Source: Rhizoclosmatium globosum (taxonomy: Eukaryota > Chytridiomycota > Chytridiomycetes > Chytridiales > Chytriomycetaceae). From it: a DNA stretch of 64,000 bases. Positions 1-64,000 of the stretch are shown one piece after another. The position numbers and the translations under genes were made by a program. The DNA lies in contig MCGO01000027.1 of assembly GCA_002104985.1 (NCBI GenBank), positions 1 to 64,000 on the forward strand, written 5' to 3'. How positions within the stretch are numbered: position 1 is the stretch's first letter; each line of letters begins with the position of its first letter. Under the pieces are notes generated by a model. That model made no database searches. It was not told the origin of the DNA and worked only from the letters and a program-made list of their open reading frames with translations.

Positions 1-1029
1 TTTCTGCTTATATGGAAGTTTGTTTCCAGCGAATGCAGGAATGAAGGAACAACCCTCAATCTTATTTTTGCTTTTGACCTCAACGCCTTCAACTGGAGTC
101 AGCGCGGATGATGCATCGATACCATAGCTTTCCGCTCCTGGAACAAGATCATTGCAGGCTGTGTTTGGTGCTATATCGACAGCTCGATCGACGAGGAAAG
201 GCATCCTGTTGGAGTTGTTCTTTTTTGCTATTCCCCTTAAAATGGCCCTTTATCGATGCACAAAGCCACTTGTTCGCAACGGCATCGAAGCAACCGGTTT
301 GAGTGTGGATTATAATTCAGGAGTAATGTTGTTTTAATGTATGCTTAAACAGCACCAGGCCTGCTCTTCTTCATCGAACCCTACCCATTATGGCCAACTG
401 TTCTTCGGGTTAGTACTGCCAGTCTTCCGCGTGGAACTGCTATTCGAGCAAGTGGTGTTGAGGGTATTGTTCTTGTCGAATTCAGTGATGCGAATGTTAT
501 TAGCGACATAGCCTATACTGTGGAAGAGCCAACTCCAACATCCACCTATTTCTCTGATCTCCAGTACTACAACAACATTTGCGATGCCTTTGCGTTCCAC
601 ATTGGAGCTATTGAGACACTTGACCGCCCCAACCGCCATTCTTTGCTTGCCGGAAACAATGACTCGCTGTACTCCGAAGACGATGCTCTTGCTTTGAAGC
701 TGATCCGCCGCAGTGTCTTTGGCGTGTCTGGCCACAAAAGTTTGCCGATTTCAGACGCAGATTCTATTCACCCTGTCTGCCTCGCGCTGTTCTTTGATGC
801 TGCTTCGTCAGCTATTCTCTCTCTTGATGATTCAAGTCAAGAATGTATCAATAAGCAAGAGTTATTAGAATCCAGTTCCGATCCTAAAGACGTTGCGGAA
901 TTTGACTTCCTTGAAGATGAATTGGCGGACTTTGTTCGGGCTGTTCAAAGCATATTGAGATCTATTCTCACTGTGTTTCCCAATGCTTATGCTTTGATGC
1001 CATTGGTTCCAACCCATTATTTTGACTAA
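1..1029 (+). CDS. 3' end of an unrecognised gene (partial)
   Basis: I do not recognise this protein. Exons in one consistent frame are <2-97, 158-296 and 353-1029, ending in TAA at 1027. The introns (60 and 56 bp) have normal GT-AG ends. The first exon is open to the window edge, so the start is probably outside; an ATG at 41 is in frame but cannot be preferred. About 300 residues are visible: a hydrophobic stretch near the beginning (motif LLELFFFAIPLK), then an acidic, Ser-rich C-terminal part with no motif I can name. A weak possible intron near 1004-1040 could extend the protein into 1041-1248, but the added peptide is Pro/Arg-rich and unconvincing. It lies 324 bp upstream of the AAA+ giant gene, on the same strand. 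Confidence 0.5.
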
Positions 1030-1353
1030 TTATCAAAGTAGATTTTCTTGTGGAGATTGGATGGGAACGCGAATAAAATTAGGCTGATGAGGTCGAGAAC
1101 TATTCGCAATATTGTGAAACCACCAGTTTTTTCACAGGCTACCCTGGATGCAGGCCCGCCGGGAGTACCCGGCCCCCGACCCAGCTACCAGCAAAACCCA
1201 TCTCCCACAAAGCAAATGTGCAGACAAAACAAGGAGAGAGGAAAGTAGAAGTGAAGAACAAGATTTTTGGTGGACTGTTCCATAGTCACTGTCGTTTTTT
1301 GTCTTGGTTTCATTGAGGTTCAAGATACCACAAAACTTGAAAAAAAACAAATA
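1030..1353 (+). other. Intergenic spacer, probable promoter of the AAA+ gene
   Basis: This spacer separates two same-strand genes. It holds a short GC-rich island (about 1141-1205) and an A-rich run just before the ATG at 1354. I see no RNA gene or repeat. Promoter function is inferred only from position. Confidence 0.35.
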
Positions 1354-4300
1354 ATGACCGCTGTAAAGCTGTGGTTCCGACACGAACACGATAGGGCAGG
1401 TGACTTCTACTTTCGCGAATTCAACTGTGACGGACCTGTGAAGCCGTCTCGGTTGGCGCTTGAACTGTTGCGTGGATCTGCCGACCTCGTCCGTTTTCCC
1501 GTCGTTGCGCGCTACCTCACAAGCAAGCTCAATACCAAGGAAGTGATCACAGAGGCGACCGATCCAGCTCTCTACTGCCCTAAAGACACTATCACTGTCA
1601 CACTTAACGTAAGTCCACATATTGGCGCCCCTGTGGACTGTTAGATAATATTTCTGGCTGCATTGTAGATGGGCCAGCCGCTTGCTTTTGTGACCCAGGC
1701 TATTCGCAGCCGTAAGTCCTGTTTAATAGTTCTATGTGACCTAATGAAAAAAAAGATGCTGTGAATGCAAACAGTCCTGCGGCTGCGGAGATTGATGTCA
1801 CCCTAGAATACGACTATCCTCATGCTCAGGAAAGATTGGTAGCCGCGGTCGAAGACACGCTTGTTGCGTTCAAAGCGTCTGTCGAACTCTTTTTCGCTAG
1901 ACATCTTGAAAATCAATTTGTGACAATGAAGAACGGCGAATGTTTGAGTATTCCGTTTGATAACACCACCGAGTCCCCTTTGTTTCGGGTTCGCGTGAAT
2001 TCGTGCGTAAATGAGCATGGTTTGTTCGTTTTACTTGTACAATTTAAATTGATGAGAAAAAAGGAGGCCACATTGTCATTGACACAAGCACCAAAGTTCG
2101 CCATTGTTCTTTCAAAAAGTGCAACAACCTCAGTCCTCCGACGAACAATTTCGCATTATCTGCGTTTTACGGAGTTTTGCATCAATGGGTTCGTTTCTTC
2201 ATGCTGAACGACAATGCGAAGCTGGAGACGTACCCCCTGTTGTCCAATGAGTCGATTGAGTTATTCTTCAGTGAGGAGTTGAAGAAGTGAGCTTAGTTTC
2301 TCCAGCATATCGTATGAATGACGCATTCACCCAGAACTCTTTATCCTCACCAACTTGGAAAACTTAAAACTGAGGCTTTGGACTTAATGGTTCGAGAAGG
2401 TGCGAAGAACCTACACATGGGAATCCTTCTTTTTGGACCACCAGGTAACGGAAAGACTGTCTTTGCAACCAAACTGCTCCAGTCAATTGGAGTTCGTGTT
2501 GTATTCCAAGGTTCTGGACCATCGCTTCATGGAGGACTTGTTGGCGAAACGGAAAAGAACATCACCGCGATATTTGATAAGGCGCTTGCGACACCATGGC
2601 TGCCTTGCTTCATGTTCATTGACGAATTCGATTCAATTGGAGAGAGCCGAAAGAATGTAGGCATTCAATGACTTTTTTGGAACCCTTAACCAAATGTGAA
2701 AACAAGGAATCAGCAGCAAATTACAAAGCAGACCACGTCAACCATTTCATTTCACTCCATGGCTCCAGCAAGTATATCAATGTATTTGTAGTTGCGGCAA
2801 CGAATTTCAAATCGAAGCTGGATGAGGCTGTCCTTCGCTGGGCAAGAATTTCGTATCACATCATGCTTGGCAGTTTGCCATGTGTCCAGCGTGGTCGTTT
2901 TATGTCACAATTTGGCATTGATAAGGATGAGATTGTGAGTATTGTTGACACTTCTCAATATTTACATTTAACTTGTAGGAACGTATATATGTGGCCGTCG
3001 AAGCCTCAGAAAACTTTACAGTAGCTATGCTTAATCAATGGCTTTCAACAATCCCTTCCCATGGGAAGACGCTGCTATTGTGTGACGAATCCTTTGGTAA
3101 TAATTCGAAACACCCTGAATTTTGGCCTAATTTCTGGTTCCTAGTAATGCTGAATCGAATCATTGATGACAATGAAGCGACAAAGTTCAATCGGGCCGTG
3201 CGGCAGTCATTGATCCGTAAAGACGTGGAGGAAGACTTCACCGTTTTTGTTCTGGATTTGCTACTGTCCTGTTATAAACACAAGACCAATCTCACGAGAC
3301 GTGTTCTCGTAGAAATGTCGTTGGGACAGATTTCTTTTGAGCTTGGCAACGGGTGCTACAGATCTTTCAAGATGCCGTACCATGAGAAAGGGCCAATGAT
3401 GAGGCTTTTATGGCTTTTCAATCGGCTGTTGGATTTACAGTCAATTCGAGTTATCGATCGAGATTTCTATTTGGGCGAATTTGATCAATCTGGTCAAAAG
3501 TATACAAAGGCAACGCAGGAAATTATTGAACAAGAAGGAAAACACAATGGAGATGGTTCGATGATTGTTTTTATGATGCAAAGTCTTGTGGGATTTAACA
3601 TGATCTCGGTGAGTGTCGTCGTGGCTTTTGAATTAGGTCACTAACGGTTTCCTCAGCATACAACGCAATTAAGTACGTCTAGTTCATTGGGAACTACAGA
3701 AACTACTTCGACCAACGAAAGCCGAACTCTCACTACTGGTACATCCAGTACATTGAGTAATTCATTCTCAGAGGCGACGGGCACAAACTTGACCCTTACA
3801 TATTCTTCCGGCACATCACAAGCAAACGGGACCACCGCTACCACTACTGCTGGAAACACTCTAACCAACACGGTTGGGAAAACTGACGCGGATGGTACAA
3901 CTGAAAATCTCACTCTCACTGACGCTAAAAGTCAAGGTACCAGCGAATCATTCGCTGAAACACATGGTGTTACAAACACAAAGTCGGTGTCAAATACAGA
4001 GACCGTAACAAATACGAATTCTCACACAACTTCTACGTCATCTAGTACCACGAAAAGCATGTCTGTTTCGGTTGGATTCAGTATGTTAACAAAGTACTCA
4101 TTAGATGAGCTAATCTTGATCAGGTCTAAAGGGTCCGTCTGTTACAACTTCAGCCAATTTCAGCCGAACAAATGGACGATCATCTAGCGATACGACATCC
4201 GTATCTGAAAGCAGCGCAAATACAGTTTCCTCAAGTCATGCTGTAAGCAACTCTACAACAAACACTCGGTCCACAAACAGAAGCACGACAAAGTCCATCG

Positions 4301-7300
4301 CTCGCTCATGGGGCACTTCAAAGTCTGAAACAATCTCTGCATCGACAGCCAATTCAATCAATGAATCTCTCGCTCTTGGAAAATCCATAGTGGACACGCT
4401 GACAGAGTCCAAGGCATTGGCTGAAGGCAAAAACATTACAAAAACGGTTAATAGTACTGTTGCAGGTGCGAAAAATGAGTCGGATGCAATCAATGCAGGC
4501 AGCGCTAAAAGCCATGCAAAGTATTTAATTACTTTCACTAGAACCTCATTTAATACCTATATTAGAACGGAAAACAATACGTCAACAGCCGGAGTCTCGA
4601 CAACTTTTCAAGTTGGTATTCCACTAGCCCTACACGAAACTGTTCGAATTTTTACCGATGCTGGCAAGAAGTTCGGAGCAGCGTCATTTGGTGCTGGAGC
4701 CCCTTTTACTGTGTTATTTTTTGAAAGAAGTGTATCTCCAGTCCTTATATCTCACGTAAAAGAAAGTGTTGGTTTCGGGGAACTGTTTGTGTTTGGTAAG
4801 TGAATATAGATTTGCAGTAAGACATCTTAAATAGAAATGCAGATGACGCTCCAAACACAAACGAAACTGTTTCGCTAATACTTCAGTTCATTTGTACCTC
4901 TTCATCTAAAGTCATCTTGCCGATGATGCCACTCTTTGTTAATATCCTGCGAGGATATTCAGATTTGTGTTCAAGGGATGCATACCGCTTGGTCTGGGCG
5001 CTGGGTTTGAGTGTGGCGAAAAAAGAATGGGTCATTGTGGCTGATTTGCTCAAATTGGTGACTCATTTCCTGGGCACCCAGGAAGGTTCAACTGGTTATG
5101 CCTTTTGCTGTCATTTAAAATTGAATCATAGATTGTCTCGGATTGTTTTATGAGCACGATTACTTCACCGAAATTTTGGCTTCTCTTATCCACGGAGTTT
5201 CATTGTTGGATGTATCTTCTGATCATTTTGAACTTCATGTATAGTGTCTCCTAACTTGGCAATGTCCCCTAAATGGTAATTTTTAGCAAGGAATCAGTCG
5301 GTTGTTGTCTGTCTTCTCCCAATTTGCAGGTTTGTTCATTCACCTAACTTTTCACCATTTTCAAATGCAAAAAAACAGAATATTTCGAAAAAATCAGCTC
5401 GATCAAATTCTTTTTGGGACTCTTGAAGCTCATCGAAACCGCTGTTTTTGTTCCAAACCACCAGCGAAGTGTGGATCTGAATCTGCACATAAGGCGCATT
5501 TCTTTGAGTGTGTCTGCCATGCTTGTCGTCAAACCAGAATTTGCGATATTACCTCAGATGAAAGGTGTATTATATTTTATTGGATTATGATAATTGATAA
5601 GGGTTGTAGCACTTAAATGGAAGATGATGACCGAGCCTACGTTTCAAGAGTTTTTGGAAAAGCATTTGGTCATATCTCCGCAGCTTTCTATTTTCTTGGA
5701 CGCATTCACAAGTAAACATTTCATATGCCGGGTTCTTAGGTTTCTCACTTCACTCATATAGTTTCGTTGCTTGGGTGCCCTATCACGTTGGTGAAAGTCC
5801 TCAAACGGTTGCCAGAAACGCTCAAAAATTTGGAATTACTGAACACGGTGAACCAGTTAGGCTCCACGAAGCTTCAGATATTTGAACGTGAGGTAAAAAA
5901 ATATGAAAAAATGCAAGAGGATGCCAAAAATCAGAAACATCGTGATTCTTATGTTGCAGCAGAGAAAAAGTTGCGTGAACATACTGATAAGGTGGACAGA
6001 TATAAGGCTGCAAGCGACCGTGCTTTAAGGTGAGCGCTGATGTAAAATATTATCATACTCAATTATAACAGTGATAGAAAAATGATATCGCGAAACCTAC
6101 TCAAAATGGGAATTCCAGGCATCACGGTGGCAGGCCTTGAACACTCGACAGAATCTGTTCGAAGCGAAGAGGTGCCACCAAACGTCAAAATTTTAGTGCG
6201 AAACGTCGAGCGAACTCTGGTTATGGCGAATGATGTGGCAGAGATGAAGTCCTTCCTTATTCAATTGGCTGCATCGCCTTTGCCACCCAACTTCTGGCCG
6301 ACTTGTTTTCTATCGTGCAAAGTGGAACCACAAACGATTGCCGCAGAAATAGAAATGTTCGAGGAAGAATGGATACAGAGGAAAACCGGATTGCTCCTGA
6401 ACAACACCGTCACTACACCAGTGAGTTAGAGAGAATATTTGTGTTCAATGATAATGATGTGGTCTAGAAACTTATTTTTGGAAACGCCAAGTCTCGAAGT
6501 CTTTCTGTCAAGTGCTTGGCACACCTCTTTTCGAATGCTGTACACGTTCACGTTGAATTCAGCGAAGACGATATTTTTGATGCTGCCGATTTGATACGGG
6601 TTGCTCTTAATCTTGTTCGCATTGAACGTCACCGATCTCTGCCCGAACCCTGCCAGATAACCACGAACACATTCCTGGAGACTCAAACTGGTGGTGTCAA
6701 GTATTTGGACTCTGTTTTGGAAGGACACAGATCGGTTTCGACAGGTGATAAATGTAGCAACAATTCACTGCGAGATTTCCCTTGTGCTCAAATTGAAGTG
6801 ATGTTGGCATTTGTTCAAATGGAGCGTGTGAATTCAGCTATTTTCGAAATTGCATACATCGCAATAACCGAAAAAATGCAAGAAGTTGAACAAACCGTCA
6901 TTCACCAAACGACGAATCGGTATCAAAAGATTCAAGAACAAAGTCAAGCCAAAATCAATCAAGTTGCATCAGCTGCAAGTGGAATTCAAAAGAAGAAGTC
7001 GTTTGCTATGGCACAGACTGATTCTGCAGAGTTGCTTAAATGGTTTCTGTCACGCTTGAGCATTTCTGGTACCTCAGAAACTGGATCGCAATACGATCGT
7101 GGCATCCATCAAATAGCGGCTTTTTTGCAAGCTAGGGTTATTAAACTTATTCATAAACAGGAAGGGTTAGCTTCGGCTCTTTGTAACTGTATAGAAAGCA
7201 TGACGGAGTCCTATATGAAATTGCGAAACAATGCGGCTTTTCTTGGATCATCTGTAAGTAAGTTTGTTGTGCTGAATTTCTAAGGTTAGAGATAGATTTC

Positions 7301-7934
7301 CGATCAAGCGGCATTCTGTTGGAGAGACTCGCCCAAACTCAATGCGTCCAAGTATGTGACGGAATACTTAATGTGTTGTTTCGAAATCTTGATGACAGTT
7401 GGATTTGGTCTTGGGATGCGCACTTTCCCTCAAAAGTTGATTGAAGTACCTGATTCGGGCACCTTCATGGAAAAGTTGCTGACGAACGAGTACTTTGAGC
7501 CAATCCCTTCTGAGAACAGGTTTACAGGTCATTTTCATGAATAATTTTGCAACTAATTTGGTTCAGACCCAACAATATAAATCCGAATCTGGAAATGGCG
7601 GTGTCTTCCATCCTTCAAATCGTTGATGAAGCAGACTACGTGTTACAAGAAGTTTCGTCTTTTACTTTTGGCCATGTGATGGATTGGATTTGGAGAGTCC
7701 ATGATAAGTTAGAAACCTGCGAGAAACTCCTGCTTGAGGTGATAAATTTAAAAAACGGTTGTTGAAAATTGAACTATTCTCCCATAGCCAAATGGTAGAA
7801 AGTTCAATACTAAATTTTTTGGAGAGATTTATTATACCCTCATGGAACAGACCACCAAAAATCTTGTTGGGAACATGGAAAGAGTGTATTTGTTATATTT
7901 GATAGATAGCACTAGTAAGGGCCTGAAGAATTGA
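1354..7934 (+). CDS. Giant AAA+ ATPase with Ser/Thr/Asn-rich region and coiled coil (1,895 aa)
   Basis: Twenty exons keep one frame: 1354-1608, 1669-1711, 1756-2019, 2064-2286, 2335-2656, 2707-2934, 2979-3608, 3657-4080, 4124-4795, 4843-5085, 5132-5238, 5287-5329, 5379-5564, 5610-5711, 5762-6029, 6072-6420, 6468-7253, 7296-7519, 7567-7738, 7788-7934. Near residues 290-440 is a single classic AAA+ module: Walker A GPPGNGKT, Walker B MFIDEFDSIGE, and a second-region-of-homology segment ATNFKSKLDEAVLR. Residues about 656-950 are dominated by Thr, Ser and Asn, and about 1248-1336 form a charged coiled coil. The rest matches no family I know. A single AAA+ module suggests an oligomeric remodelling ATPase, but the substrate is unknown. 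The next gene, another giant on the same strand, begins 207 bp downstream. The start was chosen as the first ATG in frame with exon 1. Confidence 0.75.
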
Positions 7935-8141
7935 CACAGATTAATCTTTTGTTGCATTATTTTAATGAATACATTCATTTGATTGAAACCGGGAATACGC
8001 AACGAGAAAGGGGAAAGAAATTTAATTCCACGTTATAGAAATGAATTTCTTTATTTCTTAATTGATTTACGGTTCAAGGCAGGTTCAAGGCAGATAAAAA
8101 CACACACTTTTCTCACTCCATTTCTTCAAGTTAAACAAAAC

Positions 8142-11100
8142 ATGCTTGGAGGTGAACAAAGCAAACTGATCGAGCTCAGATCAAGAGAGTCCAAGTACCG
8201 CGCTTCTTTGGAAAAGGCTGAAAGCGAGTTTCAAGAGGGTAAATTCACCCGCCTTTTGAACGCCGTCAAAGAAGAAATTCGCGAGCTTGAAGAGAAGCAA
8301 TCAACCTTCGCTTCGGCACATTCAGCTCTACTTCTCAGCTCAGCTAATGTTGATATTGGCCAAGCAACAATGTAAGCTAAACTTGTTGCTTCCAGCCATG
8401 TTTCTTACATTATTTAAGGGAAACAAAAACCGAAGTCGGAGTTGCCGAGTCCACAGCAAGAACTACACCCACTGTTCCTCCTGGCAAGGGTGATATTCGT
8501 AACGACGAACTTGTTCCCCTGCGTACTGAAGTTGCTCAAGTAGCTGTTGATATTCCTCCATCTGTGCCTCTCGGGTCGGCTAGAGTTGGAAATGGACACG
8601 TTTCTTTGTGAGTTGAACATTTCCAATCAATACAATTTCTTACGCCAACGCAGGATCAATGCGATTGATCCAAATGCGAAAACGTCCACTGTCTCTGGTG
8701 CTGTTGTCAATGATCCAACTCCACACAAAACCCTCGAACTTGAAGTCGGTGAATCCACAGCAAGAACTACACCCACTGTTCCTCCTGGCAAGGGCGAAAT
8801 TCTTAACGACGAACTTGCTCGTTTGCGCGCTGAGCTGGCTCAAGCAGCTGTCGAGGTTTCCAACTGGAAGGCGTCGCTTGCCGCTGCAGACACCGAGTTC
8901 AAGATGAACAAGGCGCAGAAGATGCTCGACAATGTAACTGCCGAAAAAGACAAACTCTTCATGGCTGTTTCTGCGTTGGTGGGCAAGATTTCTGATCGAG
9001 GACACAGTGAAACCCAGGCTGTAGTGACAGGCTCTGTTACCCAATCTCAAGGTCCTTCCAGTAATCTGCCTGCCAAGCCTTCCAATCTTGATTTGGAGAT
9101 TGCCAGTGGTGATATCTTAAATCAACTTCTTAATGATGAAGCTGCAGCTTGGTTGGGACAATCAGGTCTGGCTGAATTCAACACACTCACGGAAATCTCT
9201 TCATCTGTTTTCAACAATACGGCTACAGACAGTAACTTGATGGCCCCTGTCATTACAGCTTTGGAGTGGCATGATGCACACTCGGACTTATTATTCAGCG
9301 AAGAACAGCCTCCTCTCTCTAATTCGAAGGTTGTTTCTGCGACAAAATTGCACAAGAAAGTTGTTTTCGGCCCCGTGACCCCTTCCAGTGCAGAAATGTA
9401 TTGCTTGCTTTTGCTCACCAGGGAGCAGGCTTCCAATGGATCAGGTCTGTCATAATATTTGGATTCCCTGTTATAGTTAACCTAGTGGTTAAAAGTCGCC
9501 AAGATTGTCATTTGCCAAGCAGATATTGAGCGCCTCAGCAACGACTTGGTCCCAGGATCGTACACGTCCCTTTCCAAGATCGATTTTAAAGTTTTGAATA
9601 ATATTAGCCTTGCCTTGGTTGGCGTGTAAGTTGTTCATTCCTCGCTATGAAACTTTTTTGTTCCTAAATACAGATATCAGGTATGGAAATAAGGCTATGA
9701 TTGCAAAATATCTTAAGGCGAAGGGATTAGTGTCAGAGAGCGTATACGAAACCATGATTTCCGGCAAAACGAAGGGGATTGTGGGGAGGAATGCAGCTGA
9801 ATCTTGCCTCGAAAGTGGACTCTACTTGCTGTGGAATAAAGCCGCTAAGGCCACAGATGGCGTCGTTGTATATTGGCCTGAAGATTCGACTTGGAGCGAC
9901 GACAACCAAGCATCTGTTGCCAGAAATCGATCGACGTTTATGCGGTACGTCAGCCTATCTTGTATGTACAGCAGGTTAAATTGGAAAAAAATTACAGCTA
10001 CTTGTCAAAAGTTACAGTGCAGCAAATCTGTTTGTTTGGCATGGCTGATGGCGAAATGATCGCTTTGAACGAAACACCCACAAACGTGGACAATTTTGAC
10101 GAGGACAATTTTGACCAGGAAAGAGGCTGGCTGGAGATTGAAGAAACCAGTTTACAGGCAAGTTCACTGTCTGATACGTGAAGAATAACTTCTTGATAGG
10201 AAGAAGGCGCCTTTGCTGGTGTTGGCTTCAAGTCTGTATACAGCCGACTGTTGATGTCCCCAAATACACCCACAGTCGTGACTGGAAGTTCGACTCCAGG
10301 CGTTGTCGTTCAAAAGCCGGTTGGAAGGTCTGTCGAGCGCAACTTGCTGCAAGGTGACTTCATTGATTTTGCGAGATTGATATGGTTCGTTGTCATCTTT
10401 CCCACTACCTTATAATTAAGTTTAATTTTAACAGTCAGGGACGTCTACCCTTTTCTTTTGCATGTGATCTTCCAGAGTGGTTCATTCGATACTTGGTTGA
10501 GCACGGTTTCCAGTTACGTGCCCCTGAGGCAACTGCTGCATGGAAGGCGTCTATGCAACATATTCAGGGTGAAAAGGATCAAAAACGTGCTGCCATCGCC
10601 AATTTGGCACAAGACCAACTCGAAGTTCGTTCCTATATTTCAAACAAGTTCATTAGTCATTTGAACACGCTTGTGCGTTATAAAGAAGGCCATACGACGA
10701 TAACATATTCCCAAGCGTTCGAAAAAGCGGTTGACGAAAGGGTTTTGGCCATCGGTAAGCTGACAACCCGGAATATATGTTTTAACTCCTTGTCCAAGTT
10801 AATGTCCTTCCCACGAATATGGAAAATGAGCTTCGAACGCATCTGAAGCAAATCGACGGAAGTGATTTTGGGCCACTGTTAAGTGAAATTAAGAAGTCAC
10901 GGCCTTTATACGACCGTTACAGCTACCGTAATCATTGCGGGTATCTGAATGCTGTACTTGAATCGACGGACCCAACGAACCCATTCCGTTCGTCTGTGAT
11001 GGATGCGTTTGCAGATTGGGCAGACAGAAAAGAGAGACAAATTGCCGACTATTTTGTCAACGCTTATAACAAAGCTATGCGGCAGCAGTATGAATCAGAA

Positions 11101-14100
11101 CTCACGGAGGCGGCTCGCATCCAGTCGAATGAAGCCAATTGCAGTTTTCGAGAAAGCTGCAACTCCCTCTTTGAAGGCGATATTGACTCTAAATGGGAGC
11201 TCTTGAGCATACGGGAATTAAATAACACTCGGCGAACAGGTGGTTAAAGATCATATCACACTTTTGGTTAACCACATTTTTATAGTTTCGTGGAATGAAA
11301 TTCGAGTTATTCCGCCTTCCAAAGCTTGTGAATTGTACCAATTTCGTCTTACTCAAGAGGATATGTTTGCGTTGGGTGACAACTCAGTAAGCTTATCGCC
11401 TTATCTCTCCCAGTCCCCTACGGCAACCTTTTCCATGGGAGAGAAACAAGTTTTGAGACTTTGTCATGTGACCGAGAAGCATCTTATTCTTGTTATTGAC
11501 GACACTGAAGCCGGAAAATGCTTTATCTATGCACGAGACCATAACAAGTTCGACTACTGTTCTCCTATCAAAGAGCTGCACCTTTCTCGATTGCCAGATT
11601 ACAACCTTGCAATATACGAAAAGATGGGAAAACTTGCGTTCGTATCAGCATCGTTGCAGGTTGTAATTTTGACTTCTGCGTTTTTGGCTTCTAAAATCTA
11701 TCTCAGCTGACTATTATTGAGTTCCGTGATGAGTTCAAACGTGCTGATGCAACTCAGATTTCTTTGAAAGATTTCTATCCCGAGAATGCAGATTTCAAAG
11801 AAAGTCGTGTTTGTTGGGTAAATGATAGAGAAATATGCATAATCGAATCAACTGGGCGGTCTCGTATTTTCATGGTCGCTTCGTTGAGTTGATTTCTGGA
11901 ATTGCATTTTAAATGTCTGACTGTTAAAAACAGACGTCAATTTCGTCCGGCTATGCTGAAACTTCCTGCAACCGCCACGAACCACAAATCATCCCCAGAC
12001 AATTCGTGCTTGATGTATCTGAATGATAGAAAGCTCAATTTTGTCTTTTGGAACAGCTTTGGATCAGACAATTGCAGGCCACACGAGATTGAATTTTTTG
12101 ATGAAGTGCCATTTGCCCTTGTTGGCTTTGGGGATGGAAAAGCACCTATTACTCGTATGTATCTGCTCTCTATAGAGTCATCGCCAGACATTGGATTTAT
12201 TCGTTCTATCTCGTTGAAAATCACAACAAAGCAGTCCAAGTAAGAGGTTTCTTCTCTTTTCTTGATCTCACCAAGTTCGTTCAGTCTGGTGATTAGAAGT
12301 CGCGCGCCAAATGCACGCAATACGCACCATAACGCTGAGCAAAATGGATCTTATCCAACATGTAACTGCTATATCGATGTGTGGTACGACATTTGGAGGG
12401 GTGAGTAATATAGAATATTGAAATGTTGCTGAAACAATTATTGACAGAATTCCCGCTCGCCGCTCCACTCAAGCGGAAAGCCATAACTGTGTCAAACCTT
12501 CCGCCTTCAATTCTGTTTGTTGCTGATGGTTTTATAGACGACAACAACCTCCGTTTGTATTGGATCAACAAAATTAAGTGTGGTCGAAGTATTAATATTT
12601 GTAATCCACTCACCGCTAATTTTGCAGAAAATTCAATGAAAAAGTCAAGAAGCCTACAATTGTCATGATTGGCGGGCAGCGAGTCGATATTCTGGCTTCC
12701 ATCGCCATATCAACAAAACGCTTCCATTCTGTAATAGACGAGGATATACCACTCTCCAAGTTCAAAATGGGGGAATGGTTAATTGGATTGGTCTGCCTCA
12801 TTCCAATTCAGCTTGCAGTTGCAAGGAACAATCAATTCCTTCCTATGATTGATGGGATTTCTTCACTCAGCAACGACCGAGCAATGATGGGAAAAAATAC
12901 TTCGGAAATTGCCAATCTTCTTACAATTGGTTGGCTGGAATCTATCTTTCATTATTACTCCGATTTGGTGACTCTGCTTATCAATCCTGTTTTGTGTATT
13001 AATGTTGTTGCAGCCGGTAAAGGTCATATCCAGTCTTGGAGAACAGTCTGTTGGAAAGTCGTACACCTTGAACCATTTGGTATCGTGAGATTTATAATAG
13101 TGCAACCATTTATGTCTGTTTAGGCTGATACTTCGTTTGCTGGGTCGGCTATGCGAACAACTGAGGGGGTGTGGATGGCGGTTTCACCGACAGAGAATTA
13201 CTTAACTGTGTGTATGGACTTTGAGGGATTGAATTCAGTGGAGCGATCTTTACAAGAAGACAATTTGCTGGTTCTGTTGTAAGGACTAAGGCTCTCTAAT
13301 ATGTTATCTAAAGTCTTACCCAGTAACACTGCAATCTCGAATTATATCTTGTTCCGCAACAACATAGCCATGTCACGAGCTGTACAAGAAATGTTCAAGA
13401 GGTGTTTTGTTTTTAACTATAGCAAAACAATTGTTAATAACATACGGGTAGCTTTCAAGCATCTTCATCCATACTGGAACCTGAGAAGAATCGACCTCAC
13501 TTATTCAACTCTGTCCTAGTTGTTGTCATTAAAGATATCGAGGATCATCAGAAAACCGATATTGAAACTGAATTTCGGTAAAACTTCTTGCAAAATACGT
13601 ATGAATATTTACTTCGTGTAAGCAACAAAATTGAAAAAATAGTTGCGTCTGAACAGGCAAATAATTTTATAACCAGGCTTCATAATAAGCGTGTTAAAAT
13701 TGTGGGTTGTCTATTTCTTTCAATTCATCTTACTTTATTTCTTAAAAGGTTCCTTGGCCATTCTTCCAGACACCAGACTTCTACAGGCAATTCAATCTTG
13801 AAGGAAATTTTATTGACAAACGATTGGACACACGACAACAGTACCCTGGTGGATTAAAGTTCTTAAATGCTGTAAAAACTTTGATGGCGAAATTGAAGGT
13901 AATCTACTCCTGTCAAGTATCAATTTGTCCTAAAATGAAATATTAGATTTCAGATTGGAGCTCAATGGATTCAAGCCTCATCAAAACACGTGTGACGTGG
14001 CTCATAGAAACTTTGCCAAATGCACTTTCCGAAGGATGCGTTGAAAAAACACCTGTTAAGGAGCCACTTAGGGTAATCTTGCTGCTGCAATCAAATATCT

Positions 14101-17049
14101 CACTTAAATTTTGGATTAGGATCTGAATACTGGTGTTTTGATTGAGAACACTGATGACTCAGAGTTTAGCTTGCCCTTGAGAAGCATCGACACTGCTGCA
14201 ATTAAGAATGTTGTTATTCAGTACGAGAATATTTGTTCGCGTGATGGAGCAGATGAAGAATGTAAAGAAGGAGAAGTGTTTGAAACAAAGTGGAAGCTTG
14301 GCTTGGCTGCCCACTGTTCTAAGCTCTTGGCTGTTCGATTTGCAACTGTCGATCTGTGGATTCAAAGCAATGTCAAAGGGTTTCCATCAGCCAATAACGA
14401 TGTTGTCCAACTGTTGCGAATCCTTGAGAAACAGAAGCAAGACGTTACAGAGTCATTCAATTTCTGTGCCCAAGCTTGCTCAGCTGATACAAAGTGTTTG
14501 CTGACATGTATTCAAGTGACTCATGACGGTGTTCATGATTGTGGTACAGACCACATTTGTCATAGAAATTGCGATTTTTGTCAAAAATTATGTGGACTGG
14601 GGTAAGTCATTCCACCAGTTTGAATTGATATTAAACTCATCTTTATACAGTGCTGGACATCATGGCGATCATTTTTGTGTGAGTACTGTATATTTGACAG
14701 AATTTTTGAATGTTTTCTAATTTTGCTGTAACAGAGCGTTTCTGAACATTGCTGTGGGCTTCCTTGTGATTTAAATCAAACGCAAGGATGCTCTCATGCG
14801 TGTGTAAAGGTATGAAATCGTTGTGCAATTGCTGTATGGTAACGTATTTATTATATCTAGCAAGCACGCCATCCTGCAACAGAAGGTCACCTCTGTGCTT
14901 CGAAGAGTCACAAGTGTATGGAAGTGAGTTTCTAAATTGTTTGCTCTGCAAATTGATTCGCAATTTTCAGTTATGCGCTCTCCGTGATATTCCAACAAAA
15001 AACGGCGAAAAGTTCACTTGTTTGAATATGTGTGATGCATTGCATGATGTCGAACATGATCGCCATGCTTGCAAAGATACTCAGTTATGCCCCATCCTAT
15101 GCAAGCTGTGCCAGCGTCCTTGTTCTTCACAGGACCATTTTCATGCTCTTAACCCCGACGCGATTCATTTATGTGGATTGGATCACCCGTGTCCAGAGCT
15201 TTGTGCGGATGACGGTATTTGCGAAGTTCCAGTCGTGCCAACTGAAGAATCAGCTGTATATCAGGGAACCCTCGAGACATTCACATTTATTCGAGTGAGT
15301 TTGTTTTGACACGTTGACTTCACGTTTTAACTTCTGGCAGTATGTACAAATGGCGAAACGACTTCAATGCAGCCAAAGAATCCCTGCAGGCAAAATAACA
15401 CATGACGGCTCCCACTCTCACATCTTGAAACTGAGTCAAGAGGAAGAGGCGGTATTGTCGGAAAAATACGAAGAGACCTTCAACAGTTTGGTTGCCCAGT
15501 TTGGCAAAGATTCAGAGCAAGTGAAAACCCACATTCAGAGTCACAAACCCAAGAAAATTGTTCACTTTTGTGCGAAGCAGTGTAGTGACTGCAAGTTGAG
15601 TTTTGATTTGAATGTGAATGATCTTAAAACGTGTTTTCCAGCTATTACTGTAAATTGGAGCACAACCACGCAGAAGATTCACACGATACATCACACGGAA
15701 ACATGATCAATACTACTTGGACATTGGAAGATGATACAGGATTTGTTGAAGTTCTGGGACGTAAGTACGCGAGCGGAGATGGAGGAGCGGCAGTATATTG
15801 CAATCTTGTGTGCGGAGGACTTGGTCGCCATGTTCATGTCGCAAATTGCCAATATCAATCCGATGAATCTGGGGGTCGGTGCTCAGGTGGTACTCACCAC
15901 GAACATGTCAACAATCGTATGGCCCCACACCCAGACATACCAAAAGATTTTATAAGCCACGAAGAAAAGTGGAAACGTTCTGGATTCAAAGACCCATATA
16001 CAAATGAGGTGAATGTCTAATTTTGCAAGAATTAGTGTACTGAAGAAATATAGATGCAAGCTGAATTCAAGTTGTGTGACGCGTTTTGCCCCGATCCTGT
16101 CCACGAAACCAAGCAATATTGTACCTGTTCTTTGTTTCACGCACCAGTTGCATTTATTGAGCCTGGCAAGGCAGGAACTATTTCTTCAAATGGGCACCTC
16201 TTCCCATGTACACATTTGACGAGCTCTGCCCATCATATGTAAGTGTGTATGGTTTTCTTGCATAGCTGACTCTTGCACAGCATTTTTGTGCTTGACAGAT
16301 CTGGTTCAATGTCGTCCTCGTCAGCAAAGCCACTTGAAGGAACTCCTGTCACTGCTTCCTTGATGCGGACTCATCCAAACTGTCTCGGCGCGGCTTATAG
16401 TGCCTGCTTCTCTTTCTGGACCACCCGCGAAGCTGTTTATTCTACCAAAAATATTCCACGTCAAGACGCTTATTCTGTTGTCCTGTTTGATACTGGCTGT
16501 GTTGTTCCTGTTGAGAATGACTTCAATAGTTCTCCAACAGAGCTTCTTTCTGTCTTGCAAAATTACTTTGATTGCGGAGGTACTGATTTTGCCAGAGCAA
16601 TGAGGGAAGTGCAAAACCTGATCGACAGGCATTGGTCGGATGATTGGTGAGAATAATATTGTTGTCTCAAAAAGCCCTAAGACTCTGTTTGAAAGCACTC
16701 CCATGGTAATTTTTTTGAGTGACGGTGGAGATTCATACCCTCAGCGTGAAATGCGGGTATTTACGGACAGTTTGTTGGCCAAACAGTGAGTGTAACGTTC
16801 GTGTTTGTTTTCTATCGAAGTACTCACAGCGTTTGCAGAACTCCTGTTCAATTCCATACAGTCGGTTTTGGAAATTACTCGTTTGAGACATTGTCCCAAA
16901 TGGTGAATGAGTGTAACGCTAAAAATCGTTCTGCAGGAAATGATTATAATTGCGGTGCTTATACAGCTATTGGGGAGATTAAATTGACCGAGACATTTAT
17001 GGGTATTGCAGATTCCCTGACCAAGCGAGCAGCTCTTGCTTCCTCTTAA
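8142..17049 (+). CDS. Very large GBP/VLIG-like GTPase with Cys/His-rich repeats and VWA domain (2,452 aa)
   Basis: Thirty-three exons keep one frame (first 8142-8371, last 16839-17049; the GTPase lies in 13014-13079, 13124-13278, 13324-13401 and 13452-13577). The N-terminus is coiled-coil with a duplicated Pro/Thr segment. Around residue 1380 is a P-loop, GEQSVGKSYTLNHL. It is followed by RTTEGVWM (switch/GxW-like) and MDFEGL (G3), the pattern of guanylate-binding/very-large-inducible GTPases in the dynamin superfamily. Residues about 1720-2220 carry repeated Cys/His clusters such as CPILCKLCQRPC. The C-terminus is a VWA domain with a MIDAS: DRSGSMS, the Thr of GGTDF, and LSDGG. Animal relatives act in cell-autonomous immunity; fungal proteins with this layout are uncharacterised as far as I know. 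Order and junction frames are seen; function is inferred. Confidence 0.8.
8432..8817 (+). repeat. Internal direct repeat (about 80 bp, two copies)
   Basis: Copies at about 8432-8513 and 8742-8817 are nearly identical and in frame. Both encode a segment containing ESTARTTPTVPPGKG, in exons 2 and 3 of the GTPase gene. The second copy is followed by a longer helical segment. This looks like an exon-level duplication. Confidence 0.85.
10158..10199 (+). other. GC-AG intron
   Basis: This 42-bp intron of the GTPase gene begins GCAAGT and ends GATAG. The GC donor preserves frame (…SLQ|EEG…). The nearest GT donor, four bases downstream, breaks frame. GC-AG introns with a strong GCAAGT donor are a known minority class. 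Confidence 0.7.
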
Positions 17050-17648
17050 ATCAGAATTATATTGAGTAAATAAACTACGTCTGCCGTTTGATCCAACCGT
17101 TTCTCATTTCAGTTAATTCATGCTTAGAGCTAATTGTGTATTTCCTTTCTGTTCACTATCATCAATTGGCTCTCCTGAATATAGAAATATATGAAAAGCC
17201 ATGTTTTGGTACTGTGAGGCTAAGGAGGAACAAACTGCAAACAGACGAAACCTTATTGAATCTGCGATGTGTGATGATATCTGGCTTTTAAACCTATATT
17301 ATTCTATCTGATTTATTGCAACTATTACTGCTGTTTAACACCCTTTTCTTCCAATCGTGAATACGTAACATTGTTTTGCTCCTTGAAATCGGGGAACTCC
17401 TTCTGCAACCAAAGAGCTGCAACTCCACAAGTAATAAGCGCATAAAGTCGAGAACAACGATAATAATTGCATAATTCTTGTTTTTTCATTGTTATCAAAG
17501 CACGCAGAACATTTTATCACGCAGCGCCTTTGGAGAATGGTACAGAGTTTTTTTTACTTATTCTGTTTGCCAATATGATGAACGAAATAACCGTGTCCAG
17601 TCAGGTTACATTTAAAATAATTCCAAGCTTTATCGTTTTTGTTGCTGT
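17050..17648. other. Convergent intergenic region
   Basis: About 600 bp between the 3' ends of the GTPase gene (+) and the multicopper oxidase gene (-). It is AT-rich, and the short open frames carry no recognisable domain. I see no RNA gene or repeat. Confidence 0.5.
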
Positions 17649-19987
17649 TTATTTTCTTGTTTTCAAACTCCACTGATTCAATGATGAACAAGTTTGATTC
17701 GCGACACCAGGCCGAGAGAGTTGTTGAATTTCTGGCACTCCTACAGCAAAGTTCATCACAAGACCCGCTGCAATATGCCATTCAATATGACAGTGCTAAG
17801 CAAAAAACGGGATTAACTGATGAAAACAAAGAATTCTGACGCTTACAAACAACCAAATCCCTGGGTTATCAGCGACAAATCTCAATACTGCATACCCAAA
17901 CCAATTTGACGCTCCGCCTGTAGCTTCTGGCAACGCGTTCACATTTGTCCCATTCAATGGTGCTGTCCAACCTGAAAACCCTGTTGCATTTCCGGGCAAA
18001 CACCCATTATCGTCGTATGGACACGCTGTTATGGATACAACATCTCGCCGCACAGGATTCTTATTTGGATAGGTCCTTGGAATACTCGCAAGACTATTGG
18101 CAACCCCCATATCCATAACCCAAAACGACTGACCATGCAAATGCATTGGATGTTCACCTGATAAGCTGCTTAGAAATAATTGTGGACAACAAAAAAAAAC
18201 GGAATCATACCTGCATCATCATTCCGCACAACAATGTCCACGACTTGTCCAGTTTTGACGAATATTGTGTTTGATGCAGCTTCAGGAATCCATTGAGATC
18301 CGTGTTCCCATGCTTGATTCAACAAAAAATCACCCATAAGGGGAGTGTATGAATTTGTGAAATGAAGGTCCCATTTCCCATCTTTCAAAGTTGACACGGA
18401 CGGATATGCTTTTTGATAGGTATCATTTCCTTTTGTTGTGAATTCAAATTCAAAGAGAACGGTAACGTCGTTGGCGCCTATTGGAGGAGGTTGCTTTGGC
18501 TCACTGGGGACAAGATTTGTATCAATTAAAATTGATGGATTTTGAAGTGGCTGTATTGTGATTGGAGCTTTGGCGGGAAGGACTTTGTTGTAATTTAGAA
18601 TTGCCGTGACAGTTGGATTCATTCCGACAGGCATGATGTTGGTTGCCGTCCACGGATCGCCGTGATACATTACAGCGCGCATTAAATAGTTTCCTATTGG
18701 TTGGTTTGCTGTTACCAAGACCCTGCACTTTTTTTAATTTGGCAAACTTACACCAAACTCACTTACGAATACCGCTGCGCAATATTAATCACCAGCGAGT
18801 CAACTGTGTAGGGTATAACATCAACACTATCAACTTCAATGACAGTCAATGAGTGCCCATCAATACTGAAAAGAAACGCTGCAAAACTTGCTGCATTGCA
18901 AACCCTCAATCGAATCGTTTCTCCTACCCCAATAGTCTGCACATAAGCCTGCTTCTCCTGCTGAACACAAGTCACATTTGGATTCTTTGTACATTCAAAC
19001 TGTCCAATTCCGTTGATAAGGCCAGAGTCCCAAATTGGCTCAATACCATCAGGATTTATCGCACCATCTAGGTACCGCTCAAGAAGGACTTCAGATTGCT
19101 CGTGGTACCAGTCTGAAAGAAGGAGCATCGCTTCGGAGCTGTATGTGGCTGAAGGGGAAGCATCGAAATCAACATGGTTGTCGTTGGGGTCATGGATGAT
19201 CATAGGGCCCTTGAATCCATCTACGTAGTGTTGTTTGTACTAAAATTACAATTCTGTGTTAGTTGATGTCGAATAGATTTACAGTTTTTTCTTCATATAA
19301 AAGAAACCTTACATGACCGTGCCAAAAGAATGTTCCGTCAATATCACCCGTTGTGAAATTATAAGTATATGTTTGGTTTGGTGCGATGGGGCATTGCGTA
19401 ACACCGCTGGGGCCGTCCATAAAGGGTGTTCCTCTTTGATATAGTCCGTGAAAATGTATCGCGGTTGGAACAGTCAGATTATTAGTGAGGTGTAAAATGA
19501 TGCGGTCTCCTCGAGTTACTTCAATGACTGACTCAAAACTGGGCCGTCCATTGACGCCTAGCGTAAAGCGAGGGACACCATCGAGATTCTGGATGAAATT
19601 CGAAACTGTCCAGTAATAGACGATAGTTTTTGGCTGGTAAACATATTTTGTGGTGTTGGTGGAGGTGGAGGGACGGGTGAGGAAAAGCGACAGAGTGATT
19701 ATGGCTGCAACAAGTGCAAGTGCAAGGAATGCAATTCCAACGCGAAAACAGATTCCTTTTTTTGCAGTTGGAGACGAAGGAATATGTTTTTCCTTGTCGA
19801 TATCAAGAAACGATGTTCTTTCGGTGATAATAATGTCTTTGAGGAACGGTTTTTCTGAGATCAATTCGTCATCTGGAATTAAAGTCCCAATGCTGAGGAA
19901 AACATTGGGATCACGATTAGATTCCTCAACGGGAAAAGCATCTGGAATCGGATCGGCCGAGTGTACTGTTGAGCCTGGGATTTCCAT
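17649..19987 (-). CDS. Membrane-anchored multicopper oxidase, laccase-like (705 aa)
   Basis: Exons on the minus strand are 19987-19313, 19239-18767, 18722-18211, 18157-17847 and 17795-17649. All four copper-ligand blocks are present: HFHGLY, FFWHGH (split by an intron just after its last His), HPMHLHGQSF, and HCHIEWHIAAGLVM, whose Cys-His is the type-1 copper site. The last block sits at the start of the final exon, where the alternative frame hides it. An ~80-residue cytosolic tail precedes one hydrophobic segment (residues ~82-103), predicting a type II membrane protein with the oxidase domain outside the cytosol or in a lumen. Ordinary secreted laccases have a cleaved signal peptide, and Fet3 ferroxidases have a C-terminal anchor, so neither label fits exactly. 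Substrate (phenols or metal ions) is not decidable here. Confidence 0.92.
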
Positions 19988-20150
19988 CGCTTTAACGCGT
20001 TTTTGTTACAAGTAAGTTGAACAGAGATTACCCATGAATTGGCAATCTCGGGAGGAATGAACGAATCAAAGCATGCTATTGCCTCTTCTTGAATTCCATA
20101 AAGTACATTTTATGAAAGTGAGGCATTTGAATTGAAAAAGACACAAGGAA
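19988..20150. promoter_or_regulatory. Divergent promoter region
   Basis: 163 bp between the starts of the oxidase gene (-) and the UBP14 gene (+), so it must hold both promoters. No specific motif was identified. Confidence 0.4.
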
Positions 20151-23086
20151 ATGGTTTGCAGCCACTTGCCCACATCAGCAACGCCAAGCAACCTTCGCAA
20201 CGGAGTGCACAAGGATGAATGCACGCATTGTTTTGTGAATACGGTAAGCGCGATTGGGTTGCATTAGCCTAGGAAGGAAAGTGGGGCGAAGAGAGTGATA
20301 CCTTCGCTGGGACACTGTTTCGAACAACGTTTAATTGAACCAACAACCAACCAACCAACAAACAAACAACCAGACCGCCGACGACGGCCTCGATGTCTGT
20401 CTCACGTGCTTCAACGGCGCGTGTCGGTCGCACGGCCACTCGGCGGCCCACGCGTCAAACTTCAACCACAATCTGTCGCTGAACATCCGCCGTGTTGCCC
20501 GCGCTGCTCCCGAGGTTGTTTATTACTGCTTTCTGTACTCTGTTTGGCTTAACCCTAACCCTAACTCGAATCGAATCAAATCGAATGCACTAACAGAAGG
20601 ATGCCGTCCCTCCCCCGTTAAAGAAGATTGCAATTCAGGCGGAACCAGACGAGGCCACGCTCTTTGACACAATCACTCAAGTAAACTGTGTCCAGTGTGG
20701 TCCTGTTCCAACGGATGCCTCTCAGAATGTGTGTTGATTTCACTCCCTAAATTACTCGCTTGGCTCTTTTCCTTCTCACACACTTTCAACACTTAGCTTT
20801 CTGCCCTCGTGTCCGCCGTTCTCAACGCAACTTCCTCGCAAAAGAAATCTGATATTCAGGCCTGGGAAGAAGTCGTCAGTGCCTGTGAACACACAAAGAA
20901 TCTCATCCAAGGCCCTCCAAAACCACTCGAACGCCAATGTAAATTCAACTCTCCGCCTTTCCTCTCAGACTATCTATAAATTAATTCGTCAAAACAAATT
21001 AGCCCTTGCCCACTGTAACTCTTGCGAACTTAAGGAGAATCTATGGCTCTGTCTCACTTGTGGAAACTTGGGTTGTGGACGCCAGCAATTTGGAGGCGTC
21101 GGTGGAAATGGACACGGAATGGCGCATTTTGATGCATCGCTTCACCCAGTCTCCGTTAAATTGGGTACAATTACCCCTGAAGGCGGAGCTGACGTGTACT
21201 GCTACTTGTGTAACGAGGAACGCTTGGATCCTCTTCTTGGCGTACACTTGAAAAACTTTGGAATCAATATTGCAAGTGAAGTTCAGACGGAGAAGACTTT
21301 GACTGAGTTGGTGAGTGCCTATTCCCTTATACAACTTACAATTTAAATCAACCCATCAAAACTAGCAACTCGAACAAAACATGAAGTTTGATTTCAGTAT
21401 GACGACAGAAGACGGAAAGGAACTTGTACCCCTCTTTGGTCCTGGATACACTGGTCTTAAAAACCTTGGAAACACGTATGATTCATTTTTCCTTCTCCTT
21501 CGTCATTTAACCGGAAACTTATTCCAGCTGCTACATGGCCTCCGTCCTCCAAGTCCTATTCGCTCTCCCATCCTTCCAAGACCGCTACTTCCAACCAGGC
21601 CAACACCACATCTCCGTCTGCAAAGACACTGCCGCATCCTGCTTCCACTGTCAAATGGCGAAAATCGCCGACGGTCTTCTCTCAGGAACTTACTCACTCC
21701 CCGCAAACGAGCAAGCAACGGGACAAGACGGAATCGCGCCAGGAATGTTCAAAACCCTGACGTCAAAGGGACACCCAGAATTTTCAACTATGCGTCAACA
21801 AGACGCACAAGAGTACTTTTCTCATATCGTGAAACTTGTTGCGCAGAAGGAACGCGCTGGAGGACGGGACCCGTCGAAAGTGTTCCAGTTTTCGATGGAA
21901 CAGCGATTGCAGTGCGTTGAATGTGGGTGTGTCAAGTATGTAAAGGAACCGGTGTCAGAGCAGGTGCAGGTTCCTGTTCCAGGTAAAGAAGGAGATGGTG
22001 TTGATGTTGTTGTTGGGTTTGACGCGTGTCTTGGAAAGTTGTTTGGAGAGGATGTCAGAGAGTTTGGTTGTCCAAAGTGTACAAAGAAGACCGCTGTTAC
22101 ATGGTATGTATCCTTTGTATTCTTCAATTTGGTTTACGAATTCCATTTCCGTCAGTTCTACTCGGTTCAGTACTTTCCCAGAGGTTCTTGTATTGCCCAT
22201 GAATCGCTTCATTCAAGGATCCGATTATGTCATGAAGAAGCTCAGTTGAGTAGCCCGATTTATAAATCCAGTCCAAATACTTAAATTGAAATATAGATGT
22301 GAGCATTGCTGCACCTTTGAAGCTGGACTTGAGTGTATACAAGAGCAATGGTGTGCAACCTGGCGAAGTCCTGTTCCCAGAAGAGTCTAGTTGAGTCTAC
22401 TTTAATTGAATACTTGAACATCCCACTCAATCAATCTTAAAGGCGTGTCTGTCGAACCAGTTGTGGATGCAGCTGCGTTAGACCAACTTGTTGGAATGGG
22501 ATTCTCGGAGCTGCGTGGAAAGAAAGCGCTGATCAAGACTGGCAACAATGGAGCTGAGGTTGCAATGAACTGGTTGTTTGAGCATATGGAGGATCCTGAC
22601 ATTGATGACCCAATTGAAGTTGGAGCCGGCGGTGCTAGTGGTGGAGCTGGAGATGCCAACATTGATTATGGGCCGTTGATGGATATGGGATTCACGCTGG
22701 CACAAGCCAAGAAGGGAATGGCACAAACTGTAAGTGTGAATCAACTTTTTGCAAGGACAATTTTTGTGCTCAAGATTCTCACTTAGGGGAACAACTTGGA
22801 ACGTGCGATTGATTGGTTGTTTAGCCATGCAGGGGAAGACATGGCAATCGACGAGGAGCCTGTGGCAGCGTCAGGAAGCAACGACAAGGAATCCAGCGCA
22901 AATCCTCGTTATGAATTGATTGGATTTATTTCACACCGTGGAACTTCCGCGCATTGTGGTCACTATGTTGCGCACATCAAGAAGGGAGATTCGTGGGTGT
23001 TGTTTAATGACAACAAGGTTGCTGAGGTTCCTGATATTCAAAAGGCTGTTGGAGAAGCCTATATCTACTTTTACAAATCTGTGTGA
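20151..23086 (+). CDS. UBP14: Ubiquitin C-terminal hydrolase, USP5/UBP14 type (756 aa)
   Basis: Eleven exons: 20151-20243, 20374-20514, 20597-20728, 20797-20938, 21003-21310, 21366-21475, 21528-22103, 22156-22244, 22297-22389, 22443-22729, 22787-23086. The protein disassembles unanchored polyubiquitin chains. Domains in order: an N-terminal zinc-finger variant (VHKDECTHC…), a canonical ZnF-UBP (CNSCELKENLWLCLTCGNLG), and the USP catalytic core with Cys in GNTCYMAS (the codon is split from its neighbour by an intron). Two UBA domains (LVGMGFSEL and LMDMGFTLA) are inserted in the core, and the catalytic His is in SAHCGHYVAHIKK. Length matches yeast Ubp14 (about 780 aa). The start ATG places the conserved HKDEC motif 20 residues in. 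The WD40 gene follows after only 60 bp. Confidence 0.95.
20549..20565 (+). repeat. Interstitial telomere-like repeat
   Basis: Two and a half units of CCCTAA (TTAACCCTAACCCTAAC) lie in intron 2 of the UBP14 gene. It is too short to be a telomere relic with confidence. Confidence 0.6.
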
Positions 23087-23146
23087 TTTTGTCTTCATCA
23101 AAAGTTATAAAGTTATCTCCTCTTTCATCCACTTTTTTCCATAAAA

Positions 23147-25933
23147 ATGATATCAGAATCGAGTGGGGTTGTTGCGGGCGGCACAGGACTTGGCGCAGCA
23201 CCGGGCGACGGGAAAGCCAAGGAAAAGGAGGTTGTGATTGGAGCCGCGGCGACTGGATCGGGCGTGTCTGTTGGGACGCCTGTGCTTGCGCCAGTTGCGG
23301 GGCTGTCAAAGGACGGCATCTCTCCCGATCGCGAACTGCGTGTGCTCAAACAACGCGTTGTTGAACTGGAGAAGGTGTGTGTCAAATTCAAGTGGCTGCT
23401 TTCTCAGAGGGAGTTGGGGTTAGGGTTAACTCTCTTTTGTTTTCCAGGAGAACGCTGTCCTCAAAAAGAGCTTGTTTGATCTCAGTGTGCGATTCACGTC
23501 CTTTGTTCATTTGCTCGAAAAAGAAGGTGAAAAGGTCAGTGTGAGAAGGGGCTCCCAATTCAATTCAACACGATAAAAGACTAACTGCAAATGCTGACTA
23601 ATTTAGGCAAAAGGATTCACATTCGATCTTGCAACTCTTGATGATGATGCTGATTTAATTGATTCGCTCGTGGGCGATGTGGCCGGTCCTTCAAACTTGA
23701 CCGAAACCAAACGGCAGAATAATAACTCTCAATTAAATGACGATGTCGACGCCATGTCTGCTTCTAATATCAATGGAAATAACGCCAACAATCTCAATAT
23801 GACGTCAAACTCGGACGCGCCTGACGACAGCACTCTCTCATCGGCTCCTTCAACAAACCCAACTGACTCCTCGTTAAACCAATCCTCAGTCACAAATTCT
23901 ACCGCTCTACCACCTCCTACAATCGCATCTCCACCACCCCCTCCTCACAACATCCAAGCCCTCATTGACAAAGACCCTGCATCATCATCCACCTCAACTC
24001 CCCACAACCGCCAGTTTTATCTCAAACAGGAACTCAAAGGCCACCAAGGCGCTGTCTATGCAATCCAATTCTCTCCCTGTGGTCGATTTGTCGCTACAGG
24101 CTCGTTTGATAAATCTGTCCGTATATGGGAGAGTCCAACGATCGCTACTTCAAATAATGCACTGCAGATTTTGAAGCGCCATTCTTTGAATATTTCGGAT
24201 TTGTGTTGGTCGGAGGATTCTACCTTGTTACTGAGTGGGGTTAGTGTGTTTTTTTCTGTATAGTTTTGTGCGGAGAGTTGCGAGAGATTTTAATGGATTG
24301 AGTTGAGCGAGTGAAAGAGTATGAAAGGATATGGACCCGAGCTGGTTTGAGGGTTTTTGTTGGTTTTAGGTGTTACTTGGACATGTCGTCTTGTGGACGA
24401 GTAAGAGATATTTGAAGTTGGCGAAACTGCAGATTAGTGGGAATAGGAAGACTCGGGCGGAGAAAGGCTTGGGAATTCGACGATCAAGAGGATGGAAGTT
24501 TGTTGCTAGTTTGCGATAAAAAGGCTGTACTCTTCTTTGACGGGAAGGATCCACGTTAAGATAATGAAGGAGATATTCGGCAGTTGAAGGAAAGGCAATA
24601 TCGGAAACTGAATCCACATTAATTCTTTGCATTTATTTCTCGACAAACGGAATACTGATTTATTACCATAGGCTTACGACCAAACCTGTAAAACGTGGGA
24701 CATTGAAAACTCGAAATTCCTGGAATCTTTTGATTGTGACGGATTTGTGCAATGTGTACAATTCAATCCCATTGGTACTTTCACCGTCGCTTGACCCCCC
24801 TTCTTCCCAGCTGATCAATTTCAACACTCTCAGACAAAAACCAATTCTATTATGGAACAACGCGAAACGTTCTCGGAATGACGGATCGCCGAACAGCAAG
24901 CAATGCAATCACAATCCACAATGACGGAATGATCAATTCCGTGCACGTCTTTAAAGACAATAGCTATGTATTGACCGCAGATTCGAATGGGTTCCTCAAG
25001 ACATGGGATATTCGTGCTGGTATGCCTCCCCCCAAAAAAACATTGAAGGCACAAGTAACCAAATGACGAAAATAGGAAAGGCGCTTCAAGTTCTGCTGAA
25101 TGAACCAACGCGGAAACCAATTTCTCATATTAGTGTTTGTCCAATGGCGAATGGTGCGTTTCCGTTCGTATTGCTCATATTTGATGTTAACTTTTGCTTT
25201 TTTCTCAGGTGATGAAGAGCCAAGGTACATTGGTGTGAATAGTTACGATAACGGTATATCATATCCCTCTTTTATGTACCTTCCTCTCACTCTCCGCCAG
25301 TGATGCGAGTCTACGATCGTGGTTTTGCCCCACCTGAACATGTTCCAAGAATGGTGCACGCATTAAAAGGATATAAGAACAAGAACTGGCCAATCAAAAG
25401 CTCATTCCACAGATTGAAAGAAGGTGATCTAAGATATAATCTCCAAACGAATGTTTTTTTGATCATTAAAAAACAACAGCTGCCGTTTCTTCAACGAAAC
25501 GTACAAACAGTACGGATGATTTGTTTATCAAGGGAGACGCTTTGTTTGATGGCTCTGATTTGTTGAGTGTTATCTCCTTGTTCTCTTTCTTATCAGCACT
25601 CAAACAACCTTTCATTTAGAGACAAGCAGCATGGAGAACCAATTATGCTTCTTGCAACTGGAAGCGCAGATCCATACGTCTACTTGTACAATATAAGTGC
25701 CACACAGGTCCGTTTTTGTTTTTTTGTTTCTTCCTACAAATGTCAACTGCGGACTTACGCTGCTGTGTTTTTTTGACACCTAGGGATCTAATGAGCTTGT
25801 ACAACGGTTAGAAGGACACACTGATCGTGTATATGCTACAAGTTTCCATCCCACGGAGCCGATTTTGGCAAGTTGTAGTGCGGACAGCACCATCAAGTTT
25901 TGGTACAGCGGAAGACGAAAGCGTCAAGTGTGA
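23147..25933 (+). CDS. WD40-repeat protein with N-terminal coiled coil (601 aa)
   Basis: Exons: 23147-23374, 23448-23534, 23607-24239, 24672-24774, 24834-25019, 25076-25153, 25209-25253, 25301-25423, 25480-25566, 25622-25707, 25784-25933. A short coiled coil (LKQRVVELEKENAVLKKSL) is followed by a low-complexity Asn/Ser/Pro linker to residue ~275. A WD40 propeller then runs to the C-terminus, with at least six blades; clear ones end VRIWES, CKTWDI, LKTWDI and IKFWYS. A KNKNWPIKSSF-like segment between blades is distinctive. I cannot assign the orthologue. The N-terminal coil plus C-terminal propeller recalls scaffold or corepressor subunits, but this is inference. Intron 3 is unusually long (432 bp). 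Confidence 0.85.
23413..23429 (+). repeat. Interstitial telomere-like repeat, opposite orientation
   Basis: The sequence GTTGGGGTTAGGGTTAA lies in intron 1 of the WD40 gene. It is on the strand opposite to the CCCTAA copy at 20549. Confidence 0.55.
24240..24671 (+). other. Outlier intron (432 bp) in the WD40 gene
   Basis: Typical introns in this window are about 50 bp; this one is eight times longer and G-rich in its first half. Joining its two flanking exons restores the blade sequence (…LLSG|AYDQTCKTW…), so it is spliced out. I saw no coding segment or RNA gene in it. Confidence 0.6.
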
Positions 25934-26097
25934 GACGCTCTACGTTCCTGATATACCAAATAAAGCGAAGGCCGTGTTACCCACATCCCAAGAAAAACAA
26001 TATACGCATGCCCAAAATATGCATTTATTGTTATTTTTTCTGTTCAAGACCTTTTCATGGTCTGTTTGATCAAGAGGCCCTTTTTTACCCTGACTAT

Positions 26098-29000
26098 TTA
26101 TTGCTTGGGAGTGGTAGATGAAGAAGAGGAAGAAACATTTGTCGCAGTAGTAGCAGTAGTCGCAGCAGCAGCAGCAGCCCCATCCGTCTTTGCAGCAGCA
26201 CCCTTCTCAGTTTCATTCACAAACGCCATCACTTCAGGGATACTAACAACACCATCCCCATCACTATCCAACCGCTTAATAATCTTCTGGATTCGTTCCG
26301 CGCCCGGGTTATCCTTCACCATAGACAAAGCATTGTGGATCTCCTCAACAGAAAGCTGGCCTTCAGCGTTTGGCTGGATCACATTCATTTTGGATCCAAT
26401 CTCGCTATCGATTTTCGTGATTTCCGCTTCGATCTTGGAAATCATCTTTTCGACGCGGGAGGTGACGGCGGCGGCTGCCTTGGACTCCTTGTTGGTGACT
26501 TGTTTGAGCTCCTCGATATCCTACAAGTTTTTGTGTGTGTGAGGGGCTTTGGTGGCACAAAAAAAAAGAGGAGAAAAAATTGGTGAGGGAACAATGAGCT
26601 TCCCCCTCAAAATACCCATCAATAGGGAAAAGAAATAACAGGGGAGAAAAGAAAATGACTGTGTACGTACCTCGGCAATTTCCTTCTGCTCAACCTTCAA
26701 GTCAACCAACTTGGCTTTGACGTCATCCAAGGCAGAGTTGGATACCATGACCTTGATGGCTTCTCCAACCTTCTTGAGCTCTTCCTTGGGGATGTCGACT
26801 TCCTCGTGGATATCGGCGGCACCTGTGGAAGCAGTCTTTGCAGCAGTGCTGGCAGCGGTAGCGGCAGCAGCAGGAGTAGCAGCGGCGGCAGCAGTTGCAG
26901 CGGCAGCAGGAGCAGCGGCGGCGGCAGCAGCAGCAACAGCAGCGGTGCCCTTAGCCTTCTAAACGAGAAAACTATAAGCAAGGGGCCAAAATAAAATATT
27001 AAAAAAAGGGGCGCCAAAACCTCGTTCTCGTCTTGCTCCAACTCATCCTCAATCAATTCTTCCTGCTCCTTCAAGACATTCAACTTTTGGTTGCTAGTAG
27101 CGGTACCAGCGACCTGGGCAACCTGTAACTGAGCTTCGTTGACCTAAAATTTATAAATATAAATAAAAAACAGTTTACAACAACAACAGCAACAAAAAAG
27201 AGACTACTTACAACTTGCTGAGGCAAACTAGAAAGAGTAGCCTGCAAAGCCCCAGCACTCTCCTTCAACGCCTCCTCCGTACTCAAAGGAATACGCTCAC
27301 TAATCGTAAAAGCACGACTCAAAATCAAAAGCGATCCAGGAACCCCATGCGTCAAGTGCAAGTCCAACCACTGCGTCAATTCGCTCTTCAATCTCGCAGG
27401 AGAGGCGCCAATGGTCTTGATACCACGGTTCTGACAGGCAGCCTGGAGTTCTGGGATGGTCAATGCGTCGACACCTTCCTTTGCGATGGCGGCGTCGTCG
27501 AGTTTGAGGGATACGAGTTGGTCGTTGATTTGGTTGCGGAGGTATGTGTCTGTTCCGAAGGCGTTGAGGGACATGTATCGGGCCATGGAGACGAGTTGCG
27601 GGCGGGAGAGGGAGTTTAAGGTTAAGTCGTCTTGGAACTTTTTGGAGATTTTCAGGATTTCATCGGTGGGTGCTAGGAGGCCTGAGTTACGGTACTGGTT
27701 GGATGCGTCGGATTAGTAATATGGTTTTTTTGGAGGATGTATAATTCCGGAGAAATGATTGTATCTTTGCGGATTGTATCTTTGCGGAAGATTCTGCTGC
27801 ACGGTTAAGCCTGTAACAGCCCGTATCATTGTTCGCTTCACTCATCCTCATTTCCAAAACACACGATCACATCCTGTGAGTAAACGATGAAACCACAGAT
27901 ATGAACACACCTTTTGGAAAAAATCAGAGAATTCTTTGGCTTTTGCGGCACGAGAAGTACCAGTGATGGCAACCTCTGCAACAGTATCTTGCAAGAACTT
28001 TGCCATTTCGAGACGGACCTTGAGCAACTTCTTTTTCTTTTCCTCCTGTTTTTTAATAAATTAATTGTTAAGGTCGCGCATGATAAGTGAGAGGATGAAA
28101 GACAGGAAAGAGGGAGGCAATATGCATCAAAGGAGTGTAGTGGGAAACAGAAAAAACTCACAGCTTGGAACTTGCTCTCAAAAGTACTTGGGAGCATATT
28201 GGGGAAGATGTAGAGAAGCAAGGGCAGAGCAAGTTCAAGGAAGGGAATGATCAAGATGATGATCATAGGAACGAAACGCAAAAGGTCAGCAACAGTACGT
28301 TTAAGCTGCAAGTCTTCACGACGGGACAAGGACTTTCCCTCCATGAGTTTCTTGAGCAGTCTCGCTGAGATACGGGTTTCAGCACCGAGCAGCTGCATAC
28401 CGACCCAGAGGTGGTGGGCCTCGTCCTTGATGCGCTGGATCAGAGACTTCTTTGGCTCGGCGGGAGCAGCGACGGCGTTCGCAGGGTTCGCAGCAGAGGT
28501 GGTAGTAGTAGTAGTAGTGGTAGTAGTAGCAGATGCAGTGGTGGAGGAGGCAGAAGCAGTTGAGGCAGTAGAGGCAGTGGAGGCAGAGGCGGTGGTGGTG
28601 GTAGCAGCAGCAGAAGCAGCCTGTTCCAACTCAGCCTTTTCTTCCAGTTGTTCAGCCTTAATTTCCTTGATCACTTTATCAATTGACGTCTCTGGCTTAG
28701 GCGGCTTCTTGTCCTCAATGGGAGCAGTAGCACCAGTGTCCTTGGTGGAGACAGTTGAGCCAGGCCCCGAGGCAAAGCTGCGCGTGAACACACTCGATGC
28801 TGCGATCATGGACGATGGGTACGACTGAGCAGCCAGCCGTGTCAGTGTCAGTGACTGTGGTGGTGTTGATAGACTAGATCCCCGCAATCCCTTCTGAGGT
28901 GTCACTGATACTGGCACTGACACGATCCCACGTGCTCCAGTTGTGCTTGTTCTCACTCCGCTTGATCCAACCGATGCTCCAGAGAACATTGGTTGTGTCC

Positions 29001-29109
29001 GCGTTCGAGCAGTTAGGCTCCGCGAAGGCCCGGTGACAGCTCGATACATTGATTCAGCCTTTTTTCCTGACACCCCTTCCTGTGACACCACCCCTTTCTT
29101 TGACAGCAA
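26098..29109 (-). CDS. LETM1: LETM1/Mdm38-family mitochondrial inner-membrane protein (799 aa)
   Basis: Exons: 29109-28162, 28045-27911, 27694-27212, 27143-27021, 26958-26671 and 26520-26098; every intron is phase 0. LETM1 proteins mediate K+/H+ (or Ca2+/H+) exchange across the inner mitochondrial membrane and help anchor mitoribosomes. Residues 1-~215 form a Ser/Thr/Ala-rich presequence and linker. The LETM core then starts (LLGAETRISARLLKKL), with one Pro-rich membrane span (LRFVPMIIILIIPFLELALP). The ribosome-binding-like domain includes LSRPQLVSMARYM and GVDALTIPELQAACQNRG. An Ala-rich linker leads to coiled coil and a C-terminal EF-hand with loop DSDGDGVVSIPE. The EF-hand resembles animal LETM1 and is absent from yeast Mdm38 as I recall. 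The gene converges on the WD40 gene. Confidence 0.95.
26811..26950 (-). repeat. Trinucleotide-rich poly-Ala coding tract
   Basis: Imperfect GCN repeats encode an Ala/Thr tract in LETM1 exon 5. A similar Thr/Ala/Ser-rich tract built on GTA/GCA triplets on the + strand lies at about 28490-28620 in exon 1. Both are linker regions. Confidence 0.7.
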
Positions 29110-29401
29110 CGTGGGTCGAAAAACGTGTCTCTGCTTCCTTTATTGGTAATGTAATGATATAGTACAAATCTTATACAGCCGCGCAGTAGTCGCAACCCGT
29201 GCACGATAAAAAGTGGCCGACTTGTGGCTGCGAGGCAAACAGCACATGTCCTGCACACTGTTGCCCATGGGTATATACCAGCCCTTGAACCGACTCGATC
29301 CATGCATCGATCGGCATCTAATTTATTCCATGGCAATGGCAATGCATTAAAAGGGTACGGGAAGGGGAGAGGGTAAAGAGAAGAGAAGGAGGGATTATAC
29401 G

Positions 29402-30010
29402 TCAGCCAAGCTTCTTGCACACCAACCCAACAACAGATTCACTCACATTCGACGTGACAACAAGTCCACAAACACTGCACGAGAACCCACCCTGTCCTCC
29501 ACCACCACCACCACTAACAGATAAACTTCCCACGTGACACGCAGGACATTGCCGCATCTGTCCATCCACCAACTCCCGCACAATCATCTCTTCAGCAGCA
29601 ACAAACGCCTCCGCTTCAGCAGCAACAACCTGCGCATTGCTCTGCGCCGCATGCAGCGCCTCGTACGCAGCCAGCTCATCCATCATCTCGCGCTCAAGCT
29701 GTTCAGCAACATCCGCATCCAGGTACGCTGGTCCGCGGTTGTTTACGATTTGATTTAACTTGCCGTACTCTTGCGCGAGGAGCTGTTTGATGTGGCGGCG
29801 TGGGCTTCCGGATGGCATGTCGGTGTCCATGTCGTTGTCGTCATCGCCATTCATACTGCCACTGCTGCCCAGTCCTGCTCGATTTCGTGACATTTGGAGG
29901 TCGCGTGACTCTCGGATTCGTTGCATGCACTTTTGTTTTAGGGCACTGCGCCAGTTGCTGGCGAAAGTAGTGCTTCCCTTCACGGGTGTCCGATGGGGTT
30001 GTTTGTTCAT
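29402..30010 (-). CDS. RPA-interacting protein (RIP/RPAIN) family (202 aa)
   Basis: Single exon. Animal RIP binds replication protein A and acts as its nuclear-import carrier. The N-terminus carries the basic helix expected for the RPA-interacting segment (FASNWRSALKQKCMQRIRES). The middle is helical and acidic (VAEQLEREMMDELAAYEA). The C-terminus has a CPAC…CSVCG zinc-binding pair matching the C-terminal finger of the family. A Gly-rich insert separates the two Cys pairs. Family assignment rests on this three-part layout, not on close identity. It lies on the same strand as LETM1, 292 bp upstream of the LETM1 start. Confidence 0.7.
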   Translation of the reverse strand: MNKQPHRTPVKGSTTFASNWRSALKQKCMQRIRESRDLQMSRNRAGLGSSGSMNGDDDNDMDTDMPSGSPRRHIKQLLAQEYGKLNQIVNNRGPAYLDADVAEQLEREMMDELAAYEALHAAQSNAQVVAAEAEAFVAAEEMIVRELVDGQMRQCPACHVGSLSVSGGGGGGQGGFSCSVCGLVVTSNVSESVVGLVCKKLG

Positions 30011-30248
30011 ACTTTTTTCTTTCCAGATTCTGCCAGATTCTACATTGTCGCATGCACTTTTGCTTTAGTCCGTTACGGCAAGAGTAGTCCGTCCACAGAT
30101 ACTCAATGGTTGGTCATCCTAACTTCTAAAACTTCGTGTTCCGAAGTGTATACAAAATATATACAAAAAAAGGATACACATATGCAAATTAGAGAATAAA
30201 TAGCAAAAAAAACAACAACAAACGAATGATCCAAGAAGATGCATAATT

Positions 30249-30974
30249 TCACCAAACACCTCTCTGACGACCCCATTCATCCACATACACACCCAAACAA
30301 ACCCCAATCCAAACTGCACCGATTCCAGATGCTATACACCCACTACCACCGCTGTTACTACTACCACCACCACCACTGTTACTTCCAACACGAATACTTC
30401 CACCCTCCATCGCACAAACATACTCCCAAAGTGCAAAAACGAGCACAGCGCACAAGAAACATTCCACCAAAAACGCGTGTTTTGGTGGAATAGGACTGTG
30501 TGGACGTACATCCGGTAGTGGCGGTGGATTGAATGCGTGCGGGGTTCCTGTTGGCGTGTACATTATGAATTTGGGGGGTGTAGTAGGTAGATGAGGAAGC
30601 GGGGGCGTGAATTTGGTGGATTTATGAGAGGGGCTGATTTGACTTTTGTGGTGTGGAATTCTTTGTGTAAGATTGGTTTGTTGTTTGGAGGACAAGTTGA
30701 GGAGGTGGAGGTTGTTGGAGACGCTGGAGAGAGAGACAGCTGGACCTGGTCCTGGAATATCGGAGTTGAAGCGAGGGGGTGATGAGGTTGGAGTTTGGGT
30801 TGGTGATTCGGTGGGTGACGAGCAACGGGTGAGGGAGGGGTATGATTCTGTTGGCTCGCACATTGATGTCGTTGTGTTGGAGAGAGTCTTTCGGGGGTCG
30901 TTCATTGAACATTGATCGGGTTTCTGATGTTTGGATTTATACGTAAGTGTTTGTTTCGCCCGGCCGGTTAGCAA
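30249..30974 (-). CDS. Putative small membrane protein (241 aa), unrecognised
   Basis: Single open frame with no known family. The N-terminal ~150 residues are Ser/Thr/Pro-rich. They are followed by a hydrophobic span (FLVECFLCAVLVFALWEYVC), a Gly/Ser-rich loop, and a second weak hydrophobic stretch (IGAVWIGVCLGVYV). A start at an internal Met near residue 24 is equally possible. The frame crosses a sharp C/A-rich to G/T-rich change near 30490. Long open frames can arise by chance in such biased DNA, so confidence is moderate. Confidence 0.45.
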   Translation of the reverse strand: MLTGRAKQTLTYKSKHQKPDQCSMNDPRKTLSNTTTSMCEPTESYPSLTRCSSPTESPTQTPTSSPPRFNSDIPGPGPAVSLSSVSNNLHLLNLSSKQQTNLTQRIPHHKSQISPSHKSTKFTPPLPHLPTTPPKFIMYTPTGTPHAFNPPPLPDVRPHSPIPPKHAFLVECFLCAVLVFALWEYVCAMEGGSIRVGSNSGGGGSSNSGGSGCIASGIGAVWIGVCLGVYVDEWGRQRGVW

Positions 30975-31400
30975 GGGGGTGGGTATTCAAACGTTTAGCG
31001 ATCAGACGCCGCACCAAACAAAAGAATAAAGAGCTCTTGAAAAAAGATAATAAATTAGTGATGACGCTATTTATTTTGTGTACCAGTGTGCAAGAGTGAA
31101 ATTTCAACTTCTTCCCTTCGTCTTCCAAGATCCTTGCAAACCCAAAACAGCATTCCATTTTATTGTTTTAATCGTTTTGTCCTATCCTGCGGCAGGCGCC
31201 ATTGTTCCATTATTCACCATTGTTGGCTCCAATCAGCCACTAAGCACCATCGCAAAATCTTCTTCTACCTTCCACTCGTCCCTTAATTTTTGCAAGGGAA
31301 CCGCCACGCTCTTCTTCGTTCCCTTTCCCTAATTGTAATCATTTCTTGGCATTCGAGGAGCGTGTTCACTTCACACACAAAATTTCCAATTGAAAAAACA
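30975..31400. other. Divergent intergenic region
   Basis: 426 bp between a minus-strand and a plus-strand gene start. AT-rich, with nothing recognisable. It presumably carries both promoters. Confidence 0.4.
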
Positions 31401-32714
31401 ATGCAGTTTCGGTTCGGGATTCTTGCGCTGGTTGTAGTTGTTGTTCTTCTCACGCTTGCGACACCGGAAGTGGCAGCGATCCGGCCTGCAACTGGAGCGA
31501 AAGCGGGAGGAAGCAAGGGCGCTGCGGGACAAGTTCCTGTGTTGAACAATGCGAAGGAAGCAGATTCGTTTGAACTTGGCAACGACGATTACGAGGGTGA
31601 TTACGAAGGAGACGACGAAGCTGATCTTGCGGCGCTTCTCCAGGAGGAGGCGGAGGCAGCAGCGCAGCATTCGCGAGGAGTGCTTGATGTTGTTGGAGGA
31701 TGGTTGAAGGGAGCGATCAAGTGGGCCGAGGAACACAAGTACCTTGTCTTGTCTGTTTTTGCTGTTCTTTTGTCTGCGAATGTGGCCTTTGTCATGTTTG
31801 TCATGGGCTATCTATTGAAGGTGCGTGCGTGTTGTTGGTTGGTTTACCGAGTAGCTAGTAACCTAACCCACCCCTTCACCCCTTCGCCGCTTCAGGAGGA
31901 GCACTATGTTGTCCGTGCCGTCAAGCTTGCCCACTCAGACTGTCCAAAGGTCTGGCGCGCCCTGACTGACTTTGATTCGTACCCTCTCTGGCGTAAGTCA
32001 GTCTCACGTGTAAACTACAACCCGAAAAAGAAGGATGATCTGCTCGGCCGCGACTTTGTTGTGAACGGAAAGTCTTATACTATTACTGAAGCCGTGAGTA
32101 CTTTGTTTTCTTACGTTGTCTCCCACTCCATACCCTTCTCATTCATTGTTCTCACACACACACTCTTCCGCAAAACACCCTTCCATCACACACCCTTTAC
32201 GTTAAATAACTAATTAAAAATACAAATAATGTAGAACCAAAACCTCTCCCTCGTCTTTGCCACAAACCCAGAGTACACCCCCGAAGAATACGCCCTCCCC
32301 ATGGTCATCAAAGGCGCCCCCGTCCCCGAAAACATCAACGAACAACACAAGAAGGAATACAAACAAAAAGTAGAAAAACTCAAAGAGGAAGGAATCGATG
32401 CAAGAGCCCACATTCCAAAACACCGTGGAAAAAACATTCTCGACCTTCCTGCTCCTCCCTTCTTCTTACCCGCTGATATCCCTTGGGCTACAGAGCAATG
32501 GACTTTTGAGTTGGAACCATCCAAGGACAAGAAGGGTACTCTGTTGTATTTGACCTACCGTGGTACTTACAGAAGCCGTCCTTACCGTTTCTTTGTTTCC
32601 CTCTTTGGATTTGATTCTGCTGTTGAGGCGTATCTTGGAGATCTTTCGGCTTTCTTGGGTGAATCCACTCCTACTGTCAAGCCAGTTCTTGGTAGACTGC
32701 CTCCCCTTGAGTAA
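31401..32714 (+). CDS. Membrane-anchored START/SRPBCC-like lipid-binding protein (365 aa)
   Basis: Exons 31401-31820, 31896-32093 and 32235-32714; both introns are phase 0. A signal peptide (FGILALVVVVVLLTLA) is followed by a Gly/Ala and acidic stretch, then one membrane span at residues ~113-138 (YLVLSVFAVLLSANVAFVMF). The C-terminal ~220 residues show the helix-grip pattern of START-like proteins: VVRAVKLAHSDCPKVWRALT, DFDSYPLWRKSV, then alternating strands and a final long helix. Such domains bind hydrophobic ligands. The topology suggests a secretory-pathway or organelle-membrane protein with its ligand domain on the far side of the span. Precise family and ligand are unknown. Confidence 0.7.
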
Positions 32715-33110
32715 ATTGGAGTGAAGTGTCATTGAATTTCTTATTTGTTTTGCACGGTACCAAGTTAATTCTTTCTCCCTTCTCCTATTGATTCATTCGT
32801 TCTAAGTATTTGAGTAAAGAGTTATTTGCTTGACGCGTTTATCTTTGTATTTGTTTTGGCGGACATTTAAGTTAATTTCACAAATAATCTACTGTCGTTT
32901 GGATTCAAAAAACCGTGTCAAACTGATATGCTACCTATCCAAACTAACGATATTCACAATTTCGTAATAGTTTTATTGACTTTGCTTTCCGCCAACGGTA
33001 CTGAAGTAAGAAGGGAAATGCTCCCCAAGAAACAAAAACACACACAACCAACTCAAAGAAAACACACACACAATCACAGTTACACACATTGCTTTTTTTT
33101 TTTTTTTTTT
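32715..33110. other. Convergent intergenic region
   Basis: 396 bp between two 3' ends. It contains CA-rich simple sequence (about 33035-33085) and most of a T20 tract ending at 33112. No gene seen. Confidence 0.5.
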
Positions 33111-33112
33111 TT
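33093..33112 (-). repeat. T20 tract (A20 on the minus strand) at the NSA2 stop codon
   Basis: On the coding (minus) strand the NSA2 stop TAA runs directly into 18 further A residues, which are genomically encoded. Confidence 0.9.
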
Positions 33113-34328
33113 ACACCAAAAGCACAGCGTTGATGCATCCATCGTTTTCCGGGTTATTTGTAACCTGTGCGTATTTTCCCCAAACAACTTTACCACTCTG
33201 TGTCACGAGTCCCAATTCACTAACGTTGACTTCAATCACCGTACCCTTTGTAATCACACCCAAGCTAGTGTACATTGGACTGTTTGGGTTCTTCTTGACG
33301 CCCAGGATGGGCAGACAGAAGGTTGCGCCGAGTTCTGGGTGAGTGACGTGGGCCTTTTTGTATCGGAGGGCCATGGGACGGATGAAGCGTTCGTATTTGG
33401 GGGGTTTACGGGTGAATCCTTCGCCGACAAAGGTGGCTTTTGTGATCATACGTTTCCATTCTTTGGACTTTCTTTTTCCGGATTTGATTACTTTGAAGAC
33501 TTCGGCTTCGTCCATTCCCTTGACTTTGGGTAAAGGTACGTCCTAAAAAAAAATGTAGGGAGAGTGATGTTTGAGTTTTTCTTTTGTTGATTTTAGAGTA
33601 TTTAATTAAAGAACGCACCCATTTTCCGGCCTTCTCCTTTCTCTTTTGCTTAATCATGTTGGACAGGACTTTAGCTCTTGTTTGGTTTTCACGATCCAAC
33701 AAGTAGGTAGGAACGGCGCCTTCTGAGACTGGTTCCTGGCCAGTCTTTTGCTTGTTGTTTCTTTCATCGTGCATCTTGATGCTATTGTAAAAGTGAAGAT
33801 TTAGTGATAGTTCTGCAGTATGAAAATGTTGTGTATGATCCAAGTTAACAACATCCAGCTCCATCGGCAGAGGCTCCATACAACTTCCTGATTACTGCAC
33901 ATCCATTCTCAAGTATTCCATGTGAAGAATTTGAGGATTCCAGAAGTTGTTCCAGTTTGAGCAAGTCACTGAGACACCGATGCCTCCCAAATTCTGTGCC
34001 CCAAAAGCAACCAACAAGTCACACCCCTCCCTTCTCTCCTACAACCAACAAATAAACACTACGTACGTCTTCTTCATCTGGATCTTCTCATTGTGTCTCT
34101 TCTTGTTGTGCAGCTTCGCCTTGAAACCGTGCAACTTTTGAGCAACCTGGGAAGCCTTGTGAGTAGCACGGGCCTCCTTCTTACGTCTAATTTTGTAGTT
34201 TGTTGTGTTTGTGTTTAGAATGATAAGAAAGGGAAGAGCAAGGAAAGTCAGACTCACTTGCGCTCATCGTAGTCGAAACGACGACCTTGCTTCTTGATAC
34301 TCTCTTCGATATACTCGTTCTGAGGCAT
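33111..34328 (-). CDS. NSA2: Ribosome biogenesis protein NSA2 (261 aa)
   Basis: Exons 34328-34258, 34186-34067, 33781-33619 and 33542-33111. NSA2 is an essential factor of pre-60S ribosomal particles, required for 27S pre-rRNA processing. The start [19 protein letters not shown] and the C-terminal block [13 protein letters not shown]…CINAVLLV match the family. Length is 261 residues, identical to the yeast protein as I recall it. The basic N-terminal helices are typical of rRNA binding. Intron 2 is long (285 bp); I looked for C/D snoRNA boxes in it and found none convincing. Confidence 0.97.
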
Positions 34329-34681
34329 GGTTCTGTTTAGAGAAAGCGAGGGTACGAGTACAGTTAGTAAAAAGGAGCAAGTCGGTGAGGCAAGAGTGAG
34401 TGAGTGAGTGAGTGAGTGAGTGAGTGAGTGTATGTGTCAGGTACAGAAAAGGGGCAGTTCCTTGTCCTAGTTCCTAGCCTAAAAAGCAATTGATCGTCCC
34501 AACAAAGTCCTTCCAATCGCGTCCACGTTAACAAACAGCCAAGCAATCGAAGGAGGAAGAGTCAAGGTGGATGTGGGCCAAACACCTTCAGATTTTTGCA
34601 AAAAACAAAAAGCGACTTCTCATTTCTTCTACTCACTTTTCTCTTAGCTAACAAGGCGATCCAATCGAATAGTCTCAATCC
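34329..34681. other. Divergent intergenic region with microsatellite
   Basis: 353 bp between the NSA2 and RNA-polymerase-fusion starts. It holds a (GTGA)n run at 34394-34430 and otherwise nothing recognisable. It presumably carries both promoters. Confidence 0.5.
34394..34430. repeat. (GTGA)n microsatellite
   Basis: About nine perfect GAGT/GTGA units in the divergent promoter region. Confidence 0.9.
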
Positions 34682-37600
34682 ATGTTTGTTCTCTTGGACT
34701 GTGTAGTCTGTGGATCAAGCGAGTTGGTTGAGAGTGAGAGTGATTGTTCTTGTCCTGGTTTAAGCACTGGTTTGAGTACTGGTTCAACTGCTTCAACTAC
34801 TTCAACTACTTCAATCGACAAAGGAGAAGGTGGAATAATCCACAGTTGCGGTCACTTTGAATGCGCCGATTGTGTTGGAATTAGTCTGTCGTTGGGCGGC
34901 TCGAAAGGGCGCCATTCGTGTGCTGTGTCTGTGTCCGTGTCGTTGGATTCAGAGAATGTGAACAAGAACTTGAACAAGAACTTAAACAAGAACTTGGACA
35001 AGGAGAAAGAGAAAGAGAAGGTTTCTGTAAAACCTGTAAAACCTTCTCTTTCTACAGCTTCTTCCTCGTCTTCAACTGCAACTACCCCGCCTCAATCTAC
35101 TTCAAATACACTTGATCTCTCCTCACTCAATATCCCTCACATGACCTGTCCAAATAATATCTGCAATGAAGTCCTGCTGCTTGATCCAGCAGACCTTGAG
35201 CTTGATCCAATGTATCCAATGTTCTCGTGTCCATCCTGCAAACAAAGGCTCTGTTGCGTGTGCCGATCAGCATGGAATGACAGTCATTCGTGTCTACAAA
35301 GTGTACAGAAGGATGCTGAATTGGTGGATCCAAAAGGGAAGGGGAAAGCACGCGTGTATTCCACAACTGTTGAACAAAGCTCCACTCAGTCCCAATTGCC
35401 TTCGCTTTCTTTATCCGCATCTTCTTCTGCTTCGCATTTTACTTCTTCTTCTTCATCTTCTTCTGCTGCTGCTGCATCCTCATCTGCAACAACTCATCCG
35501 GGTCCATCAACCTCAAATTCTCGAAATACTTCAGCTCAGTTAATCAACGACGATATATCCCAACATCCTTCCAAAAAACGCGCTATCGAACAAGACGTGG
35601 AAGTAATTGATGTTGATGCATTTCCAGGTTCTCAATCCACGACACCTGTTTCCAATCAAAACCAGCCCCTCATCAGTTCTTCAGAAATAAATTCTGCTCC
35701 TCAAATGGATTCCTCAGTTGTGCAACAGGACGTAGATGTTCCGGACATTGTTCAAGAAAAGTTGATGGAGGCAGTAGAGCTTGTGTCATCTGGTCAACGG
35801 AGTTCAGAAGCATTCCAAGCTATTCAAACACTTTTGAGTTCATTGGGATATGCGGAATTCTTGAATGCTGTGGTCGGATCGCCTGATGAAGATGAGGTTA
35901 TGGTATGTGATTATGTAACTATCACATTGAGCTAACTTATTCATTCTTGCAGTTTGTTTCAGAGACAAAGACATCGTATCAACCTTTGCCTCGCTCAGCT
36001 TCCGCGCCATCATCCAACAACCTTGCGTCGAGCAGTTCCCATCCACTTTCCTCATCCGAGTCATCTGTCGCAATCAGTATCAAGCCGATCCCAGTAGCCA
36101 CACAAAGTTTTTCTAATCAAAATCATCTGCGTCGCAACTACGGACCTCCTCAATCAAACATATATCGGCCTAACCCTCGACCACTGCCCACTCATCCATA
36201 CCACCATATTATCTTCACCCCAAACGCTCAACCCCCCTTCAAACAAGACTTCCACTCGATACCCCCAACGCAACTCATAACCCACCTCCTCCCACCCCCT
36301 CAATCCTCCCACCCATACCTCCTCCGCGTCTCCTACAAAGGAAACCCAACCGACAAACAAACCCTCACCCGCTACAAATCCTTCCTCACCTCCGGAACAA
36401 CAACCCACGAGTTCCTCACCTTCACACGAACCCAACACTCCACAAAGTCCTGCTACTTCATCCACCGCTCGCACCGCGCGCAGATCCTCGCAAAGACCGG
36501 GCTCGCAGGCGTGCACACGGTGCCGCGGTTCATCAAGTACTCCGGCCTGCTCCTGAACGCGCTTTCGGCGGAGGTCCAGGTGCTCACGGACGTGAGGGTT
36601 CGTGTTGAGCGGGATGTGCGGAGGAACGGGTTTTTGTTTAGTGATGGGTGTGGGAGGGTGAGTTATGATGTTGTGAGGGGGTTGGTGAGGGAGTCTGGGG
36701 GTGTGCCGAGTGTGTTGCAGGTGAGGATGTTGGGGGTGAAGGGGGTTTTGGTTGTGGATCCGCGGTTGCCGGATCGGACTGTTGTTGTGCGGCCGTCGAT
36801 GGTTAAGTTGGAGGTGTTGAAGTTGGGGGAGGTGGGGGAGGATGTGTTGGTGGAGAGTTTGCCGGTTGCGGTTTTGAATACTTCGAAGCCTATGAGGTGT
36901 CGTGGATTGAATATGCAGGTTGTTGCGTTGTTGTTGGAGAGGGGGTTGGATCCACAGGTTTGTTTTCATTCATGGTCATGTTTTATGGTTGTAATGATAA
37001 CATGCGAAATAGGTAATTCTTCGCAAAGATCGGCAATATAAAAGTGCCGTGAATCACGCTTTGGCTGATGTTCAAGCTGCATTCGACTTTCTACATATTT
37101 GTGGGTATGACACACAATTTTCACGACTTCACGACATTTTGAACCAAAGATACTCGAAGCGGGGATCTCTCAAAAGTTTTTGGGGCGAACTAAAGAGCTT
37201 GCAAGCATCACAAATTGCATCGTGGCGAAAAGGCAACTGGGACCTTAACAATCGGGCAAGAAGGCATAACGAATCTGAGATCAACTCTGAAAATCATGAT
37301 GATCCATTCTCAGATAATGATCCAGCTCGTAGAATTGTTCTTCCGTTACGTGACTCCAACTTATTGTTTGGTGTTTGTGACGATCGTGGAATCTTGAAAC
37401 CTGGTCAATGTTACGTGAACGTCGTTTTACCAAACGGCATGACGCGTACTCTGAAAGGCCGTGTTGCAGTTATGAGGAATCCGTGCTACCATCCAGGAGA
37501 TATTGTCCTACTCGAAGCTGTCGACCTTGAGCAATTTCACCACATCCACAACACTCTCGTCTTCAACACAACTGGGGATCGCCCAGACGCGGATAAATGC

Positions 37601-40600
37601 AGTGGTGGAGATTTAGATGGTGATCGATTCTTGGTTATTTGGGACTCGGAGGTGGTCGCAGACTTAAAGCCTTGCCCGGCATTTAATTACCTCCCTGAAG
37701 AGCTGACCAAATGCATATTTGATACCATCCGCAAATTAGGCGTCATACCCAAACAACCCATCAACCGTGCTGGGAACGGGAAGCGTCGTCATAACGAGGG
37801 AGATGATGGAAATGACGGTGTTTCTACCTCAGAAATGATCGACTACCTTGTATTCCATGAAGCAAAAGATACCATGGTTGCCCGCATCAATGCGCTATTG
37901 CTAGATTTTCAAAAGTTTGAGTACAGAGAGTCCGACAAGTCTATTCTGACTCGCGAAGAGCTTATCAACCTCCTCACCGCCTTATTTTCCGCAAGTGTAG
38001 ATAGTATGAGTGGAATTGACTTGGAGACTATGATCCGTGCAGTTCAAAGAGAGATTGCAAAGAACCGAACATCTGAGCTCTCGCCTTTCCGAAAACTCCA
38101 TGACGATTGCATCAAAAACACGGACGCCACAGCTCAATTCACAAAACTCTATGAAAGAAAGAGTGGCGTGTTGTTTCCCTTGTTTGAAGCCAGTGTGATG
38201 GAAGACCCTGGATGGAGTCATCCCAATTTTGTGGAAGATTTTGTTCCGAATCCAAAGGGAAGCTATGCGAAACTGACAGAGAGGCTATTGAACGTTGGGA
38301 AACGGATCCGGAAACAGGAAGTGTCGTCTTTATTGACGGCTGAAATGATGGGAGTTCTTCAGGCCCACTTAGACGATAATGCCTTCATTGAATGTGTAAA
38401 AGTGATAACAGCCCTTGAAAATTCTATAAATCGTGCATTGGATGAATTCCAGGTTTGTATTATATCCACCAAAAACATATTTTGAAGTTGAAAACAGGCT
38501 CAAGAACTCGTCGAGATCAGTATTTCTGAAAACGTATCCCTGTTTGAAAAATGCCATCAGCAACAAATCGAATTTGAGAAACTGTTCAATCGACATGCGA
38601 GTTTTGGTCGAGTTATGCGAAGTGTTTGTGATCTCGTTGAATCTCGGAGACAAAGTGGAACAGGCGATATGGCCGTTCATATGAGCGTGAGTAAGATTTT
38701 GTCAAATGAGATAGATATGCTGAAAAGGTGAGCTTGTTGTTTGAGCTTGTGTGTGTAACCATAAACTATGCAGTGAACTTCCTATTTACTCCTCTCGAAA
38801 CGAACTCATGGATTGTATCGAATCAAATAGAGTTGTTCTTATCACTTCAGCCACAGGAAGCGGGAAATCTACCTGTACCCCGAATTTTGTGGCGAACGAG
38901 CTCTTTTTCCAAGGAAACCTGTCCCCTTCAAAGCAAATCATTGTTGCGCAACCCAGACGAAACGCCACAACGTCTCTCGCCCAGAGACTTGCTCAATCAC
39001 GAAAATCGGCTCTTGGTGCTGAGGTTGGCTCACATATTGGACGGTCTCGTGCAAGGGTGAACACAGATCGAACTTTTCTTCGATGTGTGACGTATGGTAT
39101 TCTACTGCTTTATGCTCAAAAAGACCCAGAACTACGTGATTATTCCGTCATCATTCTTGATGAAGTTCATGAAAGTTCAAGTGACCTGTATTTCTTATTT
39201 GCCATCTTGAAAAAGGCACTCATGACGAACAAAGAGCTCAAAGTAATATTGATGAGTGCAACTCCCGACATGGATAAGATCATCACATTCTTTGATGAGT
39301 GTGAAGTTGTTTCGGTAGAGGGACGCACGTACGAGGTGGAAGAGTTCTTCGAGGGGCAATTGAGCTTAAACCCTGCTATATACGTCGAAGCCGCCATAGC
39401 AAAATGTATCGAGGTTCATGAACATTTTCCACTGAATGAAAATCCGGATATTCTTATTTTCCTTCCAACTAAGAAGGATATTGACGAAGCCGTACATCGA
39501 TTACGTGTGGAAACCCCAATGAAGAACCTTCATGTTTTCCCACTGCACTCTAAAATGAGTGAAGTCAAAAAGCGATTTATTTTGAATCGCTCACCTATAC
39601 ATGAGTGGGATACGTTATTGAAGTCTGACCGAGATTATGATGTAAGCCACAATTTACGTATTCTATGAACTATGTAATCACAATTTCCAAGTATCCCGAA
39701 CTTGGTCTTGTTCCGGAGGCTGTCGAAAATCTGGATTTTGTTGAATGGCAATTAGATCAAGGTGGTCTCCGAAACCAGCTGGATGTAAAGATTCCAGTTG
39801 TAAAGAATGATACCCAACGGCGAGCTATATTTTGCACAAATATTGCAGAAACATCTCTCACAATACCTGCAATCGGATATGTGATAGATACTGGACTTCA
39901 ATTTACTGTTGAAGTATCCCCCATTATGAAAATCACGGACTGCAAGTTACAGCCAACAACAAGAGCCTCTGCTCAACAGCGCAAAGGGCGAGCAGGACGG
40001 CTGGGTCCCGGAAAATGCTTTCGTCTGTACTCTGCTGATACTGCTGAGGATTTTGCGAATCAAATGTATACCTCGCCGAAAGACTTTGATATCCATCTTC
40101 TTCGAATTGTGGATATTTTTGGCGATTTGCTCACATATCCATGGTTTAAAGCTCCACGAGATTCAGAAATTGGATGGTGTTGGAGTATTTTGAACGAGTC
40201 CAACTTTGCTGAACACGATGACAAGGAGTGTAAACAAATCATACTTCCAGACGGCTCACTTGCCATGGAGCTATGTCGATGGGAAGTTTCCAGTGACATG
40301 GCCCTCTTTTTGATACGGGTCTGGAGATCCCCTCTTGCCACAGAACGCATTCGTTTACAATGCGCAACTATTGCAGCTTTCTTATCCTTTGGAACAGCGA
40401 GTATTTTTAAACCCAAATTTCGGTATGCTTTGTTTGTTGGGATGGGAGAAGTGGAAGATTTCCCAACAATTGGAGATTACCCACTCCCCTCCAGTTTTTG
40501 CAAAGCAAACATATTTATCGCATGGTTGAAGAGAGAGCCTGAAGACAGGCGGGCGTTTTGCGAGAAAATGGGGCTGTTTTCATATGGCATGGAATCCATC

Positions 40601-41041
40601 AACGAAATTCGCAACAACATATTGAAGACGATGGAAAATAGACAAGATGTTCTCGCTCAAGGCTGTACAGCGAGTCGAGTCGAGATGGATGAAGAAGCTG
40701 TCGAAATGGATGCATTTTCCAGGCAGAATTTCATTCTTGGTCATCTTGCAGCAGGATGCTTCACAAAGTTGGGACTCGTCATTAACAATGGCGATCAAAT
40801 TGCGTTTGTGAACAATGATGATCGATCAGTTGCAAAGATTGATCGTTCTGAGTCGAATATTTTTCACCCTGTTTGGAGTTGCAAGTTGGTTCTATTTCAC
40901 TCCATCCGAAGACAAGCAAACTGCCCTTGGGAACGCTTTATTGTTTCTCACATTGATCCACTTCCTTGGGAGTGGCCGCGAGACATACCTTCATCATTTC
41001 TGCAACGATATATTTCGCATTTCCCCGAGATTCCAGATTAA
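34682..41041 (+). CDS. Fusion: RBR-like zinc domain + RNA-dependent RNA polymerase + DEAH-box helicase (2,037 aa)
   Basis: Exons 34682-35902, 35953-36957, 37013-38452, 38498-38727, 38774-39641 and 39692-41041 share one frame. Residues 7-64 hold a RING-like Cys/His set (CVVC…HSCGHFECADC). Residues ~157-204 form an IBR-like finger (CPNNIC…CPSCKQRLCCVC…HSC); no second RING is seen, so this is a partial RBR. A Ser-rich linker leads to a cellular (QDE-1/Rdp1-type) RNA-dependent RNA polymerase whose catalytic loop is SGGDLDGDRF (~residue 938). From ~1300 a DEAH/RHA helicase follows: TSATGSGKST, DEVHE (a DEVH box), MSATPD, and motif VI QRKGRAGRLGPG. Such polymerases make dsRNA for RNA silencing. The helicase begins within the same frame through a 46-bp intron at 38728-38773, with no intervening stop or promoter-sized gap. 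The gene converges on GPATCH1, 62 bp away. Confidence 0.88.
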
Positions 41042-41103
41042 TTTTTCTACCTTGCACAATACCCCTTTTGCTGCTGTTTATAATTTTATATATATTGGCA
41101 AAA

Positions 41104-44100
41104 TTAAAAGAAATCAGATGCACGTGGTCGATTGTGATGTCCAACAGGCTTGCTCCGTTCTCCATCGCGATCTCTTTCTCGATCCCGCTTTGTCTCCCTT
41201 TCTCTACTATCTTTCGCATCTCTTTCGCTACGTACAACAGCAGAAGCGGTGGCTTCCACCCATTCATCAACCACCTCTTCTTCCCGATGCCGTGACGACT
41301 TCTTTTTACTGCTGCTACTCTTATCCTTCTTCCGTTTCTTTTCTTTTCCTTCCTTCTTCTTCTTTTCTTTCTTTGATGAGGACGATGATGAAGACTTTCG
41401 GTGTTTCCTCCTTCGGTCCTCGTCACCACTTTCGTCCGAAGAGTCACTCGCGGAACTGCTTTCATCTCCATCACGACTTCGTTTTATGGGAACCACTGAG
41501 GCTGGTGGTTTCTTTGATATCAAACTTGTTGCCCACGATGCTGCTTGTAGCGGTTTGGTCACAACTGGCGGCGGAGCATCGTCTTCGTCAGAGGACAGGT
41601 TTGGTAATGGAATTGCAGCAGGTTCAGCAGGTGTTGCTTTTGATGGAGAATCCACAACCATTACATCTGGGTTAGAGGGCACCGGAACAGATTCAGGCAC
41701 AGTTTCAGGGGCAGCAGAGACTGGCTGTATGGGTTCCACTACTTTGCTACGATCTTGTTTTCGACTGAAAAGTGGTCTAAATGTTGGCGGTGGAAGACTT
41801 GTAGTTGATGGAGCCGATGCAACCACAGCAGCCTTGACTGGAACAGTGGGCACAGGTGCTGCAACAGGGACAGGAGCATTTGCAACCACTTTCAAAGGAG
41901 CTTTCGCCTTTAAAGCAAATATGTTACAATGAAAGTCATTTCAACCCAAAACACAAACCTCCACAACTTTTTCATCCTCCTCAGAACTTTCATCGTCCTC
42001 AGAATCCGAATCAGCAAAAATAGCCTTAAATATATCCATAGCAGGACGAGCAGGCTCCACTTTCTCCTCTTCAACAGCTTTTTCCTCCTCCGCGACAACA
42101 GCATGAATTTTCACAGCAGCTCCATCTCGACCTGCGGGGCCAGAAACCGGAGCACCTCCACCCTCCACATAATGTATCAATTCACTCATTGCATCCTTAT
42201 TCAAAATCTCCTTCTGCAAATCCGCCTCCGTCAGTGCTTTCGGTGGAGTAGGGCCAGTCTGTTTCGGCTCCGGATACGGATTCGCAATATTAAACCGCTT
42301 ACAAACGAGTTTATGTGGCCGGAATTCAATGCTCGAGCGCGTCGCGCGTCCGTACACGCGTTCTTTGGGTTCCGTCGAGTCTTTGTCCTTTTTTGGAAAA
42401 GAGTTATTTCATAGAATCTATATATTTATATATATTATACCTTGGTAGCACCGCCGTCGCCACTGCTTGTGAACCGCGACGCCATCATTCCACTCAGGGG
42501 TTTATACATATGTGCGGATTTGCTAAACTCGAGTAACTCATGTGCAACTTCACGCGGGGTAAAATGCTGCCAATAAAGTTTAACAAACTGGCATACACAT
42601 AAAAATAAGTAGCCAAACTCACAGGTGGAAACTTGACATCCCCCTCTCTCACCCCTGCCTTCCCCTCCAAAAACGATTTATATCGTGCCTGCTTCGCCTC
42701 ATCCCCCGTAAACGGCAAAAACCCCTTCAAAGCCGCCACCGCCGTTTCTTTATCAACAGGAACAGCATCTGGTATCGGCTGTTTATCGTCCTTCTTTTTG
42801 CCACCGTCTTTTCCTGCAATCTTGGAATCAATCAAGGCTTGTAACGCGTCCTGCTGGCGAGCGGACATGTAACTGAATACGGACCGCGTGGGTCCTGCGA
42901 GGGCTTCTTCACCGAGGATTTCGCGACGTCGTTCTGCGGTTAAGTTTGGCTGTTGTTGGTTGGGTTGAAGAGGGTATGGAGTCGAGACAGCAGATTGCCG
43001 TTCGAATGCGAGGCGATGTTTTGGGATATAGTCTGCTGGTGGTTTTGGAGCGTCAAACCTTTTTTTGTTTTGAAAGAGGAGAGGGTAAGATACAATATTG
43101 TGACGAAAAAAAGAATACCATATAGGGGCAGTGAGTTGTATCGACGCAACATGGAATCCCGACAATGGTGGTTTCCCATCAAATCCAGTCCGTTCATTTG
43201 CGGTAGAATTGGTATCTGAACGTCTCTGCTGTATCACGGGTTTCTTTTTTGAAGAACTCATTCGATGCCACTCTGAGTCGTCCTCTTCATCGTCGTCCAC
43301 GATACTCATTCGACTATTTTTCAGGCCCCCAAGATTCCCAGGTGCACCTCCTCCACCATACACATCTTCATCCTCCTCTTCAAACACACCTGTTCCAAAA
43401 CCTCCCGATTTACCAAACGCATTCCTTTGCCTTTCCTGAAATAACGACGAGCCCCCACCGCTACCACCGCCATCTGCATTGCTGGAAGCATTCGGCCGAA
43501 AGACATCCGCCCCATCCCCAAACCGGTCATATCCAACCCCAAATCTGCCCACACGACCCGTCAGAATAACATCCCTGATATCTCTGGGCGCAAACAAGAC
43601 ATTCTCCGCATGCACGTCATCTTCGTCGTCTTGCTTCTCGGTAAACTTTCGTTTCGCACGGGGACCCACGCCCTGCCCGTCTCGCCAACCCATTTTCCGA
43701 AGTAAGCGAACACCGATCGGGTCTGAGGACGGGATGATCAAGTCTTGGAGAATACGAGATGCGATGGGACTTTGGTATTGTTTAAGCCAGTTAGAAATTC
43801 AAGAAGATGTTGAATGTAATATTGAAATACTCACCCATCAGATTTCTCGACTGCCTGTGTGACTGCAGCCTTTCGAGCCAATTCACGTTGGGTTGAACCA
43901 AGCGCGTCAAAATCTTGAGTGGCAGTTACTTTTTTCGCGTTGTTAATTTCCTGGCGAGTTGGGAGTGGGTAATGAGTGATAAGCAGGTTGTTGAATTCAT
44001 AATCTGGTGTGGAATCAATGAAGGAGGAGAACGAGGACATACCGCCAGATCTTCCTCATCCATGAACTGGTCAACATTCTGTTCAAACTTGTTTCGCTGT

Positions 44101-44581
44101 GAACGCGAAGATACGAAAGTCTGAGGCTGCCAGCCTAGGACGGATGTTTAAGTTTAAGTTTGAGGCGGGTTCTACAACGCACCTTCTTTCGAGCCAACCG
44201 TGTTAAAGTATCCTGCTGAGAAACCACCAGTAAAGGCGCCGTGCAGTCGTTTTCTGCCTCGTTCGTCGCGAGCCTTTGATTTGGTTGGATTGGATTGGAT
44301 TGGATTCGGTGGTTCAGGAAGGTGCGTAGGCGGTCGATGAGTAGTTTGAAGAGTGGTTTAGCGACGAGTAGTTGGAGGGTAGTTGTAGTAGTAGTGGTAG
44401 GAGTGGTAGTTTGAGTAGTAAGTGGTCAGTGAGCAGTCCAACTTCAAAGTCAACTCAAGTCGCACAATACCTCCTGCAAAAAGACTGGAAGCACAGAATT
44501 CCTGTCTTTGGCCTTCACATCGGATGCACTTGCTGGCTGTGGCGTGCCAAAGAAGCCGCCTGAGTCAAACAGATCATCCAT
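41104..44581 (-). CDS. GPATCH1: G-patch domain protein GPATCH1 (951 aa)
   Basis: Exons 44581-44471, 44273-44183, 44134-44043, 43950-43835, 43769-43119, 43058-42623, 42566-42441, 42387-41959 and 41907-41104. GPATCH1 is a spliceosome-associated protein thought to stimulate a DEAH helicase through its G-patch. The N-terminal family signature is [20 protein letters not shown], then FMDEEDL. The G-patch is [20 protein letters not shown]. Conserved MMASRFT and [16 protein letters not shown] segments follow. The C-terminus is a Lys/Ser/Arg-rich tail (SR-like), typical of the family. The gene lies 74 bp downstream of BOL3 on the same strand. Note that a G-patch protein sits convergent to a DEAH-helicase fusion gene; whether they interact is unknown. 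Confidence 0.95.
44281..44304 (-). repeat. Short (TTGGA)n tandem repeat
   Basis: About four to five GGATT/TTGGA units within the 197-bp first intron of GPATCH1. Confidence 0.75.
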
Positions 44582-44655
44582 CGTTTCTTCTGAATTCAAA
44601 ACAAAGAACAAAAAGAAAGAAATAAACTCTTATTTATTAGAAAGAATGCATTCGA

Positions 44656-44997
44656 TTACTGCGGAACAGATGTCTTGATTTGGACTGTATTGCACGAGTG
44701 TTAGTTGTTACTGGGGTACCGGTAAAGGGGTAAACACTCACCACCATGGGCCGACTTGATCTCTTCCTCGATCGCAGCAACGACGAGCCTGTGCTGCTTC
44801 ACAAGTGGAAGCCCTTTGAACTGGGCACTGGCAACCTCGACAGCGTACATTGATCCGCATCCACCTGACACATCCTTCACATTCAGCTTGACTGGACTCA
44901 GCTTACTTTGGAGCAATGCGTGGATCCGCTGCTCGCCTGCCGTCAACGTTGAGGGTCCCGCTGTGCTGTATCGTCGGATTATGCGTTGGACAAACAT
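44656..44997 (-). CDS. BOL3: BolA-family protein, mitochondrial BOL3-like (94 aa)
   Basis: Exons 44997-44742 and 44684-44656. BolA-3 proteins work with monothiol glutaredoxin and NFU in delivering Fe-S clusters in mitochondria. The conserved core is visible: DVSGGCGSMYAVEV, FKGLPLVKQHRLV and the terminal HG motif. The final Val-Gln-Ile-Lys-Thr segment comes from the last 29-bp exon. The N-terminus MFVQRIIRRYSTAG is basic and amphipathic, fitting mitochondrial import. An upstream in-frame Met is possible, but the extension is a low-complexity Lys/Arg/Glu run. Confidence 0.93.
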
Positions 44998-45165
44998 TGG
45001 AAATGCTGGTGTTGGAAAACGAAGTTCTTTTCTTCTTTCTTTTCTCTCTTTCTTTCTTTCTTCTCCTTTCATTCAGAATTCATTATTCCACATAACAGAC
45101 TCTCCCGTTCTTTCTTCCTTTCTATGTTCCCGTAAATCCTGTAGATCTTCAATCAAACTAGTCAC
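44998..45165. promoter_or_regulatory. Divergent promoter region with CT-rich tract
   Basis: 168 bp between the BOL3 (-) and adenylyl cyclase (+) starts. It contains a long pyrimidine (C/T) tract at about 45025-45070 on the + strand. Confidence 0.45.
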
Positions 45166-48100
45166 ATGGATCCGCTCGTGTTCCTTCCCCAACATGTTCG
45201 CACATTGGTAGGCTTAAACAACAGTATTCCCTTCACGTTACCCCAGGCTCTACGAGAAGACTTTGCTTTGGTATGTGTATTTGTCCACTTATCTCTCACA
45301 CCTCACATCAACTCCCTTTCAATTGATCCAGGTGGCCATTATCGATATATCCGGCTATTCGAAGCTGTCGTCGAAACTAGAAGCTGCGTTGGGAAGTGAC
45401 AGCGGAGCCAGAATAAAAGAAGTCATCAACCCCCCAATGGATCTCATCACTCAACATGTTCATCGATATTGTGGCTCTATTGTAAAATTGGCGGGAGATG
45501 CGGTCATTGCGTGTTGGTACGGAGAATCTTGACACCTGAACCCCTCCCATTCTCGCTTAAACAGAGCCGTTTAGGACACTGGACCCCGACGTCACCATTC
45601 ATACCGACACCTACCAGAAAATACTCTCCTTAAACGTCCTCCTCTGCTGCCTAGAACTCCTCGAAGTCTTCCACTCATACGAAGTCCTCGTCAACCTCTC
45701 CTCAGACCAATCCCCAACCTCCCAAGACTCCGCATCAACCCCATCCCCACCCCAATACCTCCACCAAAAACTCGCCATCCACATCGGACTCGGCGTCGGA
45801 CCCCTCGACCACATCCACGTTGGCGGAAAATCAATCCGCTCCCACAGACCCCACACAGGCCGCCGCCGCGCATCAAGCATGCCCTCTCCATACTCCCAAA
45901 CCCTCTCCCGCAGAGAATACTTCATCGCAGGCGAAGCCCTCGCCATCGCCGGCGCAAACCTAAACCTCGGCGACAGAGGCGACTTCCTGTTCCCTGAAAC
46001 CTTCCACGCAACGTTACAAGAAACCATTGGCGTAACGTGCGTCTCCAAGAACGATGCGTTTTGTATCTCCGACACGGACCCGTTGCTTGAGAAGATGCAG
46101 TTGAAGGCGTTTAAATATATCACGCCGCTTCGGAATTCTGAGATTGAGTCGAAGGAACAGAAACTCCCGCCTGCGATTGGACGGAACCCTATGTATCTAT
46201 CTCATGCGAAAGCGTATATTGATAACTCGATTGCAAAGCAGTTGGTGACGCTTGAGCATGGTGGCTTGATTAAGGATCAGCTTCGCTCCGTGTCTGTTGT
46301 GTTTATCAAATTTGGTGGATTCAAGTCGGAAACGGTTGCAGAGCCGGAAAACTTGAAACAGTTGCAGGCTTGTACTCAAGTGATTGTCGCAAAAGTGCAG
46401 GAATATGAGGGATGTGTCAGACAATTCAACTGTGATGACAAGTCATTGACAGCATTGCTCGTCTGGGGCTTAGAAGGGAATGCGCATGAAAAAGGCGAAG
46501 CTCAGGTGGCCATGATGGCTGCCACTGAAATTGCGAAAAATATGCCAAATTGTCTCACGGATCCGGAGGGATTCTCAATTGGAGTCACTACAGGAGTTGT
46601 GTTTGCCGGAATTGTAGGTAGCAAGGAAAGATGCGATAATACTGTGCTTGGTGTAGTTGTCAATAATGCTGCGAGGCTCATGTGCCTCCCAATGTGTCAC
46701 GGAACTGTTCTTTGTGACGAAGAAACTTACAAGTCAACCTCGGGTCTATTCAACTACATTACTGATATTCCTGAAGTTACTCTGAAAGGTAAAAAAAAAC
46801 CACCACTTTATTGTGCTGTGTTTCGTATCTCATTCTTCACAAAGGCGTTCCATATCCTGTAAAAATATATAATCCGATGGGAGATAGCACGGCGCCAAAG
46901 GCACTGAATGAACTGACACTAATTTCCGGCCGTGAAAGAGAAATGCAGCTGCTCGAAGCGAGTTTGGAAGTTTGGAGGTCGTCTGCCTTTGAGAGTAAAC
47001 CCAAAAACTGTATTTTGATTGGCCCTAGTGGAATAGGAAAGACTCAACTCACATCTTGGCTACAAGAACAAATTGATGATACCGAAATATTATGGTAGGC
47101 TTTTATTTTTACCAACTCAAAGTTAACTCCATTGCAGTGCAGGAATGGGCCTTGAACACAAGAGAGAATCTTTACTTTTCAGTTGGATTCGAATATTCCA
47201 TGGATTCTTGGATCAAATTACTACCAACGAGATGCTAATGGCTCAACTTGAAGACTTCCATAGTGATTCAAAAGTTACGCCAATTGATCAAACAGAGTCT
47301 GAAGGTAACTCCGACCCAAGCACTACGTCGTTCGGATTTGAGCCAATTTCCCCTTCCACTGGATTTCTGATTAAAGACAAATATGCATCCGAAATGGTGT
47401 TGAGACAGCATCGTCCCTGGAGTGGTCGTTCCGACACTTCCAAACAACCTATGCCAGTACGTCCGTCACCAGAAATTCGAATGCCAGATGATGGAATGAG
47501 CGTCACGAGTGGCGCAAGCTCAGAGCAATCAAATTACAGCTCCAATTATAAAGGAAAATCTCATTCTTTCAATGCGGGTCGATATCAAACGCCCAAAGAG
47601 CCACTAAAGTATGGAACTTTACCTGTCGAAAGGTCAGAAACTCTGGGCGTACCCATGTCAGCACCAACACAAATTTTGAAAGAGACACGTTCAGCGGGAG
47701 GCTTGTATGCTGAACCAGTTTCAGAATCCGACCTTCAAAGTGGAAATAAATATTGCCTCGAGTCTCGAAGACCGAAGAGTGCAGGTCGACCAGGGCCTCA
47801 ATCGGCTTACAATCATAATTCAACATCTGTCAGTTATTCTGGATTGCAGCTACCCCCAAGAAACACAGATATCAGCAACTCGAATATCAGTGAAGAAAGC
47901 GATTTCGAATCTGCGGAAGATGATTTCGAAATTGACACCACAGTTGCTGAAAAGTCTCAATTTACTCCTGAGAGTACCCAAAGGTTGGAATACGCTCAAC
48001 GCGAGCCTTTGAAAGATGCTTCCTCTCCGACATCTCCAACAAATAACGGATCAATTGCATCAAGAAAAATTCGCCCAGCAAGTGCAGGCTATGTTCGAAA

Positions 48101-51100
48101 GAATTCTTGCCATAACAGACTTTATGGTAGCCCGTTAAGTAACAGTGGAAAATCACTCTTGAGCAAAGACAACTTCGGAACATACTCACCAAAGCTTCAG
48201 TCACCCAAACATCCTTGGATAACCGTTTCAACTCGTAATTCGTTTTTCAAAATGACAGCAGGTCACCGGAAAGAGAATGGGACAAACAGTCCCTACTCAC
48301 AGCCAGGTGAAAGTGCAGAATCATTGAATCCGAATATGCTGACAGCAAGTGGCGAGAGCTTGTACTCGAAATACCCCAATCGTCCACGTCTTTCCAAAGG
48401 AAAACCTTCAACATTAGGACTCGGAATGTTCAGTTACCAACCTGCTTCAAAGTCTCCTTCGAATCTTCACGAACGTATCTCAATGAGTATGGTATCAGAG
48501 TCATCATCTAGTAAAGATAAACTACCCAAGCTGCTCCGTATTTTAAACATTTTGAGTCTGCCTCTCTCGTGTATTGAAACTCTTACGCCAATTACTGGAT
48601 TTTCAACGGGACAATCGTTTACAAATGGGATTGGACCACTCTCGTTAGTATTGGCTGATATCTTCAATGCATTTTGCGATCTCGGATTACGTATTTGTAT
48701 CATTCTGGACGACATTCAGGTATCGTAATTAACAGTTATTTTCTATTGTTTAATTATCACAAAAATAGTGGTGCGATTCTTACTCTTTGGAACTGACAAA
48801 ATCGCTGCTTGGGAAATGCCCAAACGTTCTTTTCATTTTGACTGCCAGGCCAGCTGATGTAACTTTCAAATTTATCCAACTTGTCTCTAATTAATTCCAG
48901 GAATGGAGAAGCACGCTTCTGACCACCTACAACCAAATTGTCGATGAAGTTGTTAAAATTGAAGTTCTGCCATTGACTGCCTCTGGAGTGGAAAAGATGC
49001 TGCAAACTAGACTCATTTTAGAGTTTGAATTCACGAGCGTATCTTCTGATCTGGTGAAGGAGCTACTTGAGCGAGGCCAGGGAAATCCTATGGTTACTGA
49101 TATATTAATTAACACATTAATTGAGGACAAACTTGTTTGTGTCAAAAACAATTGTCTTGAACGATCAGGAGGACGAGACTTGCAACTTGGAATGGGTTCA
49201 ACGGCCGCAGTAGTTGCACAGTAAGTACTGTTGTTGATATAAGAAAGGTCCCTCATAGTTTGACAATAGATTTGACAAATTGTCACCGCAAATGAAGTTT
49301 TTGCTTAGAGTGTTTGCTATTTCGGGACAATACTTCAAGCTCTCCGAAATTTGTGCTGCTCTGAACATTATACATAGCAAAGGACAAGAGTCCGGCATAA
49401 TACCAACAACTGGTGGAATTCAAAAATTGTTGCATGAACAAGACAAATATAAATTTGTCAAGTTCACGGACAATGAAAATGAGCTGTGTTTCTCACATTA
49501 CTTGATCCAGCAAGCCATTATCAGTAGCATGGTTCCAGCTGATCGTGAATTTATCAGGAAAGCATTTATCATCTACTTTGAGGCCACACTTCTCAACGAA
49601 ACTGGATTGAGCAAGTCTTCAACACGGCAAAGCTTGTTGTTTCATCTGATCAAAGTCCCCGGTGATGAAGAGAAGAAAAAGTACCACGTTTATGAAGCCT
49701 TTTTAGAATGTGGTGAAATGAATCAAGGAGTGGAAGCGTTAGAATTCTATAATCTCCTTTCGACTTTTGAAAATACTCAAGAGCCAGCGGATACATGTCT
49801 TAAGAAGATTCGAGAGTATAGAATTCTTGCAAGACTATACTTTGAGAAAGGGTGAGTCTCTTCTGTTCGACATCCTCAATCATAAAAACTTGAAATAGAG
49901 ACTATGAAAAGGCGTTGAGCATATCGAAGCAAGCATTTACAGTACTAGGCTGTCGAAATTCGTTGGTAAACACGAACTTTCTCAGTATGCTTCCAAATAT
50001 TTTATCAATGGTCTTAAAAGTGGAGTGGATCATTAAAGCAGATCTAGAAGCCGCAAGATCTGAAGCTAAAGTAAAAGAAGCGGCGCTAAACCTTCTTCGT
50101 GACGTTTTCCCAAACGCTGAAGTTGTGTCAACTTCCCTATCATTGTCAAGAGGTTCAAAACTAAAATATTCCAAGCCGATGAACGATGAAGAGCAAGATA
50201 AACTTTTCAAAGAAATAATCACCGTGATTTGGGTCATGGCAAATTCATACCAGCAATTGAAACCTGGATTAGAGATTCTACTGCTCTCATTGATGATGAC
50301 TGCTCCAAGTTTGCTGTCAACGGACAGTCGAAATTACAGGATGGGATTTTACTTCTGTGCTGTGTCAACAATGTCCAGAATTTATGGGTTTGGCAAACTC
50401 TCAAGCTTAACTCAAACAGTATCAGAGAATCTGTTCAAGCACATATCTTCAGACCGTCGGGAAGATGTCAAGTCGCTTTATGACTTGTTTATGTTTGCAA
50501 ACATTCACTCTCTTATGGCCAAGCAGCGTATGTTGGATACAGATACGGAAGCAGCTGCAACATTTTTTAGACGAGCATTCATTCTTACGGTTGAGCAAGG
50601 ATTAGGAGCATCCGATGAAAGTTACACAATTTGCCAACAGACGTGCGTCAATTTACAATGGTGAGTACTCTTTATATTTTTAGTCTGCGACTAATGTCAT
50701 CGTAGTCTTGGAAATGACGAAGAAATCTTGAGCAATTGGTTCGATGAAGGCGATTCCAAATACTATGACAAGAATGTGAATCCTTTCTTTCTTGCAGAAG
50801 CGAAAAGCTTTGTTGCAGCGTCCTTGGCTTGTTTGAACGATATTGAACGTGCCAACATCTTTCATATGGAAAGCACAAAGCACCTGGAAATGAATCCACG
50901 ATATACCGATCCGCTTCGAATTCTTCACGTTCATTTGAACTATATTCGGGTTATAATTTGTAATTCTGTTGTTCGTAGTACCCAATGTTCAATTGCAGAG
51001 CATCTTACTGTGATTGAAGAATGTATGATGAAAATACCTTTGGTAAGTCAATCTTTATTGTTGAGTATTTTCTAATTCGTGCTTCACAGAGGGTCTTTGG

Positions 51101-51479
51101 GTTCACAAGCTGGCTCTTCTTTTGCCACATGATGACTGAACTTGCCCTTCATAATATTCAACGTCAAAGCTTTTGTGCCACAAGTAGACGCTTTTCGACA
51201 AAAAATGCATCGCAATCATCTACAATACAAGATTCTATTGTTCGTATTCTCAAGTTTGTTAAGACTCAGTTCATACACCCCAAACTTGTGAGTTGGCCAT
51301 TCCTCCACCATTTTGCAAGTGCTCTCCTCGATTTATGGCAAACGGGCAAATGCAAAAGTTTTGCCTCCAAAGCAGAAAAGGCCATTCAGTTTTCTCGGAG
51401 GAAGGGTATTTTGATTGCGGAAATACAGGTGACTATGTTGAAATCTCACATTTTTGAGTCGAATAGGCTGGGGGATTGA
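45166..51479 (+). CDS. Soluble-adenylyl-cyclase-like (ADCY10-type) enzyme (1,938 aa)
   Basis: Exons 45166-45270, 45332-45516, 45575-46788, 46845-47094, 47138-48719, 48769-48858, 48901-49220, 49270-49851, 49899-50660, 50706-51042 and 51090-51479. Class III cyclase half C1 carries VAIIDISGYS and KLAGDAVIACW, consistent with the two metal-binding Asp positions, then IGLGVGPLDHIHVGG. Half C2 (residues ~330-500) carries SVVFIKFGGF and FAGIVGSKERCDNTVLG. A STAND-like ATPase follows, with Walker A LIGPSGIGKT (~560) and Walker B IILDDIQW (~1110), then a long helical repeat region. This is the layout of bicarbonate-regulated sAC. A Ser/Pro-rich segment of roughly 400-450 residues is inserted between Walker A and B. 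A 39-bp in-frame segment at 45208-45246 has GT-AG ends and may be an optional intron. Confidence 0.9.
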
Positions 51480-51516
51480 CTGGAAAAAATAAACATGTTT
51501 CAAAAACTTACATCAG

Positions 51517-54500
51517 CTATACGTCACTAACGTGTCCAGCAGCTCCAAGGGAGGCCAAGTGCAAGATAGGAAAGTGTGTAGATCTGTTGTCCACTCGCTG
51601 AGATACTGGATAGTCATCCTCAGTCTGCCTCGAAGTGGGATCAATCCCACCTTCGTCCAATCTCCCTTCCACCTCCTCCACCACAACATACTCTAAACGA
51701 CCTTTAACAATACGCTGTTTTTTTGCCGGAGGAGGTTTGTTGTTGTTGTCACCACTTCGTCCTCCGCCTTCCCGTCTGTCTCTACCACTCCCTCCTCCTC
51801 TCCTTCCTCCATTCCCTCCACCGCTACCTCCACCCGGCCCTCCACCTCCTGGATCACCGTTGCCATCATTGTTTTCCGCACCTCCCGTCCCACCACCTCG
51901 AATGTGGTGATGGACCCGCATCAATGCAATCGCCCACGTTAGATTCTCAATGAACAGGCCACTCTTGATATCACGTGGGAGTCGGAAAGTGAGACTATCA
52001 CTTGAACATAATTCACGGCCACTGCAGCGTGGATTTGAACATTTGAATGTCTTGGCCTTCCCAATACGCGAGATGCGGCCGCAGAAGCACATGATTGTCG
52101 ATCCAATCTATTTCAAAAATAACAGTGTACAAGTTAAATAAAGTAACATATAGAAGAGTGTTTACCTCAGTTACAATTACCACAGCCTTGATCCTCCCAA
52201 TTCTACCACTGAGTGGAAACTTTGAATCAAAGCCTTCACCCATAATAGACTTGATGTTTGCTGCAGTTGGTAGAGGACTGCCAGGAGTAAAGAATGCGCC
52301 ACCATTCTGCGACTTTTTGAAGGCCATGACCGTGGTCTGTTTCCTAATGGAGGCATGGGCCGCATATGAAAGGACAGTCTTGACCCATTCTAAGTTAAAA
52401 AGGAAAATAGTTATTTAGAAACAAGAAACAAGACAAATCAATAAACTTACTTGGAATCCCATCTTTTCCAGAAGTGGATTTCTTGTTGGTGGTTTTTGAG
52501 TTGAAGTCGGATGTGGCATAAGAATCAGCACTTGAATTCCATTCTGCAGCAGATCGACGAACTCGTTGAGCATACTTGTTCAGTTTATCTTGTGCATTCT
52601 TGAGCAGCCGTGAGAACATGTTGGGGTCATCTCCATCACCATTTCCATCAAGAACAACCTCAAACTTATCACGCATCTTTTTCAACTCCTTGTCGACTCT
52701 CCCTACTTCATCCACCAGATCCTCGTCATCTACAAACACATCCATATCTTGCACATTGGGTGTTGGCTTTGGAACCATTCTCGCTGATGCACGCAGATCC
52801 TTCAACCTGAACTCCAGCGCCTGTTCCGCTTCAAGCACAAGTTTTTCCAGACGCAAAGTTTCCACCAATACAGCTCCATCACCCGCAGCGTATTCAACAA
52901 GATCCAATTCAGCAGCAGCAACAAGACTCCGTAACTCCACCACTGACTCCAGTTGATCAATGGCTCTGTCTCGAAACGATTGAAGAGTGCTGATGCGTTT
53001 CTGAAGACGACAAATCACTGCTTCAAAGCCTACTCCAATCTGAACAACATGGCCTGTACTTGCCATCTGAGTTTCCACTGTCCTTCCACCTGGATCACTG
53101 CTCAACAATAAACGAGTTGTTCCAAACACTTTTCGAAAGGCAGACTGAACAGCTTCTGAAGGATTTGTGATCCAAACATCAGGACTTTGAAAAGAACCCA
53201 TATGAGATTCGAATAAAGCAGTATCTTCAGCATGAACTCCACCCAATTTGTTAGAGTCATATCGAAATGATCCAAAGTTGTGTTGACGAGCATAAACAGT
53301 CATGACATCTTCCAGTTTGCGTCGGTGCTTGGCAGAACACTCATTTTGAATTCGATGTCGAAGATATTGAACCAAATGCGATGCATGTCGATACTCTTCT
53401 CTGGCTTCGGAATTGCCAGGATTTGAAGCATATAACTTTCGAGTGTCAGCCATAGCTTTGAAGGAATCAGACAGTAACTCTTGGACTGCATTGAAGTTGA
53501 CATCAGAAGGATGGCGATTAACTCCAGGAGTTGTTGTTGGATAGCGTCGAGGAGAACCCCCATGCGAGAAGTTTGCTGTTATTTGTTTCAAGTCAGCTTC
53601 GGTCATGTGGTGACTTCGGAGAGGGAGCATTGTTTTGAAGACACCAGTTTCTCTGTCGTATGTGATACTGATGGCACCAGGACGGTAGGTCAGAAATCTA
53701 TTCTTGGAAGTTGGGAAGTTGATGGTTGAGTTCCTTATCAACTGCAGCTCAATAACATTCTTGGCACTAGCTTTGATTTTGTAACCAAGTGGATGGACAA
53801 CAAGCCTTTTGTTTTTGTCAGAGCCCTTTTCTAACGCCATACGCATCAAGTTCAAGTGACACAAATTGATGGACAGGAACACAGGTGGCCATGGAATGTT
53901 TGCAGTGGGCGCATCACAGGAATCAAGAAAGTATGCTTCAATGTGTGGAGCTGTTTGTTTGTTTTGATCAAAGATAGCAGATTGCAACCCCCGCACTTCA
54001 GAACTAGAGAGCTTTGGGAAAATAGTGTGGCCATCAACAGAGAGATAACGACGATTTGAATGACTGAACTGCTGATGGAATGTTTTTCCTGGTTGTTTGT
54101 ATTGAATTTAGATAAAAGCAGGTGAAAAGGAAAGAACCAAAGAAGCTTACTCAATTTCAGGCCAACTTTGGTCCAAGTCTTGTATCGAGCAATAGAACTT
54201 TGGACTGCTTGCTGCACAACACCATTGTTATTGAGCTGTTGACCAATTTCATTTTCCAAATAGCCATCCCTCCCAAACAACAGGTATTCATTGTTACTCA
54301 ACTTGATAACATCCTCAAACAAATTTTTGAGATCATCACGGCAAAGGAGATTGATGTTGATGTAGGGAGTTGAGGGCACCAGCCGCATTTCTTTCTTCAT
54401 CGACAAGCCCCACTGCACTGGCTGGATATATTGAAGAATCAAAGTCTTAAAGGAGGTGCGCAGTTGAGCAAGAGTGAGCTGGGAAGTATCCTCTGGGACT

Positions 54501-57500
54501 TCATCGTCTTCCTCCACTCCCTCCACAGTTTGGTTTTGATCACCTTGAGCCCCTTGAGCACCTTGAGCACCTTGAGCACCTTGAGCACCTTGAGCACGAC
54601 CAACACCTCTGACTTGAACATCTTCATCTACTTCCTTGACCGGATTGATAACAAAAGACACAACAAGTGCATCCAAAAACTGCAAAAGGGCTTTGGCATA
54701 AAAGTCACCACCAACAACAGGTTTGACTCCAGTGATGATGGCTGAATGCAAATAAGGCCGATACGTATTCTGTGACTGTTTCTCACGCTCATTCCGCAAT
54801 ACTCTCTTGTTTTCGTCCTCAAGTGTCCACACATGTCCAGGCAAATGCATCATATACTCGTAGATGGAGCGCTCGTGCAGGCTCAGAGAATTCAAAGTTA
54901 CTTGATGGTCTGTTCCGACCAGAAATCCATTCACCATGTTGAAAGGACCCGTCTCTATAATAACATTCATGGCGTCTGTGGTGGTACTTTCAACAGCAGA
55001 TAACAGAACACTGGAATCATAGAACCGAGGAAACAAGTTTTGTGAAAGCCTTTGGGCAGCATCATCAAGAGTGACATCATTTTGAACAGGTCGGACCCGA
55101 TAGACAACCTCCCCAACCAATTTCTTCTTTTCATCTGATTTGAAAGGAACATAATCCTCCTTGTCACTTCCTTGATTGCTGTTGTCATCATCATCGCCGT
55201 CTGCATCCTCCTTTTCCTGACTCAAGTCATGTTCCAGTTGGTTGTACAGACTCACTTTCAGCGCTGATAAATCCTTATTCAAGAATGTATCCAGATAATG
55301 TTCCCTATAAGGGATATTGAAGCCAGATTTGGGATCCAATAGTAGAGTAATGATGCTGAAACGTAACAGAGCAAGCTGGTCCTTGGAATGCTCGGTGGGA
55401 TAATACCAGAACTCTCCATCTTCTGTAATAAATCCAACAGCACCATCACTCATGGCTGCAGTCCAGACTTCATGTGAATCGTTCTTATTGACAGCTCCAA
55501 GCAATATGGCCAAAACAATCATACGATCCCAGCAACTAGATTTGGACACTTTCAGACCATCAAGCTCCTTTACAATATCAAACAGTATTCTTAATGGATT
55601 TGAATTTGAAGCTGCAAAGAGATCACGAATAATGGCAAGTAGTTGGCCAGGTTGTTGGTTGGTACTTAGACGATTGTACTCAATCTCAGGGCTCTGATTT
55701 CGTTTGAAAGAGGGAGAATCCAGAAACGCCAAGATCCTCCAGTGGACTGGTTGCTGATTCAGTTCATTGGGAGGTAGATCCTCAAGTTGGATGTTCAATG
55801 CGGCAGCATGCAACTTGTTGAAGAGATTGATGGTGCCAGGAACAATTGAACCCGAACAGTATCAAACGCCAAAGTAGCAAGATCTACGTAGGCTTTGAGC
55901 AATATTCTTTCTTGTTCATCCTGGACAGTTCCTGCACACAGTTTTTAACATCAAAAGTTGAATCAAAACAGAAGGAGTCAAACACACATACCATGGGCAA
56001 CATATGTGTTCAAGAAGTATTGTTGGTGGTCTTTTCCGTTTAACGTCATCATCTTGCGCTCAAGAATCATATCAGCTTGAGCCGCAGTCATATCCCTAAA
56101 AGTTACTCAGTGTTAGCTGACAGTCAAGTGAAGCCAAAGGAAAACACATACGCAATATCAATCTGTTCTTTTGGTGCGTCATCAGCAAGGGTACGGCGAT
56201 TCTCAAACGCCTGTTTCAGCAACACTTCTTGTTCTTCCTTGATCCTCTTGGAAGGCATCCTGCTCAATCTGTCCTTTGTCAGTTGAAACGTTGCAGTCTT
56301 TATCACGCGTCGGGGTTGTTTCTAAGAAATTGAATTTGAGTAAACAAACACCTTTGAATCATCTCACCTCAACTTTGGCTCTGTCACTATTCATGCCTCC
56401 ATTTTCACTTTCAGCCTCACTACTCCTTGTCTCAACACTTTCATCCTTTCCATCATCACTCTGAGTCTCAACACTCCCAGCAACATCATGTTTGAACAGA
56501 GGCAGAAACAAAGCCTCATATTGATTGTTGTTGGACCATTTGGAAGGAATGGCATCAAGTTGAGGAACTCGTTGAGACGGCATAACCCCAGACATGTGGG
56601 CCCCCTTGTATCCATGAGTGTGTTTGAAATTGAAGCTGGTCCCATCCAAGGCAACTACAAGTGGACGAACATTCAGGACTTTTGAATTCAATGGCTGCTC
56701 GTTGGTTTGAAGAGTGAGATTTTGAAAGGTGTGCTGTGGAAATACAAAGTCCCACGCGTCATCAGCAGAACGTTCCTGAAATCTTTGACTCAGTTGAAAG
56801 TCGAGAGTTAATGTTGCACCAATATCAACTTTTTGTTTGATATTTGGAACAGATTCTTTTAGTTGCAACCATTGTTGAACAGCTGCTCTCATGTAGATAT
56901 ATCCCAGTTTTGACATTGACTGAGGAGACGTCATTGGTTGAACAACACGACCATGACCAAAATGGGTTGAAATGGCAGCATTCAAGACAACATCATCAGA
57001 ATCCTTCAACTTTGGGTGGCACAACAACAGTTTCTTTACGGTGGAGTTGAAATTGTTGCGGTAGATTGAGGCTTTGCTTCCAGTTACTGACACAGATACA
57101 AGAGATTCAGGCGCCTCAAGAATTGCACCAGAAACAAAGTCTTGAATCCCCATAGCAAGAGAGTAGCCCCAAACACGTCTCCGAGTATCATTCCAAGCTG
57201 GAGAAATCAGTTCGTTCCAAAGCACAGGATCATGGTCACCACCACCTGGTCTTATGAATGAACGAGAAATAAATTGAAGTTTCTGATGAGACTGTTTGCC
57301 AACTTGGAGAAGATGAGTTGTCTGGTTTCGGAAATCCCGAAGAACCACCTTGTCTCCAAACAGAATAGAATGGAGGCCCAACACTTTGACCTTGGCTGTC
57401 ACAGGTTGGTTCCTGGTAGGGTTGAATGTGGTAGTTGCCAACACTTGGAACAGTGGTAGAATCTATGTGTTGAATTACTATTAGTATCTATATAACTGAG

Positions 57501-60500
57501 GGGATAAAGCTCACATAAGATATCTTGGAATCACTATTCTTGAAAAACACCACTCCAAGCTCCGTTGCTCCAGAGAAGCTCATGGGTTCCTTGCCAAAAT
57601 CCGGTGCTTTTGAGTACGACTTGAACAAGATTGACCCTGAACACCATTCCCCACCAGTAAAGGTGGGCAAAGTCTGAACAAATTCATTCAACGTAGTCAA
57701 CGCTGACTGAAACACATGGTGCATCCCATTCTTCTGGATCTTGAAGCTCCTACCAATGACTTTCTTGTTCACCATGGACAGGCCAATCAACAATATTTTG
57801 CTCAAGTCCATCAACTCTGTATAGAGTTCTGAGGAGAGTCGAAAAGAGGCAGGACTGATTGGAGCTTTATCAAAGAACAGCTGACAGGGTACAGGATGTC
57901 CTAGTTGAAACATTGAGTCTTGATTCTTACTCAAGAAAACAAACAACTCACCAAACACATCTTTCATCTCAACATCTTCATTTTGGTCCAAAACATCCAC
58001 ATCTCCAACATCAACATTTCCAACATCATCGACTTGAACATTGAGTCGGTGTTGGTTGTCCTGCGCGACTTGAACTCGGTGTTGATGTATTGGTGTGTTC
58101 AACAACCTTGCACTATTTGTCCAGTGGAATGTTTGGACAATAACACCAGTCACATTCTTGATGCCGCCCTTCTTGTTGTACTGTTGAATGGTACCAAACA
58201 ACTCCATAGCTTCACTGTCACTCAATTTGGACCTAGTGGCTGCAGCAAAATCACTTCGGTGAGCCAAGTACGGACCATAACTTTGAGTACTGTCTTGAGT
58301 CTTCAATGTACGATAAACTCGAGTCATGTCCGTGTCGCTTGGGTCTCCATTCGTGAATGCCTGCCAAGTAGCCAGTAGTTGGCGAAGAACAATAAAGTCA
58401 TGTAGTTTGAGTTCCCGATCAGTCATGGCTGTTCTTGGAGGCTTCAAAGTTTTCCCATCAGGACCTTGGATCCAAATCGGATAACTTCCCGGACGCATGG
58501 AGCGAGCAGCAGTGGCAGGGTGATTCATGGAATACACGTAACTTGATCCCATTTCAAAAGCCTGGTTGACAAGACGAGGGTCCATAATCCCAAGCGACGT
58601 GACACAGCGAGAAGCATCAGATCCAGCAACCAGCTGTCGGTTCACAACAGTGATAGTACTTGTATCTGTAACTGGAGCATCAGCATCTGCAAGATTGGGA
58701 GCAAGAGTGGCAGGAGCGGCTGGAGCAACTGGAGTGACAGGGATGACTGGAAAAGTCTGAACAGCGGGAGGAGTTGGGACAGTTGGAACTCCAGTGGCAA
58801 CAGGAGGAACAAAGGTTGAGTGCGCATCAATCATATGTCGAAGCAAGTCTTGTGGGTGTCCTTGGAGTTGACAGATGGGACACGGTTCCTTTTATATGGA
58901 TTAGTATAAAAATGACTTTCACGAGATTCAAGACATACCAATGATCCAGGTCCTGGTGAATCTGGGATGAGCACAGCCAGATTTTTGTTAAAGAGATTTA
59001 TATCCGAATAAGAACCTCGAGATGGAAAGCGAGGTCGAGATGAATCAGGTCGATGGAAATGACGAGTAATGATATGTTGTTCAAAGGCTAACAACGTTGC
59101 AACGTCACTTGACCCTTTGTGTTCTGTAAAACAAAGTGGACAGAATCCGTTCTGATTGACCTCGTTAGAAAAGACAAAGAAGTAATAATATACATACCAA
59201 AAAGTTTTGATCAGTAAACACCTCGGCAAGTCGATTATCCAAATTTTGTATTTTGTCCAGCAGAACGTAATGCTCCTTCTTCCAGAGTCCTAACTGAGGT
59301 CGTTCAGACCATTTTTCAATGTTAGAGTCAGCTGACTCATCACGACTGCTGCCACCAAGTACAGAGTATTTTTTGGGAACAGGATTAACTCCACCTTGGA
59401 CTGGACCTTGGACTGGAACCTGGACTGGACCTCGGACTGGACCTTGGACTGGACTACCTTGGACTGGACTACCTTGGACTGGAACCTGGACTGGACTACC
59501 TTGGACTAGACCTTGGACTGGACCTTGGACTGGACCTTCCATTGGACCTTGGACTGGACCTTGGACTGGAACCTGGACTGGACTTCCAACTAAACCTCCA
59601 TCACCATCACCATCACCTTCTTCTTCGACAGAAGAAGGTGTACCCGCTTTGACTAAAAGCGCCAATGAGATTTTGTACATGGCTTCATGGATAGCATCAA
59701 CGTTGACAATCTTGATTCCAAAAACAGGTTCGGCACAAACACCAAGATCAAAAAGTAGCTTTGGACAAAATAGGTATCTATACACCAAAACAAAGTCAAA
59801 ACAAGAGTTCAAAACAACAACAGGCTTACCTATTCAGTGACAAAACAAACACAACACTCGGAACAATAGTACGTCCGCGCAACACCAACTCCTGCCTCAA
59901 CTGATTCAAGTCAGCTCCGAGAGAGAAAACAGAGGCGTCATGTCTTTCTTGTAGCACATCAAACGTCGCTTGATTCACACTATAACTCCAATCTCCAGTA
60001 AAACAGCTGCAGTGATCCAGTCCATCAACCATACCCTGAGGACACTTGTACAACTGAGGGACAATACTAAACACTGTTTCGCCTTCCATATTATTGTCGG
60101 CATTATGTTTGGACACAGACTTGACACGTTCCTGAATAGCAATCATGGCGGCACCAGCAGGATGAATAAACCCAAATTGAGTTTCAAAGGCAACAAGAGC
60201 TTGACGGAGAGGCATTGCAGTCATGGTATTCAGAAACCTTTCACACTCAAGAATCGACTGCGACGTACTCAAGAACTTGTCGTAAATTCGAGCAAAGGAC
60301 CGGTAACGGGGTTTTAACTCATGAGGAATCAATGATGTAGTGGCATTGATAAAGATTGACCCTTGAGGAACCTTGACACGGGGAAGTGGTGTTGGCGTCT
60401 ATTACAAAACAGTGTGTTAGAATCTAATTTGAGCACAAGAGTAGAAACTCACTCCTGGTACTGGATCAGAAGGAGGCCCTTTGTCAATCTCATCTGGTAC

Positions 60501-63500
60501 ATCATCTTCCTCGTCCTCCTCAATCAGTCGCTTTCCCTTTCCTTTCCTTGGTTTGGCTACTTTCGCCTTGATAGGTTTTGTGGCTGGTTTCGACTGTTTT
60601 GCTTTCTTTGCCCCTTTTGCCTTCCCCGCGGCAGATATGAATGGAGCAGTGCCATACCCGAGATCCAGATCCGCCAGACTTTGTTCCAGTTCAAACAGAT
60701 CAACTGCATCAAAGCTGTCCAGATTCAAACTTGAGGTTCCATTCAATAAATCTTCCAGTCCACCAACAGAGTCCAGGTCCGAAGCCGAGTCATCGAAACC
60801 AAGACCTTGAAACTGATTGAGTAGTTCATAATCGATATCACCATCCTTTTTGTTGACGATTAAAACGAACCTTTGAACACCCAAGAATATTACCTCTCCG
60901 TCAGCCACAACATCAAAGTCAGACTGAACGGATTGTGAAGACACACTATCAGCTTCGGAGTCAGACACTGTGTACGGAACAAACAAAGATGGTTCCGGTG
61001 CAGTCAAAACATCAGACAAATTTGAGTCAGATCTGACAAAAGAAAGAGTGGGAGATACAGCAGAGGAGGCAGTGAGAGCGGCAGAGGAGGCAGCAACGAC
61101 AGGAGTCTTGGGTTCCAAGAAAGGAGAGAACGTGAATCCTCTTGTTTCTGATATCGGATCTTGCTCTTGTACTTCGAGATTTGTTGGTGTAGATCCAATA
61201 ATATTTGAAGTCGTCGCGGAAGTATCGTCAACACCAAGGTCGGAAACCTAAAGTAAAACGTTTAGAATATAACATAGTAATTTTGAACAAGGAACATACA
61301 CTTGTAGATGATTCGCGAGAGAAACGGAATAGACGGCGGCTTTGGTGAGAATACGGGCTGACACCAGGGTTGGACGAACCATCTACAGAAGAACCACCCA
61401 AGGATGGAGTTTCATGGGATTCATCACGAAGCGGAATTGGAGGTGGTGGATCTGATTGAGCACTACGAGTTGATTGTTCGACAGATGAAGTAGTGTACAG
61501 TGTTGATGGTTCGACAGTTGAAGTAGTGGACAATGAACTTGGCTCGGTTGTTGGCGTCGCATTATTTTGGGATGGCGGACTGGACCCCGAGCTAGTCAAA
61601 AACTCCTTCGTATCACTGCCTTGAGTTCGAGAGGCACGATCTGCTCCTCCACGTACTTGAACCACAAACTTGAGAGTTGAGTCGGTTGGAATGTTGTACG
61701 CTGTTTTTGAAGGTTAGAATGAAATACATTTTCAAATTTAATACTTACAAGACAAAAGGCTCGAGTCTTCCAACTTGACCATTCCAAACGCAAGAGTACA
61801 AGACAGAGCATAGATCACGTTCCGTTCTTGGTATAGAAACTCTCGAAGGTCACGAATAGTCAACATAGAAGGCATTTCGACAAACAGATTGTGGCCATCC
61901 ACCAGTTCGACAAAGAAGCGTGAGAGCAAAGCCTGTTCAGGTCCAACAGTAGTTGTAGACAGATTCAACGATTCAATTTGAGCAATAGATGGTGGACACT
62001 TGTCAAGCTGTGACCATGACTTGAATAAAGCAGACATAATGGCCCTTTTCTGGGAAACACAGCTGACGCTGTCCAAGAAACCAAATACGGCCAAAGCGAG
62101 CTCAGGAGACGGAATCCAATCTTGATACGACATGGAATCCAGTGAATACCCGGCCACTTGAGTGTTCAATACAGTCACTGGTTCAAGAAGCGGTGGTGGT
62201 TCTGGCAGTGGACTGTCTCCTTGAGGGACAGTAATCACTTGAGTCAAAGTGGGGTCAATAAGCTCAGCCACTTTTGATAAACCTGTTAAATAAGATATAG
62301 GTTAGGGAAAATGTTAAGGGATTGAGTCAAAGTACTTACCAAGCTGAGCGACTATAGGAGGTGGAATGAAGTCAAGCAGAGTAATTGGGGGGAATGGTGG
62401 ATGGCGTATAGTTGGTTTGGGGGATTTTGATAGAGTGGGTAAACTGGGTTGATACTTGAGATTGAGATGTGAATGGGTGTGCTTTCCAACTGGAAGAGAA
62501 TTACTGGATGAGGCAACACCAACAGTGTGAGTGGTGGCAACAGGGATAGACCAAGATGGAGAAACTTGAGGATTTATATCCGCGAACCAAATCCCAGTGT
62601 GGTGGCAAACAACATTCTTGGCTGTCGCCTTGGTGGGGTCAGACTTGGTCCGCGTCTGTGACAGACGAAGAATTGGAGACACAGTATTTTGGTCAATAAC
62701 TGGATTGGTCAAGACGGGATCAAGATGGCTGAAAGTAGTTGGTAGAACGGATGACTTGGTATTCCTTGATTGACTCCATGATTGACTCTGTGGACGAGGT
62801 CCAAGCTGCACGAGAGTACTGGGATTCAGACCAAGATCTATGAGCTTGAATAAGCAACAACGAATACCAATGAACGCAATAAAAACTTACCATGGAGTGA
62901 TCGAGATGAGGGCAATCGCTTCCAACACCGGCCAGGTCGATAGAGCTGGAGACCCACAACAGAGAGACCAACAGCCAAAGTTGCAGCCTGCTTTGCTTCC
63001 AGCACAGTAGAATCATTGGAGACAAGAACAATAATGATTGATCCATTTGGCACGATCACAGAGAGATGGAACTTGTGATTGACAGACAGCGATGTAGACG
63101 GCACTAGCAACCAAGAGCAGTAGGCATACTTGACGAGGTCCAACAGCCCGCCAATCATAAAGCAACAGAAGACCAGTAGTGAGTAGAGCGGGGTAACAAG
63201 GTTCTCATAACGAGCAAGTAGCTCGGCAACCTTGATCTCGTGGACAAGTCGTTCGTAACCAGAGAGCAGCTCCACCAGTTGAGCGAGCTTCAGTTCCTTC
63301 TCCACAGACTTGAGAGACTTCTTGGCATACGACTTGTGTCGGCGATGTTCTTTCCTTGTCTGTTTGTACTCGGCAGACCCAAAGAGAGAATGATTTCTCA
63401 GCCATTTTGAGTGGAACTTGAACTGGCGACGCAAAGAACGTTCATGTTGAGCTTTCTCCCAAACGAGTAGAAAGAAGGGAAGAGGGCAGGAGATGTTCAA

Positions 63501-63964
63501 GGTAACCAGATTCCAGATTGACAGTTTCAGGGTAACCTATTGTGGTGGAAGGGACAAATGTTAGAATGAACAAGTTGCCAATGGATGCATTGAATACATA
63601 CCTGAGTGTCAACAATGGGAAGGCAGTGTGCAAGAAGAAAGCCTCCGACGGTAGTGGGAGACCAGTGGTGAGAATTTGTGATTACGTCGACTTGAACCAC
63701 AGTCATCAAGCAGAGGCAAATAAAGCAGGAAATATCGTGTAAAACATGGGATGCTTTGTGAATAGTATTGTCAGTGGTTGCGTGTTGCAGAAAGGGAACA
63801 TACCTCCGACGACGACAACGTTGAATAGGAAGGAAAGAGCTGCGAAGGCAGAGAAAGTGGACACGTTGAACATCTATTTAACATGATTAGCGTCAATGAT
63901 ATCATGATGATGAAGGAATAGGAGAGGAGAGCAAGGATTAGGTAACCTCTGTGGAGATTTCCAT
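51517..63964 (-). CDS. Giant protein: membrane segments, two ubiquitin-like domains, C2H2 fingers, Fanzor/TnpB-like RuvC and zinc ribbon (~3,795 aa)
   Basis: Twenty exons keep one frame: 63964-63947, 63873-63804, 63753-63602, 63536-62891, 62837-62340, 62282-61749, 61700-61300, 61247-60453, 60398-59830, 59777-59198, 59160-58939, 58888-57515, 57462-56368, 56321-56152, 56095-55992, 55931-55888, 55813-54151, 54088-52451, 52389-52166, 52107-51517. The N-terminal 215 residues hold several hydrophobic spans. Ubiquitin-like domains lie at ~222-310 and ~578-660, the second ending VVQVRGG. Two zinc fingers (CPLC…H…H and CPICQLQGHPQDLLRHMIDAH) lie at ~1425-1520. Near residue 3310 is SSDPGGRT, a RuvC-I-like motif. 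The C-terminus has VIVTEIGSTIMCFCG, FKCSNPRC and LPRDIKSGLFIENLTWAIA, matching the zinc ribbon and RuvC-III of TnpB/Fanzor nucleases. Exon 1 and the 55814-55887 intron are the least certain. Homology of the middle 1,800 residues is unknown. Confidence 0.7.
54541..54595 (-). repeat. 9-bp minisatellite encoding GAQ repeats
   Basis: About six copies of a nonamer, encoding a Gly-Ala-Gln run in exon 17 of the giant gene. Confidence 0.85.
59394..59585 (-). repeat. 12/15-bp minisatellite encoding PVQG repeats
   Basis: About fourteen units of a 12-bp motif with occasional 3-bp insertions, encoding PVQG/SPVQ repeats in exon 10 of the giant gene. The frame is preserved throughout. Confidence 0.88.
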
Positions 63965-64000
63965 CCTCCTTTCACAGACAATCAAACACGAGAGTCATAG
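63965..64000 (-). other. Upstream edge of the giant gene
   Basis: All three minus-strand frames meet stops in this segment upstream of the proposed ATG at 63964. This supports the 5' end being inside the window, unless another intron intervenes. Confidence 0.4.

Follow-up and report, generated by a model that had tools for sequence, protein, structure and literature searches.

In the window analysed, a 64,000-nt stretch at the start of contig MCGO01000027.1 of Rhizoclosmatium globosum (source assembly of 56.9 Mb in 420 contigs), a gene was found on the forward strand at positions 34682-41041 whose six predicted exons form one frame of 2037 aa, encoding a cellular RNA-dependent RNA polymerase (RdRP, aa 600-963) followed by a DEAH helicase (aa 1300-1734). 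The five introns were 45-55 nt long and had GT-AG borders in every case, retention of any single one of them led to an early stop, and an in-frame TAG lay immediately upstream of the ATG. According to the gene model, exon 1 (34682-35902, aa 1-407) contained a zinc-binding-like N-terminus and a low-complexity Ser-rich stretch, and exon 2 (35953-36957, aa 408-742) contained the first half of the RdRP core, starting at about 36352. The second half of the core and a post-catalytic region were encoded by exon 3 (37013-38452, aa 743-1222), and a linker by the joining exon 4 (38498-38727, aa 1223-1299). The gene model, Pfam matches and motifs placed helicase domain RecA1, with Walker A, DEVH and motif III, in exon 5 (38774-39641), and exon 6 (39692-41041) encoded RecA2, which contains motifs V and VI, followed by the C-terminal DEAH module (about 40151-41032). 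When the helicase was used as a query against the same genome, full identity was found at this locus only.

The RdRP profile PF05183 matched the polymerase half with 227.6 bits (cut-off 23.8), in two stretches that left about the first 54 and the last 116 of the 582 profile positions unmatched. Motif search and alignments located the catalytic DLDGD at 37610-37624 (aa 942-946). The loop GDLDGD, which the original prediction had named, was thus present at aa 941-946, and GGDLDGD aligned to RDR2, in agreement with the DbDGD pattern of such polymerases. The RdRP part could be aligned with PDB chains of RDR2 and QDE-1, and its exon 2 portion (aa 541-742) was 31-51% identical to the seven fused relatives compared.

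In the helicase half, the Pfam domains DEAD (49.1 bits, cut-off 26) and Helicase_C (39.4 bits, cut-off 23.5) were detected. Walker A (GSGKST, aa 1327), DEVHE (aa 1428), MSAT (aa 1459) and motif VI (QRKGRAGR, aa 1684) were all found as predicted, and motifs I, II, V and VI read ATGSGKST, DEVHE, TNIAETSLT and QRKGRAGR, respectively. Motif III lay at 39252-39263, with its Thr codon at 39261-39263. The SAT form of this motif and the C-terminal helicase-associated module placed the protein among DEAH/RHA helicases; its hook-turn was GR, which is not that of a true DEAH-box (Prp type) protein. Structure modelling was applied to exon 6. A single-sequence model was set aside (pLDDT 36.6), and in the alignment-based model the C-terminal part folded like those of Prp2, Prp43 and HrpA. 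The RecA2 part of this model was weak (pLDDT below 50 for residues 1-57 and mostly 43-64 for residues of about 58-130), and the rmsd to whole helicases ranged from 3.3 to 10.1 Å among the matches listed; therefore, the firm structural match was limited to the C-terminal part.

A neighbouring gene on the other strand (42497-43798), probably tail-to-tail with the RdRP-DEAH gene, encoded a G-patch protein (29.5 bits). Some DEAH helicases have G-patch proteins as partners; the adjacency may be a coincidence. An open frame at 45561-46859 on the forward strand gave a weak match to an adenylate/guanylate cyclase domain (22.3 bits, cut-off 21.9).

Relatives, their history and known helicase-polymerase fusions

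At least 22 further proteins with the two domains in this order were found by three protein searches together with a domain scan; several of them were partial or lacked part of the RdRP as deposited. Seventeen of them belonged to eight chytrid genera, namely Rhizoclosmatium, Siphonaria, Physocladia, Entophlyctis, Chytriomyces, Blyttiomyces, Phlyctochytrium and Irineochytrium. Chytrid placement was confirmed by taxonomy look-up for six of the eight; Physocladia and Chytriomyces we take to be chytrid genera as well. The other five were two Aphanomyces proteins, the metagenome protein P0164, and one protein each from the diatom Seminavis and the dinoflagellate Prorocentrum. The number of relatives is a lower bound, because the searches scored a capped number of candidates, whose length had to be 0.55-1.75 times that of the query, and the best 120 of 146 and the best 120 of 1282 matches were listed, so that short single-domain orthologues could be missed. 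P0008, P0009, P0010 and P0013, although members of the query alignment, were not among the matches listed for that query. NCBIfam searches with P0002, P0013 and P0054 gave mainly HrpA/HrpB matches, far under the cut-off. The Phlyctochytrium bullatum proteins P0008 and P0165 had consecutive locus tags and came from contigs of equal length, which suggests tandem copies of the fusion gene.

Separate trees were constructed for the two domains. In the helicase tree (57 sequences, 21 fused and 36 others; P0001 was omitted as near-identical to the Rhizoclosmatium globosum protein and P0011 as truncated), the chytrid and Aphanomyces proteins and P0164 formed one clade (99%), and the same clade was obtained with 99% in the RdRP tree (44 sequences, 19 fused and 25 others; P0001, P0006, P0012 and P0165 were omitted because part of the RdRP domain was missing), the alignment profiles for both trees having been built from fused proteins, a choice that may itself draw these together. 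Therefore, it may be concluded that in this set the two domains were inherited together, as a unit. Of the 36 unfused helicases in the helicase tree, which were chosen among 152, the plant CCCH-finger DEAH protein P0132 lay nearest and was the sister of the fused clade (100%). In the RdRP tree, four pieces of the other RdRPs of the same genome grouped with ascomycete RdRPs (96%).

Like the chytrid proteins, Seminavis robusta P0054 and Prorocentrum cordatum P0167 consisted of an RdRP, a long linker and a DEAH helicase. However, these two paired with each other (98% in the helicase tree, 100% in the RdRP tree) and took positions separate from the chytrid set in both best trees. Two independent fusions seemed likely from these trees, but the AU test did not reject a common clade of all fused proteins for either domain (p 0.43 for the helicase and 0.46 for the RdRP), and this claim was therefore dropped. 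The helicase data rejected a placement of Aphanomyces and P0164 with the diatom and dinoflagellate proteins (p-AU 0.0006), and the RdRP result was borderline (0.059). The helicase result therefore gives the Aphanomyces gene a chytrid-like history. Both Aphanomyces proteins, P0013 and P0163, grouped with chytrids in the two trees; this may reflect gene transfer between a fungus and an oomycete, ancient paralogy being another reading.

Several polymerases with a helicase in the same chain have been described. In the accessible text of the respective papers, Dictyostelium RrpA-C are presented as helicase and RdRP in one protein (PMC3661229), and N-terminal DEAD-box helicase-RdRPs are reported from Dictyostelium, peronosporomycetes, Hydra and Nematostella, Saprolegnia being said to be without them (PMC4791657). 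All of these resemble the Rhizoclosmatium protein in uniting the two parts; however, their helicase is an N-terminal DEAD-box one, whereas that of Rhizoclosmatium is C-terminal and of the DEAH type. Fusarium Fgrdrp5 is described, in the part of the paper available, as an RdRP that bears DEXDc/AAA helicase domains at its C-terminus (PMC11237814). Dikarya RdRPs of this type, like the chytrid protein, have PF05183 first and a C-terminal helicase in one polypeptide, an order that was checked in P0055 and P0063; their helicase, however, is AAA_11/AAA_12 and not DEAH, and their RdRP domain falls in another clade. No AAA_11/12 match was found in the 2037-aa protein at E up to 1, which separates it from the Fgrdrp5 type. 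The AAA_11/AAA_12 helicase domains belong to the SF1 class. RdRPs with these domains were common in Dikarya among the matches listed (many of P0055-P0146). In P0050, an RdRP with an AAA_11/12 helicase, the catalytic motif aligned as HLDRD against DLDGD, and the polymerase may therefore be inactive.

Neurospora QDE-1 and RDR2 share the catalytic DbDGD and the core with the chytrid polymerase; to our knowledge, neither has a fused helicase. As described in the accessible parts of the literature, Hrr1 is a separate helicase partner of a silencing RdRP, and the partner of QDE-1 is a separate RecQ helicase, QDE-3 (PMC2950127). The chytrid arrangement had been called undescribed in the original prediction. 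This held for the DEAH type, which was not found in the literature by title or by the start of the abstract, most subscription papers being outside reach; it did not hold for helicase-RdRP fusions as such, which are known with the helicase at the C-terminus (Fgrdrp5) or at the N-terminus (Dictyostelium type), as far as the available texts go.

Motif III and the hook-turn in fused helicases

The fused proteins shared the helicase motifs and the fold of the C-terminal module with Prp2, Prp43, HrpA and P0132. They differed from these helicases in carrying an RdRP, in having mostly G-K/R and not RF at the hook-turn, and in having mostly lost the Thr of motif III. Across the 23 fused helicases, motif III was SAK in 12, SAS in six, SAT in two, SAQ in two and SAA in one, the two SAT sequences being the Rhizoclosmatium globosum protein and the near-identical P0001. 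Thus, 21 of the 23 fused helicases had a residue other than Thr, whereas all 152 unfused helicases, which were taken from the listed search matches and were weighted towards Prp22, Prp16 and HrpA types, had SAT. The RF hook-turn was absent from all 23 fused proteins and present in 132 of the 152 unfused ones. Both of these counts were made on all 152 sequences, and, since the fused sequences are interrelated, the replacements are not independent events. Loss of the Thr occurred in both fused clades; P0054 and P0167 had SAS, one of the Thr-less forms. The remaining motifs I, II, V and VI were intact in most fused copies, and the Gln of motif VI was kept in all 20 proteins in which this column was filled, the other three having a gap.

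According to the accessible text of the papers concerned, motif III couples ATP hydrolysis to unwinding (PMC2806949, PMC5262380), and the RF hook-turn has been described for true DEAH-box proteins (PMC5262380). The original prediction of a complete unwinding helicase was thus borne out in part: the motifs and the C-terminal fold fitted it, but because motif III was changed in 21 of the 23 fused proteins, unwinding cannot be assumed for the whole family. The altered motif III of most relatives suggests gripping or remodelling over efficient unwinding. In its strongest form, this would mean that the DEAH part does not unwind at all and acts as an ATP-driven clamp or checkpoint, which grips the template or strips proteins from it and so times the start or release of the polymerase. 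The loss of Thr seen solely in fused proteins, the coupling role of motif III and the lack of the RF hook-turn would all be explained in this way. However, the Rhizoclosmatium globosum protein itself keeps SAT, the other motifs are intact in most copies, and P0132, the nearest unfused sequence in the tree, has SAT without RF. A non-unwinding clamp is therefore a possible but rather unlikely explanation.

The joining exon and the N-terminal region

The original prediction had assigned both domains to a single gene, with the RdRP ahead of the DEAH helicase. The single frame, the Pfam scores of both domains above the cut-offs and the same order in the relatives supported this assignment, and the coordinates predicted for the joining exon, 38498-38727, were exact. 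Conservation of this exon as protein was examined in seven of the 22 relatives. Local alignment scores against P0002-P0005 were 172, 118, 103 and 97, and the best of 100 shuffles gave 48, 54, 47 and 47, respectively. The score was marginal in P0008 (55 vs 46) and did not exceed the shuffles in P0007 (35 vs 51) and P0013 (36 vs 53). Thus, the linker was conserved in four of the seven, and for Rhizoclosmatium's own clade an artificial joining of two genes is unlikely on this evidence.

The closest protein, P0001 of Rhizoclosmatium hyalinum, had identical exon 3-4-5-6 joins, with six differences in 1361 residues, and was itself a gene prediction. As deposited, it started at aa 342, within exon 1, skipped exactly exon 2 and was named as the splicing helicase dhx15. 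With exon 2 skipped, the polymerase loses its first half, so that the RdRP is partly hidden in this annotation. In Physocladia P0003, a UMPH-1 5'-nucleotidase preceded the RdRP-DEAH part, which is probably a merged gene model. The relatives are themselves predictions, and P0001 and P0003 illustrate that these can err; the Rhizoclosmatium gene might likewise be an adjacent RdRP gene and DEAH gene wrongly joined by gene prediction. This is highly improbable: the same join recurred in eight chytrid genera and in protists, exon 4 was conserved as described and was flanked by introns of just 45 and 46 nt, and RdRP-DEAH proteins were the top matches listed, the first other proteins scoring far lower (a drop from 391 to 264 bits and from 217 to 176 bits). 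Sequence comparison therefore confirmed the RdRP-DEAH fusion in the chytrid gene as real.

At the N-terminus, the sequence contained an incomplete RING-like Cys/His cluster at 34700-34873 (C7-x2-C10, C56-x-H58-x2-C61-x2-C64), which, as we read it, was without the last Cys pair, and an IBR-like zinc finger at 35141-35293 (aa 154-204), which matched PF01485 with 19.2 bits and an E-value of 0.0013, under the cut-off of 24.3 bits. A Pfam search of the 2037-aa protein gave no RING match, and CxxC occurred in the whole protein only at aa 7, 61, 183 and 191, leaving no RING2 and no complete RING1. A genome-wide IBR search listed 27 matches, and this N-terminus was not among them. Comparison of the IBR stretch with PDB sequences gave nothing convincing (best E 0.21 for RNF31, followed by 0.27 for a cytochrome P450). 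Two of the 23 fused proteins, those of Rhizoclosmatium globosum and Physocladia (P0003), had CxxC clusters N-terminal to the RdRP, several deposited N-termini being truncated. Of the partial RBR domain originally predicted, the Cys-rich character, with a weak IBR and an incomplete RING, was thus retained, but no clear RBR was present. Ubiquitin-linked control of the polymerase, which the original prediction had considered possible, or activity as a ubiquitin ligase could be suggested by the sub-threshold IBR match, the CxHxxC..CxxC part of the two proteins and a Cys-rich C-terminal stretch in diatom P0054. Both are scarcely credible given the missing RING elements, the IBR results and the occurrence of the clusters in two of 23 proteins. 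We read this N-terminus as an accessory zinc module and not as a ligase; the finger would be an optional add-on, perhaps for binding RNA or protein. The Cys-rich, RING/IBR-like stretch of Seminavis P0054 lay near its C-terminus, at about aa 2280-2450, and had no Pfam match at E 0.001. DEAH proteins with IBR domains (P0170, P0180, P0231 and P0262) were among the matches to the Aphanomyces query.

Proposed role of the fusion in RNA silencing

The reading that we favour, and regard as reasonably probable, is that of a single protein, passed on undivided among chytrids, in which an RdRP and a C-terminal DEAH/RHA motor make double-stranded RNA for RNAi, with the motor tracking along the template. 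The product would enter the Dicer/Argonaute pathway. An RdRP reads its template 3' to 5', and DEAH helicases travel along single strands in that same direction. The motor could accordingly hold the template strand and move in step with the polymerase, clearing the strand of structure or bound protein and holding the enzyme to it. As almost all relatives have a changed motif III, the motor of the family as a whole is probably adapted to feeding or remodelling the template, and the Thr in motif III of Rhizoclosmatium may permit classical unwinding too. A broader proposal, which is doubtful at present, is that the RdRP-DEAH proteins of chytrids, oomycetes, diatoms and dinoflagellates are one ancient class, spread by descent and transfer, in which an unwinder was rebuilt, with loss of the Thr in motif III, as the template-feeding or clamping subunit of a self-contained double-stranded RNA synthase.

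As far as the available literature describes them, silencing RdRPs otherwise use separate helicases, such as Hrr1 and QDE-3, or built-in helicases of other types. With a DEAH motor built into the RdRP, the coupling of polymerase and helicase in RNA silencing becomes testable in one protein, and the change in motif III is a sharp, testable oddity of the family.

Profile searches of the same genome gave matches to Piwi, RNase III and the Dicer-dimer domain; therefore, RNAi machinery exists that the product could enter. The genome also contained other, ordinary RdRPs, and these, instead of the RdRP-DEAH gene, could supply RNAi. In the accessible text of an earlier paper, RdRP seems to be missing from the Chytridiomycota representatives (PMC5796279). 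The RdRPs found in the Rhizoclosmatium globosum genome and in eight chytrid genera contradict this as a general statement. On each of the contigs C404, C10 and C166 (G000; L001-L008), two matches to ordinary RdRPs ran in opposite directions. The four ordinary RdRPs used in the tree, from which the second C404 match was left out, formed two near-identical pairs across contigs, and haplotypes or duplications are therefore likely.
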